A stretch of DNA of 64,000 nucleotides from Candidatus Palauibacter polyketidifaciens (GTDB taxonomy: Bacteria > Gemmatimonadota > Gemmatimonadetes > Palauibacterales > Palauibacteraceae), in NCBI RefSeq assembly GCF_947581785.1, contig NZ_CANPVO010000047.1:1-64000 (forward strand). The letters are read 5' to 3'. Shown piece after piece: positions 1 to 64,000 of this stretch. The notes under the pieces were generated by a model. It saw only the letters and a list, made by a program, of their open reading frames with translations, was not told where the DNA came from and searched no databases. How positions within the stretch are numbered: position 1 is the first letter of the stretch; each line of letters starts with the position of its first letter. The position numbers and the translations under genes are program-made.

Positions 1-318
1 TTCGGCCTCGAGGTCGCCCGTGAGCTGATGGAAGATCCCGAACGCAGAGGTCACCTCGGTCGATTGCAGTCCGTTCGGATCGAAGAAAGTGAGCGTCATT
101 CGGCGCAGGTGAATCTCGTTGTCCTCGCGCCATTCCGCCGTGTCGGCTTCGACCACGGCGCGCCGGACGCCATCGCGCGTGACGAACGTCCGCATCCCCC
201 GCACGGCGGTGTCCACTCCCTCCGGCAGCGGTTCGCTCGCGGTCGGAGGCGCATCGCCGGACCCGCACGCAAGGAGAAACGGCAACAGCGAAACCCGGGC
301 GAACAGGCCGAGCCGCAC
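1..318 (-). CDS. lptC: LptC-family LPS export lipoprotein (partial, cut at window start)
   Basis: This reading frame starts at a GTG at 318 and runs off the window, giving the first 106 residues. The N-terminus is a lipoprotein signal: a short basic start, a hydrophobic stretch and a lipobox LLAC with Cys at about residue 18. A G-rich stretch (GGGGGGA) sits just upstream of the GTG. The body (TRDGVRRAVVEADTAEW, then LRRMTLTFFDPNG) matches the LptC pattern of short beta-strands describing the LPS bridge. LptC links the LptBFG transporter to LptA in the periplasm. Its place directly after kdsC is the classical kdsC-lptC order. The family assignment is by pattern from a partial sequence, so moderate to high confidence. 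Confidence 0.75.
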   Translation of the reverse strand, partial: MRLGLFARVSLLPFLLACGSGDAPPTASEPLPEGVDTAVRGMRTFVTRDGVRRAVVEADTAEWREDNEIHLRRMTLTFFDPNGLQSTEVTSAFGIFHQLTGDLEAE

Positions 319-382
319 CGGTCCCCCCGGCGCATCGACCCCGCTCGCCCGCGCCGGCGCGCAGTCCGCACCGGCCTCCCGT

Positions 383-961
383 TCAACCCGCAAACCGTCC
401 TCCTTCTCGAAACTCCGTCACCAGCCCGTCCCATTCCCCTCGGGCGACGAGCAGGGCCTCCGCGAATTCGCGCACGGCCCCTGCCCCGCCGGGCACCGTC
501 CCCACCCACACCGCGCCGGCCCGGACCTCGGGCACGGCGCCGACGACGGCGGCCGGCAACCCCACCCGCTCCATGACGGCGAGGTCCGTCAGATCGTCGC
601 CAAGGTGCGCAGCCTGGTCCCAGGTGCAACCGCGTCGCGCGAGCATACCCCGAAGCGCCGAAAGCTTTCCCCTTCCGGAACCGAGCGAAACCTCCGCGAT
701 ATCCAGCTCCCTCGCCCGCAGGCGGACGGCAGCGGATCGCTTGCCGCTGAGAAACGCAACCACGAGTCCCGCCCGCTGCATCATCCGGATCGCCAGGCCA
801 TCGAGTGCATGAAAACGACGCACGTCACGCGCGGCGCCGAGGGCGGAGTTCGAGTCCGCGCCGATCCAGATCGAACCGTCCGTGAGGACGCCGTCCACGT
901 CGAGGGAGACGAAGCGGACGGACTCGGCGAGTCGACGATCCATCGGGGGTCTCGGGCTCAT
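383..961 (-). CDS. kdsC: 3-deoxy-D-manno-octulosonate 8-phosphate phosphatase KdsC
   Basis: A HAD-superfamily phosphatase that removes phosphate from KDO 8-phosphate in LPS inner-core synthesis. Visible motifs are the nucleophile motif DVDGVLTDG near the N-terminus, the KDO-phosphatase signature SGKRSAAVRLRARELDI in the middle and the metal-binding GDDLTDLAVM near the C-terminus. The length of 192 residues is normal for KdsC, a cytoplasmic C0-type HAD tetramer. The start at 961 lies 13 bases after the kdsA stop. A second ATG at 943 (MDRRLAES) is equally plausible because the conserved fold starts right after it. It is the fourth KDO gene of the kdsB-pyrG-kdsA-kdsC-lptC run. Confidence 0.93.
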   Translation of the reverse strand: MSPRPPMDRRLAESVRFVSLDVDGVLTDGSIWIGADSNSALGAARDVRRFHALDGLAIRMMQRAGLVVAFLSGKRSAAVRLRARELDIAEVSLGSGRGKLSALRGMLARRGCTWDQAAHLGDDLTDLAVMERVGLPAAVVGAVPEVRAGAVWVGTVPGGAGAVREFAEALLVARGEWDGLVTEFREGGRFAG

Positions 962-974
962 GGGTACCGGGCTC

Positions 975-4233
<3,259 letters not shown>

Positions 4234-4308
4234 CGCTGGGGAGGCCGGGAGACGGTCCGGAGCGGCATCGCGAAAAGCTAGACTTGCGCTCCGGGGTTGT
4301 CAAAAGAA

Positions 4309-5916
4309 TCAGCGCGGCGGCGGCATCCGGCCGGGTCGCGCGGAGCGGCGGGTTCGGACCTCCACGAAGCCGATAAGACCGGGATCTCCGGGCTCCGCCG
4401 TGGAGCCGGCGGCGGCCCCGAATTCGAGCCGGAAATCCCACATCCGCAGGGCGAGTCCCCCCTGGATCGAGCCGTACAGATCGAAGTCGCCGTGTTCCGA
4501 ACCGACGCCCCCGACGCTGCCGCGTGCGAAGGCGTCCAACCCCCCGAGTGCCGCATCGCCGAGAAGCGGGATCGCATAGGTCGTTTCGGCGTAGAGCAGG
4601 CGCGGGCCGCGCAGACCCCGCAGCGGCATCGTGGGCAGGGTCCCGATGCCCCCGATCGTCGAGTAGCGCTGCTCGGGCAGGAGGCCGGTGACGTCGAGGC
4701 GTCCGATCGCGAACGCTTCCACGGCATGCCCCGACGGCGTCACGCGGCGGAGAGAGAAGCGCCCCTCCAGCAGCAGGAAGTCGTACAGGCGGGGGGGAAT
4801 GTTCGGAGTCCCCGGGATCGCGGGCCCAACCTCAATCCGCCGAATATCATCCTCGAATCCGGCCTCGGCGGCGAGCCCGAACGCCATGTGCCCGCCGCGG
4901 CCGGCGACGGCCCAATCAAAACCCAGACGCCCGAACCAGATACTCCCGCTGTTGATGAACAGAGCCGGCTCGAACCACTCGACGGCGTTGGTGTACTCCC
5001 CGCCGATGAGGACGGTCACGTTGCGGCGGCGGACCGATTCCGCTTCCTCCCTTCCTCCGGCGACGACGACGCGCCAGCGGGGCGCATCCTCCCACACGGG
5101 CGGCTCGGGCGACACCCACTCCAGTTCCAGTCCGAACTCCTTCGCGTCGTAGTGGTTGCGCACATCGTCGGCCGCGACGAAGTGCGCCAGGCTGTTGTAC
5201 CACACCGGCCGGATCCAGTTGTCGTTGCTCACGGTCGCGCTGGTCGCGTACAGGCCCAGTCGGACGCGCTCGCCGAGGAGCCACGAGTTGTGGAGGCGGT
5301 AGTCCACATCCCCGCGGGCGGGGATCCACGTGATGCCGCCCGCGAGTTCGGGCCGGCCGGGAACGGCGGAGAGGCGGGCCAACGCGCCGACCGGGAAGGC
5401 GAGGCCGTTCACGCGGTCGTAGGTGGGGAGATGGAAGCCGTACGTGCCGTCGAATTCGAAGGCGGGGTCCGGGTCGATCTCCGGGATGATCTCGAAACCG
5501 CCCCGCGTGGGCCGGACGCGCAGCGGTTCGTTCGGACGATACGTGACGGCTCCCTCGACTTCCGCCACGTCCGAGTCGTAGAACCCTCCCCCGAGCACGA
5601 CCACGTCCCCCGTGATGGAGGCGCCGGAGCGAAGGAAGAGGTCGCCGTCGACGACATAGAGATCGCCCTCGATCCGTCCCGCGATGCGCGCCGTACCTTC
5701 GAGCAGAAGGACGGCTTCCGGCACCGTGTCTCCCCGCGCCAGGACCGTGTCCGTCGTCCACACCGTGAAGCCGCCGGCTTCGAGGAAGGCCTCGAGCGCC
5801 GCCTGCGCTTCCGACCGCGGCTCCTCCGCCAGCCACACCTCCTGCCCGTCCGCCGCGGCCGGCACTCCGGCGGCCGAAGCCGCGGCGAGCGCGGCCGCGA
5901 GGCCGAGGCGCTTCAC
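4309..5916 (-). CDS. outer-membrane beta-barrel protein with N-terminal bactofilin-like segment
   Basis: A 535-residue exported protein of unknown specific role. A GTG start at 5916 overlaps the stop of the nitroreductase gene (GTGA) and gives a signal peptide of about 22 residues rich in Ala and Leu. Residues about 65-125 hold short beta repeats (TARIAGRIEGDLYVVDGDLF, then SGASITGDVVVLGGG) like polymer-forming bactofilin or right-handed beta-helix rungs. The rest, from about residue 150, alternates aromatic and polar residues as in a transmembrane barrel, with a penultimate strand GLIGFVEVRTRR. A specific family was not recognised. The neighbours are KDO/LPS genes, so an envelope role is likely. 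Confidence 0.7.
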   Translation of the reverse strand: MKRLGLAAALAAASAAGVPAAADGQEVWLAEEPRSEAQAALEAFLEAGGFTVWTTDTVLARGDTVPEAVLLLEGTARIAGRIEGDLYVVDGDLFLRSGASITGDVVVLGGGFYDSDVAEVEGAVTYRPNEPLRVRPTRGGFEIIPEIDPDPAFEFDGTYGFHLPTYDRVNGLAFPVGALARLSAVPGRPELAGGITWIPARGDVDYRLHNSWLLGERVRLGLYATSATVSNDNWIRPVWYNSLAHFVAADDVRNHYDAKEFGLELEWVSPEPPVWEDAPRWRVVVAGGREEAESVRRRNVTVLIGGEYTNAVEWFEPALFINSGSIWFGRLGFDWAVAGRGGHMAFGLAAEAGFEDDIRRIEVGPAIPGTPNIPPRLYDFLLLEGRFSLRRVTPSGHAVEAFAIGRLDVTGLLPEQRYSTIGGIGTLPTMPLRGLRGPRLLYAETTYAIPLLGDAALGGLDAFARGSVGGVGSEHGDFDLYGSIQGGLALRMWDFRLEFGAAAGSTAEPGDPGLIGFVEVRTRRSARPGRMPPPR

Positions 5917-6455
5917 TTCGCGGCCCTCACCGGCGTCCGCCAGCGGTCCCACGCGATCACCTCCTCGCGAGGCAGCCGCTCCGGCAGCTCCGCCAGCCCA
6001 TCGTGATATCCGAGGCAGAAGAGGGCCACGATCGGAACGTGCTCCGGCACGCTCAGGATCTCGCGGACGTCACCCTCCCGAAAGCCGTACACCCAGCTCG
6101 ACTGCACCCCTAGATCCGCCGCCGCCAGCATCATCGTCTGGGTCGCGGCGGCGAGATCCATGGCGAAGCTCGGGCGGCCCGTGCCGCTCACGTGCGAGTG
6201 GATCCGCGCGCAGCAGGCGACAACGACGGGCGCCGTCCTCACGTGCGGATGGTTGAAGGCGGCCGCGGCGATCCTGTGGCGCGCGAGCGCCTCCTGCACG
6301 ACGACGAGGCGCCATGGCTGCGCCTCCCGAGCGGACGAGGCGTAGCGTGCCGCCTCCAGCACCGCCTCCACGACCTCGGGTTCGACGAGCCGGTCGCGGA
6401 AGCGCTTGACCGGACGCCGGTTGCGCGACAGGTGGAGGAGGCGGGTCAACCTCAT
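5913..6455 (-). CDS. nitroreductase-family flavoprotein
   Basis: A 180-residue protein of the FMN-dependent nitroreductase fold. The N-terminal NRRPVKRFRDR corresponds to the family RRSIRxF phosphate-binding element, followed by EAARYASSAREAQPW (usual form APSxxNxQPW). The central segment carries DLAAATQTMMLAAADLGVQSSWV, and the C-terminal third has VPIVALFCLGY. Such proteins reduce nitro groups, quinones or other acceptors with NAD(P)H, but the substrate cannot be read from sequence. It is cytoplasmic and lies between a Xer recombinase and an outer-membrane protein, which gives no clear functional hint. Confidence 0.88.
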   Translation of the reverse strand: MRLTRLLHLSRNRRPVKRFRDRLVEPEVVEAVLEAARYASSAREAQPWRLVVVQEALARHRIAAAAFNHPHVRTAPVVVACCARIHSHVSGTGRPSFAMDLAAATQTMMLAAADLGVQSSWVYGFREGDVREILSVPEHVPIVALFCLGYHDGLAELPERLPREEVIAWDRWRTPVRAAK

Positions 6456-6464
6456 GAGCGTCGC

Positions 6465-7379
6465 CTACCCGCGCGGATGGTGGCTGCGGTGCATCTGGCG
6501 CAGGTGCGACCGGTCCACGTGCGTGTAGATCTCGGTCGTCGAGATGTCTGCATGTCCGAGCATCTCCTGGACCGACGCGAGGTCGGCCCCCCCCTCCAGC
6601 AGGTGAGTCGCAAAGCTGTGGCGCAGCGTGTGGGGCGTCACGCGCTTCAGGATGCCGGCACGTTCGACGTGGCGGCGCAGAATCTTCCAGACGCCCATCC
6701 GGCTCAACGGAAACCCCCGGGCATTGAGGAAGATGTGTCCGGCGGATCGCCCCCGGTCGAGCGCCGGTCTGGTGGTTCGAAGGTATCGGCGCACCGCCGA
6801 GCGCGCAGCCGCGCCGACGGGAACGAACCTCTCCTTTCCCCCCTTCCCTCGCACGCGCACGAGGGCTTCCTCCAGATCGAGTTCCCTTCCCTGCAGGGCG
6901 ACGAGTTCCGACACCCGGAGCCCACAGCCGTAGAGCATCTCGAGCATCGCCTCGTCCCGCGGCGCCGTGCGGCTCTCCGGGTCCGTCGCTCCGATCAGCG
7001 CCTCGATCTCGTGGACGGAAAGCACGTCGGGCAGAGAGCGCCCCGCCTTGGGCGCTTCGAGGCGTTCGCTCGGATCGGACTCGATCGCGTTCTCGACGAT
7101 GAGGAAGCGGAAGTAGCCGCGCAGCGCATACACAGTGCGCGCGACGCTCGAGGCCGCTCGTCCCTCCCCGGCCAGGCGAGCGACGTGGTCGCGGAGAAGT
7201 CCGTACGTGACTCCGGCCGGCTCCGCGACGCCCTCCGAAACCGCGAACGCCGCGAAGCGCCGGGCCTCGCGCAGATACGCGTCGATGGTGCGCGGGGAGA
7301 GCCCCCGCTCGAAGCCGAGGTGGTCGCGGAAGGACTCGAGGTGGAAGGCGCGCTCGATCCCCGGGCTTTCTCCGGTCAC
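6465..7379 (-). CDS. xerD: tyrosine site-specific recombinase, XerC/XerD type
   Basis: A 304-residue integrase of the size of chromosomal dimer-resolution recombinases. The N-terminal SAM-like core-binding domain spans about residues 10-95. The catalytic domain has Arg in CGLRVSEL, Lys in VRGKGGKERFVPVG, HTLRHSFATHLLEGG, GHADISTTEIYTHV with the Tyr nucleophile, and the C-terminal HPRG tail. The GTG start at 7379 overlaps the dedA stop as GTGA; the longer frame upstream belongs to dedA antisense context. No partner recombinase or dif-like site was recognised here. XerD is favoured over XerC by the DISTTEIYTHV form, but the distinction is tentative. Confidence 0.92.
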   Translation of the reverse strand: MTGESPGIERAFHLESFRDHLGFERGLSPRTIDAYLREARRFAAFAVSEGVAEPAGVTYGLLRDHVARLAGEGRAASSVARTVYALRGYFRFLIVENAIESDPSERLEAPKAGRSLPDVLSVHEIEALIGATDPESRTAPRDEAMLEMLYGCGLRVSELVALQGRELDLEEALVRVRGKGGKERFVPVGAAARSAVRRYLRTTRPALDRGRSAGHIFLNARGFPLSRMGVWKILRRHVERAGILKRVTPHTLRHSFATHLLEGGADLASVQEMLGHADISTTEIYTHVDRSHLRQMHRSHHPRG

Positions 7380-8068
7380 GGCGGCACCCGCGGCCCGTCG
7401 GCGTCGCCGCCGGAGTCGTCGTCGGGCTCCGTGGACGCCGGTGGAGCCTCCTCCCGCCGGCTTCGGACCCACCAGCCGACGATGCCGCCGATGAGGACGA
7501 CGGCCACGACGAGGAGCCACGCGTTCACCTGGCCGAGAAGCGCCATGAGGCGGTCCACGTTTCGCGAGGCGAACATCCCGCCCGCGAGCATAAGCCCGTT
7601 CCAGAGGAGCGAGGCGGCGACGACCGGGGCCATCGCACGCACCGCCCCCAACCCCGTGAAGCCCGCGAAGGTGGGGACGACCACACGCAGCACCGGCAGG
7701 CAGCGGGCGAAGAAGATGGCCCACAACCCGTGCCGCTCGTAGAAGAGGGTCAGGCGCCGGAACTGGTGCGGGCGGAGGAGGCGCCGCCCCCACCGGGTCT
7801 CGAACGCCCCTCGGCCGTGCCGGCGCGCGAACCCGAAGACGACCATGGCGCCGCCGGAGTTCGCGATCCACGCGCAGAGGAGGACGGGGAGAGGCTGCAG
7901 GGAGCCCCGGTCCGCAAGCACGGCGCCGAGTACGACGAAGGTGTCGGACGGGACGGGCGGAAAGATGTTCTCGAGAGCGGACCCGACGGTGATGAGCGCG
8001 TAGGCCGTGACCGCCGGGAGGGCGATAAGGAAGTCGAGGAGGGGTTGAACGCCGGGGACCTCAGTCAC
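7376..8068 (-). CDS. DedA/SNARE-associated family membrane protein
   Basis: A 230-residue inner-membrane protein of the DedA family, whose members act as flippases or scramblases for undecaprenyl phosphate or phospholipids. The N-terminal ENIFPPVPSDTFVVLGAVLA re-entrant motif and the conserved FARCLPVLRVVVPTFAGFTGL motif are clear. At least four hydrophobic segments are seen, the last near residues 185-205, followed by a charged cytoplasmic tail. Translation starts at a GTG overlapping the ispF stop by eight bases. Which lipid is moved is not visible from sequence. Confidence 0.88.
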   Translation of the reverse strand: MTEVPGVQPLLDFLIALPAVTAYALITVGSALENIFPPVPSDTFVVLGAVLADRGSLQPLPVLLCAWIANSGGAMVVFGFARRHGRGAFETRWGRRLLRPHQFRRLTLFYERHGLWAIFFARCLPVLRVVVPTFAGFTGLGAVRAMAPVVAASLLWNGLMLAGGMFASRNVDRLMALLGQVNAWLLVVAVVLIGGIVGWWVRSRREEAPPASTEPDDDSGGDADGPRVPP

Positions 8069-8549
8069 CGTCCCCCTCGGCCCCGGACACCGTGGCGACC
8101 GCGATGGCGGCGAGGCCCTCGCCCCGTCCGATCCATCCCATCCCCTCGTTCGACTTTCCCTTCACCGACACGCCGCCCGGCCCCGTGCCGAGCGCCCGGC
8201 CGAGCCGCTCCCGCATCGCCTCGGCGTGTGGCCCGATGCGCGGCCGCTCGGCGATGACGGTCGCGTCGACGTTCACGACCCGGAGTCCCCCCTCGCGCAG
8301 TCGGCACACCGCCTGGGCGAGAAGTTCGACGGAGTCGGCGCCTTCGTACGCGGGGTCCGTGTCCGGGAAGAGCGCGCCGATGTCCCCGAGGCCCGCCGCG
8401 CCCAGGAGCGCATCCGTAATCGCGTGCGCAACCGCGTCCCCATCGGAGTGTCCCTTGAGTCCGGGCGCGTTCGGGATCGACACGCCCCCCAGCACGAGGG
8501 GCCGCGTCTCATCGAAACGGTGGGAATCGTACCCGACGCCGGTTCGCAC
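8061..8549 (-). CDS. ispF: 2-C-methyl-D-erythritol 2,4-cyclodiphosphate synthase
   Basis: Fifth enzyme of the MEP isoprenoid pathway, forming the cyclic diphosphate. The GTG start at 8549 was chosen because a GGAGG lies eight bases upstream and it gives 162 residues, the family norm. The metal-binding GVGYDSHRF is at the N-terminus, followed by HSDGDAVAHAITDALLGAAG and the IGALFPDTDPAYEGADS loop. The C-terminal KGKSNEGMGWIGRGEG is also conserved. Its pathway partner ispD is in the same window near 49 kb but not adjacent, unlike many bacteria. Confidence 0.95.
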   Translation of the reverse strand: MRTGVGYDSHRFDETRPLVLGGVSIPNAPGLKGHSDGDAVAHAITDALLGAAGLGDIGALFPDTDPAYEGADSVELLAQAVCRLREGGLRVVNVDATVIAERPRIGPHAEAMRERLGRALGTGPGGVSVKGKSNEGMGWIGRGEGLAAIAVATVSGAEGDGD

Positions 8550-8578
8550 CGGACGAACCTCCGAGCGGCCGGTCTGCG

Positions 8579-8980
8579 CTAGCCCCTCGCGCCCAGGATG
8601 CGGAGAGCGAGATGGGCCGCGTTCTTCGCGTTGTCGATGCCGACGGCGGCGACGGGGACGCCCGGCGGCATCTGCGCACACGAGAGGAGCGCGTCGAGCC
8701 CGCCGAGCGTGCCCGCCGAAACGGGAACGCCGATCACCGGCAGCGACGTGTGCGCCGCCACGACGCCGGGGAGCGCCGCCGACAGTCCCGCCCCGCAGAT
8801 CACGACGGAATGGCCGGCCGCCGCCGCGCCCTCCGCCAAGTCCGCGGTCCGCTTCGGCTGCCGGTGGGCCGAACTCACCTCGACCTGCACCTCCACGCCG
8901 TTCTCCCGAAGGATCGCCACGCCCTTCTCCATCGTGGGCATGTCCGATTCCGACCCCATCATCACGAGTACCGAACTCAT
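8579..8980 (-). CDS. purE: N5-carboxyaminoimidazole ribonucleotide mutase
   Basis: Class I PurE, converting N5-CAIR to CAIR in purine synthesis. The conserved N-terminus VLVMMGSESDMPTMEKG and SSAHRQPKRT are clear, as is GAGLSAALPGVVAAHTSLPVIGVPV. The C-terminus ends soon after NAKNAAHLALRIL. At 133 residues it is shorter than the usual 160 or so, because the C-terminal helix tail is missing, but all active-site parts are present. No purK was found next to it; the neighbours are fabF and ispF. Confidence 0.95.
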   Translation of the reverse strand: MSSVLVMMGSESDMPTMEKGVAILRENGVEVQVEVSSAHRQPKRTADLAEGAAAAGHSVVICGAGLSAALPGVVAAHTSLPVIGVPVSAGTLGGLDALLSCAQMPPGVPVAAVGIDNAKNAAHLALRILGARG

Positions 8981-8984
8981 TCCT

Positions 8985-10235
8985 CTAGTCTCCGTTCCAG
9001 CGCCGAACGGCCAGACAGACGTTGTGGCCGCCGAACCCGAAAGAATTCGAGAGCGCGACCTCGACCTCCCGCTCGATCACCCCTCCGTGGGCGTATTCGA
9101 GATCGCACTCGGGATCCGCTTCCTCGAAGTTGATCGTGGGCGGGATGATCCCGTGCCTGCAGACGAGGGCTGAGATCGCCCCCTCGATGGCCCCCGCCGC
9201 TCCCAGCGTGTGTCCCGTCATCGACTTCGTCGAACCCACGACGATCGAGTAGGCGTGATCGCCCAGAACATCCTTGATCGCCTTCGTCTCCGAGACGTCG
9301 TTCGCGGGCGTCGAGGTCCCGTGCGCGTTGATGTACCCGATGTCCGTCGGGTCGACGCCCGCGTCGTCGAGCGCCTGTTCCATGGCGAGCCGCGCCCCCG
9401 ATCCATCCGGCACCGGCGCCGTCATGTGGTAGGCGTCCGCGCTCTGCCCGAAGCCCGCGAGTTCCCCGAGGATCAGGGCGCCGCGTGCCTTCGCGTGTTC
9501 CATCTCCTCGAGGATGAACATCCCCCCGCCTTCCCCGAGCACGAACCCGTCCCGGTGAGCGTCGAAGGGTCGCGAGGCCCGCTTCGGATCGTCATTGCGC
9601 GTCGACATCGCCCGCATGTTCGCGAAGCCGGCGACCGCGAGCGGCGTGATCGTGGACTCGCTGCCCCCCGTGATCATCACATCGGCCTCGCCGTTGCGGA
9701 TCGAGCGGAAGGCCAGCCCGACGGAGTGGCCGCTGGAGGCGCAGGCCGACACGGTCGCGTAGTTGGGGCCCTGCGCCCCGTATCGCATGGAAACCATGCC
9801 CGAAGCCATGTCCGGGATGAACATGGGGATGAAGAAGGGGGAGACGCGCCGCGGCCCGCCGGCGAGCAGCTTCTCGTGCTGAGCCTCGAGGAGCGGAAGC
9901 CCGCCGATCCCGACGCCGATGAGCACGCCGACCCGATCCGGAGGAAGCTCTCCGAACCCCTCCGCGAAGCCCGCCTCGGTCACGGCCTGGTCCGCCGCGG
10001 CCATCGCGAAGTGGAGGAAACGGTCCGCCCGCCGGGCATCCTTGCGGTCCATGTGCCGGGCCGGGTCGAAGTCCTTCACCTCGCAGGCGAAGCGCACCGA
10101 ATGGTCGGTGGTATCGAACTGCGTGATGGGCCCGGCGCCGCTCTCGCCGCGGATGAGCGCGTCCCAGGTCGAGTCGGGGTCGAGCCCGATCGGGGTGACG
10201 AGGCCAACCCCCGTGATCGCTACACGTCTTCTCAT
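8985..10235 (-). CDS. fabF: beta-ketoacyl-[acyl-carrier-protein] synthase II
   Basis: Elongating condensing enzyme of type II fatty acid synthesis. The 416 residues carry the start RRRVAITGVGLVTPIG, the active-site Cys in SACASSGHSVGLAF at about residue 165, and the His pairs in INAHGTSTPANDVSE and KSMTGHTLGAAGAIE. The end NSFGFGGHNVCLAVRRW is typical. It follows acpP by about 50 bases, as in the common fabG-acpP-fabF order. Of the condensing enzymes only this one is in the window. Confidence 0.97.
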   Translation of the reverse strand: MRRRVAITGVGLVTPIGLDPDSTWDALIRGESGAGPITQFDTTDHSVRFACEVKDFDPARHMDRKDARRADRFLHFAMAAADQAVTEAGFAEGFGELPPDRVGVLIGVGIGGLPLLEAQHEKLLAGGPRRVSPFFIPMFIPDMASGMVSMRYGAQGPNYATVSACASSGHSVGLAFRSIRNGEADVMITGGSESTITPLAVAGFANMRAMSTRNDDPKRASRPFDAHRDGFVLGEGGGMFILEEMEHAKARGALILGELAGFGQSADAYHMTAPVPDGSGARLAMEQALDDAGVDPTDIGYINAHGTSTPANDVSETKAIKDVLGDHAYSIVVGSTKSMTGHTLGAAGAIEGAISALVCRHGIIPPTINFEEADPECDLEYAHGGVIEREVEVALSNSFGFGGHNVCLAVRRWNGD

Positions 10236-10284
10236 GAAATGAAAGGCCTGCGGCTGCCGGCGGCCGGCGCGAAAGCCGCGATCC

Positions 10285-10515
10285 CTAGACCTTCTCGTTC
10301 AGGTAGGCGATGGCCTCCTCGACCGTCTGCATCCTCTCCGCGTCCTCATCCGGGATCTCGATCCCGAACTCCTCCTCGAAAGCCATCACGAGTTCGACGG
10401 TATCGAGCGAGTCGGCGCCCAGATCATCGACGAAGTTCGCGTCGTCCACCACCTTCTCCTGCTCCACGCCGAGTTCCTGCGCGATGATCTCCCGCACGCG
10501 TGCCGCGTTGTCCAT
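10285..10515 (-). CDS. acpP: acyl carrier protein
   Basis: A 76-residue acidic four-helix carrier protein holding the growing fatty acyl chain. The phosphopantetheine site is the Ser of [18 protein letters not shown], at about residue 36. A clear AGGAG ribosome-binding site lies eight bases upstream of the ATG. It sits between fabG (about 100 bases upstream) and fabF. Confidence 0.97.
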
Positions 10516-10617
10516 GATTGCGTGTTCTCCTTGTATGAAGGGGACCGACCCGCGGCCCCGCCGTTTCCCGACCCTGTTCCAGCGATCGTACCGGCGACCG
10601 AATATGCCGCGTCGGCG

Positions 10618-11361
10618 CTACGACTGCATGACCATCCCGCCGTCGACGACGATCACCTGCCCGGTAACGTACGAAGCCCCGGGACCGACGAGAAATCGCA
10701 CCACCGTGGCGACATCTTCCGGGGACCCCGGCCGGCCGAGGGGAATCCTCTCCGACATGGCTTTTTGAACGCTCTCGGGCAGTCCGGAGGTCATGTCCGT
10801 GGCGATGAACCCCGGCGCGACGGCGTTGGCCCGCACACCGCGACTCGCAAGCTCCTGAGCGACGCTTCGGGTGAGCGAGATCAGGGCGGCTTTGGCCGCC
10901 GCATAGTTGGACTGGCCGCGGTTTCCCGTCAAGCCCACGACGCTGGAGATGTTCACGATGTTCCCGGTGCGCCGCTTCATCATGCCGCGGGCGACGGCCC
11001 GCATGAGATAGAACGCCCCCGACAGATTCGTATCGAGCACGGCGCGCCAGTCCTCGTCCTTGAGGCGGAGGACGATGTTGTCGCGCGTGATGCCCGCGTT
11101 GTTCACGAGGATCGTCGCGTCGCCGAGGCTCCCGGAGACGTCCGAGACGAGTCCCCGGCACGCCTCCGGATCGGAGACGTCGCAGCCGAAGCCCGCATGG
11201 CCCTCTCCCGGCAGGCGCTCGGCCACGGCCCGGGCCCGGTCCGCTCCGGTGCCGACCACGGCAACGCGCGCCCCTCCCCGGGCCAGTTCCGTCGCGATCG
11301 CGGTCCCGATGCCGCGCGTCGCTCCCGTGACGATGGCGATCTCCCCCGTCAATTCGCTCAT
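10618..11361 (-). CDS. fabG: 3-oxoacyl-[acyl-carrier-protein] reductase
   Basis: NADPH-dependent short-chain dehydrogenase of fatty acid elongation. The 247 residues show the Rossmann motif VTGATRGIGTAIA, the NNAGITRD motif, and catalytic Ser, Tyr and Lys in NISSVVGLTGNRGQSNYAAAKAA. The end SYVTGQVIVVDGGMVMQS is FabG-like. Position between fabD and acpP supports the specific assignment within the large SDR family. Confidence 0.96.
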   Translation of the reverse strand: MSELTGEIAIVTGATRGIGTAIATELARGGARVAVVGTGADRARAVAERLPGEGHAGFGCDVSDPEACRGLVSDVSGSLGDATILVNNAGITRDNIVLRLKDEDWRAVLDTNLSGAFYLMRAVARGMMKRRTGNIVNISSVVGLTGNRGQSNYAAAKAALISLTRSVAQELASRGVRANAVAPGFIATDMTSGLPESVQKAMSERIPLGRPGSPEDVATVVRFLVGPGASYVTGQVIVVDGGMVMQS

Positions 11362-11372
11362 TCAGGCACCCT

Positions 11373-12308
11373 TCAGTCCGAAGATCCGAGATAGCCGTCC
11401 ACGGACCGAGAATCCCCGACCGCGGTCACGCGCAGACTTCGATCGATGCGGCGGGCGAGGCCCGAGAGCACGTTGCCGGGTCCGACCTCGAGCCAGCGCT
11501 TGGTCCCCGCCTCGCGGATACGGTCGATCCCCTCCATCCACCGGACGGGCGACGTGAGCTGCAGGATGAGGGTTCGCCGCGCCTCCTCCGAGCCCGTCAC
11601 GGGCGTCGCCGTGGCGTTGGAGACGATGGGAAAGGACGGCTCCCGCCAGGCCGCCCCCTCGAGCGCAGCCGCCAGTCCGTCCGTCGCCGTCGCCATGAGC
11701 GGCGAATGGAACGCACCGCTCACGTTGAGCGGGAGGACGCGGCGCGCGCCGGCTTCCGAGGCGAGCCGGCCGGCCGCAGCCACGGCCTCGACGTCGCCGC
11801 TGATGACGACCTGGCCGGGCGCGTTGAGATTCGCGGGCACGGCCGCCCCTCCAGCCTCCGTCGCGCGCGCGCACGCGTCGGCAACGGATTCGGCATCCAA
11901 CCCGAGTATGGCGGCCATCGTGCCCGGCCGGTCCGCGCCCGACGCCCCCATGAGCCGTCCGCGCTCCCGCACGATCCGGAGACCGTCCTCGAAGCCGAAG
12001 GCACCGGACACGAGGTAGGCCGACAGCTCCCCGAGCGAGTGTCCCGCGCCGATGCCGGGCTTCCCGGCGCGCGCGGCGATGAGATGCCAGATGGCGAAGG
12101 AGTGCAGCATGATCGCGGGCTGCGCGTTCTCCGTCGCCCGGAGTTCCTCCTCGGGCCCCTCCCAGCAGATCCGGCTCAGCGGCATGCCGAGGGTGTCGTC
12201 GGCCCGCTCGTAGAGTTCCCGCACCGACCCATCGTCCTCCGCCAGGTCCCGGCCCATGCCCACGTACTGGGCCCCCTGTCCCGGGAAGAGGAGCGCGACC
12301 CCGCTCAC
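11373..12308 (-). CDS. fabD: malonyl CoA-acyl carrier protein transacylase
   Basis: Transfers malonyl groups from CoA to ACP. The 311 residues start with ALLFPGQGAQYVGMG, contain the nucleophile motif GHSLGELSAYLVSG at about residue 93 and the catalytic His in SGAFHSPLM near residue 200. Its ATG overlaps the plsX stop by four bases. In many bacteria fabH lies between plsX and fabD; here the two are directly coupled with no fabH. Confidence 0.96.
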   Translation of the reverse strand: MSGVALLFPGQGAQYVGMGRDLAEDDGSVRELYERADDTLGMPLSRICWEGPEEELRATENAQPAIMLHSFAIWHLIAARAGKPGIGAGHSLGELSAYLVSGAFGFEDGLRIVRERGRLMGASGADRPGTMAAILGLDAESVADACARATEAGGAAVPANLNAPGQVVISGDVEAVAAAGRLASEAGARRVLPLNVSGAFHSPLMATATDGLAAALEGAAWREPSFPIVSNATATPVTGSEEARRTLILQLTSPVRWMEGIDRIREAGTKRWLEVGPGNVLSGLARRIDRSLRVTAVGDSRSVDGYLGSSD

Positions 12309-13285
12309 AAGCCGCTCTCCTGCGGCATCCGGGCGAGGGACGTGCGAGTGACGGAAGTGAAGCGCGAGGCGGCACAGTCGGCCGCCGTGCGGATCCCGTT
12401 CATGATCGCGCGCGGGGGGGAGGTCCCGTGACAGATGACGGTGACCCCGGCCACGCCGAACAGGGGCGCGCCGCCGTACTCCGCATAGTCGAGGAAGCGC
12501 AGCGCCTCGCCGAGCCTGCCACCTTCGCCGACGCCGGCGTTCCGGAAGATCTCGAGCACGAACTCGGCGATCGACTCATAGAATTTAAGCAGCACGTTGC
12601 CGACGAAGCCGCCGCACACGAGCACGTCGCAGGCCCCGGTCACGATGCGGTGTCCCTCCACGTTTCCGATGAAATCGAGTTCGTGGTCGGCGGAGAGGAG
12701 GCCGTGGGCCGTCGCCATGACGCCTCCTCCCTTCTCGCCCTCCGCCCCGATGTTGAGCAGTCCGATCCGCGGCCGCTCGATCGAGAGCGTCCGGCGCAGG
12801 TAGGTCGATCCCAGGTGCGCGAACTGGTGCAGCTGCCGCGGGGTGACGTCCACGTTCGCGCCTACGTCCATGACGAGGACGCGCCCGGTCGCGGTCGGGA
12901 AGAGGGCGCCCACCGGCGGCCGGTCCACGCCGGGGAGCAGGCCGAGCGTGAGCACGGACGCCACGACCGTGGCCCCCGTCGGTCCCGCCGACACGAAGCC
13001 ATCAGCCTTCCCGTCGCGCACGGCCTCCAGCCCGCGGACGATGGTGCTGTCCGCCTTCCGCCGCACGGCGAGCGCGGGCGGCTCCGCCGGATCGATGGAC
13101 TCCTCCGCGGCGAGCCACGCCACGCGGTCGCGCGGGAACCGGGTTCGTGCTCCACGGAGGAGGCTTTGCGGGCCTACGAGCAGGAGGGATAGATCGTCCG
13201 GCCATGCGTCGAGCGCGCCCTCGGCGGCCTCGAGAGTGGCCTCCGGCGCGGCATCGCCGCCCATGAGGTCGAGTGCGACCCGCAT
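12305..13285 (-). CDS. plsX: phosphate acyltransferase PlsX
   Basis: Makes acyl-phosphate from acyl-ACP as the first step of phospholipid synthesis in the PlsX/PlsY route. The ATG at 13285 gives 326 residues beginning MRVALDLMGGDAAPEATLEA, the family N-terminus; a longer frame upstream is not needed. Further conserved pieces are VSAGPTGATVVAS, the central DVGANVDV, and LLNIGAEGEKG. The C-terminal region ends with YAEYGGAPLFGVAGVTVICHG. It is a peripheral membrane enzyme. The upstream neighbour is rpmF, as in the common rpmF-plsX-fab cluster. Confidence 0.95.
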   Translation of the reverse strand: MRVALDLMGGDAAPEATLEAAEGALDAWPDDLSLLLVGPQSLLRGARTRFPRDRVAWLAAEESIDPAEPPALAVRRKADSTIVRGLEAVRDGKADGFVSAGPTGATVVASVLTLGLLPGVDRPPVGALFPTATGRVLVMDVGANVDVTPRQLHQFAHLGSTYLRRTLSIERPRIGLLNIGAEGEKGGGVMATAHGLLSADHELDFIGNVEGHRIVTGACDVLVCGGFVGNVLLKFYESIAEFVLEIFRNAGVGEGGRLGEALRFLDYAEYGGAPLFGVAGVTVICHGTSPPRAIMNGIRTAADCAASRFTSVTRTSLARMPQESGL

Positions 13286-13350
13286 CACGGTCGGCTGCCC
13301 AGATGATCTACCCGGCCCGGCCGCCGGATGGGCGGCCGCGCTCGGGAGGT

Positions 13351-13533
13351 TCAAAAGTCGTCGATCTGAACGACCTCGCGATCCCCGTAGTATCCGCAGG
13401 TCGGGCAGACGCGGTGCGGTCGTTTCGGATCCCCGCATTTGGGGCATGCCTGGCGCGCGTTGTCCGGCGCCTTGTAGTGCGTACGCCGCTTGCGCTTGCG
13501 CTGCTTCGACGTCCGTCTCTTGGGAACAGCCAT
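13351..13533 (-). CDS. rpmF: 50S ribosomal protein L32
   Basis: A 60-residue basic ribosomal protein. It begins [20 protein letters not shown] and has the zinc ribbon [20 protein letters not shown], so it is the four-Cys (zinc-binding) form of L32. It lies in the conserved DUF177-rpmF-plsX order. Confidence 0.97.
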
Positions 13534-13629
13534 ATCGTCAACTCACTCCTGGCAGCCATTGGCTCGTGTGCCGCGTGCGACGTTCGATTCGAGCGGAACA
13601 CGGCAACTGGCACTTTTCGCCCTCGAATG

Positions 13630-14223
13630 TCAAGGAATGTCGCCCTCCGAACCGCCCTCCGAACCGCCTCCCGATCCCTCCAGCGCGGCCCAGCGCCCGT
13701 CGGGTTCCGGCGGGGGGCAGCGACAGGCCTCTTCCGCGAGCCGCACGCCGCACGTCGGGCAGAGCCCCGGGCAGTCATGCGAGCACTCCACCCAGGCGGG
13801 TGCGTTGACCCACAACTCCTCGCGGATCGGCCCCGCCAGGTCGAGTTCGCCCGACTCCGCGTCCAGCGCCCAGACCCCCTCTTCCCCGGGCGTGACCCGA
13901 CCGGGCGGACGGTACAGCGCGGCCCACCTCGCGCGCACGCCGATCCGCGTGGGCTCGAGGCAGTGCCGGCACGCTACGACGGCGCGAGCGCCGAGCGTTC
14001 CCCGGGCGCGAATCGCGGCCCCGTCCGCACGCCGGACTTCGACCTCGACATCGACGTATTCGAAGGGCAGCGGCAACGCGCCGAGCGATTCACCCGGCGC
14101 CTCGACCCGAAACGCCCGCTCGATGGGGCCGGCGTCGAGGCCCGCAAGTCCGATCCGGGCGGTTTCCGGCCGGTTCGGCAGGTCCGGCGGGTCGGGTGAT
14201 CGCGGGGCGCGCCGCGGACTCAC
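13630..14223 (-). CDS. YceD/DUF177-family protein
   Basis: A 197-residue member of the DUF177 (YceD) family, almost always found directly upstream of rpmF and linked to ribosomal RNA or large-subunit accumulation. The middle has the paired Cys ACRHCLEPT and the C-terminal part a cluster CSHDCPGLCPTCG followed by CRCPPPEPDGRWAAL, likely metal-binding. A Pro/Arg-rich N-terminus and a Gly/Ser/Glu-rich C-terminal tail flank the core. The start overlaps the ndk stop by four bases. Confidence 0.88.
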   Translation of the reverse strand: MSPRRAPRSPDPPDLPNRPETARIGLAGLDAGPIERAFRVEAPGESLGALPLPFEYVDVEVEVRRADGAAIRARGTLGARAVVACRHCLEPTRIGVRARWAALYRPPGRVTPGEEGVWALDAESGELDLAGPIREELWVNAPAWVECSHDCPGLCPTCGVRLAEEACRCPPPEPDGRWAALEGSGGGSEGGSEGDIP

Positions 14224-14645
14224 GCGCTTCCGATGAGGTCGACCTGTCCGAAGAAGAAACCGAGTTCGACCCTCGCGTTCTCGTCGGAGTCGGAGCCGTG
14301 GATCGCGTTGCGCTCCTTGCTCTCCGCGTACAGCGCGCGGACGGTGCCCGGCGCGGCCTCGGCCGGATCCGTGGCGCCGATGATCTCGCGCAGGTAGGGC
14401 ACGGCCCGCTCGTGTTCGAGCGCGAGCGCCATGCAGGGCCCCGACGTCATGAACTCCACGAGCGCCCCGAAGAACGGCCGCTCCCGGTGCACGGCGTAGA
14501 ATGCCTCGGCTCCGGCGCGCCCGAGCCGCAGGACCCGTGACCCCCGTATGCGAAAGCCCGCGTCCTCGAGCGCGGCGAGAACCCTGCCGACCTTCCCGGA
14601 CCCGAACGCATCGGGCTTGATGATCGCGAGCGTCATCGTCTGCAC
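14220..14645 (-). CDS. ndk: nucleoside diphosphate kinase
   Basis: Balances nucleoside triphosphate pools by phosphate transfer. The 141 residues start with TLAIIKPDAFGSGKVG and carry the phosphorylated His in RNAIHGSDSDENA at about residue 120. A GGGGAG lies about seven bases before the GTG at 14645; the ATG at 14636 is an alternative. It lies between the CBS-domain gene and the YceD gene. Confidence 0.96.
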   Translation of the reverse strand: MQTMTLAIIKPDAFGSGKVGRVLAALEDAGFRIRGSRVLRLGRAGAEAFYAVHRERPFFGALVEFMTSGPCMALALEHERAVPYLREIIGATDPAEAAPGTVRALYAESKERNAIHGSDSDENARVELGFFFGQVDLIGSA

Positions 14646-14649
14646 GTCT

Positions 14650-15093
14650 TCACTCCCCTTTCGTTTCTTCCGTTTCGCCCGCCGTGTCCCGAAGCAGGAG
14701 CCTTCGTATGATGTCGCCGCGCGTCAGAAACCCGACGAGCTGGCCCTCTCGGACGACCGGCAGGCGTTCGATTTCCCGGTCCAGCATCAGACGAACCACG
14801 TTGGCCAGCGGTTCGTCCTCCTTCACGCACATCACGGTGCGTTCCATGATGTCGCGCACCTCCCCGGCGGCGTCGCCTCCGGCCGCCGGCCCGCCGGCGT
14901 CCGCCCGCTCGAGCGCGGGAAGGAGCCGGCTGATCAGCAGGCGGTCCGTGAGCATCCCGAGCACATGGCCCTCGTGATCGATGACGGGCATCGCGCGCAG
15001 CCGCCTCCGCGCAAGCATTTCCGCCGCATCCTCCAGCGTCATCCCGGGAGCGGCCGTGGTCACGTCGCGGGTCATGATCTCACGAACCTTCAT
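14650..15093 (-). CDS. CBS-domain pair protein
   Basis: A 147-residue protein made of two CBS domains: the first begins VREIMTRDVTTAAPGMTLED, and the second VRDIMERTVMCVKEDEPLAN. Such stand-alone pairs bind adenosine nucleotides and act as sensors or regulators of partner enzymes. A linker rich in Gly and Ala joins the two. A strong AGGAGG site precedes its ATG. It lies between sucD and ndk, so a link to nucleotide charge is possible but is only an inference. Confidence 0.88.
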   Translation of the reverse strand: MKVREIMTRDVTTAAPGMTLEDAAEMLARRRLRAMPVIDHEGHVLGMLTDRLLISRLLPALERADAGGPAAGGDAAGEVRDIMERTVMCVKEDEPLANVVRLMLDREIERLPVVREGQLVGFLTRGDIIRRLLLRDTAGETEETKGE

Positions 15094-15169
15094 TGCCGCC
15101 TCCTGCCGGTTCTGCGTCGCAGCGTTCCCTGCCCCGGGTCCCCCGCCAAGGGTTCCCGCCCCGGCCGCC

Positions 15170-16036
15170 CTAGCCTTCTCGTATCAGCCCGACCAGGTCG
15201 GCGGGTCTCCGCGCGACCCCGATCCCGTGGCTCTCGAAGGCGCGGATCTTCTCCTCCGCAGTCCCCTCGGAGCCCGAGATGATCGCGCCCGCGTGCCCCA
15301 TGCGCCGTCCGGGCGGCGCGGTCTGGCCCGCGATGAACCCGACGACGGGCTTGCTCATCTCCCGCGACACGTATTCCGCCGCCACCTGCTCGTCCGTCCC
15401 GCCGATCTCCCCGATGACCGCGACCGCCTCCGTCTCCGGATCCGCCTCGAACGCGGCGAGACAATCGACGAAGTCCGTGCCGATGAGCGGATCTCCGCCG
15501 ATCCCGACGCAGGCGGACTGCCCGATACCGGCGCGCGTGAACTGGAAGATGACCTCGTAGGTGAGCGTGCCGGAACGGCTCACGATGCCGACCGGCCCCT
15601 CGCGCACGATCTGGCCGGGAAGGATCCCCACCTTGCAGCGGCCGGGGACGATGAGTCCCGGACAGTTCGGGCCGATGAGACGCGCGCCCTTCTCCCGCAC
15701 GTACGGGAGCACGCGCAGCATGTCCCCCACGGGTACGCCCTCCGTGATGCACACGATGAGCGCGATCCCCGCGTCCGCCGCCTCGAACACCGCATCCGCC
15801 GCGAAGCGCGCGGGCACGTAGATGACGCTCGTGTTCGCCCCCCGCTCGGCCACCGCCTCCTCCACGGTGTCGAGCACGGGCACGCCGCCGTCGAACGTTC
15901 GGCCGCCCTTTCCCGGGGTCACGCCGGCCACGACGCGCGTGCCGTACTCCATCATCTGCCGGGTGTGGAACGAGCCGTCGCGCCCCGTGATCCCCTGGAC
16001 CACGAGTCTCGTATCGTCTCCGATGAAGATCCCCAT
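15170..16036 (-). CDS. sucD: succinate-CoA ligase subunit alpha
   Basis: CoA-binding alpha subunit of succinyl-CoA synthetase in the TCA cycle. The 288 residues start with [17 protein letters not shown], have [32 protein letters not shown] and the phosphorylated active-site His in [13 protein letters not shown] at about residue 246. Its start overlaps the sucC stop by one base (TGATG). Confidence 0.96.
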
Positions 16037-17172
16037 CAGCCGCCGCCCGCCCGTCCGACGGCGGTCTCGACCGCACGGTCCATGTCCACCATCGCCTCGA
16101 AGCCCCGCGAGGCGAGGATCGCGACGCCCTCCTCCTCGTTCGTTCCCGTGAGGCGGATCGTGATCGGGACCCCCAGTTCCATGCGGCTCGTCGCCTCCAC
16201 GATCCCGTTCGCGACATCGTCGCAGCGCGTGATGCCGCCGAAGATGTTGAACAGGATCGAGTTCACCTTCGGGTCCTCGGTGATGAGTTCGAGCGCGGCC
16301 ACGACCTTGTCCGGATTCGACGAACCGCCGATGTCGAGGAAGTTCGCGGGCTCGCCGCCGTAGTACTTGACGAGGTCCATCGTGGCCATCGCGAGGCCGG
16401 CCCCGTTCACGCAGCAGCCGACGTTGCCGCCGAGCTGGATGTACGAGAGTTCAGCCTCGCGCGCCCGAACCTCGGCCGCGTTCTCCGCCTCCGTATCGCG
16501 GAGCGCCGCGACCTCCGGGAGCCGGAAGAGGGCGTTGTCATCGATATTCATCTTCGCATCGATCGCCTTAACTTCGCCGGCGGGGTTCACGATCATCGGG
16601 TTGATTTCTGCCAGCGTGGCGCCGCTCGCCCGGTAGGCCTCGTAAAGCTTCGCGATGATGGACGAGGCCTGCCGCGCCGCGCGGGGGTCGTCGTAGAGGT
16701 GGTGTCCGAGGAGCGCCGCCTGGTGCGCGAGGAGCCCGTAACGCGGATCCACCGCGACCTTTCGGATGGCCTCGGGCATCGTCGCGGCGACCTCCTCGAT
16801 GTCGACGCCGCCCTCCGAGGAGACCATGATCGTGTCCGCCCGGCGCGCCCGGTCGAGCACGATGCCGACGTAGGCCTCGGACGCGATGTCCTCGGCCGGC
16901 GCCACGAGGACCCGCCGCACTTCGATCCCCTTGATCTCCATCCCGAGGATGGCTTCGGCCCTCTCGCGCGCCTCGGCCGGCGTGTCGGCGAGCTTGACGC
17001 CCCCCGCCTTGCCGCGCCCTCCCGCGTGGACCTGGGCCTTGACCACGACCGGCCCGCCGAAGCGTTCGGCCGCCGCCCGGGCTTCCTCCGCCGTCGCGGC
17101 GACCTCCGCCTCCGGCACGGGGATGCCGTGCCGGACGAAGATCTCCCGCGCCTGGTATTCATGAATGTTCAT
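16036..17172 (-). CDS. sucC: succinate-CoA ligase subunit beta
   Basis: Nucleotide-binding ATP-grasp beta subunit of succinyl-CoA synthetase. The 378 residues begin [20 protein letters not shown], contain [18 protein letters not shown] near residue 45 and the conserved LEINPM-type segment [17 protein letters not shown], and end with the family [16 protein letters not shown] stretch. It directly follows the phosphohexomutase gene by about 16 bases. Confidence 0.96.
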
Positions 17173-17188
17173 CGCCTCGAATCTCGCT

Positions 17189-18556
17189 TCAAATTGCCGG
17201 CAGGTCGACCCCCTGGCCGGCCAGAAAGGTTCGCGCCACCTCCGCGATCTCCCGCACCCGCGTCTCCGTGTCCGCCTCGATGCGGGCCACGACGACCGGC
17301 TGCGTGTTGCTCGCCCGGATCAGCAGCCACCCGCCCTCGAAGAGGACGCGGACGCCGTCGATGTCGATGACCTCGTAACGCTCGCGGAAGAAGCGCACGG
17401 CCTCCGCCACGACGCCGAACTTCCGCTCCTCCGGACAGTCGATGCGCAGTTCGGGCGTGGCCGGATAGCTCGGAATCTCCGCCGCCAACTCGGAGAGCGG
17501 GCGACCCGAACGAGACACGAGACCCGCGAGACGGGCCGCCGCATAGATCGCGTCATCCGTGCCGAAAAATCTGTCGGCAAAGCAGATATGTCCGCTCATC
17601 TCACCCGATATCGGAGATCCTCCGGCCCGCATGCGCTCCTTGATGAGCGAGTGTCCCGTCTTCCACATCACGGGAACGCCGCCATCGGCCCGAATCACCC
17701 GGGGCAGCGCCTGCGAGCACTTCACGTCGAAGACGACCTCGGCCCCCGGCCGCTCCGCGAGCACTTCCCGCGCAAAGAGGAGGAGCAGGTGGTCGCCCCG
17801 GATGATCTTCCCCTCCTCGGTCACCGCGCCGATCCGGTCCGCGTCCCCGTCGAGTCCCGCGCCGAGGTCCGCATCGGTCGCGCGGACGCGCGCGATCAGG
17901 TCCTGCACGTACTCGTCCACGGTCGGGTCCGGGTGGTGGTTCGGGAAGGTCCCGTCCGACTCGCAGTAGAGGCCGTCCACGTCGATTCCCGCGGCGGTCA
18001 GCGCGCGCACCGCGACGACGCTCCCCACCCCGTTCCCGCAGTCGAGCACCATGCGCACGTCGCCTTCGACCCGTCCGCGCGCGACGATCTCATCCACGTA
18101 GCGGTCGAGGATCTCCGCCTCCCGGATCTCCCCGCGGCCCGACGCGAAGTCCTCCGCCTCGATCCGGTCCCGGAGCGCCCGGATCGCCGAGCCGTAGAGC
18201 GACCCGCCGTCCCGCACAAGCTTGATTCCGTTGTATTCGGGCGGGTTGTGGGACCCGGTGATCTGGATCGCCCCGTCCGTCCCGAACTCGATCGCCGCGA
18301 AATAGAGGGTGGGCGTGGGGACGGTCCCGACCGTCGTCACGTCGACGCCGCTGGCGCACAGACCGCGGCACAGCGCGGCGGTGAGCGCCGGCGACGAGGG
18401 CCGGTTGTCGTGCCCCACGACGACGCGCGGCGACGGCCGCCCGGCGAGTTCGGTCCCGAAGGCCCGGCCGACGAGTTCGGCCGCCGTCTCCGTCAGGTCG
18501 TCCCCGACGATCCCGCGAATGTCGTATTCGCGGAAGATTCCGGAATGGATCCGCAT
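17189..18556 (-). CDS. phosphomannomutase/phosphoglucomutase
   Basis: An alpha-D-phosphohexomutase of 455 residues, interconverting hexose 1- and 6-phosphates for sugar nucleotide and envelope polysaccharide synthesis. The active phosphoserine is Ser102 in TGSHNPPEYNG; the magnesium loop is DGDADR at 236-241, the sugar-binding loop GEMSGH near 318 and the phosphate-binding RASNTQP near 414. It resembles the AlgC/ManB class that starts FREYDIRGI. The ATG at 18556 shares a base with the nuoN stop (TAATG); the much longer frame upstream is antisense. Substrate preference between mannose and glucose cannot be read. Confidence 0.93.
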   Translation of the reverse strand: MRIHSGIFREYDIRGIVGDDLTETAAELVGRAFGTELAGRPSPRVVVGHDNRPSSPALTAALCRGLCASGVDVTTVGTVPTPTLYFAAIEFGTDGAIQITGSHNPPEYNGIKLVRDGGSLYGSAIRALRDRIEAEDFASGRGEIREAEILDRYVDEIVARGRVEGDVRMVLDCGNGVGSVVAVRALTAAGIDVDGLYCESDGTFPNHHPDPTVDEYVQDLIARVRATDADLGAGLDGDADRIGAVTEEGKIIRGDHLLLLFAREVLAERPGAEVVFDVKCSQALPRVIRADGGVPVMWKTGHSLIKERMRAGGSPISGEMSGHICFADRFFGTDDAIYAAARLAGLVSRSGRPLSELAAEIPSYPATPELRIDCPEERKFGVVAEAVRFFRERYEVIDIDGVRVLFEGGWLLIRASNTQPVVVARIEADTETRVREIAEVARTFLAGQGVDLPAI

Positions 18557-20079
18557 TACGGCGACGGCGGGTCCTCGGCCTGCACGACCATGCCCGGCGC
18601 GGGTGCGTCCGCGAGCGCGTCGTGGGCCCGGTCGATGATGCGTCCGGGGAAGAGGCCGCCGAGAAGGATCAGGGCCACGCAGGTCCCGATCACGAGATTG
18701 AACCCCGGCCTGGGAGACGGCGGCGTATGGGCGTCCTCGGGCGCCGCCTCGAAGTACATCTTCCACACCACGCGGAGGTAGTAGTAGTAGGCGACGAGAC
18801 TGGTCAGCACGAGCGTGACGGCCAGCGAGATCTCCCCCGCATCCACCGCGGCGCGAAGCAGGTACAGCTTTCCGACGAAGCCCGCAGTGGGCGGGAAGCC
18901 GGCCAGCGAGAGGAGGAAGATGAGGAGCGCGGCGCCGAGCACCGGACGCCGCCAGCCCAGCCCCCGGTAGTCGCGCACGCGCTGGTTCCGGTCGCCCCGC
19001 CCCGCCACATGAAAGACGATGGCGAAGCTCCCGGCGGTCACGACGGTGTACGCCGCGAGGTAGAAGAGCGAGGCGGACCGGCCCAGTTCGGAGGCCGCGA
19101 CGACCCCGACGAGCAGATATCCCGCGTGGGCCACCGAGGAGTAGGCGAGCATCCGCTTCACATCCTGCTGCGACAGCGCGACGAGGTTCGGCACGATCAT
19201 CGTCAGGATCGCGAGCCACCACACGGCGCCCTTCCAGATTTCGGCCGCGCCCCCCAGATCCACGGTCAGCACGCGCAGGAGCGCGATGAAGGCCGCCGCC
19301 TTGACTCCCGTCGCCATGAACGACGTCACCGGCGTGGGGGCGCCGTCGTAGGCGTCCGGCGCCCACATGTGGAAGGGGACGGCGGCGATCTTGAACGCGA
19401 AGCCGATGAGGAGGAGGCCGATGCCGGCGACGAGGAGCAGGTCTCCCCCGGCCGGCGCGGCCGCGATCCGCTCGGCGGCGGTGGCCAGGCGCGTCGTCCC
19501 GGTGGCCCCGTAAAGGAGCGCGATCCCGTACACGACGAAGGCGCTCGCGAAGGCACCGACGATGAAGTACTTGAGGCTCGCCTCGGAGGAGCGCGGGTTC
19601 TTCCGCACGAATCCGGTGAGGACGTAGACGGAGATCGACATCAGCTCGAGGCCGACGAAGAGGAGGATGAGGTCGCGCGCCGCGACGAGGACCATCATCC
19701 CGACGAGGGCCAGGAGGATCAGCGCGTGGAACTCGGGGGAGCGCAGCCCCTCGCGGTCCAGGTAGTCGCGCGAGAGGGAGACCACGAGCAGAGCTCCTCC
19801 GAGCAGGATCACGTCCGCCGCCACGCGGAAGCCGTCGAGCGCGATCATCGAGTCGGTCGGGGCGGAGGCGTCCATGAGCCACAGGCTCGCGATGAGCGCG
19901 CCCGCGATCGAGTACAGCGTGACGAGGCAGTCGACGGACATCCGCCGATTGTCGCCGCCCGCGCCAGCGCCTCCCGCGGCCCCGCCCGCGTCCGGGCGCA
20001 CGAAGGCGTCGCGCATGAGGATGAACATCGCAGCCAGCGACAGGACGACTTCCGGCAGGAGTGCGACCCAGTGGCTCAC
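18556..20079 (-). CDS. nuoN: NADH-quinone oxidoreductase subunit N
   Basis: Antiporter-like membrane subunit of complex I, 507 residues with about 14 hydrophobic segments. Conserved parts are GLELMSISVYVLTGF, the Lys of KYFIVGAFASAFVVYG, FKIAAVPFHMWAPDAYDGAP near residue 230 and AYSSVAHAGYLLVG. It is the last of thirteen nuo genes in this run. Confidence 0.96.
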   Translation of the reverse strand: MSHWVALLPEVVLSLAAMFILMRDAFVRPDAGGAAGGAGAGGDNRRMSVDCLVTLYSIAGALIASLWLMDASAPTDSMIALDGFRVAADVILLGGALLVVSLSRDYLDREGLRSPEFHALILLALVGMMVLVAARDLILLFVGLELMSISVYVLTGFVRKNPRSSEASLKYFIVGAFASAFVVYGIALLYGATGTTRLATAAERIAAAPAGGDLLLVAGIGLLLIGFAFKIAAVPFHMWAPDAYDGAPTPVTSFMATGVKAAAFIALLRVLTVDLGGAAEIWKGAVWWLAILTMIVPNLVALSQQDVKRMLAYSSVAHAGYLLVGVVAASELGRSASLFYLAAYTVVTAGSFAIVFHVAGRGDRNQRVRDYRGLGWRRPVLGAALLIFLLSLAGFPPTAGFVGKLYLLRAAVDAGEISLAVTLVLTSLVAYYYYLRVVWKMYFEAAPEDAHTPPSPRPGFNLVIGTCVALILLGGLFPGRIIDRAHDALADAPAPGMVVQAEDPPSP

Positions 20080-20080
20080 G

Positions 20081-21691
20081 TCACTCCCCTCCCCCGGCCT
20101 CGACGGAGGCGGCCCCGGCGGAGGCGGCCTCGAGGGACACGGCTTCGACGGGCACGGGCTCGAGGGACAGCGGCTCTGCGGCGGGCACGCTCGCCGAGCG
20201 CGTCTCCACGTGCTCGATGAGTGCTTCCACGGACGCCCTCGTCCGGTTCAGGAAGGGGCCCGGCCACACGCCGATGAGCAGGATCAGCGCGAGGAGCGGG
20301 GCGAGGATCAGCCGCTCCCGGCGGTTCACATCCGTGAGCGCGCGGTTCTCCTCGCGATCGAGGCGGTTGAAGAGGACGCGCTGCACCATCGGCAGCATGT
20401 AGCAGGCCGCGAAGATCACACCGGTCGTCGCAATGGCGGCGATCCACGGGTGCGTCCGGAACGTCCCCACGAGAATCAGGAACTCGCCGACGAAGCCGTT
20501 CGTCCCCGGAAGCCCGACGGAAGACAGCGCGACGACGACGAGCGCGAAGGCGAACACCGGCATGACCTTCGCAATGCCGCCGAAGTCCGCGATCTCCCGC
20601 GTGTGCCGCCGCTCGTACAGCATCCCGATGAGGAGGAAGAGCGCCCCCGTCGAAATCCCGTGGTTCACCATCTGGAGGATGCCGCCCTCGATCCCCTGGG
20701 TCGTGAGCCCGAACACGCCGAGCACGACGAAGCCGAGGTGGGCGACCGAGGTATAGGCGATGAGCTTCTTCGCGTCCGGCTGGACCGCCGCCACCCAGGC
20801 CGCGTACAGGATCCCGATGAGCCCCAGCACGAGCATCGCGTTCACGACCACGGGGTCCGTCGCCGCGGCCGGGAAGAAGGGGAGCCCGAAACGCAGGAAG
20901 CCGTACACGCCCATCTTGAGCAGCACCCCCGCCAGGATCACGGAGCCCGCCGTCGGGGCCTCCACGTGCGCGTCGGGCAGCCAGGTGTGGAACGGGAAGA
21001 GGGGCACCTTGATCGCGAAGGCGAGCGCGAACCCCGCGAAAAGCCAGAGTTGCGCGCGCCGCGCGAGTTCGAGCGACACGAGATCCTCGTAGGCGAAGCT
21101 CCACGCCCCCGAGCCGTCCTGGAAGATCCACGCGAGGGTTACGATCGCGACGAGCATCAGGAGCGAGCCCACCGCCGTGTAGAGGAAGAATTTCACGGCG
21201 GAATAGATCCGGCGCTCCCCGCCCCAGACCCCGATGAGGAAGTACATCGGAATCAGCATGATCTCCCAGAACACGTAGAACAGGAAGAGATCGAGGGCGA
21301 CGAAGACGCCGATCATCCCCGTCGTGAGGAAGAGGAGCATCGCGTAGAAGGCGCGCTCCCGGCGCCGGATGTAGGAGAAGGAGCCCGCTACCGCCAACGG
21401 CATCGTGAAGGTCGTGAGCAGGATCATGAGGATGGAGATTCCGTCCACCCCCACCGCGTACGATATCCCCCACGCCTCGATCCACGGGATGGAGGCGAGA
21501 TTCTGGAACCCCGACTCCGCCGTGTCGAAGGTCCAGAAGAGCGGCAGCGAGAGCGCGAACAGGACGAGTGTCGTCGCGAGGGCGACGGTCTTCGCGCGCG
21601 CCTCCGGCACCACGAGACAGGCCGCGCCGCCGATGAGAGGCAGGAGCACGAGCGCCGTCAGGATCCATTGCCCGTCGTAGAGGGCCATCAT
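20081..21691 (-). CDS. nuoM: NADH-quinone oxidoreductase subunit M
   Basis: Antiporter-like proton-pumping subunit of complex I, 536 residues. Conserved segments include FWEIMLIPMYFLIGVWGG with the transmembrane Glu, KVPLFPFHTWLPDAHVEAPT, and YTSVAHLGFVVLG. The ATG at 21691 overlaps the nuoL stop as ATGA. The last 30 or so residues form a Glu/Ala/Ser/Val-rich tail coded by imperfect repeats (CTCGAGGGACA occurs twice), which is unusual for NuoM and has no known role. Confidence 0.96.
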   Translation of the reverse strand: MMALYDGQWILTALVLLPLIGGAACLVVPEARAKTVALATTLVLFALSLPLFWTFDTAESGFQNLASIPWIEAWGISYAVGVDGISILMILLTTFTMPLAVAGSFSYIRRRERAFYAMLLFLTTGMIGVFVALDLFLFYVFWEIMLIPMYFLIGVWGGERRIYSAVKFFLYTAVGSLLMLVAIVTLAWIFQDGSGAWSFAYEDLVSLELARRAQLWLFAGFALAFAIKVPLFPFHTWLPDAHVEAPTAGSVILAGVLLKMGVYGFLRFGLPFFPAAATDPVVVNAMLVLGLIGILYAAWVAAVQPDAKKLIAYTSVAHLGFVVLGVFGLTTQGIEGGILQMVNHGISTGALFLLIGMLYERRHTREIADFGGIAKVMPVFAFALVVVALSSVGLPGTNGFVGEFLILVGTFRTHPWIAAIATTGVIFAACYMLPMVQRVLFNRLDREENRALTDVNRRERLILAPLLALILLIGVWPGPFLNRTRASVEALIEHVETRSASVPAAEPLSLEPVPVEAVSLEAASAGAASVEAGGGE

Positions 21692-23817
21692 GAGAGCACC
21701 CCAAGAACGAGCAGCGCCCCGAGCATGAAGGCGACGAGGTAGGTCGTCACCCGGCCCGTCTGGAGCTGTCCCCCGGCCCAGCCGAGGAGGCGGGCGGCGC
21801 GCCCCGCGCCGTTCACAGCGCCGTCGATGATGCCTGCATCCACGATCCGCCAGCAGGCGCGCCACAGGGCGAGCGAGGGACGGACGATCGCGCGGTCGTA
21901 CAGTTCATCCACGTACCACTTGTCGTGGAGCACGCGGGCGAACCCGGTCGGCGCCACGGCCTCCGCCTCCGTCGGCACCGGCTTCGGCGACAACGCGCGG
22001 ACGGTCCCGACGACGGCGGCGATCGCGATCGCGGCGGAGATCCCCGCCCAGAGCGCCTCGCCGCCCCCGACCGGCGACCGGTACTCGGGGGCGAAGCCGT
22101 GCGCCTCCTTCACGGCGATCGCCGGCGCGAACACCGGCTCCAGCCAGTGATGCAGCCAATCGACGGTCGGCAGGAGCGGCAGCGCCTCGGGGATGTTCGC
22201 CCACCCTCCGACGACGGAGAGGACGGCGAGGACGGCAAGCGGCGCCCACATGACGGCGGGCACTTCATGCAGGCGACGCCCGGCTTCCTGTGCTCCCCCG
22301 TGGCCGAAGGTCCGGTTCCCGCCGTGGAAGGTCATCACCATCAGACGGGCCATGTACACGGCCGTGAGCAGCGCCGTCGCGAGCGCCACGCCCCACAGGA
22401 TCGGGTATCCGTACGCGCCCGAGTACCAGATGATTTCGTCCTTCGAGAAGAATCCGGCCAGCGGCGGCACCCCCGCGATCGCGAGCGTCGCGACCCACAT
22501 GAAGACGAACGTGCGGGGCATGAACTTCCGGAGCCCGCCGTGGTTCCGCATGTCGTTCGGGTCGCCGTGGTGCGCATCCCCGTGCCCGTCTCCGTGTGCG
22601 TCGTCGCCGTGCGCCCATGCGTGGTGCACCGCGTGGATCACGGCTCCCGCGCCCAGGAAGAGGAGCGCCTTGAAGAAGGCGTGCGTCATCAGGTGGAAGA
22701 CGCCGGCCGTGAACGCTCCCACCCCGACGGCGAGGAACATGTAGCCGAGCTGCGAGATCGTGGAGTACGCGAGTACCTTCTTGATGTCGTACTGTCGGAT
22801 CGCGATCGAGGCCGCGAAGAGCGCCGTCCCCGCGCCCACCGCCGCGACCACCCCCTGGGAGACGGGCGAGAGCGCGAACAGAACGCTCGTGCGCGCGATG
22901 AGGTAGACCCCCGCCGTCACCATCGTCGCCGCGTGAATGAGCGCCGAGACCGGCGTCGGACCCGCCATGGCGTCCGGAAGCCAGGTGTGAAGGGGAATCT
23001 GGGCCGACTTCCCGGTGCAGCCGAGGAAGAGGAGGAGCGTGATCCCCGTCACGAGCGCGCCGCCGTACGCGAGCGACCCCTCCGCCGCCGCGAGCACGGG
23101 AACGAAGTCCAGCGTCCCGAAGGCCGTGAAGACGAGGAACATGGCGACGAGGAAGCCCGCGTCGCCGATCCGGTTCATGATGAACGCCTTCTTCCCCGCG
23201 TTCGCGTACTCCCGGTTCTCGTACCAGAAGCCGATGAGCAGGTAAGAGCAGAGCCCCACGCCCTCCCATCCCACGAACATCAGCGGGAAGCTGGCCCCCA
23301 GGACGAGGACGAGCATGAAGAAGACGAAGAGGTTGAGATACGAGAAGTAGCGCGAATAACCGGGGTCGTCGCGCATGTAGCCGACGGAGTAGATGTGGAT
23401 CAGGCTCCCGACGCCGGTCACGATCATGCACATCAGCATCGAGAGCTGGTCGAACTGGAGGTCGACCCCGATGCTGAGGTCCCCGGACACGATCCAGCTC
23501 CACAGGCGGACGACTTCCGCGCCGTGCAGTTCCACGCCGCTCATCCCGATGAAGTTCACGAGGACGACGGCGAAGCTCCCGAGCAGCGCCGCGGGGCCGA
23601 CGATCGTCGGGATCCGCTTGTCGTCCCGCCACAGGAAGGCCCCGAGGCCGTTCACCGCCGCGCCGAGCAGCGGGAGAGCGAGGATGAGCCACGGGAGCAC
23701 CGGATGGAACCCGGCTCCCGCCCCCTCCTGCCCCGCGAGGGCGGCGGCGCCCGCTGGCCACGCGCCGACCCCGGCCGACAGCGCGCCGGCTCCCGAAACG
23801 GCGCCGAGGCTCACCAC
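21688..23817 (-). CDS. nuoL: NADH-quinone oxidoreductase subunit L
   Basis: Distal antiporter-like subunit of complex I, 709 residues with a long lateral helix region at the C-terminus. Conserved parts are [38 protein letters not shown], and [15 protein letters not shown] His/Asp-rich loop ([16 protein letters not shown]) lies between helices near residue 410. The start is one of two consecutive GTG codons at 23817 and 23814; the second gives a GTGA overlap with nuoK. The first 40 residues are Ala/Gly-rich and precede the usual NuoL start [16 protein letters not shown]. Confidence 0.95.
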
Positions 23818-24140
23818 TTCAGGAGCCGGAAGCGGTCGAGGTCCACGACTTCATAGTGCCGGAAGATCGCGATGATGATCGCGAGCCCCACGGCGGCCTC
23901 CGCCGCGGCGACGGCCATGACGAAGAAGACGAAGATCTGCCCCTCGATCCCGTGCATGCGCGAGAAGGCGACGAGTGACAGGTTCGCGGCGTTGAGCATC
24001 AGCTCGACGCACATGAAGACGATGATCGCGTTGCGCCTCAGCAGGACCCCGATAACGCCGATGGAGAAGAGGATCGCGCTCACGAAGAGGGCGATGAGTC
24101 CGTTCAGTCCGAGCGCGCCCGCCATGCCGGCCTCGCTCAT
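23811..24140 (-). CDS. nuoK: NADH-quinone oxidoreductase subunit K
   Basis: Small three-helix subunit of the complex I membrane arm, 109 residues. The typical middle [20 protein letters not shown] carries the conserved membrane Glu, and a second Glu follows in [13 protein letters not shown]. It overlaps nuoJ upstream by four bases and nuoL downstream. Confidence 0.96.
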
Positions 24141-24664
24141 GTGCGCTCCCTCCGGGCGAGCAGGATCGTCCCGACGATGGACACGAGCAGGAGGACGCCG
24201 GTGACCTCGAGCACGATCGTGTACTCCGTGAAGAGCGGCCGGGCGACGACGCCGACGACGCCCTGTTCCGCGGCTGCCTCGCGCAGGGCGCTGCCCGCGA
24301 TCTCCACGACCGGCCGGGCCTCCGTGCCGCCCACGAAGAGGCGCGTGAGGACGCCGAGGAAGGCGATCGAGATCGAGCCCCCGATGAGCCCCCCGACGGG
24401 TCCCCGCAGGTCGCGCCAGTCCGCGTGCCCCAGGTTCAGGAGCATGAGGACGAAGAGGAAGAGGACCATGATGGCCCCGCCGTACAGGATCACGTTGATC
24501 GCCGCGATGTAGTGCGCGTCCAGCATGAGGAACATGCCCGACGTCGCGAAGAACACGCCGACGAGGAAGATCACGGCGGAGACGGGATTCCGGCGCGTGA
24601 CCATGATCACCGCGCCCAGAATCGCGCTCGCCGCGAAGGCCTGGAAGAGGAAGTCCTGGATCAT
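24137..24664 (-). CDS. nuoJ: NADH-quinone oxidoreductase subunit J
   Basis: Membrane subunit of complex I, 175 residues with five hydrophobic segments. The pi-bulge helix region is visible as [21 protein letters not shown], a hallmark of NuoJ. Its start is seven bases downstream of the nuoI stop. Confidence 0.95.
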
Positions 24665-24671
24665 CGCGGCA

Positions 24672-25169
24672 TCACTGCGACGCGGGGTCCTGAGGATCCC
24701 ACAGCGCGGTCACTTCGTGCTCCTGCTCGACCAGCCGCTCGAGGTCGTACACCCAGCGCTCGCGCGAATACTCCGCGTTCTCGTAGTGCACGCCGAGGTG
24801 GATCGCCTCGACCGGACACACTTCCTGGCAGTAGCCGCAGAAGATGCAGCGGAACTCGTCGATCTCGTAGATCGCCGCGTAGCGCTCGCCGCTCTCGTCC
24901 TCCGCCGGCACGAGCTTGATGCAGTTCACCGGACACACGGTCGGACACAGGCCACAGGCCACGCACTTCGCCCGTCCGTCCTCGTGCACTGCCATGCGGT
25001 GCGTTCCGCGCGTCCGTGGCGCGAGTTCCCATTTCTCGTCGGGATACTGCTGCGTCTTCTTGTTCGGGCTCAGGAGGTGCCGCATCGTGATCGACATCCC
25101 CTTCGCCGCCGCCCGCACGTACGAACTCTCCGCGCGCGGCCGCTCCACAACCTTCACCTCTCCAGGCAT
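24672..25169 (-). CDS. nuoI: NADH-quinone oxidoreductase subunit I
   Basis: Ferredoxin-like subunit carrying the N6a and N6b [4Fe-4S] clusters. The 165 residues have CVACGLCPTVCPVNCIKL and CIFCGYCQEVCPVEAIHLG, each CxxCxxCxxxCP. The start codon directly follows the nuoH stop (TAAATG). It passes electrons from NuoG toward NuoB. Confidence 0.96.
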   Translation of the reverse strand: MPGEVKVVERPRAESSYVRAAAKGMSITMRHLLSPNKKTQQYPDEKWELAPRTRGTHRMAVHEDGRAKCVACGLCPTVCPVNCIKLVPAEDESGERYAAIYEIDEFRCIFCGYCQEVCPVEAIHLGVHYENAEYSRERWVYDLERLVEQEHEVTALWDPQDPASQ

Positions 25170-26429
25170 TTACCCTCCCTGGCCTTCAGCAGTGTCGCCG
25201 CCGGCCGGCCTCGCCCCCTTCGCCCCGCCGCGGATCAGCGTCCCCCGGTCCATGGCAAAGAAGAGAACCCCCGCGAGCACAAGATTCACGAGGAAGAGAA
25301 CGAACGCGTACCAGCCGCCAGCCGGGATACCGACCGCCTCGATTCCGAGGATGACGAAGGCGATGACGAGGATGTAGACCGTCACCGCTTCCAGCATGAA
25401 CTTCCAGCCCAGATCCATGAGTTGGTCGTAGCGGAAGCGCGGCAGCGTCCACCGAATCCACACGAAGACGAGCACAAGCAGCGACGTCTTCACACCGAAG
25501 GCGCCGAGCGTGAGCAGCGTCTTCCACCACGTCGGCTCTCCGATCACCGTCCCGTCGGAGAGCACGCGGATATTGTCCCCCTGCCAGAACGGGATGTCCC
25601 ACCCGCCGAGGAAGAAGACGGTGACGAGCGCGGCGACCGTGATCACGTGCGCGAACTCGCCGATCATGAACATCGAGAACTTCATCGCCGAGTACTCCGT
25701 GTGGTACCCGGTGATGAGTTCGGCCTCCGCCTCCGGAAGGTCGAAGGGCAGGCGGTTCGTCTCCGCGAGCCCCGAAACAAAAAAGAAGAAGAGGCCGACG
25801 AGAAGCGGAAACATGAACCACGTCGCGTAGGTCGCGGGCCCGGCGGTGAACGTCTGCTGCATCGAGACGATCTCGGGGGCGCGCACATCCCCGGTCAGGA
25901 GGATGAGCGGGACGAGGCTGAGCGCGAGCGCGACCTCGTAGCTCACCATCTGCGCGGAGCCGCGGAGGCCGCCGAGCAGCGAGTATTTCGACCCGGAGGC
26001 CCAGCCGCCCATCGCGACGCCGTACACGCCGATCGAGCCGATCGCGAGCACGTAGAGGAATCCGATCGGCACGTCCGCCACGATCATCTCCACGAGTCCC
26101 CACTGCGTGGGCAGGGGGGAGGCGAAGGGGATCACGGCGAAAAGGATCGTGGCCGGCAGGATCCCGAGGACGGGCGCGAGGAGGAAGAAGGGCCGGACGG
26201 CCTGCGCCGGCATCGTCTCCTCCTTCAGGAGATTCTTGAGCCCGTCGGCGATGACCTGGAGGAGTCCCCACGGACCGACGCGATTCGGGCCGCTCCGGTC
26301 CTGCATGAAGCCGCACACCTTGCGCTCGAAGATCGTGGCGAGCATGACCGCGAGCATCAGCACCGAGAAGAAGAGGATGACCTTCCCCACGGTGGCGAGG
26401 ACGAAGGCGCCGCCGGTGACCGGGTTCAC
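25170..26429 (-). CDS. nuoH: NADH-quinone oxidoreductase subunit H
   Basis: Membrane subunit forming much of the quinone site of complex I. The GTG at 26429, overlapping the nuoG stop as GTGA, gives 419 residues starting VNPVTGGAFVLATVGKVILF. Conserved pieces are ERKVCGFMQDRSGPNRVGPWG, ASGSKYSLLGGLRGSAQMVS and GLAETNRLPFDLPEAEAELI. Length and topology of about nine helices fit NuoH. Confidence 0.96.
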   Translation of the reverse strand: MNPVTGGAFVLATVGKVILFFSVLMLAVMLATIFERKVCGFMQDRSGPNRVGPWGLLQVIADGLKNLLKEETMPAQAVRPFFLLAPVLGILPATILFAVIPFASPLPTQWGLVEMIVADVPIGFLYVLAIGSIGVYGVAMGGWASGSKYSLLGGLRGSAQMVSYEVALALSLVPLILLTGDVRAPEIVSMQQTFTAGPATYATWFMFPLLVGLFFFFVSGLAETNRLPFDLPEAEAELITGYHTEYSAMKFSMFMIGEFAHVITVAALVTVFFLGGWDIPFWQGDNIRVLSDGTVIGEPTWWKTLLTLGAFGVKTSLLVLVFVWIRWTLPRFRYDQLMDLGWKFMLEAVTVYILVIAFVILGIEAVGIPAGGWYAFVLFLVNLVLAGVLFFAMDRGTLIRGGAKGARPAGGDTAEGQGG

Positions 26430-28099
26430 GCGCTGGCCTCCGCCGAGCCGGCAACGCCGGCGGCCTCCGCGGCCGAGCCGGCGGCCGGGGCGCCCTTGAG
26501 CCCGATCCCGTCCCACGTCAGGCCCGCAAAGGCCGGAGTCTGCGCCGCCATCCGCTCGAACGCGCCGCGCACGTCGTTCACGGCCTCGCCGTCTCCCAGG
26601 CGGGCGAGCACGCGACTCAGCACCATCCAGCCCGGGCGGGCCAGCCCCGGCGGCCTCAGCGCCTGGTGGAAGCGCTGCACGCGACCCTCGAAGTTCGTGA
26701 AGGTGCCGTCCATCTCCGCGAAGGTCGCGATGGGGAGCACCGCGTCCGCGTTGCGCGCCGCGCCGGGGAGCCGCGTCCCGAGATAGAGGAAGAAGTCGGC
26801 CGAGCCACCGAAGTCCTCGGCGGCGCCCTCGAGTTCGTCATCGAGCACGACGAGCGCTCCGCCCGCGGAACCGTTGGGCGGACCGTCCGCGCGGCGGCCG
26901 CCGAAGAACCCGGCGCCGGTCGCGTTCGCCGCGCGATCCGCCCTCAGCTTGAGCGTCGGCACCGTGGGGAGTTCGGCGGTTTCGCCCTGCGGGACGCGGA
27001 AGCCGGCGTCCGCGACGCCGAGCCGGTCGAGGAGCGTCCGGAGGTAGAACAGGTTCTCGTTCGAGGCGTCCGGGGAGACGACCGCGCTCCCGCCGGGCGC
27101 GCCGAGCGCGTCGATCTTCTCCGCCACCCAGTCGAGCGCCGTCGCCCAGTCCACCGGCCTGAGCTCGCCGCGGCCGTCCCCTCCCCCACCGTCGCCGCCG
27201 TCGCCGTCGCCGCCGCCGTCGCGGATGAGGGGGAGTTCGGCCCGGACGCCGCGGTTCGTCATCACGAGGTGCTTGCGTCCGTGGTCGCACATCCACCAGG
27301 AGTTCACCGCCGCGTTGTGCCGCGGCTTCACGCGCACGATCTGGTTCTCCTTCGTGTCGATCGTGACGTTGCAGCCGGTCGGACACCCCGGACACACGCT
27401 CGCGGCCGCGTCCATGTCCCACGCCCGCGCCTTGAACACGAAATCCTCGTGCACGAGCGCGCCGACGGGGCACACGTCGACGATGTTCCCCTGGAAGGGG
27501 TTGTCGAGTTCGCGGCCCGGGAAGGTGTCGATGTACGCCTTGTCGCCGCGCTGGGCGACGATAAGCGAGTCGTCCTCGGCGACATCCCGCATGAAGCGCA
27601 CGCAGCGGGTGCAGATCACGCAGCGGTCCGCGAAGTAGAGGATGTCGTCGGAGATGCGGTCGCGCCCCATGATCCGCTTCGGCTCGTCGACCCGGCTCTC
27701 GAGCTGGTTCGTGACGTAGGCGTAGTCCTGGAGCATGCACTGCCCCGCGGCGTCGCAGATCGGGCAGTCGAGCGGGTGGTTGACGAGGAGGAACTCGATG
27801 ACCGACTGGCGGGCCGTGCGCGCCGTGTCGCTCGCCGTGTTCACGACCATGTCGTCGGCCGCCTGCAGCGTGCAGGAGGGCTCGAGCTTGGGCCGTCCCT
27901 CGACCTCCACGAGACACATGCGACACTGCGCCGGTCGCGTGGGGATGCCCGGATGGTAGCAGTAGCGCGGCACGACGACGCCGACGTGCTCCGCGGCCTC
28001 GATGACGCGCGTGCCGCTCGGGACCGTGACCTCGACCCCGTCGATCTTGAGCGTAACCGTCGCCTTCGTCCCGTTCTCAGCCATCTCGGCCATCCTCAC
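26426..28099 (-). CDS. nuoG: NADH-quinone oxidoreductase subunit G (short form)
   Basis: Iron-sulfur subunit of the peripheral arm, 557 residues. The N-terminus has a [2Fe-2S] ferredoxin domain (RYCYHPGIP, CRMCLVEVEG), then the His/Cys cluster HPLDCPICDAAGQCMLQD, then CVICTRCVRFMRD with a later CPVGAL. The motif CPGCPTGC followed 27 residues later by Cys matches the N7 cluster binding site. The molybdopterin-like C-terminal part is short and diverged, entered through a Gly/Asp linker at about residue 300 coded by a simple GCC/GTC-rich repeat. Typical NuoG proteins are 680-900 residues. Starts at 28093 and 28084 are also possible. Confidence 0.93.
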   Translation of the reverse strand: MRMAEMAENGTKATVTLKIDGVEVTVPSGTRVIEAAEHVGVVVPRYCYHPGIPTRPAQCRMCLVEVEGRPKLEPSCTLQAADDMVVNTASDTARTARQSVIEFLLVNHPLDCPICDAAGQCMLQDYAYVTNQLESRVDEPKRIMGRDRISDDILYFADRCVICTRCVRFMRDVAEDDSLIVAQRGDKAYIDTFPGRELDNPFQGNIVDVCPVGALVHEDFVFKARAWDMDAAASVCPGCPTGCNVTIDTKENQIVRVKPRHNAAVNSWWMCDHGRKHLVMTNRGVRAELPLIRDGGGDGDGGDGGGGDGRGELRPVDWATALDWVAEKIDALGAPGGSAVVSPDASNENLFYLRTLLDRLGVADAGFRVPQGETAELPTVPTLKLRADRAANATGAGFFGGRRADGPPNGSAGGALVVLDDELEGAAEDFGGSADFFLYLGTRLPGAARNADAVLPIATFAEMDGTFTNFEGRVQRFHQALRPPGLARPGWMVLSRVLARLGDGEAVNDVRGAFERMAAQTPAFAGLTWDGIGLKGAPAAGSAAEAAGVAGSAEASA

Positions 28100-28109
28100 G
28101 CGCCATGCG

Positions 28110-29399
28110 TCACCCCGCCGCGACCAGGGTCGGCTTCATCCGCGCCTCGTAGTCGGCGCGGAACTTGTCCAGCGAGGACTCGAGCGGGAACACGACGCTG
28201 TCCGCCAGCACGCAGATCGTGCGTCCCGTCATCTGCTCGCACAGCTCGTACAGCGTGTCGATGTCGGCCGGGCGGCCGTCCCCCGCCTCGATGCGCTGCA
28301 GGATGCGGACGACCCACGACGTGCCCTCGCGGCACTGCACGCACTGGCCGCACGACTCGTGCGCGTAGAACTGCGCGATCCGGCGCATCGCCGCGACGAT
28401 GTCCGTGTCCTCGTCCATCACGATCGGCGAGGCGGTGCCGAGCGCGCTTCCCGCCTCCGCCAGCCCCTCGTACGTCGTCGGGCAGTCGAGTTCATCTCCC
28501 GTCAGGAAGGCCGTGGACGACCCGCCCGGGATCACGGCCTTCACGGGCTTGCCCGAGGGCGTGCCGCCGCAGGCCTCGAAGATGATGTCGCTCAGCGGCA
28601 GGCCGAGCGGGAACTCGTAGTTGCCGGGGCGCACGAGGTGGCCCGAGCAGCTCCACAGCTTCGTGCCGGGCGACTCCTCGCTCCCCCACTGCCGGTACCA
28701 GTCCGCGCCGTTCTCCAGGATCATCGGGACCGCGGCGAGCGTCTCGACGTTGTTCACCGTCGTCGGCATCCCGAACGCCCCCGCCTGCGCCGGGAAGGGC
28801 GGCTTCGCCCAGGGTTCCGCGCGGTTGCCCATGAGCGAGTTCATGAGGCCGGTCTCCTCGCCGGCGATGTATGCCCCGGCCCCGGCGTGGATCGTCACGT
28901 CGCACGACCACGACGAGCCCAGGACCCCGTCTCCCGCGAGACCGTTCTCGTACGCCTCGACGACCGCGGCGTTGAGGACCTCCGTCTCCTCGAAGAACTC
29001 GCCCCGCACGTAGATGTATGCGTGCTCCGCCCCGATCGCGCGCGACGCGATCAGGCAGCCCTCGATGAGGAGGTGGGGCGTCCAGCGGATGACTTCGCGG
29101 TCCTTGAAGGCGCCCGGCTCGGATTCGTCCGCGTTGCAGCAGAGGTAGTGCGGCTTGCCGTCGTCCTTCGGCATGAAGCTCCACTTGAGGCCCGTCGGGA
29201 AGCCCGCGCCGCCGCGCCCGCGGAGACCGGAGGCCTTCACGACCTCGGTGATCTCGGCCGGCGACATGTCGAGCGACCGCCGGAGCGCCTCGTAGCCCCC
29301 CCGGGCGCGCCACCCTTCGAGCGTGCGCGCTTCGGCCTCGCCCTGGTGCCGCGAGAGCCGCGTCGTCGTCTCGAGGTCGCTGCCGTGCGGGAAGCTCAT
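28110..29399 (-). CDS. nuoF: NADH-quinone oxidoreductase subunit F
   Basis: FMN- and NADH-binding subunit, 429 residues. The FMN site GLRGRGGAGFPTGLKWSFM is near residue 60, the NADH-linked stretch GAGAYIAGEETGLMNSLMG near 180, and the N3 [4Fe-4S] ligands are in SCGQCVQCREGT plus a later Cys in GRTICVLADS. The start overlaps the nuoE stop as ATGA. Confidence 0.96.
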   Translation of the reverse strand: MSFPHGSDLETTTRLSRHQGEAEARTLEGWRARGGYEALRRSLDMSPAEITEVVKASGLRGRGGAGFPTGLKWSFMPKDDGKPHYLCCNADESEPGAFKDREVIRWTPHLLIEGCLIASRAIGAEHAYIYVRGEFFEETEVLNAAVVEAYENGLAGDGVLGSSWSCDVTIHAGAGAYIAGEETGLMNSLMGNRAEPWAKPPFPAQAGAFGMPTTVNNVETLAAVPMILENGADWYRQWGSEESPGTKLWSCSGHLVRPGNYEFPLGLPLSDIIFEACGGTPSGKPVKAVIPGGSSTAFLTGDELDCPTTYEGLAEAGSALGTASPIVMDEDTDIVAAMRRIAQFYAHESCGQCVQCREGTSWVVRILQRIEAGDGRPADIDTLYELCEQMTGRTICVLADSVVFPLESSLDKFRADYEARMKPTLVAAG

Positions 29400-29992
29400 G
29401 CGCCGCCTCCCGCCTCCGGCCCGTCCGTCGCCCCGCCATCACCCGCCCCGCGCAGATTCGCCACGATCTCGGACACGCAGTCCGGCGTCACATCCTCGAG
29501 GTAGCGGTCGTTCACCTGCACGACCGTGGCGAAGCCGCACGCGCCGAGACATTCCGCCTCGATCACGGTGAACTCGCCGTCCGCCGAGATCTCGCCCTCC
29601 CGCGTCCCCGTCTCGGCGAGGAACCGGTGCAGCACCTCTTCGGCCCGGTTCAGGTGGCAGGAGATGTTCGTGCACACCTGGACGAAGTGACGCCCGACCG
29701 GGTGCTTGTTGTACATCGTGTAGAAGGTCGCAATCGAGTGCACGTAAGCGGGCGTAAGGTCCAGCGCTTCCGCGACTTCGACCATGTCCGCGGGTTCGAT
29801 CCACCCCTTCACCGACTGCACGAAGCCGAGCATGGGGAGGAGCGCCGCCTGTTTCGTCGGATAGCGGGAGAGGGCCGCCTTCAGCCGGTGCCTCCCCTCC
29901 TCCGTCTCGAAGATGGGACCGTCAAAGGTCTCCCGCGCCGTCAACTGGAAGGGCTGCGCGGGGACGACCGCGGGATGGATGCGCCGGCTCAC
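29396..29992 (-). CDS. nuoE: NADH-quinone oxidoreductase subunit E
   Basis: Thioredoxin-like [2Fe-2S] subunit that partners NuoF. The GTG at 29992 overlaps the nuoCD stop (GTGA) and gives 198 residues. Cluster ligands are CTNISC and, 30-odd residues later, CLGAC in [36 protein letters not shown] is the family core. A much longer frame upstream is antisense noise inside nuoCD. Both ends carry short disordered extensions. Confidence 0.95.
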
Positions 29993-31911
29993 CGGTCGAT
30001 CTCTCCGAGCACGACATCGAGCGAGGCGTTGATGGCGACGACGTCCGCGACGAGTTCGCCCTTCACGAGCTCGGGAAGCGACGCGATGTTGATGAACGAC
30101 GGGCCGCGGAAACGGCAGCGGACGGGCTTCGTGCCCCCGTCGGAGATGATCCCGAACCCCAGTTCGCCCTTCGAGCTTTCGATCGAATACCACGTTTCGC
30201 CGGCCGGCACGCGGACGCCTTCCATCACGAGCTTGAAGTGCGAGATCATCGTGTCGATCGACCCCATCGCCTCGCCCTTGGGGGGGAGGACGATCCGGTA
30301 GTCGTCGATGTTGATCGGGCCGCCCGGAAGCCGGTTCAGCGCCTGTTCGATGATGCGGACGCTCTGCCGCATCTCCTCCACCCGCACGAGATAGCGGTCG
30401 TAGACGTCGCCGGCCGTCCCCACGGGCACGTCGAAGTCGTACTCCTCGTAGCCGAGGTAGGGACGCGCCTTCCGCACGTCGTAGGCCACGCCGCTCGCGC
30501 GGAGCGTGGGTCCGGTGACGCCGTAGCTCACCGCCCTGTCCGCGGAGAGCAGGCCGATGTCCATCGTGCGGCCCTGCCAGATCGCGTTGCGCGACAGGAG
30601 GCGCTCGACCTCGTCCAGCGTCTCCGGGAAGGTCGCGGCGAAGTCGCGCACCGCCGCTGTCCAGCCCACGGGCAGGTCCGCCATCATCCCGCCGACCCGT
30701 GTGACGGAGGTCGTGATCCGGCCCCCCGTATACGCCTCGTGCAGGTTGTAGATCCGCTCGCGCTCCTGGAAGGTGTAGAGGAAGACGGAGAACGCGCCGA
30801 TGTCGATCGCCGTCGTCCCCAGCCACAGGAGGTGGCCGAGGATGCGGTTCAACTCGCCCAGGATGACGCGGACGACGCGGCAGCGCTCGGTGATTTCGAC
30901 GTCGAGGAGCGCTTCGACCGCCCCGGCGTAGCCGATGTTGTAGAGCATCGGCGCGAGGTAATCCATGCGGTCCGTGTAGGGGACGCATTGATTCCATTCA
31001 CGGTATTCGCACGTCTTCTCGAAGCCCGTGTGCAGGTATCCGATGTGGGGGGAGCAGCGGACGACGCGCTCCCCGTCGAGCTGGAGCACGAGCCGGAGGA
31101 CGCCGTGAGTGGCGGGATGCTGCGGCCCCATGTTGATGAGGATGGGTTCGCCCTCGAGCGCGTCCTCGGGCTTCTCCTCCGGGCTCACGTCGCGAATGCC
31201 GCCCGGCGCTCCGGCCGACGACCCGTCGTCCGGTGCGCCGCCTTCCAGCGCGCGCTCCGACGGAGCCCGCACATCTCCTTCCTCGGTGACGGTGTAGCCC
31301 GCCATCTCCAGCTCCTCAACGGCATACATGTCGACGAGGTCGCGGGAGAGCGCGCGGCTCACCTGCCGGGAGCGGCTGAAGCGTCCGCGGAGCGGGAAGT
31401 CCTTCCGGAGCGGGAACCCCTCCTCGTAGTTCTCCGGCATGAGGATGCGGCGGAGGTCCGGGTGTCCCCGGAAGCTCACGCCGTACATGTCCCACACCTC
31501 GCGTTCGAGCCAGTTCGCGGCGAGCCACTGGTCGGTGACGCTCTCCAGCTCGAGGTCGTGCATCGGCACCTCGCACGCGACCCGGAGCTGGCGGCCGTGC
31601 GCCATGGACCAGAGCTGGTACCACACCTGGATCGGGGCCCCGATGCCGCCGTGCGCCCCCATGAGGTCCGCGAGCAGGTCGTACGTCTGGTCGGGGCTCT
31701 CGCGGAGGAAGCGGAGCGCCTCGGCGTTGAGGCCGGGGTCGATCCACACGACGGGGTAGCCGAGCGCGTCGTTCTCCACTCGCCGCACGCCCTCTCCGAA
31801 GCGCTCTCGGAGGGCGAGGACCGAGGGATGGCGTGCCGCGTCCCCGTCGAGGGACGCGACGCGCACCATGCGCGGAGGGGCGGTCGTCGTCGCGGTCGTC
31901 CCGGTCGTCAA
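29989..31911 (-). CDS. nuoCD: NADH-quinone oxidoreductase fused subunits C and D
   Basis: A 640-residue fusion of the 30-kDa (NuoC) and 49-kDa (NuoD) subunits of complex I. The NuoC part covers about residues 15-200 with [20 protein letters not shown]; an acidic/Gly-rich linker follows near 220-250. The NuoD part starts [19 protein letters not shown] and has [20 protein letters not shown]. The NuoD quinone-site region [20 protein letters not shown] and the final segment [16 protein letters not shown] are intact. The fusion as such is known from enterobacteria and some other phyla. Confidence 0.95.
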
Positions 31912-31927
31912 CGGCGGAGCGCCCCGG

Positions 31928-32635
31928 TCAATCCCGGTGTTCCAGACGGCGCTCGCGCCGGTCGCGGGACCGGGTCAGCGCGGAGGTCGGGCCGAGCCCG
32001 CTCATGCGGTTCTGGTTCGTCGAGTTGCCGAAGGGCTGGGCGACGAGTTCGATCGTCTCCGGGGGCAGATTCGGGCGTCCGACGGCCTCCGGAGCCTCGT
32101 CCCGCGCGCGGGGGTCGGCGAGCGACTCTCCCTTGATCTTCTCCTGGATCATCAGGAGTCCGTAGATGAGGCCTTCCGGCCGCGGCGGACAACCCGGGAC
32201 GTAGACGTCGACGGGCACGATCGTGTCGATCCCCTGGACGATCGTGTAGTTGTCGAACATGCCGCCGGAACTCGCGCACGCGCCCATCGATACACACCAC
32301 TTGGGCTGGGGCATCTGATCCCAGACCCGGCGCAGGACCGGGGCCAGCTTGTAGGTCACGCGGCCGGCGACGATCATCAGGTCCGCCTGCCTGGGGCTGA
32401 AGGACATGCGCTCCATCCCGAAGCGGCCGATGTCGTACTTGGTCGCGGCGGAAGCCATCATCTCGATCGCACAGCAGGCGGTGCCGAACGGCATGGGCCA
32501 CAGCGAGTTGCGGCGCGCCCAGTTGATGACGTAGTCGAGCTTCGTCGTCATCCAGTTGTGCGGGATGCCGGTGTCGACCCTGCCCTCGTCGGGGTGCGCG
32601 CCGGGAGGCAGCACATCGAGCGTTTTCAGTCCCAT
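31928..32635 (-). CDS. nuoB: NADH-quinone oxidoreductase subunit B
   Basis: Carries the N2 [4Fe-4S] cluster, the final electron donor to quinone. The ATG at 32635 gives 235 residues and overlaps nuoA by 10 bases. Cluster ligands are the tandem Cys of [13 protein letters not shown], the Cys in [13 protein letters not shown] and the Cys in [11 protein letters not shown]. The last 60 residues form a charged extension past the usual end of NuoB and lack recognised motifs. Confidence 0.95.
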
Positions 32636-32982
32636 TCGAGGGCCCCCTTCTTCCACGCGTACACGAGTCCGACGCCGAGCACGGTCAGAAACGCCGTGAT
32701 CTCCACGAACCCGACCATGCCCAATTCCCGGAAGATCGCGGCCCACGGAATGAGGAAGAGCGTCTCGATATCGAGGACGATGAAGAGCATCGCCACGATG
32801 TAGAAGTTGACCGAGAAACGCTCCCGCGTCGTCCCGAGGGGGGGGATCCCCGACTCGTACGGGCTCGCCTTCACCGCGGTCGGCCGGCGGGAACCCACGA
32901 AGTGCGATACGCCCATCATCGCGGCCGCGTTCAGCACGCCGACCAACGCGAGGATCAGGATGCCGAGATATGGGTCGAGCAA
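32626..32982 (-). CDS. nuoA: NADH-quinone oxidoreductase subunit A
   Basis: Three-helix membrane subunit at the start of the complex I operon. No ATG fits: a TTG at 32982, preceded by GAGGAG nine bases upstream, gives 118 residues, the family norm, starting (M)[15 protein letters not shown]. The loop [21 protein letters not shown] and the helix [20 protein letters not shown] are NuoA hallmarks; the usual Cys of YECG is Ser here (YESG), as in many bacteria. The operon promoter should lie in the divergent gap upstream. Confidence 0.92.
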
Positions 32983-33099
32983 GGGGGTTCGCTCCTCTCG
33001 TGCGAGCTTGTGAATTTCTTCACTTTCCCGCGCCGCGAAGGTATCGCGGAGGGGTACCACCGGCAAGCGGTATTTGGCTTCGGAAGCAAGGAGATGCGA
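32983..33099. promoter_or_regulatory. divergent intergenic region between nuoA and hydrolase gene
   Basis: This 117-base gap separates the outward-facing nuoA and alpha/beta hydrolase genes, so promoters for both should lie in or near it. It contains both ribosome-binding sites. On the plus strand a weak pair TTCACT and TATCGC is spaced by 17 bases. On the minus strand TTGCCG and GATACC are spaced by only 15. Neither is convincing, so the call rests on gene orientation. Confidence 0.4.
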
Positions 33100-33963
33100 G
33101 TGAGTCGGAGGCAGCCTGAGGTGCGCAATGTGGCGCTGGGCGACGGCACGGTGCGCGTCGCGATTCTGGGGCGGGGGCGCCCTGTGCTCTTCCTGCACGG
33201 GATCAGCGCTCACGGGCGCGCGTGGCGGCCCGTCGCCGAACGCTTCGTCGACGAACACCGGGGATGGGAGTGCTGGCTTCCGGACCTGCCGGGGCGCGGC
33301 GTTTCGGACGCGGAGCCGGGACTATCGTACACGCTGGACGACGAGGTGCGCCGGCTTCGCGCGCTTGTACGGGCGCTCGCGCCGGAGGGCCCATGGCCGC
33401 GACTCGTCGCCGGACACTCCCAGGGCGCTGCGATCGCGCTTGCACTCGCGCGGGCGGAACCGGAGATCCGCGGACTCCTGCTCTCGAATCCGGTGACGCC
33501 GGAGATCCGGAGCCCGGCGGTGCTGCGGTTGCTACGGTCTGCGGCGGTCCGGCGGGTCGTCGGGGGCGTGCTGGCGCCGCTCCACGCGCCGCTCGGCCAC
33601 CTCGTGCTGCGGAGGGCGTGCGGTCCCGCCTTCCGGGCCCCCGCGGATCTGGTCGCCGCCTACGCCCGGCCCTGGGCGAGTTCGCGCCGGGCGCGGACCC
33701 TCCTGCGCATCCTGGCCGACTGGCACCCGGCGGAGTTGGAGGACCGCATGCCCGATCGTCCGATCGACGCGCACGTCGTGACGGGGGCGCATGACCCGAG
33801 GATCCCGGTCGAAGCCGCGAAGCGCCTCGCGTCCCGCCGCGGCTGCGATTTCACGGTGTGCAGGGACGGCGGCCACGTCCTGACCGAACAGCACCCACAG
33901 CTCCTCGCCCGCCTCCTCGGCGAACTTGCCATCCGGTTGCCCCCGGATGCGGGGAGCGGCTAG
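33100..33963 (+). CDS. alpha/beta hydrolase
   Basis: A 287-residue alpha/beta-hydrolase of unknown substrate. The oxyanion motif [13 protein letters not shown] is near residue 25, the nucleophile elbow is GHSQGAAIA, the acid is likely Asp in [10 protein letters not shown] and the catalytic His is in [11 protein letters not shown]. The GTG at 33100 has AAGGAG six bases upstream; the ATG at 33094 abuts that site directly and is less likely. It may be an esterase or a C-C hydrolase, and no neighbour suggests a pathway. It ends tail to tail with dcd, their stop codons overlapping at CTAG. Confidence 0.85.
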
Positions 33964-34514
33964 AGCTTCGGCGGCGTGACGCCGGTTTGGCCCTGGTACT
34001 TGCCGGCCTTGTCCGCGTAGCTGACCTCGCAGACCTCGTCGGACTCGAAGAAGAGGACCTGGGCGATCCCCTCGTTCGCGTAGACCCGCGCGGGGAGCGG
34101 GGTCGTGTTCGAGATCTCGAGCGTCACGTGCCCTTCCCACTCCGGCTCGAAGGGGGTGACGTTCACGATGAGGCCGCAGCGGGCGTAGGTGCTCTTCCCC
34201 ACGCAGATGGTGAGGATGCTTCGCGGGATGCGGAAATACTCGATCGAGCGGGCGAGGGCGAAGGAGTTCGGAGGGATGATGCAAACGTCCCCCTGGTACT
34301 CGAGAAAGGAGCGCTCGTCGAACTTCTTGGGGTCGACGACCGGGAAGAGCGCGTTGTGGAAGATCCGGAACTCGTCGGCGACGCGCATGTCGTAGCCGTA
34401 GCTGCTGACGCCGTAGGAGATGACGCCGTCGCGGACCTGGCGGTCGGCGAAGGGTTCGATCATGCCCTGCTCGCGCGCCATGCGCCGGATCCAGCCGTCG
34501 CTCTTGATCGCCAA
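33960..34514 (-). CDS. dcd: dCTP deaminase
   Basis: Deaminates dCTP to dUTP for thymidylate synthesis. The 184 residues carry [16 protein letters not shown] and [20 protein letters not shown]. The [20 protein letters not shown] motif and the catalytic Glu region [13 protein letters not shown] follow. The end [17 protein letters not shown] matches the nucleotide-binding tail. The start is a TTG at 34514 with GAGAGG six bases before it. Bifunctional dUTP-forming variants look similar, so plain deaminase is the default call. Confidence 0.95.
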
Positions 34515-34606
34515 TCGGACCTCTCGGTTATGGGGGACGGCTGCTCGCGGTTCAGTTTATCGCCGCGTCAACCTACGCGGGCGTCAAGGGACGGCGCGCC
34601 GGGGCG

Positions 34607-34996
34607 TCAGGTACGCGCGAGGGCGATCCAGCCGGCCCAGATCCAGGCGGCGATGAGCGCGACGCCTCCGACCGGCGTGATCGCGCCGAGCCAGGCCATG
34701 CCGGACAGCGCGAGGATGTAGAGGGTGCCGCTGAACACCGCTATGCCGCACAGCATCAGAAGCCCGGGCCCCTTCCACCCCGTGTCCGGCCAGCGCGCCG
34801 CCGCGAGGCCGAGGAGGACGAGGCCGAGGGCGTGCAGCATGTGGTAGCGGGCCGCCGTGTCGAAGATCGCGAGTTCGTCCGCCGAGAGGCGACCCTCGAG
34901 CGAGTGCGCGCCGAACGCCCCGGCGGCGACGCCCAGACCGGCGAGCAGGCACCCGGCCGCGAGGAGCCCGCGGTGCGGCGAACCGGCGCCGATCAG
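34607..34996 (-). CDS. DUF423-family small membrane protein, apparent CTG start
   Basis: A 129-residue protein of the DUF423 (YgdD-like) family with four hydrophobic helices. The conserved GAFGAHSLEGRLSADELAIF and the His of TAARYHMLHALGLVLLG are clear, as is GWKGPGLLMLCGIAVFSGTL. Conserved sequence extends at least 35 codons upstream of the first ATG (34840), yet no ATG, GTG or TTG exists in frame there. The best start is a CTG at 34996, which overlaps the upstream TGA as CTGA. Function of the family is unknown. Confidence 0.75.
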   Translation of the reverse strand: MIGAGSPHRGLLAAGCLLAGLGVAAGAFGAHSLEGRLSADELAIFDTAARYHMLHALGLVLLGLAAARWPDTGWKGPGLLMLCGIAVFSGTLYILALSGMAWLGAITPVGGVALIAAWIWAGWIALART

Positions 34997-35235
34997 TCGA
35001 AGAGGGGGGCCGGGGCTGCGCCCGCCCTGCGCGCGGCTTCGCTCGCGACCATCTCCATCACCCGGTCCCAGCGCTCCGGACCGATCTCCCTCAGCGTCGC
35101 CTCCAGGATCGCCGCGAGTTCCCGGCCCTCCTCGCGCCGCATGGGGGCATCGCCGTCTCCGAGTTCCAGCCGCTTGCGCAGCTCCTCTGCGCGCTCGATC
35201 AGGTCCCGGTGCCGGAGTCGTTCCTCATAGCTCAT
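34993..35235 (-). CDS. small charged protein of unknown function
   Basis: An 80-residue protein that I do not recognise. It is rich in Glu and Arg, with an apparently helical first half (YEERLRHRDLIERAEELRKR) and a second helix-like stretch (EGRELAAILEATLREIG), with no Cys and no membrane segment. Its ATG shares one base with the moaA stop (TGATG) and its stop overlaps the CTG of the DUF423 gene. It is co-transcribed with moaA by arrangement, but nothing else ties it to molybdenum cofactor. Confidence 0.65.
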   Translation of the reverse strand: MSYEERLRHRDLIERAEELRKRLELGDGDAPMRREEGRELAAILEATLREIGPERWDRVMEMVASEAARRAGAAPAPLFD

Positions 35236-36215
35236 CAGCCCCCCACCTGGCTCAGCGCCGCGAGCCCTCCGCTCCCGGCCGCCGTGCCCAGCTCCAGGTA
35301 ATGGCGCTTCGGTTTCCCGGCGAGCGCCTCCGCCACCGCAGCCTCGATGCTGCCCGTCTCGCGCAGCGGGCCCTTCATGTCGACTTCGTGGTCGCCGAAC
35401 AGGCAGGTCCGGAGCTTCCCGTCGGCCGTCAGCCGCATGCGGTTGCAGCGTTCGCAGTAGTTGTGGGAGAGGGGCGTGATCACGCCCACGGTCCCCGCGC
35501 CGTCCGGGAAGCGGTAATAGACGGCGGGCCCGTTCCCCCTCGGTCCAGGATCCGGCAGCAGATTCTCGATCGCGCGGATCTTCTCGAGCACTTCGTCGGT
35601 CGAGATGAAGCGGTCGGTGAGGTGGAGGTTCTCTCCCACCGGCATGAGTTCGATGAAGCGCACATGCCACGGCCGCTCGCGCGTGATCTCGGCGAAGTCG
35701 ACGACCTCGTGGTCGTTGAGGCCCCGCATGATGACGCAGTTGATCTTGATCGGAGCGAAGCCCGCCTCCTCGGCGGCGCGGAGGCCTTCCATCGTTTCAT
35801 CGAAGCGCCGCGCGGGCCTTCGGGCGATCTCCTCGAACCCCTCCCGATCGAGCGTGTCGAGGCTCACGTTCACGCGCGCGACGCCCGCTTCCTTGAGGGC
35901 CGCCGCAAAACGCGGCAGGAGGATGGCGTTGGTGGAGAGCGAGATGTCGTCGATGCCCGGGACCGCGGCGATCATGCGCACGAGGTCCGGCAGGTCCTTG
36001 CGGACGAGGGGTTCTCCGCCCGTGATCCGGACCCGTTCCAGCCCGAGCCCGGACATCTGGCGCACGATCTCGGCGATCTCCTCGTACGCCAGCATCTCCG
36101 GCTTGGGGATCCACGCGAGCCCTTCCTCCGGCATGCAGTACGTGCAGCGCAGATTGCACCGGTCTGTGACCGAGATCCGGAGATACCGGATGCGGCGGCC
36201 GAACTGGTCTCTCAT
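35235..36215 (-). CDS. moaA: GTP 3',8-cyclase MoaA
   Basis: Radical SAM enzyme starting molybdenum cofactor synthesis from GTP. The 326 residues carry the SAM cluster motif TDRCNLRCTYCMPEEG at about residues 17-32, GGEPLVRKDL, and the C-terminal second cluster CERCNRMRLTADGKLRTC. The C-terminus ends in Gly-Gly, needed for activity. The gene is preceded by a 300-base gap holding a hairpin and a small peptide gene, and then moaE and moaD. Confidence 0.96.
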   Translation of the reverse strand: MRDQFGRRIRYLRISVTDRCNLRCTYCMPEEGLAWIPKPEMLAYEEIAEIVRQMSGLGLERVRITGGEPLVRKDLPDLVRMIAAVPGIDDISLSTNAILLPRFAAALKEAGVARVNVSLDTLDREGFEEIARRPARRFDETMEGLRAAEEAGFAPIKINCVIMRGLNDHEVVDFAEITRERPWHVRFIELMPVGENLHLTDRFISTDEVLEKIRAIENLLPDPGPRGNGPAVYYRFPDGAGTVGVITPLSHNYCERCNRMRLTADGKLRTCLFGDHEVDMKGPLRETGSIEAAVAEALAGKPKRHYLELGTAAGSGGLAALSQVGG

Positions 36216-36279
36216 GGCACCGTTCGTGAGGGTTGCGCGGGAAGCTCGTCGCCCTCCGGGCCGGGAGCGGCGAGTGGCG

Positions 36280-36311
36280 GGACTCCGCGCAGCCGACGCC
36301 GCGCGGAGTCC
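36280..36311 (-). terminator. 11-bp perfect hairpin downstream of the small peptide gene
   Basis: GGACTCCGCGC (36280-36290) pairs perfectly with GCGCGGAGTCC (36301-36311) across a 10-base loop. It lies about 15 bases after the stop of the 40-residue peptide gene and about 65 bases before moaA. There is no T-run, so it may be a weak or factor-assisted terminator, an attenuator before moaA, or an mRNA stabiliser. Confidence 0.55.
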
Positions 36312-36324
36312 TCGCCCAGGACGG

Positions 36325-36447
36325 CTAGCCGATCAGCGTGACGTCCTCCTGCATCATCATGTTGTCGTCGTCGTCGCCACAGTCTCCGGCAAACGAGACC
36401 GTCGCGATCATGGCAACGACCAGCAGGTTGCGGACCATCTTAAACAT
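36325..36447 (-). CDS. 40-residue secreted-type peptide, unknown function
   Basis: A small open frame with a very strong ribosome-binding site: AGGAGG five bases before the ATG at 36447. The product starts with a basic and hydrophobic signal-like segment (MFKMVRNLLVVAMIATVSFA), followed by GDCGDDDDN, MMM, QEDVTLIG and a TAG stop. A single Cys, four consecutive Asp and three consecutive Met are striking; metal binding or export is only a guess. It lies alone between moaE and moaA with a GC hairpin on either side. No known family was recognised. It could instead be a leader peptide for moaA. Confidence 0.6.
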   Translation of the reverse strand: MFKMVRNLLVVAMIATVSFAGDCGDDDDNMMMQEDVTLIG

Positions 36448-36476
36448 GGCTTCCTCCTCGATTTGGGCGCCCGCGT

Positions 36477-36495
36477 CCGGGGCCGGCTGCCCCGG
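36477..36495 (-). terminator. GC-rich hairpin after moaE
   Basis: CCGGGGC (36477-36483) pairs with GCCCCGG (36489-36495) around a five-base loop. It lies about 30 bases past the moaE stop and just before the ribosome-binding site of the small peptide gene. No T-run follows, so termination is uncertain. Confidence 0.4.
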
Positions 36496-36525
36496 AATCC
36501 ATCGACCGCCCTTGACCAGGCATCC

Positions 36526-37017
36526 CTATCCGAACCGTGAACCGCCGGTTGAAGCCCCCGCTTCCGGCGTCGGGGCTCCCACCCAATGCGATTCGCCATC
36601 CTCGTAGTGCTCGTGCTTCCAGATCGGCAGTCTGACCTTGATCGTTTCGATAATCCAGCGTGAAGCCCGGTAGCCGTCGTCGCGGTGTGCCGACGTGACC
36701 GCGATCGCCACACTGACCTCGCCCAGCGCGAGGTCGCCCACGCGGTGGGCCGCGGCGATGGAACCCACGTCGAACTGCTCCAGCGCCTCGAGACAGATGG
36801 CGGACAACTCCCCTTCCGCCATCTCCCCGTACGCCTCGTACGTGAGGCGCGACACCCGGCGACCGCGGTTCGTGCGGCGAACCCGCCCCTGAAAGAAGAG
36901 CAGCGCACCGTCCTCCCCGGACCCGACCTCCCCTACAATATCCTCGAATCGCGCGAAGTCGTCCAGACTCTCGCGGGTGATCCACGTCCGGACGCGGTCG
37001 TCCGGTCCCTGCGACAT
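36526..37017 (-). CDS. moaE: molybdopterin synthase catalytic subunit MoaE
   Basis: Large subunit of molybdopterin synthase, adding two sulfurs to cyclic pyranopterin. The 163 residues show GALLFFQGRVRRTNRGRRVS, the SAHRDDGYRASRWIIETIK helix and the active-site KVRLPIWKHEHYEDGESHWV. It follows moaD by four bases. A Gly/Ser/Ala-rich tail follows the core. Confidence 0.95.
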   Translation of the reverse strand: MSQGPDDRVRTWITRESLDDFARFEDIVGEVGSGEDGALLFFQGRVRRTNRGRRVSRLTYEAYGEMAEGELSAICLEALEQFDVGSIAAAHRVGDLALGEVSVAIAVTSAHRDDGYRASRWIIETIKVRLPIWKHEHYEDGESHWVGAPTPEAGASTGGSRFG

Positions 37018-37021
37018 CGGC

Positions 37022-37276
37022 TCAGCCCCCCGCCACGGGAGGGATAAGCGCGACCTCGTCTCCGTCGGACAGGGTCGTGCCGGCCTCCGCGTAGCTCTGG
37101 TTTACGGCGACGACGACGCTCTCCGGGAGCCAGTCGAGCCCGCCGGGCCCGCGCAGGCTGTTGACGAGGTCCGCCACTGTGCTGTCCGCCGCGAGTTCCG
37201 CCGACCCCTCCCTGCGCGCGGCGAGTTCGCCGTACACGCCGAAGAAGAGGGTGCGAACCGAGATCCGGTCCGTCAT
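37022..37276 (-). CDS. moaD: molybdopterin synthase sulfur carrier subunit MoaD
   Basis: Ubiquitin-like sulfur carrier of 84 residues ending in the required Gly-Gly (ALIPPVAGG), which is thiocarboxylated. The N-terminal VRTLFFGVYGELA is the first beta strand and helix. VVVAVNQSYAEAGTTLSDGD follows the helix. Its ATG overlaps the stop of an upstream 91-residue gene. Confidence 0.93.
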   Translation of the reverse strand: MTDRISVRTLFFGVYGELAARREGSAELAADSTVADLVNSLRGPGGLDWLPESVVVAVNQSYAEAGTTLSDGDEVALIPPVAGG

Positions 37277-37548
37277 GGGCTCGCGCTCGCGAGTTGGAGG
37301 TGGGCGAGGAGCCGCGGCACGATCCCCTCCTCGCGCAGCGTCGTCACCCGCACCCGCGTCCCATCGCTCCCCTCGGGGTCCGGGAAGGCCGCAACGGAGA
37401 GGTTGCCCCTGAAGGTGCAGAAGGCGATGTGGGTGTCGCTCTCGGTATCGACCCAGGCGTCGACCATCCGGTCGTCCCCGAGGAAGAAATCCCGCGTGGC
37501 GGCCAACACGTCCGCCGGGTCCAGCGCGCTTGCCGTCTCTGTCGTCAT
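37273..37548 (-). CDS. unknown 91-residue protein upstream of moaD
   Basis: I do not recognise this protein. It has 91 residues with beta-rich segments (THIAFCTFRGNLSVAAF, then TRVRVTTLREEGIVPRLLAH) and no membrane segment. Its stop overlaps the moaD start as ATGA, so translation is coupled and it probably belongs to the moa operon as first gene. It may be a small partner or regulator of cofactor synthesis; that is inference from position alone. The divergent aminotransferase gene starts about 100 bases away. Confidence 0.7.
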   Translation of the reverse strand: MTTETASALDPADVLAATRDFFLGDDRMVDAWVDTESDTHIAFCTFRGNLSVAAFPDPEGSDGTRVRVTTLREEGIVPRLLAHLQLASASP

Positions 37549-37654
37549 CTCTCTGTCATCATCGTCTTTCCGCGCGTACCATCCAGCAGCCGAAGATAGG
37601 GGCGCAGGAGCCCTCTCTCAATCCGACCCACCCCTTCGACAAGAGTGCGCGACC

Positions 37655-38827
37655 GTGCCCCTTACGCAGTTTTCCCCGAACGTCGCCCGGCTCGAGGCAT
37701 CGGCGACGCTGGTGCTCGCCGCCCGGGCCCGGAAGCTGAGGGCGGCGGGCGTTCCGGTCGTGGACCTTTCGGCCGGCGAACCGCAGTACCCCGCGCCAGC
37801 CTTCGCAGCCCGCGCCGGCATTCGGTCGGTCGAGGAGGGGAAGACGGGATATCCCCCGACGTCGGGGCTGCCGGAACTGCGCGAGGCGATCGCGCGCTAT
37901 CTGTGCGAGACGACGGCCGCCGAGGCGGTGGATCCGGGCTCCGTGATCGTGAGCGCGGGCGTGAAGCAGTCGCTGTTCAACTGCTGCTATGCCCTCTTCG
38001 GCGCGGGCGATGAGGTGCTCGTGCCTTCCCCCTACTGGCCGAGCTATACGACGATCGTCCGGCTCGCGGGGGCGGAGCCGGTCATCGTGGAGACGACGTG
38101 GGACGGCGGGTTCGTGCCGACGGTCGAGGATCTCGAGGCGGCCCGCACGGCGCGGACCGGGGGGCTCATGCTCAACAGCCCGGGGAACCCGACCGGCGCC
38201 GTCATCCCGTCCGATCTCCTGCGCGAGATCCTGGCGTGGGCGGAGCAGCACGGGATCTGGGTGCTCTCCGACGAGATCTACCGGCGGCTCGCCTTTGGAG
38301 CCCCGGCGCCGTCGGTGTTCGAAGTCGCGGAGCGCGGGGAGAGGACGATCCTGCTCGACGGCGTGTCGAAGGCGTTCTGCATGCCGGGGTTCCGGATCGG
38401 GTACGCCGTGGGGCCGTCCGACGTCGTCCGGAAGATGGCGGACCTGCAGGGACAGACGACCTCCGGGGCCGTCGGCCCCTCCCAGCACGCCGCCGCCGCC
38501 GCGCTCGGAAAGAGCGCCGACCGGGAGGCGTTCGTCGAGGACCTCCTGTCCAGGCTCGCCGGACTCAGGGAGATGGGGCTCTCGAGGTTCGCGGAGATCG
38601 ACGGGATCGACGCCTTCCCGCCCGACGGCGCCCTGTACTTCTACGCGCGGATCGGCCATGGCGGGGCCGCGTCGCTCGATGTCGCGGAGCGGCTGCTCGC
38701 CGACGCGCAGGTGGCGTGCATGCCGGGCGAGCCGTTCGGCTCTCCGGGGCACCTGCGCTTCAACTTCGCGGTGGAGCGGGAAGTCCTGGAGGAGGGACTG
38801 GAGCGGATCGCCGGCTTCTTCGGCTGA
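37655..38827 (+). CDS. pyridoxal phosphate-dependent aminotransferase, class I/II (aspartate aminotransferase-like)
   Basis: A 390-residue fold type I aminotransferase. Motifs are the Asn in NSPGNPTGAV near residue 180, LSDEIYRRLAFG, and the PLP lysine in LDGVSKAFCMPGFRIGYAVG at about residue 240. The C-terminal Arg is in HLRFNFAVEREVLEEGLERI. The N-terminal VDLSAGEPQYPAP is typical for the aspartate aminotransferase subgroup of bacteria. The GTG at 37655 is the best start though its ribosome-binding site is weak. Substrate is probably an amino acid such as aspartate, but this cannot be fixed from sequence. Confidence 0.9.
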   Translation: MPLTQFSPNVARLEASATLVLAARARKLRAAGVPVVDLSAGEPQYPAPAFAARAGIRSVEEGKTGYPPTSGLPELREAIARYLCETTAAEAVDPGSVIVSAGVKQSLFNCCYALFGAGDEVLVPSPYWPSYTTIVRLAGAEPVIVETTWDGGFVPTVEDLEAARTARTGGLMLNSPGNPTGAVIPSDLLREILAWAEQHGIWVLSDEIYRRLAFGAPAPSVFEVAERGERTILLDGVSKAFCMPGFRIGYAVGPSDVVRKMADLQGQTTSGAVGPSQHAAAAALGKSADREAFVEDLLSRLAGLREMGLSRFAEIDGIDAFPPDGALYFYARIGHGGAASLDVAERLLADAQVACMPGEPFGSPGHLRFNFAVEREVLEEGLERIAGFFG

Positions 38828-38842
38828 CCCGCCCGCCCCGGC

Positions 38843-39133
38843 TCACTCGAGGCTCGACGCCACCTCGTCCCGCAGCAGGCGCGAGGGCTTGAAGACGGGC
38901 ACCTTCCTCTGCGGCACGCGGACCGGATCTCCCGTTCGCGGGTTGCGCGCCATGCGGGTCCGGCGCTCCCGAACCTTGAAGGTGCCGAAGCCGCGAATCT
39001 CGATGTGGTTGCCTTGCACGACGGCTCCCTTGACCGCGTTCAGAAACGCGTTGACCACCGCTGCACAGTCCCTCTTGGTCACGCCGGGGCCGATGGCCTC
39101 GTGGACCTGTTCGATGAGATCCGCCTTCGTCAT
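38843..39133 (-). CDS. HU/IHF-family DNA-binding protein
   Basis: A 96-residue nucleoid-associated protein. It begins MTKADLIEQVHEAIGPGVTK, has the core IEIRGFGTFKVRERRTRMAR and the intercalating-arm stretch ARNPRTGDPVRVPQRKVPVF with the conserved Pro. A G-rich ribosome-binding site (GGAGGAGAGGGAG) precedes the ATG. Whether it acts as HU or an IHF subunit cannot be told. Confidence 0.94.
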   Translation of the reverse strand: MTKADLIEQVHEAIGPGVTKRDCAAVVNAFLNAVKGAVVQGNHIEIRGFGTFKVRERRTRMARNPRTGDPVRVPQRKVPVFKPSRLLRDEVASSLE

Positions 39134-39196
39134 TCTCCCTCTCCTCCGAGCGTTTACGATCCTGTGTATTGGCGTGCCGCTCCGGGACGGGAGCGG

Positions 39197-40096
39197 CTAT
39201 CTCAGTTCAAAGAGGAGCCTCGGCGCGCCTGGACGCAGCGGCGCCAGCGACCCGAGCCACGTCCGCGCGTCGCCGATGCTCAGCCCGCCGAGAATGTCGA
39301 ACAGACCGATGGTCGGCTCGCGCGGCCGCACGATCGTCGGATCCGTTCCCAGATCCGCCATCCGACCGGCGAGCGAGATCGTCTCGGACAGCGTCATCAG
39401 GCCGTCGACGAGCCCGAGTTCGTTCGCCTGCCGGCCCGAAAAGATGCGGCCGTCCGCCAGCCCGCGGACGGTCTCCCGATCCAGGTTCCGGTTCTCGGAC
39501 ACGACCTCGACGAACTGCTCGTGTACATCTCCCACGACGTCTTCGAGGATCTCGCGGCCCTCGGGCGAAAGGGAGCGGCCCAGGCCGCCGAGATCCTTGT
39601 GTTCGCCGCTCGCCACGACTTCCCAGTCGACCCCGACCTTGCGGAAGAGTTCCTCGGCGTTGGGGAACTCCATGATGACGCCGATGGACCCGGTCATCGT
39701 GCCGGGCAGCGCGTACACGCTGTCGGCCCCGACCGCGGCGTAGTATCCGCCGGAGGCCCCCACATCGCCCATCCAGGCGAGGACGGGCCGGTCGTCTTCG
39801 TCCCGCAACTCGCGGATGGCTTCGAAGATGCTCTGCGAGGCCCCCACCGTGCCGCCGGGGGACTCGATCTCGATCACGAACGCGCGCACGCCGGGGTCTT
39901 CGCGAAAGCCTTCGAGGGCCTAGGTGAACGCCGCTTCATCCTCGATCACGCCGCGCAACGGGACGACCGCGACGCGTCCGCCCGAGAGAAACGACGTACT
40001 CCCCACCGTCCACCAGATGGAGAGGATCGCACCCACGCCGAAGAGGCCCAGCAGCGCCAGTAAGGCGATCACCGTGTTTCGCTTGTCGTAGGTCAC
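39197..40096 (-). pseudogene. sppA: signal peptide peptidase SppA, interrupted by an in-frame TAG
   Basis: A 36K-type SppA serine protease of about 299 codons, starting GTG at 40096 with a membrane anchor (VIALLALLGLFGVGAILSI) and a first strand GGRVAVVPLRGVIEDEAAFT. Codon 59 (39922-39920) is TAG, in frame, followed at once by conserved sequence (ALEGFREDPGVRAFVIEIES). The catalytic Ser115 in GDVGASGGYY and Lys167 in SGEHKDLG are intact downstream. A CAG-to-TAG change or a sequencing error would explain it. A GTG at 39889 could restart translation, but without the anchor. SppA normally cleaves leftover signal peptides in the membrane. Confidence 0.8.
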
Positions 40097-40173
40097 GTGG
40101 CGCGACGGTCCGTGAAGTGTGTGGATCCGTGGGCGAGGGTCATCCGCAACCTAGAGAACACAGCGGCGCCCGA

Positions 40174-41355
40174 TCAACCCGGAACGGGGCTGCCGTGATT
40201 CTGCATCGTCTCGATGAAGCGGTTGAAGAGGTACCGGCTGTCGTGGGGTCCGGGAGCCGATTCGGGGTGGTACTGTACCGCGAACACCGGCCGCTCGCGG
40301 TGGACCAGCCCCTCCACGGTGCCGTCATTCAGGTTCCGGTGCGTGATCTCGAGATCCTCGCCGCCCTCGATTCGTCCGTCCTTATCGAGCACGCTGAAGC
40401 CGTGATTCTGAGAGGTGATCTCCACGGCGCCCGTGGCATGGTTGAGCACGGGGTGATTCCCGCCCCGGTGTCCGTAGGGGAGCTTGTAGTTCGTGCCCCC
40501 GAAGGCGCGCGCGATGAGTTGGTGTCCGAGGCAGATGCCGAAGAGCGGGACCCCGGCGTCGCTCAGCGTGCGGATGCGCTCGACCGCGCCCGGCACCGCC
40601 TCCGGATCGCCGGGTCCGTTCGACACGAAGACGCCGTCGGGGCGGGCGGCCAGCAGCGCGTCGGCATCCGTGTCGCACGGGACGACGCGCACGCGGTATC
40701 CCTCGCGGCGGAAGAGGTCGAGGCTGCGCGTCTTGACTCCGTAGTCGAGGCAGAGCACGAGGCCGCGCTCGGTCGACCCGTCGAGCGCGTCGAGTTCGTA
40801 GGGTTCGGGGGTCGAGACGGCGGTCGCGAGGTCGCGGCCGGACATCTCCGGCTCGGCGGCGAGGCGCTCGGCGGCCCGCTCCGGCGCCACGCCATCATGC
40901 GCGATGACGGCCCGCATCGCGCCCGCATCGCGGATGTGACGCGTCAGCGCCCGGGTGTCCGTGCCGATCAGCGTCGGAATCCCGTGCGAGGCGAGATACT
41001 CGGGCAGCGTGGAATCGGCGGGCCCGGACCCGATTTCGTGCGAAAGGTGCCTCACGACGAAGCCCGCGACCCACGGGCGCCGAGATTGGACGTCGGGGTC
41101 GCGGATGCCGTACACGCCCTGCATGGGCGCGGTCATGACGACGATCTGCGCGGCGAAGGAGGGGTCCGTGAGCACCTCGTGGTAGCCCGTCATCACCGTC
41201 GTGAAGACGGCCTCGCCGGCGGTCTCGGTCTCGGGGCCCACGTAGGCGCCGCCGAATCGGCGGCCGTCCTCGAGCAGGAGGTATCCGGGGCGTGCTTGCG
41301 TCTCGCTCAAGTGGCGCGTCCAATGTGGCGGTTGAAGGTGCGGGGACCCGGGCAT
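40174..41355 (-). CDS. carA: carbamoyl-phosphate synthase small subunit
   Basis: Glutaminase subunit of carbamoyl phosphate synthetase for arginine and pyrimidine synthesis. The 393 residues have GYLLLEDGRRFGGAYVG at the N-terminus, TTVMTGYHEVLTDPSF, LCLDYGVKTRSLDLF and the amidotransferase nucleophile Cys in PLFGICLGHQLIA. The His/Glu pair is in FAVQYHPESAPGPHDSRYLF. The ATG at 41355 lacks a clear ribosome-binding site; a TTG at 41310 would remove 15 residues and is equally possible. No carB is visible in the window. Confidence 0.95.
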   Translation of the reverse strand: MPGSPHLQPPHWTRHLSETQARPGYLLLEDGRRFGGAYVGPETETAGEAVFTTVMTGYHEVLTDPSFAAQIVVMTAPMQGVYGIRDPDVQSRRPWVAGFVVRHLSHEIGSGPADSTLPEYLASHGIPTLIGTDTRALTRHIRDAGAMRAVIAHDGVAPERAAERLAAEPEMSGRDLATAVSTPEPYELDALDGSTERGLVLCLDYGVKTRSLDLFRREGYRVRVVPCDTDADALLAARPDGVFVSNGPGDPEAVPGAVERIRTLSDAGVPLFGICLGHQLIARAFGGTNYKLPYGHRGGNHPVLNHATGAVEITSQNHGFSVLDKDGRIEGGEDLEITHRNLNDGTVEGLVHRERPVFAVQYHPESAPGPHDSRYLFNRFIETMQNHGSPVPG

Positions 41356-41402
41356 CGGCCCGAGGCCCGCGTGCCGAGCAAACCCAAGCCGCGGGAGGCG
41401 CG

Positions 41403-42053
41403 TTGACGACCGACTCCGGACCCGGGAGGGAGAGCGGGACCGATGCTCCGCTCGTTCATATCTTCGCCGACGAGTCGTGCCTCGGCAACCAGTTCGAGAA
41501 TCGCCGGAATCCGGGCGCGGCCGCGGGTCTCATCGAACGGTTCGACGAGCGCGGCGGATGGTACCGGCGGGACTTCGCCCACTTCGATCCCGACACGACG
41601 AACAACCGGATGGCGATCACCTCCGGCATCGTCGGGCTGGGCGCCCTGCGGCGGGCGTGTCGCGTCGTCTTCACGAGCGACAGCCAGTATCTCGTCCGAG
41701 GGATGAAGGAGTGGGTGCACGGCTGGGCCCGGCGCGGCTGGCGCCGGAAAGGCGGACCGATCGAGAACCTCGACCTGTGGCGGGAACTCGTGCGGGTCGC
41801 GGCGCGCCATCGCGTCGAGTGGCGCTGGACCCGGGGACACGCCGACGACGTGAAGAACTCCTACGCGGATCACCTCGCGGTGACGGCGGCGCGGGACCGG
41901 CGCGGCACCGACGGACTCGCCCCGTCCGGATTCGAGAGCTGGCTCGCGGAGGCGCAGGAGAAGGAGCGGTTCGTCGAGTTCCTGGATCTGCCGAGCGACG
42001 CGTTCACGGAGGATCCCCGACCCCCCGCTCCGGGCGGGGCCGGCGGCGACTGA
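41403..42053 (+). CDS. ribonuclease H-like protein with altered active site
   Basis: A 216-residue protein of the RNase HI fold, which cleaves RNA in RNA-DNA hybrids. Three of the four acidic residues are seen: Asp23 in IFADESCLGNQ, Asp93 in TSDSQYLVRGM, and Asp156 in YADHLA, plus His146 in TRGHADDV. The usual Glu of NNRMEL is Ala71 (NNRMAITSGIVGL). The WVHGWARRGWRRKGGPIENL segment matches the handle region. A TTG at 41403 has GGGAGG four bases upstream; the longer frame further up lacks conserved sequence. A C-terminal extension of about 50 residues is Pro/Gly-rich at its end. It is divergent from carA. Confidence 0.8.
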   Translation: MTTDSGPGRESGTDAPLVHIFADESCLGNQFENRRNPGAAAGLIERFDERGGWYRRDFAHFDPDTTNNRMAITSGIVGLGALRRACRVVFTSDSQYLVRGMKEWVHGWARRGWRRKGGPIENLDLWRELVRVAARHRVEWRWTRGHADDVKNSYADHLAVTAARDRRGTDGLAPSGFESWLAEAQEKERFVEFLDLPSDAFTEDPRPPAPGGAGGD

Positions 42054-42078
42054 GACCGGCTACGCGCCGCGATTCCGG

Positions 42079-42537
42079 CTACGAACCGGGGTTGCCGTCT
42101 CCGGAACCGGGATTCCCTTCCCCGCCTTCCGTCCCGTCGGGAACGGCGGCGCCCTCCTCCGCTGCGGGTGTGGCCGCTTCGTCGGACGGGGCCGCGCCCT
42201 CTCCGAGGTCGGGCGGCGCCTCCAGCAGCGAAGCCGGCGCCTCGGGGAGGCTCTGCTGGCTGGGGAGTCCCTGACGCAGGATTGACTCCGGCGCAGAGTC
42301 CGGACGCGCGGAGAGCACGGTCAGCACGAGCGCGAGGAAGAGGAAACTCCCCCCGCCGTACCAGCTCATCTTCGTCAGCGCGTTGGCCGCCTGGCGACCT
42401 CCCATGAAGGAGTCCGTGGAGGACGAGGCGCCGCCGAAAGACGCGGCGAGCCCGCCGCCCTTCGCGGACTGGAGGAGGATCATCACGCACAGCACGAGCG
42501 CGATCAGCGATATCAATACGATCAGGAACGTGAACAT
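42079..42537 (-). CDS. secG: preprotein translocase subunit SecG
   Basis: Small SecYEG subunit with two membrane helices, 152 residues. The N-terminal helix FLIVLISLIALVLCVMILLQ is followed by the classical QSAKGGGLAASFGGAS loop and a second helix SFLFLALVLTVL. About 75 residues of acidic Ala/Glu/Gly-rich tail follow, ending in two copies of a GNPGS-type repeat, which exceeds the usual length near 80-110. Position after tpiA is the common pgk-tpiA-secG order. Confidence 0.93.
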   Translation of the reverse strand: MFTFLIVLISLIALVLCVMILLQSAKGGGLAASFGGASSSTDSFMGGRQAANALTKMSWYGGGSFLFLALVLTVLSARPDSAPESILRQGLPSQQSLPEAPASLLEAPPDLGEGAAPSDEAATPAAEEGAAVPDGTEGGEGNPGSGDGNPGS

Positions 42538-42643
42538 CGTCTACCTGCTATTGGTTGGATCGACCGTTTAAGGTAGAGCGGCCGGCGGAACGGGGCCAGC
42601 TTTACGCGCCGGGCGACACCGGCGGGGCGGACGCAGATACAGG

Positions 42644-43420
42644 TTATCGGCCCGCCGCGCAGATCGCGGCCCAGCTGTCGGGGTCGAGGCTCGCGCCACC
42701 CACGAGCACGCCGTCCACGCCGGGCGCCGCCAGGAGCGCCTCGATGTTGGCCGGCTTGACGCTCCCGCCGTAAAGGATCGCCGCCTGCTCGGCATCGCAG
42801 CCTTCGGCCCGCACCAACTGCTCGCGCACAATGGCGTGGGCCTCGGCGGCGTCGGCGGGGCTCGCCGTGCGTCCGGTGCCGATTGCCCACACGGGCTCGT
42901 AGGCGTAGACGAGGCCGGCTCGGCCCTCGCGGTCGAGAGGGCGGATCGCTCCCCGGATCTGGGCCTCGAGGACCGTCGCGAGTCGTCCGGACTCCCGTTC
43001 CTCGAGCGTCTCGCCCACGCACAGGACGGGACGGAGGGCGGCCTCGAGGATGCGAACGAGCTTGCGCCCCACGTCCGCATCGGTGTCGCCGAACTCCCGC
43101 CGGCGTTCCGAATGGCCCGCGAGCGCCCAGGTGGCGCCCGTCGCCGGGACCATGGCGGCCGAGATTCCACTCGTGTGCGCGCCTTCGAGCTCGGTGTGCA
43201 CGTCCTGGACGCCGAACTCGAGGTCCGGACGCTCGGAGGCCGCCGCGGCGAAGGCCGCCAGGCTGATCGCGGGGGGGAATATGACCACGGTCGCGTCGCT
43301 GCGGCGCCTGTGGCGCGCCGTGAACCGTTCCACGAACGCCCCGGTCTCGGGAGGGCCGTGCGACATCTTCCAGTTCGCGGCGAATACGGGGGTGCGCGGC
43401 TGACTCGGCGGGTGACTCAC
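42644..43420 (-). CDS. tpiA: triosephosphate isomerase
   Basis: Interconverts dihydroxyacetone phosphate and glyceraldehyde 3-phosphate. The GTG at 43420 overlaps the pgk stop (GTGA), giving 258 residues. Active-site parts: Lys in FAANWKMSHG, His in LAGHSERRREFG and Glu in AYEPVWAIGTGRTAS; ILYGGSVKPANIEAL binds phosphate. A longer frame upstream is inside pgk and is not real. Confidence 0.96.
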   Translation of the reverse strand: MSHPPSQPRTPVFAANWKMSHGPPETGAFVERFTARHRRRSDATVVIFPPAISLAAFAAAASERPDLEFGVQDVHTELEGAHTSGISAAMVPATGATWALAGHSERRREFGDTDADVGRKLVRILEAALRPVLCVGETLEERESGRLATVLEAQIRGAIRPLDREGRAGLVYAYEPVWAIGTGRTASPADAAEAHAIVREQLVRAEGCDAEQAAILYGGSVKPANIEALLAAPGVDGVLVGGASLDPDSWAAICAAGR

Positions 43421-44613
43421 GAGCGTGTCCTTTCGTTGAGAACGTCGAGTCCGGGCAGACGCCCGCTCGACAGGTACTCGAGGGCCGCGCCGCCGCCGGT
43501 GCAGACGTGCGATACGCGGTCGAGAAGCCCGGCCCGGCGAACGGCGGCCGCGGAGTCGCCGCCCCCGATGACGGTGAACGCGCCCGCCGCGGTCGCCTGC
43601 GCGGCGGCTTCGGCGACGGCGAAGGTGCCCGCCGCGAACCGCGGATCCTCGAACAGACCCATGGGACCGTTCCAGAAGAAGGCGGCGCACCCGTCCAACG
43701 CCTTGGCGTAGCTGGCGCGGGACTCGGGCCCGATGTCCAGGGCGGCCATCCCCGGCTCGATCGCGCCGACCGCGACGCTCTCCACGTCGTCCCCTTTCCC
43801 GCCCGACCGGTCCAGGACCATCACGTCCGCCGGCAGGCGGATCCGTTCCCCGCCGGCAGCCAGGATCGACCGGGCGAGATCGAGCGCCTCCTCCTCGACG
43901 AGCGAGCTACCTGTCTGGATGCCCTGCGCACGGAGGAACGTGTTCGCCATCGCGCCGCCCACGAGGATCAGGTCGGCGCGTTCCGTGAAGCGCCGCATGA
44001 GCTCGATCTTGTCGCCGATTTTGGCCCCCCCGAAGGCGACAATGAAGGGACGGCGCGGGCGGTCGAGCGCACCCAGCGCCTCGAGTTCGCGCTCGACGAG
44101 CAACCCCGCGGCCGAAGGGCTCAGGAGCGCGGGCACGCCCGTCGTCGAAGCGTGCGCGCGGTGCAGCGTGCCGAACGCGTCGTTGACGAAGAAGTCGCCG
44201 AGCCGGGCGAGCCGCCCGGCGAGGGCGTCGTCGTTTGCCGTCTCCCCGGGCAGGAAACGCGTGTTCTCCGCGAGGAGGATCTGCCCGGTCCCCAGTTCGC
44301 GGCTGGCGCGGAGCGCATCCTCGCCGTCGCACGGCGCGGAAAAGAGGACTTCGGCGTCGAGGAGGCCGGCGAGCGCGGAGGCTACGGGCGCGAGCGACAG
44401 CGCGGGGTTCGGCTGCCCGCCCGGCCGGCCCAGGTGCGACAGCAGCACCGGCCGGACGTCACGCCGCAGCAACCACCGGAGCGTCGGCAGCGAAGCTTCG
44501 ATGCGCGTCGCGTCCGCGACCTGTCCGGCGTCGAGCGGCACGTTGTAGTCCACCCGCACGAGCCCCCGCTTCCCGGCCAGTCCGGCCGGGAGGTCGCGCA
44601 GCGTCCGGGTCAC
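43417..44613 (-). CDS. pgk: phosphoglycerate kinase
   Basis: Glycolytic kinase of 398 residues. It starts with RDLPAGLAGKRGLVRVDYNV (usual GKRVLVRVDFNV), has LSHLGRPGGQPNP and LLAENTRFLPGE. KIGDKIELMRRF and the nucleotide loop FWNGPMGLFEDPRFAAGT are also conserved. The end VIGGGDSAAAVRRAG and STGGGA-type CTGGGAALEYL are present. It overlaps tpiA and sits about 20 bases after gap. Confidence 0.96.
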   Translation of the reverse strand: MTRTLRDLPAGLAGKRGLVRVDYNVPLDAGQVADATRIEASLPTLRWLLRRDVRPVLLSHLGRPGGQPNPALSLAPVASALAGLLDAEVLFSAPCDGEDALRASRELGTGQILLAENTRFLPGETANDDALAGRLARLGDFFVNDAFGTLHRAHASTTGVPALLSPSAAGLLVERELEALGALDRPRRPFIVAFGGAKIGDKIELMRRFTERADLILVGGAMANTFLRAQGIQTGSSLVEEEALDLARSILAAGGERIRLPADVMVLDRSGGKGDDVESVAVGAIEPGMAALDIGPESRASYAKALDGCAAFFWNGPMGLFEDPRFAAGTFAVAEAAAQATAAGAFTVIGGGDSAAAVRRAGLLDRVSHVCTGGGAALEYLSSGRLPGLDVLNERTRS

Positions 44614-44634
44614 GAGGGAACGGGAGCGGGCCGC

Positions 44635-45663
44635 TCAGGCCCCGACGGCGGCGGGCAGACGCTCTCCGACGAAACTCGCCAGGTCCACGAGGCGATTCGA
44701 GTACCCCCACTCGTTGTCGTACCAAGAGATGACCTTCACGAGCGTGCCGTCCATGACCGACGTCGATTGCGCGTCGACGATTGCGCTCGCCGGGTGTCCC
44801 GTGAAGTCGATGGATACGAGCTGTTCCTCGGTGTATTCGAGCACGCCATCGAGCGGACCCTCCGCCGCCTCGCGAAATGCGGCGTTGATTTCGTCCGCCG
44901 ACGTGTCCCGCGACACCGTGGCCACGAGGTCCACGATCGACACGTCCGGCGTCGGGACCCGCATCGCCATCCCGTCGAGCTTCCCCTTCACCTGCGGGAG
45001 CACGAGACCCACGGCCTTCGCGGCGCCCGTCGTCGTGGGGATAATCGAGACCGCCGCGGCGCGGGCGCGCCGGAGGTCCTTGTGCGGGAGGTCGAGGAGC
45101 TGCTGCCCGTTCGTGTACGCGTGGACCGTCGTCATCAGGCCGCGCTCGAAACCGAAGCGGTCCAGCAGAACCTTGACGACCGGAGCGATGCAGTTGGTCG
45201 TGCAGCTCGCGTTCGAGATCACGTCGTGCTTCGCCGGGTCGTATTCGTCCGCGTTCACGCCGAGGACGAGGGTGATGTCCGGCTCGATGCCGGGCGCGGA
45301 GATGAGGACTTTCTTCGCGCCGGCCCGCAGGTGCCGCGTCGCGTCCTCCCGCTTGCGGAAGATGCCCGTGGATTCGATCACGATGTCGACATCGAGTTCC
45401 GCCCACGGGAGGTCGGCCGGGTCGCGCTCCGAGAAGACGCGCACGCGTTCCTCTCCCACGACGAGTTCCCCGCCGTCCACGCGCACGTCGCCGGGAAAGC
45501 GCCCGTGCACGGAGTCGTACTTGAACAGATGGGCGAGCGTCGCCGCATCCGTGAGGTCGTTTATCGCAACGAAATCAAGGTCCCCGCGCGGGTCCTGAAG
45601 CGCCGCGCGGAGGATGTTCCGGCCGATGCGGCCGAAACCGTTGATGGCAACCCTCACACTCAT
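44635..45663 (-). CDS. gap: glyceraldehyde-3-phosphate dehydrogenase
   Basis: NAD-dependent GAPDH of 342 residues. It begins [20 protein letters not shown], with [21 protein letters not shown] marking the NAD-preferring form. The catalytic Cys is in [11 protein letters not shown] at about residue 152, and [16 protein letters not shown] and [16 protein letters not shown] follow. First gene of the gap-pgk-tpiA-secG group and the most likely entry point for glycolytic transcription. Confidence 0.96.
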
Positions 45664-45684
45664 TCGGATTCCTCTCGGGAAGAA

Positions 45685-46497
45685 CTATGGGCGAAGCCGC
45701 CCGGTCGGCGATTCGTCCCCGTCCAGGGGACGCAAGGTGCGCGCAAAACTAACGGTGGCCACGCTGCGGAATCCAGCCTCGGCCAGCGTCTCGGCGCAGG
45801 CGATCGCAGTGGCTCCGGTCGTGAGCACGTCATCGACGATCATGGCACATCCGCGCTCGTCCGGGAGGCCGGCGCGCAACCGGAATCGGCCCTGTACGTT
45901 CGCTCGGCGCAGAGCCCCGCGGACGCCCGCCTGGCGGCCGCCGCCCGGCCGGCGATCGAGGAAGGGCCCCAGCGACCCGACGCCGCGGTCGGCGAGCGCG
46001 CGGGCGAGCTCCGCGGCCTGGTTGAATCCCCGTTCCCGCTGCCGGGCGGGCGTGAGCGGCACCGGGATCAGCCAGGGGTCGCCCTCGCCGATCCGCGACG
46101 CCATCGCCTCGGCGGCGGGAGCCATGCGCGCGGCCATCCACGGAGCGAGGGCGCGCCAGCGGTCGTACTTCAGGGCGTGCACCGTCCGGGCGGCCAGACC
46201 TTCGAAGACGAAGGGCGCGCCGGCCGCCACCAGGACGTCGGGCCACTCCTCGCACGTGCCGCACGGCACAATTTCTCCGGCCGCCGCGGCGATGTTGCCG
46301 AGCGGCTGAGCGCAGCGCGGGCAGCGCGGACTCGCGAGCCGGGGGAGTCGCGACCGGCAGAGGGCGCACAGCGGCGGGCCATCGGGAGCGACGCCGCGGC
46401 GGCACCCCACGCATGCCGCGGGCACGAGCGCATCGAAGGCCGCGGCGGCCGCTCTGCCCACGAGACCGAGCCGGCCAGCCCACGCCACGGCCCTCAC
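45685..46497 (-). CDS. comF: ComF-family phosphoribosyltransferase-like protein
   Basis: A 270-residue ComF family member linked to DNA uptake and recombination in competent bacteria. Two N-terminal zinc-ribbon pairs are seen (ACVGCRRG with CALCRSR, then CPRCAQP with CGTCEEW) and a PRPP loop MIVDDVLTTGATAIA in the C-terminal third. PVPLTPARQRERGFNQAAEL is the family signature. Its ATG overlaps the aroE stop. No other competence genes are in the window. Confidence 0.88.
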   Translation of the reverse strand: MRAVAWAGRLGLVGRAAAAAFDALVPAACVGCRRGVAPDGPPLCALCRSRLPRLASPRCPRCAQPLGNIAAAAGEIVPCGTCEEWPDVLVAAGAPFVFEGLAARTVHALKYDRWRALAPWMAARMAPAAEAMASRIGEGDPWLIPVPLTPARQRERGFNQAAELARALADRGVGSLGPFLDRRPGGGRQAGVRGALRRANVQGRFRLRAGLPDERGCAMIVDDVLTTGATAIACAETLAEAGFRSVATVSFARTLRPLDGDESPTGRLRP

Positions 46498-47435
46498 GCG
46501 GCGCTGGATCCGGCCCCGGGTTCCGGCGCCGGCCGGCTCCCGAGTTCAGCCACCGCCGCCTCCCGCATCGCTTCAAAGGGAGCCGCGCGGCCGGGGAACC
46601 ACCGCTCGAGCGAGAGCGCCGCCTGGCCCACGAGCATGTCGAGTCCGCCGATGGCCCGGATTCCGAGAGAGCGCGCGTGTCGAACCCACGCGGTCTCTCC
46701 CGACGCGTACACCATGTCGAAGGCGGCGCTAAACCGCGCACCGACCGCGATCCGATCCAGCTCGAGAGGGAGCGGATCCCTGGGAGCAAGCCCGAGGCTC
46801 GTCGAATTCAGCACGAGATCGTACGTCGCACCGGCGTGCGGCGCGGCGACCACGCGCACGGTGTCGGCCACGCGGTCAGCGGCGGCCACGCGGTCGGCCT
46901 CGGGCGCGCCGGCGGCGCCGGTTGCGGCGGCGACGGCGGTCGCGTGGGCGAGCGCCCGGTCTCGCAGCTGGCGTGCCCGGGCCGGCGTCCGGTTGAGGAC
47001 CTCGACGGACGACGCCCCGCCTTCGAGCAGCGCATGGACCGCCGCCCGGGCCCCGCCCCCGGCGCCCAGGAGGAGCACGCGCGCGCCCCGCGGCTCGAAA
47101 CCGAAGCGGGAAAAGGCGGTGTGGAGCCCGCCGACGTCCGTGTTGTCGCCCGCGAGTTCGCCATCCAGTCGTCGCCACCAGCAGTTGCACGCCCCGGTCG
47201 CGCGGACCGCCGCGCTCGGCCGGGCGAGCGCCCGGGCCGCCCGCAGCTTGTGCGGGAGCGTCACGTTCCCGCCCGCCAGATCCGCGCTCCGCATGATGGG
47301 TCCGACCTCGTCCGGCGCGGTCCGTCGGGCGGTGTACTCCGCGTCGAGTCCAAGGACGTCGAAGGCCGCGCGGTGCATCGCGGGTGAAATCGAGTGCCTC
47401 ACGGGGTCCCCGAGAAGCGCGAAACGGAGCGTCAC
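46494..47435 (-). CDS. aroE: shikimate dehydrogenase
   Basis: NADPH-dependent step of the shikimate pathway. The 313 residues have ALLGDPVRHSISPAMHRAAF, the catalytic Lys in GGNVTLPHKL, Asp in GDNTDVGGLH and the Rossmann loop LLLGAGGGARAAVHALL. The Gln of GLDMLVGQAALSLERWF closes the site. An insert of about 16 residues (EADRVAAADRVADTVRV) comes from two tandem 18-base units and lengthens the protein over the usual 270. It overlaps the phosphatase gene upstream and comF downstream. Confidence 0.94.
   Translation of the reverse strand: MTLRFALLGDPVRHSISPAMHRAAFDVLGLDAEYTARRTAPDEVGPIMRSADLAGGNVTLPHKLRAARALARPSAAVRATGACNCWWRRLDGELAGDNTDVGGLHTAFSRFGFEPRGARVLLLGAGGGARAAVHALLEGGASSVEVLNRTPARARQLRDRALAHATAVAAATGAAGAPEADRVAAADRVADTVRVVAAPHAGATYDLVLNSTSLGLAPRDPLPLELDRIAVGARFSAAFDMVYASGETAWVRHARSLGIRAIGGLDMLVGQAALSLERWFPGRAAPFEAMREAAVAELGSRPAPEPGAGSSAA
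46867..46902. repeat. two tandem 18-base units inside aroE
   Basis: The unit GCCACGCGGTCAGCGGCG (46867-46884) is followed directly by GCCACGCGGTCGGCCTCG (46885-46902), identical in the first eleven bases. It adds six-residue repeats (ADRVAA, ADRVAD) to a surface region of shikimate dehydrogenase. The duplication is in frame and likely recent. Confidence 0.7.
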
Positions 47436-47920
47436 GACCCGGACCCTTCGCGTCCTCCCCGTTCGTCTTCATCGAGCGCGTCGAAGAACCCCCGCATCGC
47501 CAGCCTCAGCAACGCCCGCGTCTCCTCGTACGTCTCGACATCGCCGCCGTAGGGATCGGGGACCCCGCCCACGCTCCGCTCGTGGTCCGCGGGCAGGAAG
47601 TCCGTCATGACGTGGATCGCCGCATCCGGAGCCAAGCGCGCCGCCGCCCGGGCGTGCGACGCCTCCATGCCGATGATCACGTCGGCCCATTCGAGCAGTT
47701 CGAGCGAGAGTTCACGGGAACGGTGCTCCGCGAGGTCGAGCCCGTGCGCGGCTGCGACCGCGATCCCGGGACCCGAGGCCGGCTGGCCGGGAAACGCGAA
47801 GGTGCCCGCCGATGCGCAGGAGACCTCCCCCCACCCCCGCGCGCCGGCTTCCGCCCGCGCGATCACCTCGGCCATCGGACTGCGGCATATGTTGCCGGTG
47901 CAGACGAAGAGGAGGTTCAT
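47432..47920 (-). CDS. low molecular weight protein-tyrosine phosphatase
   Basis: A 162-residue phosphatase with the P-loop CTGNICRSPMAE at residues 7-18 (Cys-x5-Arg) and the acid loop DPYGGDVETYEE near residue 130. The ATG at 47920 fits the family; the longer frame upstream lies inside the TsaC-like gene. Such enzymes dephosphorylate tyrosine kinases of exopolysaccharide systems, or arsenate in related folds (this has the phosphatase DPY form). The start overlaps the stop of the TsaC-like gene. Confidence 0.92.
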   Translation of the reverse strand: MNLLFVCTGNICRSPMAEVIARAEAGARGWGEVSCASAGTFAFPGQPASGPGIAVAAAHGLDLAEHRSRELSLELLEWADVIIGMEASHARAAARLAPDAAIHVMTDFLPADHERSVGGVPDPYGGDVETYEETRALLRLAMRGFFDALDEDERGGREGSGS

Positions 47921-48666
47921 CGGGACGATTCTCCGACAGGGTGCGGGGATCGGGGATGCGGCGTGAGGGCCCGGGTGACATCCGCCGCCGGCACGGCCCC
48001 CTCCCGTAGTATCTCGACTGCGTCCTCCGTCACGCGCACGAGAGTCGACGGGGTCGAGCCGGCCAGATCCCCTGCGTCGAGCCAACCCACCGCTCCCGCC
48101 TCGGACCCGATCCCCGACAGGACGGCGCGCACCTCCCCGCCCGTCCTCGCCGGGGGGCTCCCCGTCACGTTCAGACTGGTGGAAGTCAGCAGCCCGCCGG
48201 CGCGGTCGAGGAGGCGTCTCACGACCGGATGAGGGTCGACGCGCACGGCCACGCCGGTGTCGCTGCCGTCCTCCAGCACCAGAGTGAGCGGTCCCGGCCA
48301 GAAGGTATCAGCGAGCCGGCGCGCGGCGTCCGTCCACCGGACCCCGGGCAGCGCCTCGATGACCGCATCGCGGCTCGCGGCGAGCCGGATCAACGGCCCC
48401 GGCGGCCGACCCTTGATCGCGGCGATCCGCGCGTCGACCTCCGGCCGCGGCCGGCCACCCAGCCCGTACACTGTCGAGGTCGGGTGAGCCACGACCCCCC
48501 CGGCGTCGAGCAGCGCCCCCGCCCGGTCGAACGCTTCATCATCGGTCGCGAGCGCCCGGACCCGCCCGGCGGTCCCCGAAGCGCCCACCCACTCGTGCCA
48601 CTTCACCACGTCGATACCCTTCCCGCCGTCTCCATGAAGTAACGAGGACCCGACACTGGTACCCAC
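47917..48666 (-). CDS. threonylcarbamoyl-AMP synthase (TsaC/Sua5/YrdC family)
   Basis: Makes threonylcarbamoyl-adenylate for the t6A modification of ANN-decoding tRNAs. The YrdC core is clear: GGVVAHPTSTVYGLGGRP, KGRPPGPLIRLAAS, FWPGPLTLVLED, and TSTSLNVTGSPPARTGGEV. It lacks a C-terminal Sua5 domain, so the TsaC form is meant. The GTG at 48666 overlaps the ispD stop by one base (TAGTG). A GTG at 48609, with GGGAAGGG about seven bases upstream, gives a shorter N-terminus and may be the real start. Confidence 0.88.
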   Translation of the reverse strand: MGTSVGSSLLHGDGGKGIDVVKWHEWVGASGTAGRVRALATDDEAFDRAGALLDAGGVVAHPTSTVYGLGGRPRPEVDARIAAIKGRPPGPLIRLAASRDAVIEALPGVRWTDAARRLADTFWPGPLTLVLEDGSDTGVAVRVDPHPVVRRLLDRAGGLLTSTSLNVTGSPPARTGGEVRAVLSGIGSEAGAVGWLDAGDLAGSTPSTLVRVTEDAVEILREGAVPAADVTRALTPHPRSPHPVGESSR

Positions 48667-49394
48667 TAGTTCGCCGCGGCGATCAACCCGGCCTGAACCA
48701 TGGCGCGCGCGAGCGAGAGGTCGCCCGCCGTCGTGATCTTCAGGTTCGCCGGATCTCCCTCCACAGTCGCAACGTCGATGCCGAGCCGTTCGCAGAGCAG
48801 CGCGTCGTCCGTCATGGCGGCGGCGTCCTGCGCTTCCCAGGCGCCCGCATCGTCGACCGCGTGGGTGCGGTTCAGAACCTCGGCCGGAAACCCCTGTGGC
48901 GTCTGCACGCGCCAGAGTCGCTCGCGCGGCACGGTCCCCTCGATCCAGCCTCCCTCGTCCACGCGTTTCACGGTGTCCTCCACGGCGATCACCGGTACGA
49001 CCGGGCCCGCGCGAGCCCCTTCCACGACGCGGGAAACGAGCGCGGCCGACACGAACGGACGCGCCCCATCGTGCACGAGCACGGTCTGGACCTCGCCCGC
49101 CAGGGCCTCGACGCCGGCACGCACGGAATCAGCCCGAAACACCCCGCCCGGCACGACGAGAACCCCGTCCGGAAGCCATGCCGGGGGCGAGGCTGCCCGC
49201 GACGGCGAGAGCACGAGCACGACCCGATCGATGTCGGGATGGTTCACGAGCGTCCGCAGCGACCAGGCGAGCACGGGCATGCCGCAGAGGTCGACGAACT
49301 GCTTGGGCCGCGACGCGCCGAAGCGGTGTCCCTGCCCCGCCGCGACGACGACGGCGCCGACGCCGCGGACGGCTGCCGGGCCTCCCGCCGGCAC
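48666..49394 (-). CDS. ispD: 2-C-methyl-D-erythritol 4-phosphate cytidylyltransferase
   Basis: Third MEP-pathway enzyme, coupling CTP with MEP. The 242 residues have GAVVVAAGQGHRFGASRPKQ at the start, VLVHDGARPFVS in the middle and VQTPQGFPAEVL later. AAAMTDDALLCERLG and DPANLKITTAGDLSLARA complete the family pattern. The GTG start shares one base with the dnaB stop. It is separate from ispF, which lies 40 kb away in this window. Confidence 0.95.
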   Translation of the reverse strand: MPAGGPAAVRGVGAVVVAAGQGHRFGASRPKQFVDLCGMPVLAWSLRTLVNHPDIDRVVLVLSPSRAASPPAWLPDGVLVVPGGVFRADSVRAGVEALAGEVQTVLVHDGARPFVSAALVSRVVEGARAGPVVPVIAVEDTVKRVDEGGWIEGTVPRERLWRVQTPQGFPAEVLNRTHAVDDAGAWEAQDAAAMTDDALLCERLGIDVATVEGDPANLKITTAGDLSLARAMVQAGLIAAAN

Positions 49395-50779
49395 TAGTCG
49401 GGTTCCGGACGGCGGCTCACGGATTCGAACGCCGTGAAGGCCTTGTGGAAATAGAGTTCGACGGTCCCCGTCGGCCCGTTGCGCTGCTTGCCCACGATGA
49501 GTTCGGCCTTCCCCGCCAATCCCCGTTCCTCCACCTCTTCCGGTTTGCGGTGCATCTCCTCGCGGAAGATGAAGAGGACGACGTCCGCATCCTGCTCGAT
49601 CGCGCCCGACTCGCGAAGGTCGGAGAGCCGCGGCCGATTCCCCTCGCGCTGCTCGGGCGCCCGCGAGAGCTGGGAGAGCGCGAGGAGCGGCACGCCGACC
49701 TCCTTCGCGATCGCCTTGAGCGACCGGGAGATCGCGCTGATCTCCTGCTGGCGGTTCTCGACCCGCGCGCCGCCGGACATCAGCTGCAAGTAGTCGAGCA
49801 CGACGAGCCCGACACCGACTTCCGCGTGGAGGCGCCGCACCTTGGCCCGGAGTTCGATGGGCGAGATCGCGGGAGTGTCGTCGATCCAGATCGGCGCCGT
49901 GTTCAGGTGTCCGGCTCCGCTCGCCAGCCGCGTGAAGTCGTCGGATGTCAGTCGGCCCGTCCGGATCCGGCTCGAATCCACCTTGGACTCTGCGCTCAGC
50001 ATCCGCTGGACGAGCGACTCTCTCGACATTTCGAGCGAGAAGATCGCCACCGGGACATCCTCGCCGATCGCCGTGTGCTGGGCGATGTTCAGCGCGAGGG
50101 CCGTTTTGCCCATCGAGGGTCGCCCGGCGAGGACGACGAGGTCGGCCGGCTGAAACCCCGCGGTCATCCGGTCGAGATCGGAGAATCCGGATGCGACGCC
50201 GGTGATCGAGCCCGGGTTCCGCACGAGTTCGTCGATCCGGTCCATCGTCGAGCGCAGGACTTCCTTGATGCGGACGAAGGTCCCGCGCTGCTCCGCCTGC
50301 GAGATCTCGAAGATCCTCTGTTCCGCGCGGTCGAGCGTCTCGTCGACCTCTCCCGACCCCGTTTCGTAGGCGTCCTGGATGATCTCGGTCGCGCTGGAGA
50401 TGAGCCGCCGAAGCACCGTCTTGTCGCGCAGAATTCGGCAGTGGTAGGCGATGTTGGCGGCGGTGGGCACGGCGTCCACGAGCTTCGCGAGGTACGCCAT
50501 CCCGCCGACGGCATCGAGTTCCGCCGCGCTCTGCAGCTCGTCCGCGAGCGTGACGGCGTCGATGACGTCGCCGCGTCCGTACAGGCGCACCATCGCGCGG
50601 AAGATCCGGCGGTTGCCCTCCCGGTGGAAGGCGGAATCGTCGATTCGCTCGAGGGCGATGGCGACGGAATCGCCGTCGATGAGCATCGCCCCGAGGACCG
50701 AAATCTCGGCCTCCTCGGACCAGGGTGTGCGCCGGGCCTCGATCTCGTCGCTGGGGAGGCTGATCGCCGTCTCAACCAC
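49394..50779 (-). CDS. dnaB: replicative DNA helicase DnaB
   Basis: Hexameric 5'-to-3' helicase of the replication fork, 461 residues. The N-terminal domain starts near PWSEEAEISVLGAMLIDG, and the RecA-like domain has the Walker A loop LAGRPSMGKTALALNIAQH at about residue 205, the Walker B segment GLVVLDYLQLMSG, and QEISAISRSLKAIAKE. No intein or truncation is seen. It overlaps the uracil-DNA glycosylase gene by eight bases. Confidence 0.97.
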   Translation of the reverse strand: MVETAISLPSDEIEARRTPWSEEAEISVLGAMLIDGDSVAIALERIDDSAFHREGNRRIFRAMVRLYGRGDVIDAVTLADELQSAAELDAVGGMAYLAKLVDAVPTAANIAYHCRILRDKTVLRRLISSATEIIQDAYETGSGEVDETLDRAEQRIFEISQAEQRGTFVRIKEVLRSTMDRIDELVRNPGSITGVASGFSDLDRMTAGFQPADLVVLAGRPSMGKTALALNIAQHTAIGEDVPVAIFSLEMSRESLVQRMLSAESKVDSSRIRTGRLTSDDFTRLASGAGHLNTAPIWIDDTPAISPIELRAKVRRLHAEVGVGLVVLDYLQLMSGGARVENRQQEISAISRSLKAIAKEVGVPLLALSQLSRAPEQREGNRPRLSDLRESGAIEQDADVVLFIFREEMHRKPEEVEERGLAGKAELIVGKQRNGPTGTVELYFHKAFTAFESVSRRPEPD

Positions 50780-51587
50780 TGCGGGCCTCGCGGTCTCCGG
50801 CGCCGTCGAGCATGCGGCGCACGATCTGCAGATCCTCCCACGTCGGCCGGATCCAGCCGGGGTTACGGAGGAGCGCCGCCGGGTGGTAGGTGGCGACGAC
50901 AGGGTACCCGGAATAGCGGTGCACGGTGCCGCGGAGCCGGCCGAGCGCGGCTTTCGTTTCGAGCAAGGTGCGCGCGGCGAAGGCGCCGAAGGCGATGATC
51001 ACCTCGGGTTCGATGAGCGCAAGCTGTCGCAGGAGATAGGGGGCGCAGGCCGCAACCTCTTCGGGGAGCGGGTCGCGGTTCCGGGGCGGCCGGGACTTCA
51101 GCACGTTGCAGATATAGACGGAGGTCCGCGGAAGCCCGATCGACATCAGCAGACGGTCGAGCAGCTGGCCGGCGCGGCCGACGAAGGGGCGGCCGGTGTC
51201 ATCTTCATGCTTGCCTGGAGCCTCTCCCACGCACACGACGCGGGCGTTCCCCGCCCCTTCGCCGAAAACCGGGTTCTTCCGCGATTCGTGGAGCGTGCAG
51301 CGAGTACAGGAGGCGACGAGCGCGGCCAGCGCCTCCAGATCCGGCGCCTCGGCGATCTCCGACCGCGTCACCGTGGCGGGCGGGCTCGTCACTGCGGCGC
51401 CCGGGCGGGCGTCACCGTCCGGGGGAGCCGCGGCGGCCGCGTGCGCCACGCGCCGGGCGGACGCCAGACGGCGCACGACCTCGTCGCGCGTCGCGTGCTC
51501 GAGCATGAGCGCGTTCCCCTCCGAGGAGAGCGTCTGCTCGAGAAAGGCGCGGGCGAGCGTCCGGGCTTCGGCATCCGGCGGGTTCAA
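50772..51587 (-). CDS. uracil-DNA glycosylase, family 4 (4Fe-4S)
   Basis: A thermophile-type family 4 uracil-DNA glycosylase removing uracil from DNA, 271 residues. Cluster ligands are CTRCTLHESRKNPVFGEG and, later, Cys in YICNVLKSRPPRNRDPLPEE and VAACAPYLL. The active-site motif is GEAPGKHEDDTGRPFVGRAG; HPAALLRNPG is near the C-terminus. The first 85 residues form a poorly conserved Ala-rich extension. It lies beside dnaB and coaBC, consistent with a replication and repair setting. Confidence 0.92.
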   Translation of the reverse strand: MNPPDAEARTLARAFLEQTLSSEGNALMLEHATRDEVVRRLASARRVAHAAAAAPPDGDARPGAAVTSPPATVTRSEIAEAPDLEALAALVASCTRCTLHESRKNPVFGEGAGNARVVCVGEAPGKHEDDTGRPFVGRAGQLLDRLLMSIGLPRTSVYICNVLKSRPPRNRDPLPEEVAACAPYLLRQLALIEPEVIIAFGAFAARTLLETKAALGRLRGTVHRYSGYPVVATYHPAALLRNPGWIRPTWEDLQIVRRMLDGAGDREARSG

Positions 51588-52786
51588 CTCTCCGCCGCCG
51601 CCATCGAGGCTTCGATCCGGTCGAGCAGTTCGTCCGCCAACTCCGTCTTCTTCGCCAAAGGCAACTCCTCGGCCGTGCCGCTCCGGTCGATCAACGTGAT
51701 GCGGTTCGTCTCGGACCCGAATCCCGCACCGGGCTCCACGGCCGAGTTCACCGCAACGACGTGCATGCCTTTCCGCTCGAGTTTCTCTCGTCCGCGGGCC
51801 AGGAGGTCCTCCGTCTCAAGCGCAAAACCCAGAGTAAAGATTCCCTTTCGTTCGCGGAACGCCCGCGTCTCCAACAGCAGGTCCGGGCCCGCGCGGAGCG
51901 AGAGTTGGAACCCGTCTCCCTTCTTGATCTTCGAGTCGGCCGCGCGGGTCGGCTCGAAGTCGCCGACGGCGGCGGCCATCAGAAGGATGTCCGCATCGGT
52001 CAACGCCGTCTCCAGCGCGGCCAGCATCTCGTCGGCCGTCTCGACCTCCACCACGTCGGGCCCCGGGGGTCGCGGCAGCCGGCCGGGCCCGCTGATGAGC
52101 GTGACATCGGCCCCGCGCCGCCAGGCGGCCTCGGCGAGCGCGAACCCCATGCGACCCGAAGAACGGTTCGAGATGAAGCGGACGGGATCCAGTGCGGCTC
52201 GCGTCGGCCCCGCCGTCGCGATGACCTTCCGTCCGCGCAGGCCGGTGGCCGTTTCGAGCGCCCGCCCGATGCGCGACAGGATCTCCTCCGGCTCCAGGAG
52301 CCGTCCCGGCCCGCTCTCCCCCTCCGCGAGCGGACCATCGGCGGGCCCGGCGACCCCGTACCCGACATCGACGAGCCGCGCGACGTTCGCCTGCGTGATC
52401 GGATGCTCCCACATCCGCGTGTTCATCGCAGGGCAGAGGATCACCGGCGCGCGCGAGGCCAGCACGGCGGTCGCCGCCAGGTCGTCCGCGGCGCCGGCGG
52501 CGAGCCTGGAGATGAGGTTGGCCGTCGCGGGCGCGACGACGACGATATCGGCTTCGAGACCGAGGTCCAGGTGCGCCATGGGCCGGTCCCACAGCGACGC
52601 GTGTGCCGGGCGGCCCGTAATCCCCTCGAAGGTGACGCGCCCGATGAAGCGCTCGGCCGCGGCGGTCAGGATGACCTCGACTCCGGCCCCGGCCTCGATC
52701 AGGCGGCGGGTGAGGATCGCGCTCTTGTACGCGGCGATCCCGCCGGATACGACGAGCAGCACGCGACGACCGTCGAAGGGCCGCAC
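51584..52786 (-). CDS. coaBC: bifunctional phosphopantothenoylcysteine decarboxylase/phosphopantothenate-cysteine ligase
   Basis: Fused CoaC flavoprotein and CoaB ligase of coenzyme A synthesis, 400 residues. The CoaC part has VVSGGIAAYKSAILTRRLIE and CPAMNTRMWEHPITQANV (PxMNxxMW). The CoaB part has VIATAGPTRAALDPVRFISN, SSGRMGFALAEAAWRRGADV and the catalytic Lys in ADSKIKKGDGFQL. It precedes the uracil-DNA glycosylase gene with a four-base overlap and follows rpoZ. Confidence 0.96.
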   Translation of the reverse strand: MRPFDGRRVLLVVSGGIAAYKSAILTRRLIEAGAGVEVILTAAAERFIGRVTFEGITGRPAHASLWDRPMAHLDLGLEADIVVVAPATANLISRLAAGAADDLAATAVLASRAPVILCPAMNTRMWEHPITQANVARLVDVGYGVAGPADGPLAEGESGPGRLLEPEEILSRIGRALETATGLRGRKVIATAGPTRAALDPVRFISNRSSGRMGFALAEAAWRRGADVTLISGPGRLPRPPGPDVVEVETADEMLAALETALTDADILLMAAAVGDFEPTRAADSKIKKGDGFQLSLRAGPDLLLETRAFRERKGIFTLGFALETEDLLARGREKLERKGMHVVAVNSAVEPGAGFGSETNRITLIDRSGTAEELPLAKKTELADELLDRIEASMAAAES

Positions 52787-52802
52787 GGGAGTGCCCGGCG
52801 CG

Positions 52803-53024
52803 CTAGGGCATGAGGGTGGGGCGCGCCCGAACCAGCCGGTATTGCAGCTTCTTCTCTTCCGAGGTCAGCGCGTCCGCCGCGACCGTCGTCAGCTTCTCCG
52901 CGCCGTACGGCGAGCGTTCGAGCGGCAGGGCGTTGAGTTCGCGCGCATACTTCGCGGCAACGAGGACGCCCAGGTACTTGTTCGTCGCCGCCTTCGCCAC
53001 GGCGTCCGGCGTAAACACCTTCAT
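52803..53024 (-). CDS. rpoZ: DNA-directed RNA polymerase subunit omega
   Basis: A 73-residue omega subunit that aids polymerase assembly. It has NKYLGVLVAAKYARELNALP near the N-terminus and EKLTTVAADALTSEEKKLQY, in place of the usual KPTTIALEEIAAGKI segment. An AGGGAGAG site precedes the ATG. The gmk-rpoZ-coaBC order supports the call in spite of weak sequence conservation. Confidence 0.88.
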   Translation of the reverse strand: MKVFTPDAVAKAATNKYLGVLVAAKYARELNALPLERSPYGAEKLTTVAADALTSEEKKLQYRLVRARPTLMP

Positions 53025-53096
53025 TCCATCTCTCCCTTTTATTCCGTGCCGCGGTCACTCGCCGGACCGCAACTGTTCAAGAATCTACCACATGCG

Positions 53097-53753
53097 TCAG
53101 ACGGCATCCAACTCGCCGATGATGCGTTGCACGTGCCGCCGCTCCGCCGCTCCGAGACGGCGGTCCGGTACGAGCCCCTTAGACGCGAGCGCCGACACTT
53201 CGGCGACGGCGTCCTCGATCCGGTCATTGACGACGAGACGATCGAACTCCGCCGCGGCTTCCAGCTCCGATCGGGCGTTCGTGAGCCGCCGCCGGAGCTG
53301 CTCCGGACTCTCGCTGCCCCGCCCCCGCAGCTGCCGCGCGATCCGGGCCGCGGTGGGGGGGACGATGAAGATCGAGAGGACCTCCGCGACGGCCTCCCAC
53401 ACCTGCCGAGCCCCCTGCACGTCGATGTCGAGCAGGAGGTGGGCGCCGGCTTCCCGCGCCCGGTCGAGGTTGTCCCGCGGGGTCCCGTAGCGTTCGCCGT
53501 GGACGGTCGCGCATTCGAGCATCGCGCCGGAATCCACCAGCGCCTCGAACCGGGGCCGCGAGACGAACCGGTAGTCTACTCCATCCCGTTCGCCCGCCCG
53601 CGGCGCCCGCGTCGTCATCGAAACCGAGAAATAAAACCCGGGGGAACCGGTCTCGGCGAGCAGCCGATCGCGGATCGTCGTCTTCCCCGCTCCGGAGGGT
53701 CCCGCGAGGATGACGGGAAAGAGGGTACGCGACCCGGTCGCCGCGGGGCTCAC
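53097..53753 (-). CDS. gmk: guanylate kinase
   Basis: Phosphorylates GMP to GDP, 218 residues. The P-loop is PVILAGPSGAGKTTIRDRLL near residue 15; VSMTTRAPRAGERDGVDYRFV, LLDIDVQGARQVWEA, and the FIVPPTAARIARQLRGRG segment are typical. The gene overlaps yicC by four bases and precedes rpoZ by about 70 bases, the common yicC-gmk-rpoZ order. Confidence 0.96.
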   Translation of the reverse strand: MSPAATGSRTLFPVILAGPSGAGKTTIRDRLLAETGSPGFYFSVSMTTRAPRAGERDGVDYRFVSRPRFEALVDSGAMLECATVHGERYGTPRDNLDRAREAGAHLLLDIDVQGARQVWEAVAEVLSIFIVPPTAARIARQLRGRGSESPEQLRRRLTNARSELEAAAEFDRLVVNDRIEDAVAEVSALASKGLVPDRRLGAAERRHVQRIIGELDAV

Positions 53754-54631
53754 TCGACGTTTTCCACCTGCTCCCGGAGCCTCTCGATCTCGTTCTTCGC
53801 TTCCACCACGAGTCTCGATATTCGGGAGTCATTCGCCTTTGCGCCCAGCGTGTTGACCTCGCGCTGCAACTCCTGCACGAGGAAGCCGAGCCGCCGCCCC
53901 ACGGGCTCGTCGATCGGGGCCTCGAGGAACTCCTCGAAGGCTTCGACGTGCGAGCGGGCGCGCACGAGTTCCTCGCTGATCTCCCAGCGGTCCGCAATGA
54001 GCGCGATCTCGCGCGTTAGCCGATCCTCATCCAGGCCCTTCCCGGCGAGGTCCACGACCGCGTCGCGAAGCCGGCGCCGCTCGCGTTCGAGCCGTTCCGG
54101 CGCCAGCACCTCCGCGCCATCGACCGCCTCCCGGATTCCCGCCAGCCGTCCCCGCAGGTCGACTTCGAGCCGGGCCCCTTCCCGGTCCCGCATCTCCACC
54201 AGGAGGTCGAGCGCGTCCGCCGCCGCCTCCTTCACATCCTCCATCTCCGGGACGAACTCCGCGCCCTCGCCGCCCGCTTTCCGGAAGATGCCGCCCACGC
54301 GAAGCAGCGAAGCGATGTCCGGTTCGCCGGAAACCCCGAAGTCATCCCGAAGCCGTGCGCACGCATCGAGCACTTCCCGTACGCGTGCCTCGTCCAGGCT
54401 AGCGTCGCCCTCGTCCGACGCGCCCTCCACGCGGACGAAGAGATCCAGCCGGCCGCGGCGGGCCCGGGACTCCGAGAGGGTGCGAAGCTCGCTTTCCCAG
54501 CGCTCCCGGCCGGGGGGCGCCTTCACCACGACCTTCAGCCCCCGGGAATTCACCGAGCGCGCTTCGACCGTGACCGTGCCGCCCTCCCGCGTCACGGTCG
54601 CCGACCCGTAGCCGGTCATGCTGCGAATCAC
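53750..54631 (-). CDS. yicC: YicC-family endoribonuclease-like protein
   Basis: A 293-residue YicC family protein; family members have been linked to RNA decay. The GTG at 54631 gives the family start VIRSMTGYGSATVTREGGT and has GGGAG eight bases upstream. EARSVNSRGLKVVVKAPPG follows, then a long helical charged middle. The C-terminal part has EAPIDEPVGRRLGFLVQELQ and REVNTLGAKANDSRISRLVV with the conserved Glu pattern. It is the first gene of the yicC-gmk-rpoZ group. Confidence 0.92.
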   Translation of the reverse strand: MIRSMTGYGSATVTREGGTVTVEARSVNSRGLKVVVKAPPGRERWESELRTLSESRARRGRLDLFVRVEGASDEGDASLDEARVREVLDACARLRDDFGVSGEPDIASLLRVGGIFRKAGGEGAEFVPEMEDVKEAAADALDLLVEMRDREGARLEVDLRGRLAGIREAVDGAEVLAPERLERERRRLRDAVVDLAGKGLDEDRLTREIALIADRWEISEELVRARSHVEAFEEFLEAPIDEPVGRRLGFLVQELQREVNTLGAKANDSRISRLVVEAKNEIERLREQVENVE

Positions 54632-54662
54632 TTCGGCATCTCCCGGCGCGGCGCCCGGCCGA

Positions 54663-56528
54663 TCAATTGAAGAACTCCCAGCGAAGACCGAACACGTTGA
54701 GCTGCCGGGGGAAGTGCGCGCCCTGAAAATCTCCGATTCGGTCTGCACCCAGGTTGCCGAATCGCCAGAAGAACCGAAAGTCGGCGATCTTGAACATCAG
54801 GTGTCCGCCCATCCAGCTGTCAGCGTCCAGCATCACCGGATCGGGCGAACCCGGGACGGGGACCAGCCGCTCCCCGCGGCGATCGATGAACACGGACACC
54901 CAGATCCGGAGGTGCTCGTCGAAGAAGGTGTCGTAAAGGTACAGCTCCGTGCGGAAGAGGCGTTCGGGGAGAAAGAGCGTCTCGGCACCGCGGGAATCGA
55001 ACTTTCGCCACGAAGCGCGCAGCCGGATGGGCTCCACTCCCCGCAGCAGCACGCCGAGGGGCACGACCGGCCCATCGAAGCGCACTTCCAGCGAAGTGAT
55101 GTCCACCTCCGAGGAATCCGCGACGACGAGACGGTCGAAGGGGGCGCCGAAGCCGACCTGCCGGTCCATCCATTGTGCCGAGTAGCGGCCGGAGAGGTTG
55201 AACGGCCCGACCGCGAGGGCCGCCGAGGCGCCGCGGGAGTCGAACCGCAGGCTGTCCGCAGGCAGGAATTCCGACATCGGGAGGGTGTCGAGCATGGGAT
55301 GTTGGGGAAAGCCGATCCCCCGCGTTCCCTCCGCCGTGAACGCCCTCAACTCGATCGGAAAGAGGAGCGTCTCCCGGAAGGCCGCCCCCGCCCGCCAGGA
55401 CTTCGTCGGGAACTCGTTCCAGCTCGCGAGTTCGGCTCCCCCCTCGAGCGCGAAGGGACCGATGGGCTGCCAGGCGGAGAGATCCGCGAGGCGCGATGCG
55501 TAGGGGTCACGCCCGGCGAAACGGAGGCCCATCGAGATCCCGCCCGACCCCGGTTGCGCCGAGAACCGTACGCCGACGCCATCCGCACCCCGTTGCGGCG
55601 GCGAAATGCTGTCCGGGAGGTTGGCGACGACATCCGTGAAACTCGTGGCCTGCCCGTAGGCTTCGAGCTGGGCCCGTTCCCCGAGGTTCGCCCGCGTGCG
55701 GAGCACAAACTCCCTGCGGGAGAACTCGAGCGTGTCGAGCCCGGTGCGCTCGATGGTCTCGTTGCGAACCTCGAACTGCATCCCGAAGTCGTTGGAGCGC
55801 GGCATCCACGAGAAGCGGCCCTGTACGGCGAATCGATCCTGGTTGTTCTGCCGATCCTGGACGTCGTACCGCTCGAAGGAGGCTTCGATGTTGGACGCCC
55901 CGCCCAGCGAGTTGGCGAAGACGGCGTCGAGGATCTCGGAGCGGGGATCCCCCGTCAGCCCGCTCACGCGGGAGTAGGCCTGGACGCCGTCGTGGCGGAT
56001 GAGGTCCACGTCGATGACGAGGCCGTCCGCGCCGCGATACACGCGCACCCGGTCGACGTAGTTCAGCGACACGCGCCGGAGGTCCGTCTGAGTCCGGGAG
56101 AGGGGGAGGATTTCGCGGCCGTCGACGTATAGGGCCGCGAACCCCGGCCCAAAGCCGCCGTCGAAGACGTGGTGGGGCCCCTGAAAGAACTCCCCGCGAA
56201 CCCCCGTGATGCCCGGAACGTGCTCGAGCAGGAGTTCGAGGAGGGTGAACGAGGGCGACGCGTGCACGCACTCGCGGTCGCAGTCGAAGATCTCGTGCGT
56301 CGGGCCGCGCAGCCCCGTCAGCCGCCCCGGAAAGCTCTGGGCCCGTCCCGGCGTGCTGTCGGCGAAGGCGGCGAGGACCGAGTCGGGCACGATCTCCAGG
56401 CTGTCGGGGATCGGCGGGTCCTGGGCGTGCGCCGCGGAGATGCCCGCGAAGGTGAGCAGCAGCGCGCCCGGCAGCCTGCGGAAGAACTCCGCGCCGGCGC
56501 CGAGAACGCGGAGGAAGATCTTCGTCAC
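54663..56528 (-). CDS. TonB-dependent receptor plug-domain outer-membrane protein
   Basis: A 621-residue exported protein of unknown ligand. The GTG at 56528 overlaps the pepA stop (GTGA) and gives a signal peptide ending in AHA at residue 35. Residues about 90-215 look like a TonB plug: LLELLLEHVPGITGVRG, YVDGREILPLSR, and VDRVRVYRGADGLVIDVDL. The remainder of some 400 residues is beta-rich with aromatic ends and closes with FGLRWEFFN, like a barrel signal. The barrel is shorter than the 500 or more residues of most receptors, and no N-terminal carboxypeptidase-like domain is present. Confidence 0.75.
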   Translation of the reverse strand: MTKIFLRVLGAGAEFFRRLPGALLLTFAGISAAHAQDPPIPDSLEIVPDSVLAAFADSTPGRAQSFPGRLTGLRGPTHEIFDCDRECVHASPSFTLLELLLEHVPGITGVRGEFFQGPHHVFDGGFGPGFAALYVDGREILPLSRTQTDLRRVSLNYVDRVRVYRGADGLVIDVDLIRHDGVQAYSRVSGLTGDPRSEILDAVFANSLGGASNIEASFERYDVQDRQNNQDRFAVQGRFSWMPRSNDFGMQFEVRNETIERTGLDTLEFSRREFVLRTRANLGERAQLEAYGQATSFTDVVANLPDSISPPQRGADGVGVRFSAQPGSGGISMGLRFAGRDPYASRLADLSAWQPIGPFALEGGAELASWNEFPTKSWRAGAAFRETLLFPIELRAFTAEGTRGIGFPQHPMLDTLPMSEFLPADSLRFDSRGASAALAVGPFNLSGRYSAQWMDRQVGFGAPFDRLVVADSSEVDITSLEVRFDGPVVPLGVLLRGVEPIRLRASWRKFDSRGAETLFLPERLFRTELYLYDTFFDEHLRIWVSVFIDRRGERLVPVPGSPDPVMLDADSWMGGHLMFKIADFRFFWRFGNLGADRIGDFQGAHFPRQLNVFGLRWEFFN

Positions 56529-57976
56529 CCTCCCTCGCGGACGCGCAGCCATTCATGGACGAGCCGGACTCCGACCCCGGTGGCTCCCTTCGGCTGCCAG
56601 CCGCGTGCCTCCTTCGCCCACGCCGTGCCCGCGATGTCGAGGTGGGCCCAGGGCACGTCGTCCGACACGAACTCGCGCAGGAACCAGCCCGCGGTGATCG
56701 TGCCCGCGCCCCGGCCGCCGATGTTCTTGATGTCCGCGATATCGGAGTCGAGCTGGGCTCGGTAGACCTTCCACAACGGCAGAGGCCACGTCCGTTCCCC
56801 CGTCGCTTCGCCGGCCTCCGACAGCTCGTCCGCCATGTTCCGGTCGTTCGCGAGCACGGCCACCGCGTGATGGCCGAGGGCGACGACGCAGGCCCCGGTC
56901 AGCGTGGCCATGTCGACGATCGCCACCGGGTCCAGCCGCTGTGCGTACGTCAGCGCGTCCGACAGGATGAGGCGACCCTCCGCGTCCGTGTTGATGACCT
57001 CGATCGACTTGCCCGACAGTCCGCGGATCACGTCCCCCGGCTTCACGGCGTCCCCCGCCGGGAGATTCTCCGTCACGGGCGCGAGGCCGATCACCCGCTG
57101 CGGGATCTCGAGGCGCGCCGCCGCGATCATGACCCCGAACACGGCCGCGGCGCCCGCCATGTCGTACTTCATGTCCTCCATGCCCGAGGCGGGCTTGAGC
57201 GAGATACCTCCGGCATCGAAGGTCACGCCCTTGCCGACAACGACGACGGGGTCTCCCCCCGATCCCTCGTGCTCCATCTCGATGAAGCGCGGCTCCTCCA
57301 CGGACCCGCGGGCCACCGTGAGGAGTCCCCCGAATCCCTCCTCCTCCAGCCTTCCCCGGTCCCACACCTCAACCCGGAAGCCGTATTCTCCGGCCAGCCG
57401 CTCCGCCTCCGCGGCGAGGTAGCGCGGGGTCGCCACGTTGCCCGGGAGCGTCACGAGTTCGCGCGTGGCGTTCTGCGCCTCGGCGAGCACGCAGCCCCGC
57501 CGCACCGCGGCTTCTGCCTCCGGGCCGGCCTCGCCCGCGGCGATGAGGATCCGCTCTTCCGGGGCGGCAGCGCGGCCCTCCGTGTCGCGGAGTCCGTCGT
57601 AACGCCAGTCACCGAGCGCGAGCCCCTCGGCGGACGCTTGCCACGCCACGCCGCCCGCCGTCTCCGGCACGCGGAACCCGACCGACCCGAGCCCGCGCTC
57701 GCGAGCCGCCCGGACGCCGGCCCCCGCCGCCCGCCGGCACGACTCCTCCATCGGCCGCGCTCCGGCGTCGAGGCGAACGACGAAGACGTCGGGAGCGTCC
57801 ACGGCTCCGAGCCGCACCCAGCCCGATGCCTCCCCGGAGCCCCCACGGCTCTCCAGCCACGCCGTCGCCGCGCTTTCCCACCACTCGCCCGTCGCATCCG
57901 CGTCATCGAGCCACGGGATGACGAGAGCATCCAGTTCCCGTTCGACAGGTATCCCCGAGCGTATCTCCACCGACAC
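56525..57976 (-). CDS. pepA: leucyl aminopeptidase (M17 family)
   Basis: Cytosolic zinc/manganese aminopeptidase, 483 residues. The metal and catalytic motifs are VVVVGKGVTFDAGGISLKPA and MEDMKYDMAGAAAVFG, then NTDAEGRLILSDALTYA near residue 335. The C-terminal AGTAWAKEARGWQPKGATG is also M17-like. The N-terminal 160 residues are the usual variable domain. It precedes the TonB-plug gene with a four-base overlap. Confidence 0.95.
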   Translation of the reverse strand: MSVEIRSGIPVERELDALVIPWLDDADATGEWWESAATAWLESRGGSGEASGWVRLGAVDAPDVFVVRLDAGARPMEESCRRAAGAGVRAARERGLGSVGFRVPETAGGVAWQASAEGLALGDWRYDGLRDTEGRAAAPEERILIAAGEAGPEAEAAVRRGCVLAEAQNATRELVTLPGNVATPRYLAAEAERLAGEYGFRVEVWDRGRLEEEGFGGLLTVARGSVEEPRFIEMEHEGSGGDPVVVVGKGVTFDAGGISLKPASGMEDMKYDMAGAAAVFGVMIAAARLEIPQRVIGLAPVTENLPAGDAVKPGDVIRGLSGKSIEVINTDAEGRLILSDALTYAQRLDPVAIVDMATLTGACVVALGHHAVAVLANDRNMADELSEAGEATGERTWPLPLWKVYRAQLDSDIADIKNIGGRGAGTITAGWFLREFVSDDVPWAHLDIAGTAWAKEARGWQPKGATGVGVRLVHEWLRVREGG

Positions 57977-58014
57977 CTTCCTTCTCTCGACTCTTGTCTC
58001 AACCCTTGCCGCTA

Positions 58015-58060
58015 CGAAAAAAGCGGGCTCGGCAGCCCCCTTGAGGCCTGCGGCCCGCTT
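58015..58060 (-). terminator. intrinsic terminator after gltA
   Basis: On the minus strand AAGCGGGC (58060-58053) pairs with GCCCGCTT (58028-58021) around a loop that can itself pair (GCAG with CTGC), and the right arm runs into six T residues at 58022-58017. This is the clearest rho-independent terminator in the window. It lies about 60 bases past the gltA stop and before pepA. Confidence 0.85.
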
Positions 58061-58120
58061 CCGTTGGCGTGTTGGCCGGCGCCGGACGCGGCGGGCCCCG
58101 GCCCCTTCCGCGACTTCGGC

Positions 58121-59245
<1,125 letters not shown>

Positions 59246-59307
59246 TCTGTCACAAGGCCTTTCGGTATGGCGCGGGAGCGTCCGCGCGGACGGCGAGTGT
59301 CGTGTCC

Positions 59308-59559
59308 CTAGCGGATGGCGGGATCGAGTTTCGCCTGCTTGAAGTGCTTTTTGAGATCATCGAGACTGAGCTGTTCGAACGAACCCTGCGGAAGCCGAAG
59401 CCGCCGCTGGCTCTGATACGGATCGGAGAAACAGACGAACACGACCGCCTCGAAATCGTCGGGCGGCGCCTTTTCATTCGGGTCCGGCCAGAAAACCTCG
59501 CGCGAAGCGAGCCATGCTTTCCACCGGCGCCCGTCGTCATCCTGGAAGGTCTTTGTCAT
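59308..59559 (-). CDS. unknown 83-residue protein upstream of gltA
   Basis: An unrecognised cytoplasmic-type protein. It begins MTKTFQDDDGRRWKAWLASR, has FWPDPNEKAPPDDFEAVVFV in the middle and QGSFEQLSLDDLKKHFKQAK near the end; the acidic/basic balance and aromatic core look like a folded small domain. The ATG at 59559 has AGAGG five bases upstream; a GTG at 59565 is an alternative. About 60 bases separate it from gltA. Amino acid use is protein-like, not antisense-like. Confidence 0.75.
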   Translation of the reverse strand: MTKTFQDDDGRRWKAWLASREVFWPDPNEKAPPDDFEAVVFVCFSDPYQSQRRLRLPQGSFEQLSLDDLKKHFKQAKLDPAIR

Positions 59560-59664
59560 TTGCACCTCTCGCGGCAGGAACGCAGCCTAGAAAGATAGCG
59601 TGCGATCACGAAATCGGGAAGAAGGTTCGCGGTCGGAGGGATCGGCGAATGCGGTCTGATTCGG

Positions 59665-59802
59665 TCAGCCCGGCGGGACCTCCCGGTCAGACGCATCGAG
59701 TCCGGGGAGCCGGCAGGCGAACGCGAAACCGCCGCCCATGAGAAGGCCTACGAGCAGTCCGAGCAAGAGCGTCACGAGGACGTAGTACACTGTGATAGTC
59801 AT
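59665..59802 (-). CDS. 45-residue membrane peptide, unknown function
   Basis: A short frame beginning MTITVYYVLVTLLLGLLVGL, with one long hydrophobic segment, then GGGFAFACRLPG and a polar tail ending before TGA at 59665. A single membrane segment with a short cytoplasmic or periplasmic tail is suggested. No ribosome-binding site is obvious, so expression is uncertain. It lies between plsC and the unknown 83-residue gene in the same direction. I do not recognise the sequence. Confidence 0.45.
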   Translation of the reverse strand: MTITVYYVLVTLLLGLLVGLLMGGGFAFACRLPGLDASDREVPPG

Positions 59803-59875
59803 GCGGGAAGAATGTCGGATCTGACCGCGAATGTCCAGCGCCGCCCGAACGCGGCACGGCTGTTGCCGCGGGCCG

Positions 59876-60640
59876 CTACTTGCGGCGGCGGTGCATGCGC
59901 CGGAGAACGCGCTGCTGGAAGGCGATCCGCTCCATCACCCGATCGACGATCTGTTGGGCGTTCTTTCGCGAACGGCCCTCGGCGGCGAGGTCGTCGTACG
60001 GCACGGGCCGGCCCACGTAGATCGACACCCGCTGCCCGATCCGCGGAAGGCGGGAGCCTATGGGAAGGACGCGATCGAGCCCCTCCAGCGTGATCGGGAC
60101 CACCTGGGGACGGGTCTGGAGGATGACCATGCCCGCGCCCGCCCGCCCGCGTCCGACCCGGCCGTCCCGCGAGCGCGTACCCTCCGGGAAGAAGGTGAGG
60201 ATCCCCGCTCGAAGCACGTTGGCCGAGCGGATCATCGCGCTCAAGTCGCGGCGGCCGCGCCGCACCGGAATGCACTGGAACTGGTGGAACACCCAGGCAA
60301 AGAACGGGTTCTTGAAGAAGTTCTCCGCTGCGGCCGCGTTCCAGGGCGCCAGTTCGGGCCTGAACATCTTTTCCGGGAAAAAGAGGTAGTAGGCGATCGG
60401 AAACGAGTCGATCATCGATTGGTGATTCGAGAGAACGAGGGTGTTCGGGACGTGGCGGATTCGTCGTCGCCCGTAGACCCGCGTCCGGTTGAGGAGACCG
60501 AAGAGAAGGAAGACGCAGGGTGGAGCCACGAAGTTCGTGATGATCCAGCGAGTGACCGGCGTCAGCCACCGCGTGATGGGGCCCGGGGCCCAATCCGGCG
60601 GCGACACGCTCGCCCGCTTCGGGTTCTCGCGATCCGTCAT
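59876..60640 (-). CDS. plsC: 1-acyl-sn-glycerol-3-phosphate acyltransferase
   Basis: Acylates lysophosphatidic acid in phospholipid synthesis, 254 residues. The catalytic box is LSNHQSMIDSFP (NHx4D) near residue 72, with FFPEGTRSRDGRVGRG for phosphate binding, and VVPITLEGLDRVLPIG near the end. A hydrophobic segment IITNFVAPPCVFLLFGLL precedes the box. The ATG at 60640 is used; a GTG at 60661 would add seven residues. The enzyme could be another member of the family, such as one acylating lyso-lipids. It is divergent from the FAD oxidoreductase gene. Confidence 0.87.
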   Translation of the reverse strand: MTDRENPKRASVSPPDWAPGPITRWLTPVTRWIITNFVAPPCVFLLFGLLNRTRVYGRRRIRHVPNTLVLSNHQSMIDSFPIAYYLFFPEKMFRPELAPWNAAAAENFFKNPFFAWVFHQFQCIPVRRGRRDLSAMIRSANVLRAGILTFFPEGTRSRDGRVGRGRAGAGMVILQTRPQVVPITLEGLDRVLPIGSRLPRIGQRVSIYVGRPVPYDDLAAEGRSRKNAQQIVDRVMERIAFQQRVLRRMHRRRK

Positions 60641-60747
60641 CGCCTGAGAGTAGGTTGCCACGGAATCGACGGGAAGGCCGGGCGGTCGAGACGCCAGTGA
60701 AGGCGGCCGAGACGGCAGTGAACCACGACGATCTGGAGCCAGCGCGC

Positions 60748-61992
60748 GTGCGAACGATGGATCTTGCCATCATCGGAGCCGGGCCGGTCGGGCTCGAGGC
60801 TGCGGCCCGGGCGACCCGCGCCGGACTTGCGACGGTCCTGTTCGACGCCGGGGCGGTGGCGGACCACGTCCGCGCTTGGGGCTGGCTGCGACTCTTCTCC
60901 CCGTTCGAATGGAACGCGGGGCCCGCGGGGCTGGAACTCCTGGGTGGCCGGGAGGCGGAACTGCCGGCGGCGGGGGCGCTGCTCACGGGCACGGAGTTGC
61001 GGACGCGTTACCTGCTGCCGCTGGCCGAATCCCTGCGGTCGCGGGTGGATCTTCGCGAGGGGGCGCGCGTGCGCGACGCCGCCCGGGCGGATCGGCTGAA
61101 GGGCGAGGCGCTCGGCGAGGCCGCCCGGGCCGAACAGCCCTTCCGGCTGCTCGTGGAGGAGAACGGCGCCGAGACCGAGGTGTTCGCCCGGGCCGTGTTC
61201 GACTGCTCGGGGACCTACGGGCGGCCCAACTGGGCGGGGCCAAGCGGCACGCCCGCCGTCGGCGAGCGGTCCGCGCGACGCGCGATCGAATACCGCGTCC
61301 GGGATGTGCTCGGCGCCCAGCGTGGGCGCTACGCCGCGCGGCGCACGCTCCTCCTCGGAAACGGTCATTCGGCTGCCACCACCGCGTGCGCCCTCGCGGC
61401 GCTCGCTCGCTCCGTCCCGGGGACGCGGTTCACCTGGGCCAGCCGCGAGGCTCACGACACCCCGCTGCGGGCGATCCCGGACGATCCCCTCCCCGAGCGC
61501 GTGAGGCTCACGCGCCGGGCCAACGCGATCGCCGCCGAGCCGCCCCCCGGTTGCGAGTGGCTCTCCCGGAGCCGGCTTCTCTCCGTCGCCCAGCGCGATT
61601 CGCGCGGGTTCGAGGTCGACCTGGAGATCGCGGGGAACGTCCGGCGCGACCGTTTCGACCGGATCGTGGCGAATGTCGGTTACGAACCCGACGACCGGCT
61701 GTATCGCCAGCTCCAGGTGCACGTCTGCTACGCGTCTCACGGCCCCATGGGGGTCTCCGCCGCGCTCCTCGCCGCTCAGGGCCCGCGGGGCGACGAGCCG
61801 GCGGACTGCTGTATCGCGGCGGACGCGCTCGGGCCCGAGACGCTGCGCAACCCCGAGCCCGGTTTCTTCATCCTGGGCGCCAAGAGCTTCGGCAAGAACT
61901 CCGCCTTCCTCATGCGGACGGGGTACGAGCAGGTCGCCGACGCGTTCTCGCTCCTCGGATGGAGCGCCGCGCGCGCGACCGGAGCACGCTGA
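60748..61992 (+). CDS. FAD-dependent oxidoreductase, unknown substrate
   Basis: A 414-residue two-dinucleotide-binding flavoprotein. The FAD motif is LAIIGAGPVGLEAAARATRA near residue 8, and a second Rossmann motif is TLLLGNGHSAATTACALAAL near residue 200, likely for NAD(P)H. FDCSGTYGRPNWAG lies between them, and the C-terminal part contains CYASHGPMGVSAALLAAQG. ADCCIAADALGPETL and FFILGAKSFGKNSAFLMRTG follow. The fold is like thioredoxin reductase or flavin monooxygenase relatives, but the redox-active CxxC is absent. Start: GTG at 60748 with GGAG nine bases upstream; ATG at 60757 is possible. Confidence 0.72.
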   Translation: MRTMDLAIIGAGPVGLEAAARATRAGLATVLFDAGAVADHVRAWGWLRLFSPFEWNAGPAGLELLGGREAELPAAGALLTGTELRTRYLLPLAESLRSRVDLREGARVRDAARADRLKGEALGEAARAEQPFRLLVEENGAETEVFARAVFDCSGTYGRPNWAGPSGTPAVGERSARRAIEYRVRDVLGAQRGRYAARRTLLLGNGHSAATTACALAALARSVPGTRFTWASREAHDTPLRAIPDDPLPERVRLTRRANAIAAEPPPGCEWLSRSRLLSVAQRDSRGFEVDLEIAGNVRRDRFDRIVANVGYEPDDRLYRQLQVHVCYASHGPMGVSAALLAAQGPRGDEPADCCIAADALGPETLRNPEPGFFILGAKSFGKNSAFLMRTGYEQVADAFSLLGWSAARATGAR

Positions 61993-62020
61993 CCGGGCCG
62001 GCCGTGTCGAGCCGTCCGGC

Positions 62021-63742
62021 TCACATCCTCTTGTAGGCCGGGCCGCTGCCGCCCTCCCGCGGCGTCCAGCGGGGACCCAGGACGTCCGTCGCCTTGCAGT
62101 CGATGCAGTTCGGCGCATTCACGACGAGGCGGTCGCCGTCGCGCTCGTACACGCCCGCAGGGCAGAGGCTCGCATAAATTTCCGCCATCTCCGGCGACAC
62201 CTCCGCGCCGGCTGCCGGCCCGGGGAGGAGGTGCGAGGGAATGTCGTCCCGGGTCGCGTTCCCGGAGCGGAAGACCGCGTCGACCTTGGTGACGGCGTGC
62301 TCCGAGTCGTACGCGGAGTCGAGCCCCAGGCGCTTGTAACGAGGGCCCGCCGCGTCGGACTCGCTCGAGATCCGGGCGCCGGGAAACGTTCCGCCCGTCG
62401 CCTGCATGAGCCCCGCCTTGACGCCCCCGGCGTAGAAGCCGGACTTGAAGGCGAGCCGCTGGTTCCGGTTGCGGTACAGCGGGTCCTGGATGAGGCTCTC
62501 CCTCAGCGCCGCGTCGTAGGACGCCAATCGAGCCGCCGGGACCGCGCCGTCCGATCCCTCGCGGCCCTGCGCGCCCTCGCCTCCGCTCGCCCGCTCGCCC
62601 AGGTCCGATAGGGCTCGGCCGATGGCTTCCGCCGCCAGGACTCCCGACCGCATCGCGTAGTGGATGCCCTTGAGGGAGGCGACATCGACGAGTCCCGCGG
62701 CATCCCCCGCGATGAGCAGGCCGTCCCCGCTCAGCCGGTCCGGGATGGCGTGATAACCGCCTTCCGGAATCGTCTTCGCTCCCCACTCCACGAGTTCGCC
62801 CCCCTCCAGGACCCCGCGCACGAACGGGTGGTGCTTGAAGCGCTGCAACAGCGCGTGCACGTCGAGATCCACGTAGGGCGCGTCGAGACCCACGACGAGG
62901 CCCAGCGACACGAGATTCCCGCCCATGGGATAGATGAAGCTGCCCCCGAACGCGTCCCACGGGAGCGGCCAGCCCATGGTATGGGTGACCGCGCCGGGCG
63001 GGTCCGCGACTTCCCACAGTTCCTTGACGCCGAGCGCGAAGATCTGCGGGTTCGCCGAGCCGACGCCCTCCCGCTCGAGCCAAGCCTGGCTCAGGGGCCC
63101 GCGGGTCCCTTCGGCGAGCACCGTGACCCGCGCGGAGAGGTCCGTGGCCGGCATGTAGCCGGCCGCCGGGTTCCCCTCGCGGTCCAGACCGGCGGGCGTC
63201 GTGCGGACGCCGACGACCTGCCCCCCGCGCATCAGGAGCGCGTCGGCGGGGAACCCCGTGAACACGTTCACGCCGAGTGCCTCCGCCTGTCCTCCCAGCC
63301 AGCGCACGATCTCGCAGATCGAGGCCACGTGATGGCCGTGATTCCGCATCGAGGGCGGGGTCGGGAGCCGGATCTTCCCCCGTTCCGTGAGAAGCAGCAC
63401 TCGGTCGCCCGCCACGCGGCCCCGAAAGGGGAAGTCAGCCTCGTCGAGGTCCGGGAAGAGCGTGCGGAAGGCCCCGGGGTTCACGACCGCCCCGGAGAGG
63501 CAGTGCTCCCCGAGTTCGCCCGACTTCTCGAGGACGCCGATCTCCAGGTCGGCGAGTGGCCCGCCTTTCGCGCGGTCGCGCGCCGCGAGTTGCGCCAGCC
63601 GGATCGCTCCCGCGAGCCCGGCGGGACCGCCGCCCACAAAAAGGACATCCAACGGTACGGCTTCCGGATCGGGATCCTCTTCGACGATGAAGCGCCCCGC
63701 CGGCAGCGGTGGCTGCTCGAAAGCGGGAATCAACTGTTTCAC
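62021..63742 (-). CDS. electron transfer flavoprotein-ubiquinone oxidoreductase, incomplete cluster motif
   Basis: Passes electrons from ETF (fatty acid and amino acid oxidation) to quinone at the membrane. The 573 residues carry the FAD motif LFVGGGPAGLAGAIRLA near residue 35, HCLSGAVVNPGAF, LIAGDAAGLVDVASLKGIHY, and the ETF-QO C-terminal CPAGVYERDG. The usual fourth cluster Cys is missing: Cys527, Cys546 and Cys549 are present, but position 552 is Thr (NCIDCKATD instead of the typical NCVHCKTCD). It may bind a cluster with another ligand or a different cluster. It overlaps the P1 peptidase gene by four bases. No etfAB is in the window. Confidence 0.9.
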   Translation of the reverse strand: MKQLIPAFEQPPLPAGRFIVEEDPDPEAVPLDVLFVGGGPAGLAGAIRLAQLAARDRAKGGPLADLEIGVLEKSGELGEHCLSGAVVNPGAFRTLFPDLDEADFPFRGRVAGDRVLLLTERGKIRLPTPPSMRNHGHHVASICEIVRWLGGQAEALGVNVFTGFPADALLMRGGQVVGVRTTPAGLDREGNPAAGYMPATDLSARVTVLAEGTRGPLSQAWLEREGVGSANPQIFALGVKELWEVADPPGAVTHTMGWPLPWDAFGGSFIYPMGGNLVSLGLVVGLDAPYVDLDVHALLQRFKHHPFVRGVLEGGELVEWGAKTIPEGGYHAIPDRLSGDGLLIAGDAAGLVDVASLKGIHYAMRSGVLAAEAIGRALSDLGERASGGEGAQGREGSDGAVPAARLASYDAALRESLIQDPLYRNRNQRLAFKSGFYAGGVKAGLMQATGGTFPGARISSESDAAGPRYKRLGLDSAYDSEHAVTKVDAVFRSGNATRDDIPSHLLPGPAAGAEVSPEMAEIYASLCPAGVYERDGDRLVVNAPNCIDCKATDVLGPRWTPREGGSGPAYKRM

Positions 63743-64000
63743 CGCGGCGTCCCGAGAACGCCCGCCTCGCGGAGCAATTCCAGCGTGGGTTCGAGCGGGA
63801 GCGCTTCGACCGTCCGTCCCCGGTGCCCCGTCACGGACGTCGCTCCGAAGAGGGAGTTGATGACGGCCTCGTCCGTCGCCTCGACCACCGCCTCGAAGAC
63901 GCGCGACAACGCGCCGCCGCCCCGGACCGCCTCACCCTCCCCCGTCGAGAAGGCGATCGCGTAGTCGCCGGAACCGTGCGACATGTACGACCCGGTGCGG
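63739..64000 (-). CDS. P1-family peptidase (DmpA/S58 type), C-terminal part
   Basis: The last 87 residues or so of a gene entering from beyond the window. RTGSYMSHGSGDYAIAFST and then AVVEATDEAVINSLFGATSV match the C-terminal half of the self-cleaving DmpA/P1 aminopeptidase family, including the GSGDY motif. The catalytic Ser at the internal cleavage site lies outside the window. The ETF-QO start overlaps its stop as ATGA. Confidence 0.8.
   Translation of the reverse strand, partial: RTGSYMSHGSGDYAIAFSTGEGEAVRGGGALSRVFEAVVEATDEAVINSLFGATSVTGHRGRTVEALPLEPTLELLREAGVLGTPR

What the first reader, a model, noticed from the sequence alone, without database searches (positions are those of the whole stretch)
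36280..36495. Solitary 40-residue exported-type peptide between moaE and moaA, hairpins on both sides
A 123-base frame has the best ribosome-binding site seen in the region (AGGAGG, five bases from ATG), a signal-like N-terminus and the odd composition GDCGDDDDN plus MMM. GC hairpins lie before (36477-36495) and after (36280-36311) it. It could be a secreted metal-binding peptide, a leader tied to moaA expression, or a small toxin-like peptide. No known family fits.
Basis: partly seen in the sequence, partly recalled or inferred. Interest (0 to 1): 0.6.

Follow-up and report, generated by a model that had tools for sequence, protein, structure and literature searches.

The report
Conserved exported microprotein in molybdenum-cofactor operon
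A 40-amino-acid peptide gene between two molybdenum-cofactor genes of a sponge-associated bacterium (Candidatus Palauibacter) is real: its sequence has been kept nearly unchanged in 11 related species, it carries an export signal, it occurs nowhere else we could search, and its job is unknown.

Summary
The 40-codon frame (36325-36447, minus strand), its strong ribosome-binding site and both GC hairpins are at the stated places. It is a genuine gene. It lies between moaE and moaA in 11 of 16 species-level genomes of the genus (Candidatus Palauibacter, Gemmatimonadota), at 92-100% identity. In codons 3-34, 12 substitutions are seen and none changes the protein (0 of 20,000 permutations as extreme). 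It is single copy and absent from the other class genomes, plasmids, phages and viral contigs searched. Outgroups have moaE and moaA abutting or overlapping, so the peptide with its hairpins is a lineage-specific addition to an old operon. The first 20 residues look like a Sec signal with an SFA|GDC cleavage site; the lipobox is not met. Both hairpins are kept, with a few compensatory changes; the 3' one has no T-run, and the moaA start lacks a Shine-Dalgarno site. Most likely this is a lineage-specific, exported, acidic Cys/Met microprotein made with the cofactor operon. A regulatory leader or a TimP-like toxin is not excluded. Its exact function is unknown. Genus-restricted exported microproteins are common, so interest is moderate.

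The parts
36325..36447 (-). 40-codon microprotein gene (stop included)
   Evidence: ORF; 92-100% identical in 11 genus species; 12 synonymous and 0 nonsynonymous change types in codons 3-34
36388..36447 (-). codons 1-20: Sec-type signal region, +2 n-region, 13-residue hydrophobic core, SFA|GDC signal peptidase I-type site
   Evidence: residue rules; residues 3-20 invariant; SignalP not available
36346..36387 (-). codons 21-34: invariant acidic Cys/Met segment GDCGDDDDNMMMQE
   Evidence: invariant in 11 species with 6 synonymous changes
36328..36345 (-). codons 35-40: variable C-terminal tail
   Evidence: DEG/AIV/ALV/GS variation
36453..36458 (-). Shine-Dalgarno AGGAGG
   Evidence: GAGGAGG invariant in 11 species; about -11.3 kcal/mol to anti-SD
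36476..36496 (-). upstream hairpin (8 bp), core of a predicted longer stem 36465-36511
   Evidence: 97.7% of cells paired, 2 pairs with two-sided changes; RNAalifold consensus
36280..36311 (-). downstream hairpin (14 bp), no T-run, 13 nt after the stop codon
   Evidence: 98.6% of cells paired in 10 species, 1 pair with two-sided changes; single copy in genome
36216..36279 (-). spacer before moaA; in G015 the homologous bases are the in-frame C-terminal tail of moaE ending in an ATGA overlap with moaA
   Evidence: frameshifted in G007, G006, G001; mostly lost in G002, G009, G010
35235..36215 (-). moaA, GTP 3',8-cyclase; no Shine-Dalgarno before its ATG
   Evidence: TIGR02666 375 bits; -4.9 kcal/mol to anti-SD
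36526..37017 (-). moaE
   Evidence: PF02391
37022..37276 (-). moaD
   Evidence: PF02597 / TIGR01682
37273..37548 (-). 91-aa unnamed first gene of the operon
   Evidence: conserved upstream of moaD across the family and in one genome of another family of the order; no Pfam or NCBIfam match
37593..37621 (-). promoter-like TTGAGA-17-TATCTT upstream of the operon
   Evidence: only promoter-like match in 35000-38000

Best explanation
A genuine, lineage-specific microprotein gene that was added, together with flanking hairpins, between moaE and moaA of an older contiguous molybdenum-cofactor operon in one clade of Candidatus Palauibacter. It is most likely transcribed with the operon from the promoter before the 91-aa gene and translated from its own strong ribosome-binding site. 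Residues 1-20 direct it through the Sec system. It is then either cleaved after Ala20, giving a 20-residue acidic peptide with one Cys and three Met, or it stays anchored in the membrane. It acts in trans in the cell envelope through the invariant segment GDCGDDDDNMMMQE, possibly by binding a metal ion or a partner protein. Shown: reality of the gene, purifying selection on the amino-acid sequence, synteny, lineage restriction, an export-type N-terminus by rule, failure of the lipobox. Inferred: co-transcription, export, cleavage, action in trans. Guessed: metal or partner binding.
For: 11 of 16 genus species carry it at 92-100% identity, always between moaE and moaA. Codons 3-34 show 12 change types, 0 nonsynonymous, 5.5 expected, 0 of 20,000 permutations as low. 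The signal part and the acidic part have 6 synonymous changes each and no amino-acid change. The coding frame has the fewest nonsynonymous changes of the six frames (8/22 against 11-20/22). The RBS is near-invariant and strong. n/h/c signal architecture with SFA|GDC; lipobox false in all variants. The nearest weak matches elsewhere are mostly the N-termini of exported proteins: a 170-aa MAGECDDDDD... protein in G046 and lipoproteins with ACGDDDD.
Against: No transcript, ribosome or mass-spectrometry data. SignalP was not available, so export rests on residue rules. No other copy or distant homologue exists to suggest a function. Third codon positions are also slower (89% identity) than in moaA (80%), so part of the low divergence may reflect a constraint on the RNA. 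Signal regions of two ordinary exported proteins in the window are far less conserved (0.42-0.55), one lipoprotein 0.92, which could mean the N-terminus does more than target.
Confidence: 0.6

Rival explanations
1. Cis-acting leader: translation of the peptide, for example ribosome position at MMM or DDDD or nascent-chain stalling on the hydrophobic N-terminus, controls the hairpin after the stop codon and thereby transcription or translation of moaA.
For: A strong hairpin starts 13 nt after the stop and keeps pairing in 10 species with a compensatory change. moaA has no Shine-Dalgarno and no overlapping upstream gene any more. A conserved 5' structure precedes the RBS. Met codons cannot vary, so codon sensing at MMM is not excluded.
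Against: The amino-acid sequence of all 32 residues from 3 to 34 is kept, more than an attenuator needs. There is no T-run after the hairpin and no terminator-like site there. No Rfam match, Moco RNA included. No alternative antiterminator pairing was established.
Confidence: 0.17
2. Ribosome-loading cistron: the peptide supplies ribosomes to moaA by hairpin-bridged re-initiation, replacing the moaE-moaA ATGA overlap that the insertion broke.
For: Outgroups and G015 have overlapping or abutting moaE-moaA. In the 11 genomes moaA lacks a Shine-Dalgarno while the peptide has a very strong one. The hairpins shorten the physical distance from stop to start.
Against: Does not explain amino-acid conservation of codons 3-34. 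The stop-to-ATG distance is about 110 nt in most genomes. Other genes of this genome also start without a clear Shine-Dalgarno.
Confidence: 0.08
3. TimP-like toxic or membrane-active small protein kept under RNA control.
For: Similar size, a 20-residue Sec signal with a predicted cleavage site after Ala20, N-terminus more conserved than C-terminus, as reported for TimP (PMC7667032). Structured 5' leader next to the RBS.
Against: Encoded within a housekeeping operon, no antitoxin or antisense RNA identified, single copy, no PADLOC or credible PHROGs match. Tail strongly acidic.
Confidence: 0.1
4. Spurious or decaying ORF: the signal-peptide stub of a lost exported protein.
For: The N-terminus looks like the export signal plus acidic linker of larger Gemmatimonadota exported proteins.
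Against: Strong purifying selection and a fixed stop codon in all 11 species.
Confidence: 0.03

Closest known systems
TimP (RyfA), 38-aa small membrane protein of Salmonella (PMC7667032)
   Same: Length, Sec signal over residues 1-20, predicted signal peptidase I site after Ala20, signal part more conserved than tail.
   Different: Position -3 is Ser here (Leu in TimP, thought to block cleavage); acidic Cys/Met tail; sits in a cofactor operon; no divergent antisense sRNA identified; toxicity untested; direct sequence comparison not made.
Lineage-specific intergenic microproteins under purifying selection (Fesenko et al., PMC11188072; GMSC catalogue, PMC11364881)
   Same: Intergenic, 15-70 codons, purifying selection, co-directed with both neighbours, genus-restricted, part of them predicted secreted.
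   Different: Here the insertion point in an older contiguous operon can be read, and hairpins are present with it. Conservation in codons 3-34 is complete.
Acidic-linker exported proteins and lipoproteins of Gemmatimonadota (for example G046 C118 ORF, MAGECDDDDDPTG...)
   Same: Signal followed by Cys and an Asp run.
   Different: They carry a mature domain of 100 or more residues and mostly a true lipobox; this gene ends after 40 codons and fails the lipobox.

Membership tests
Bacterial lipoprotein | Lipobox with G/A/S at -1 before the lipidated Cys | tested here: not met
   AGD before Cys23 in all seven protein variants
Sec-exported peptide (signal peptidase I type) | Positive n-region, hydrophobic core, small residues at -3 and -1 | tested here: met
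   +2 n-region, mean hydropathy 2.56 over residues 8-20, SFA|GDC. Rule-based only.
Sec-exported peptide (signal peptidase I type) | Actual export and cleavage | not testable with these tools
   needs expression or proteomics
Microprotein under purifying selection | Fewer nonsynonymous changes than expected | tested here: met
   0 against 5.5 expected in codons 3-34; 0 of 20,000 permutations
TimP/TimR-type toxin-sRNA pair | Divergent sRNA complementary to the toxin mRNA | not tested
   No credible Rfam match in 34000-39500; no transcript data and no dedicated search
TimP/TimR-type toxin-sRNA pair | Toxic on overexpression, inner-membrane localisation | not testable with these tools
   experiment needed
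Moco riboswitch or other known cis-regulatory RNA | Match to the family covariance model | tested here: not met
   no credible Rfam match
Intrinsic terminator | GC stem followed by a T-run | tested here: not met
   stem present, tail CGCCACTC, no T-run; scan finds no site there
RiPP precursor matured by a neighbouring radical SAM enzyme | Neighbouring maturase of a peptide-modifying family | tested here: not met
   the radical SAM neighbour is MoaA itself, TIGR02666 above cut-off

The most novel reading that the evidence does not exclude
A lineage-specific gene for an exported Cys/Asp/Met peptide has become a fixed part of a cofactor-biosynthesis operon and either handles a metal in the envelope for molybdoenzyme maturation or couples moaA expression to peptide translation through its hairpins.
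Probability: 0.15. Interest if true: 0.7.

Novelty: new member of a known kind. Interest (0 to 1): 0.4.

Why it matters
It is a small clear case of a lineage-specific gene added to an ancient operon: gene, RBS and hairpins are present in 11 species, while a close relative and the outgroups show moaE and moaA abutting or overlapping. It is missing from the family libraries searched. If the peptide affects molybdenum-cofactor production or handles metal, it would be a new layer in a pathway thought to be well known.

Tried and rejected
Lipoprotein: lipobox not met. Known families: Pfam, NCBIfam, PADLOC, PHROGs and PDB sequences gave nothing credible. Known RNA element: nothing in Rfam. Mobile or phage origin: no match in viral contigs, plasmids or phages, and no close copy of the block DNA elsewhere in the genus (only short weak matches, not followed up). 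Dispersed hairpin repeat: single copy in the genome. Intrinsic terminator: no T-run. Placing G015: 8 genes did not resolve it. In a protein tree of 7,851 aligned residues the split of G015 plus the distant outgroup G012 from the seven peptide-bearing genomes has bootstrap 99, which makes G015 sister to them; but codon positions 1+2 leave it open, and a constrained tree is no worse or better. So one insertion in the ancestor of the 11 is favoured, and loss in G015 is not excluded. Distant-looking hits of the peptide search (L012-L030) are N-termini of longer exported proteins or unrelated frames.

Full report
The observation. The minus strand at 36447-36325 reads CGAGGAGGAAGCC ATG ... TAG and encodes MFKMVRNLLVVAMIATVSFAGDCGDDDDNMMMQEDVTLIG. 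AGGAGG stands five bases before ATG. Its pairing energy with the anti-SD, -11.3 kcal/mol, is near the 1% tail of random 18-base stretches of the window and better than all neighbouring starts tested. Inverted repeats lie at 36476-36496 and 36280-36311. Neighbours are moaE (PF02391), moaD (PF02597) and moaA (TIGR02666, 375 bits) on the same strand. A 40-codon ORF is in itself common here, so the question is conservation.

Organism. Matching contigs of the genome collection are titled Candidatus Palauibacter rhopaloidicola, Ca. Palauibacter denitrificans and Gemmatimonadales/Gemmatimonadetes MAGs. The window therefore belongs to this Gemmatimonadota genus (order Palauibacterales, PMC10469786).

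Is it a gene? The peptide is found in 11 of 16 species-level genomes of the genus at 92-100% identity, in every case after moaE and before moaA; for G011 the contig ends within the following hairpin. A class-wide profile search of 394 genomes adds only a second genome of the window's own species; the other hits are weak. Across the 11 species, codons 3-34 hold 12 change types and none alters an amino acid, where 5.5 would be expected; 0 of 20,000 permutations did as well. Codons 3-20 (signal part) and 21-34 (acidic part) have six synonymous changes each. Only residue 2 (F/L) and four of the last six residues vary. The stop codon is fixed, GAGGAGG is invariant, and the sequence before the RBS is much more variable (81% mean identity against 96% for codons 1-34). 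In the other five reading frames 11-20 of the 22 changes would be nonsynonymous, against 8 in the proposed frame. I take the gene as shown.

Where it came from. In the outgroups examined (G005 and G012 of the same genus, other genera of the family) moaE runs up to or into moaA with no room for the peptide. In G015, a close relative (moaA 95% identical) without the peptide, the moaE frame reads on through PPLAASGPEGGELPAQPPLSVP and ends in an ATGA overlap with moaA. The homologous bases still stand between the downstream hairpin and moaA in the window (PPLAAPGPEGDELPAQPSRTVP*), but are frameshifted in G007, G006 and G001 and mostly lost in G002, G009 and G010. So the peptide with RBS and hairpins is an addition at the 3' end of moaE. 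In a protein tree of 7,851 aligned residues the split of G015 plus the outgroup G012 from the seven peptide-bearing genomes has bootstrap 99, which places G015 as their sister. Codon positions 1+2 do not resolve it, and the only outgroup there is distant. Loss in G015 is therefore not excluded. No close copy of the block was found elsewhere in the genus, in plasmids, phages or viral contigs, so its source is unknown; birth in place is possible.

What it encodes. Charge +2 at the N-terminus, 13 hydrophobic residues, then SFA|GDC fit a Sec signal with signal peptidase I cleavage; the lipobox rule fails at -1 (Asp) in all variants. The product would be the 20-mer GDCGDDDDNMMMQEDVTLIG (net charge -7), or a membrane-anchored form if uncleaved. 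The best weak matches elsewhere are mostly N-termini of exported proteins with the same layout of signal, Cys and Asp run but a full mature domain. Two ordinary exported proteins of the window's genome conserve their signal regions far less (0.42 and 0.55 identity) than the rest; one lipoprotein conserves it at 0.92. Complete identity over residues 3-24 in 11 species is thus at the high end, on a very small control set.

The hairpins. The downstream stem pairs in 98.6% of cells over 10 species, with one pair changed AU to GC on both sides and several G-U steps. The upstream stem pairs in 97.7% over 11 species with two pairs changed on both sides and is the core of a longer predicted stem that reaches the RBS region. 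Against shuffles the covariation is modest (24/500 and 16/500 shuffles reach the observed score). The region folds better than shuffled sequence (z -3.45). There is no T-run, no terminator-like site and no Rfam match. moaA lacks a Shine-Dalgarno and no longer overlaps an upstream gene, which leaves room for the two cis models listed as rivals.

Comparison with known things. TimP of Salmonella (38 aa, Sec signal 1-20, predicted cut after Ala20, conserved N-terminus; PMC7667032) is the nearest in architecture. Whether this peptide is toxic or has an antisense RNA is not known, so it is not filed there. [quoted passage not shown] This gene is therefore a well-supported new member of a known kind, with an unusually clear insertion history.

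Verdict. Gene: shown. Export: likely, by rule. Action in trans: inferred from amino-acid conservation. Metal binding: a guess from composition. Interest 0.4.

Noticed in passing
window 37273-37548 (-): A 91-aa protein with no Pfam or NCBIfam match is the conserved first gene of the moa operon across the family and in one genome of another family of the order.
   Followed up: partly
L083 (G011 C66) 1-115 and end of L082 (G011 C18): One G011 contig ends in a run of C exactly in the 3' hairpin; another joins moaE to moaA without the peptide at a GGAG(C/T)CCCGCC repeat. Either a peptide-less variant or an assembly artefact at the hairpin.
   Followed up: partly
L011 (G006), just after the peptide stop: Extra perfect 9-bp inverted repeat CTAGTGTCG-TAT-CGACACTAG absent from the other species.
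   Followed up: no
L034, L040, L003 (G009, G002, G010) between hairpin and moaA: About 45 bases of spacer are missing, so the hairpin lies about 20 nt from the moaA start.
   Followed up: no
L112 (G015 C34 near 146478): Unrelated short exported-looking Cys-rich ORF with ARAGDCDDDCPFDGWGW....
   Followed up: no
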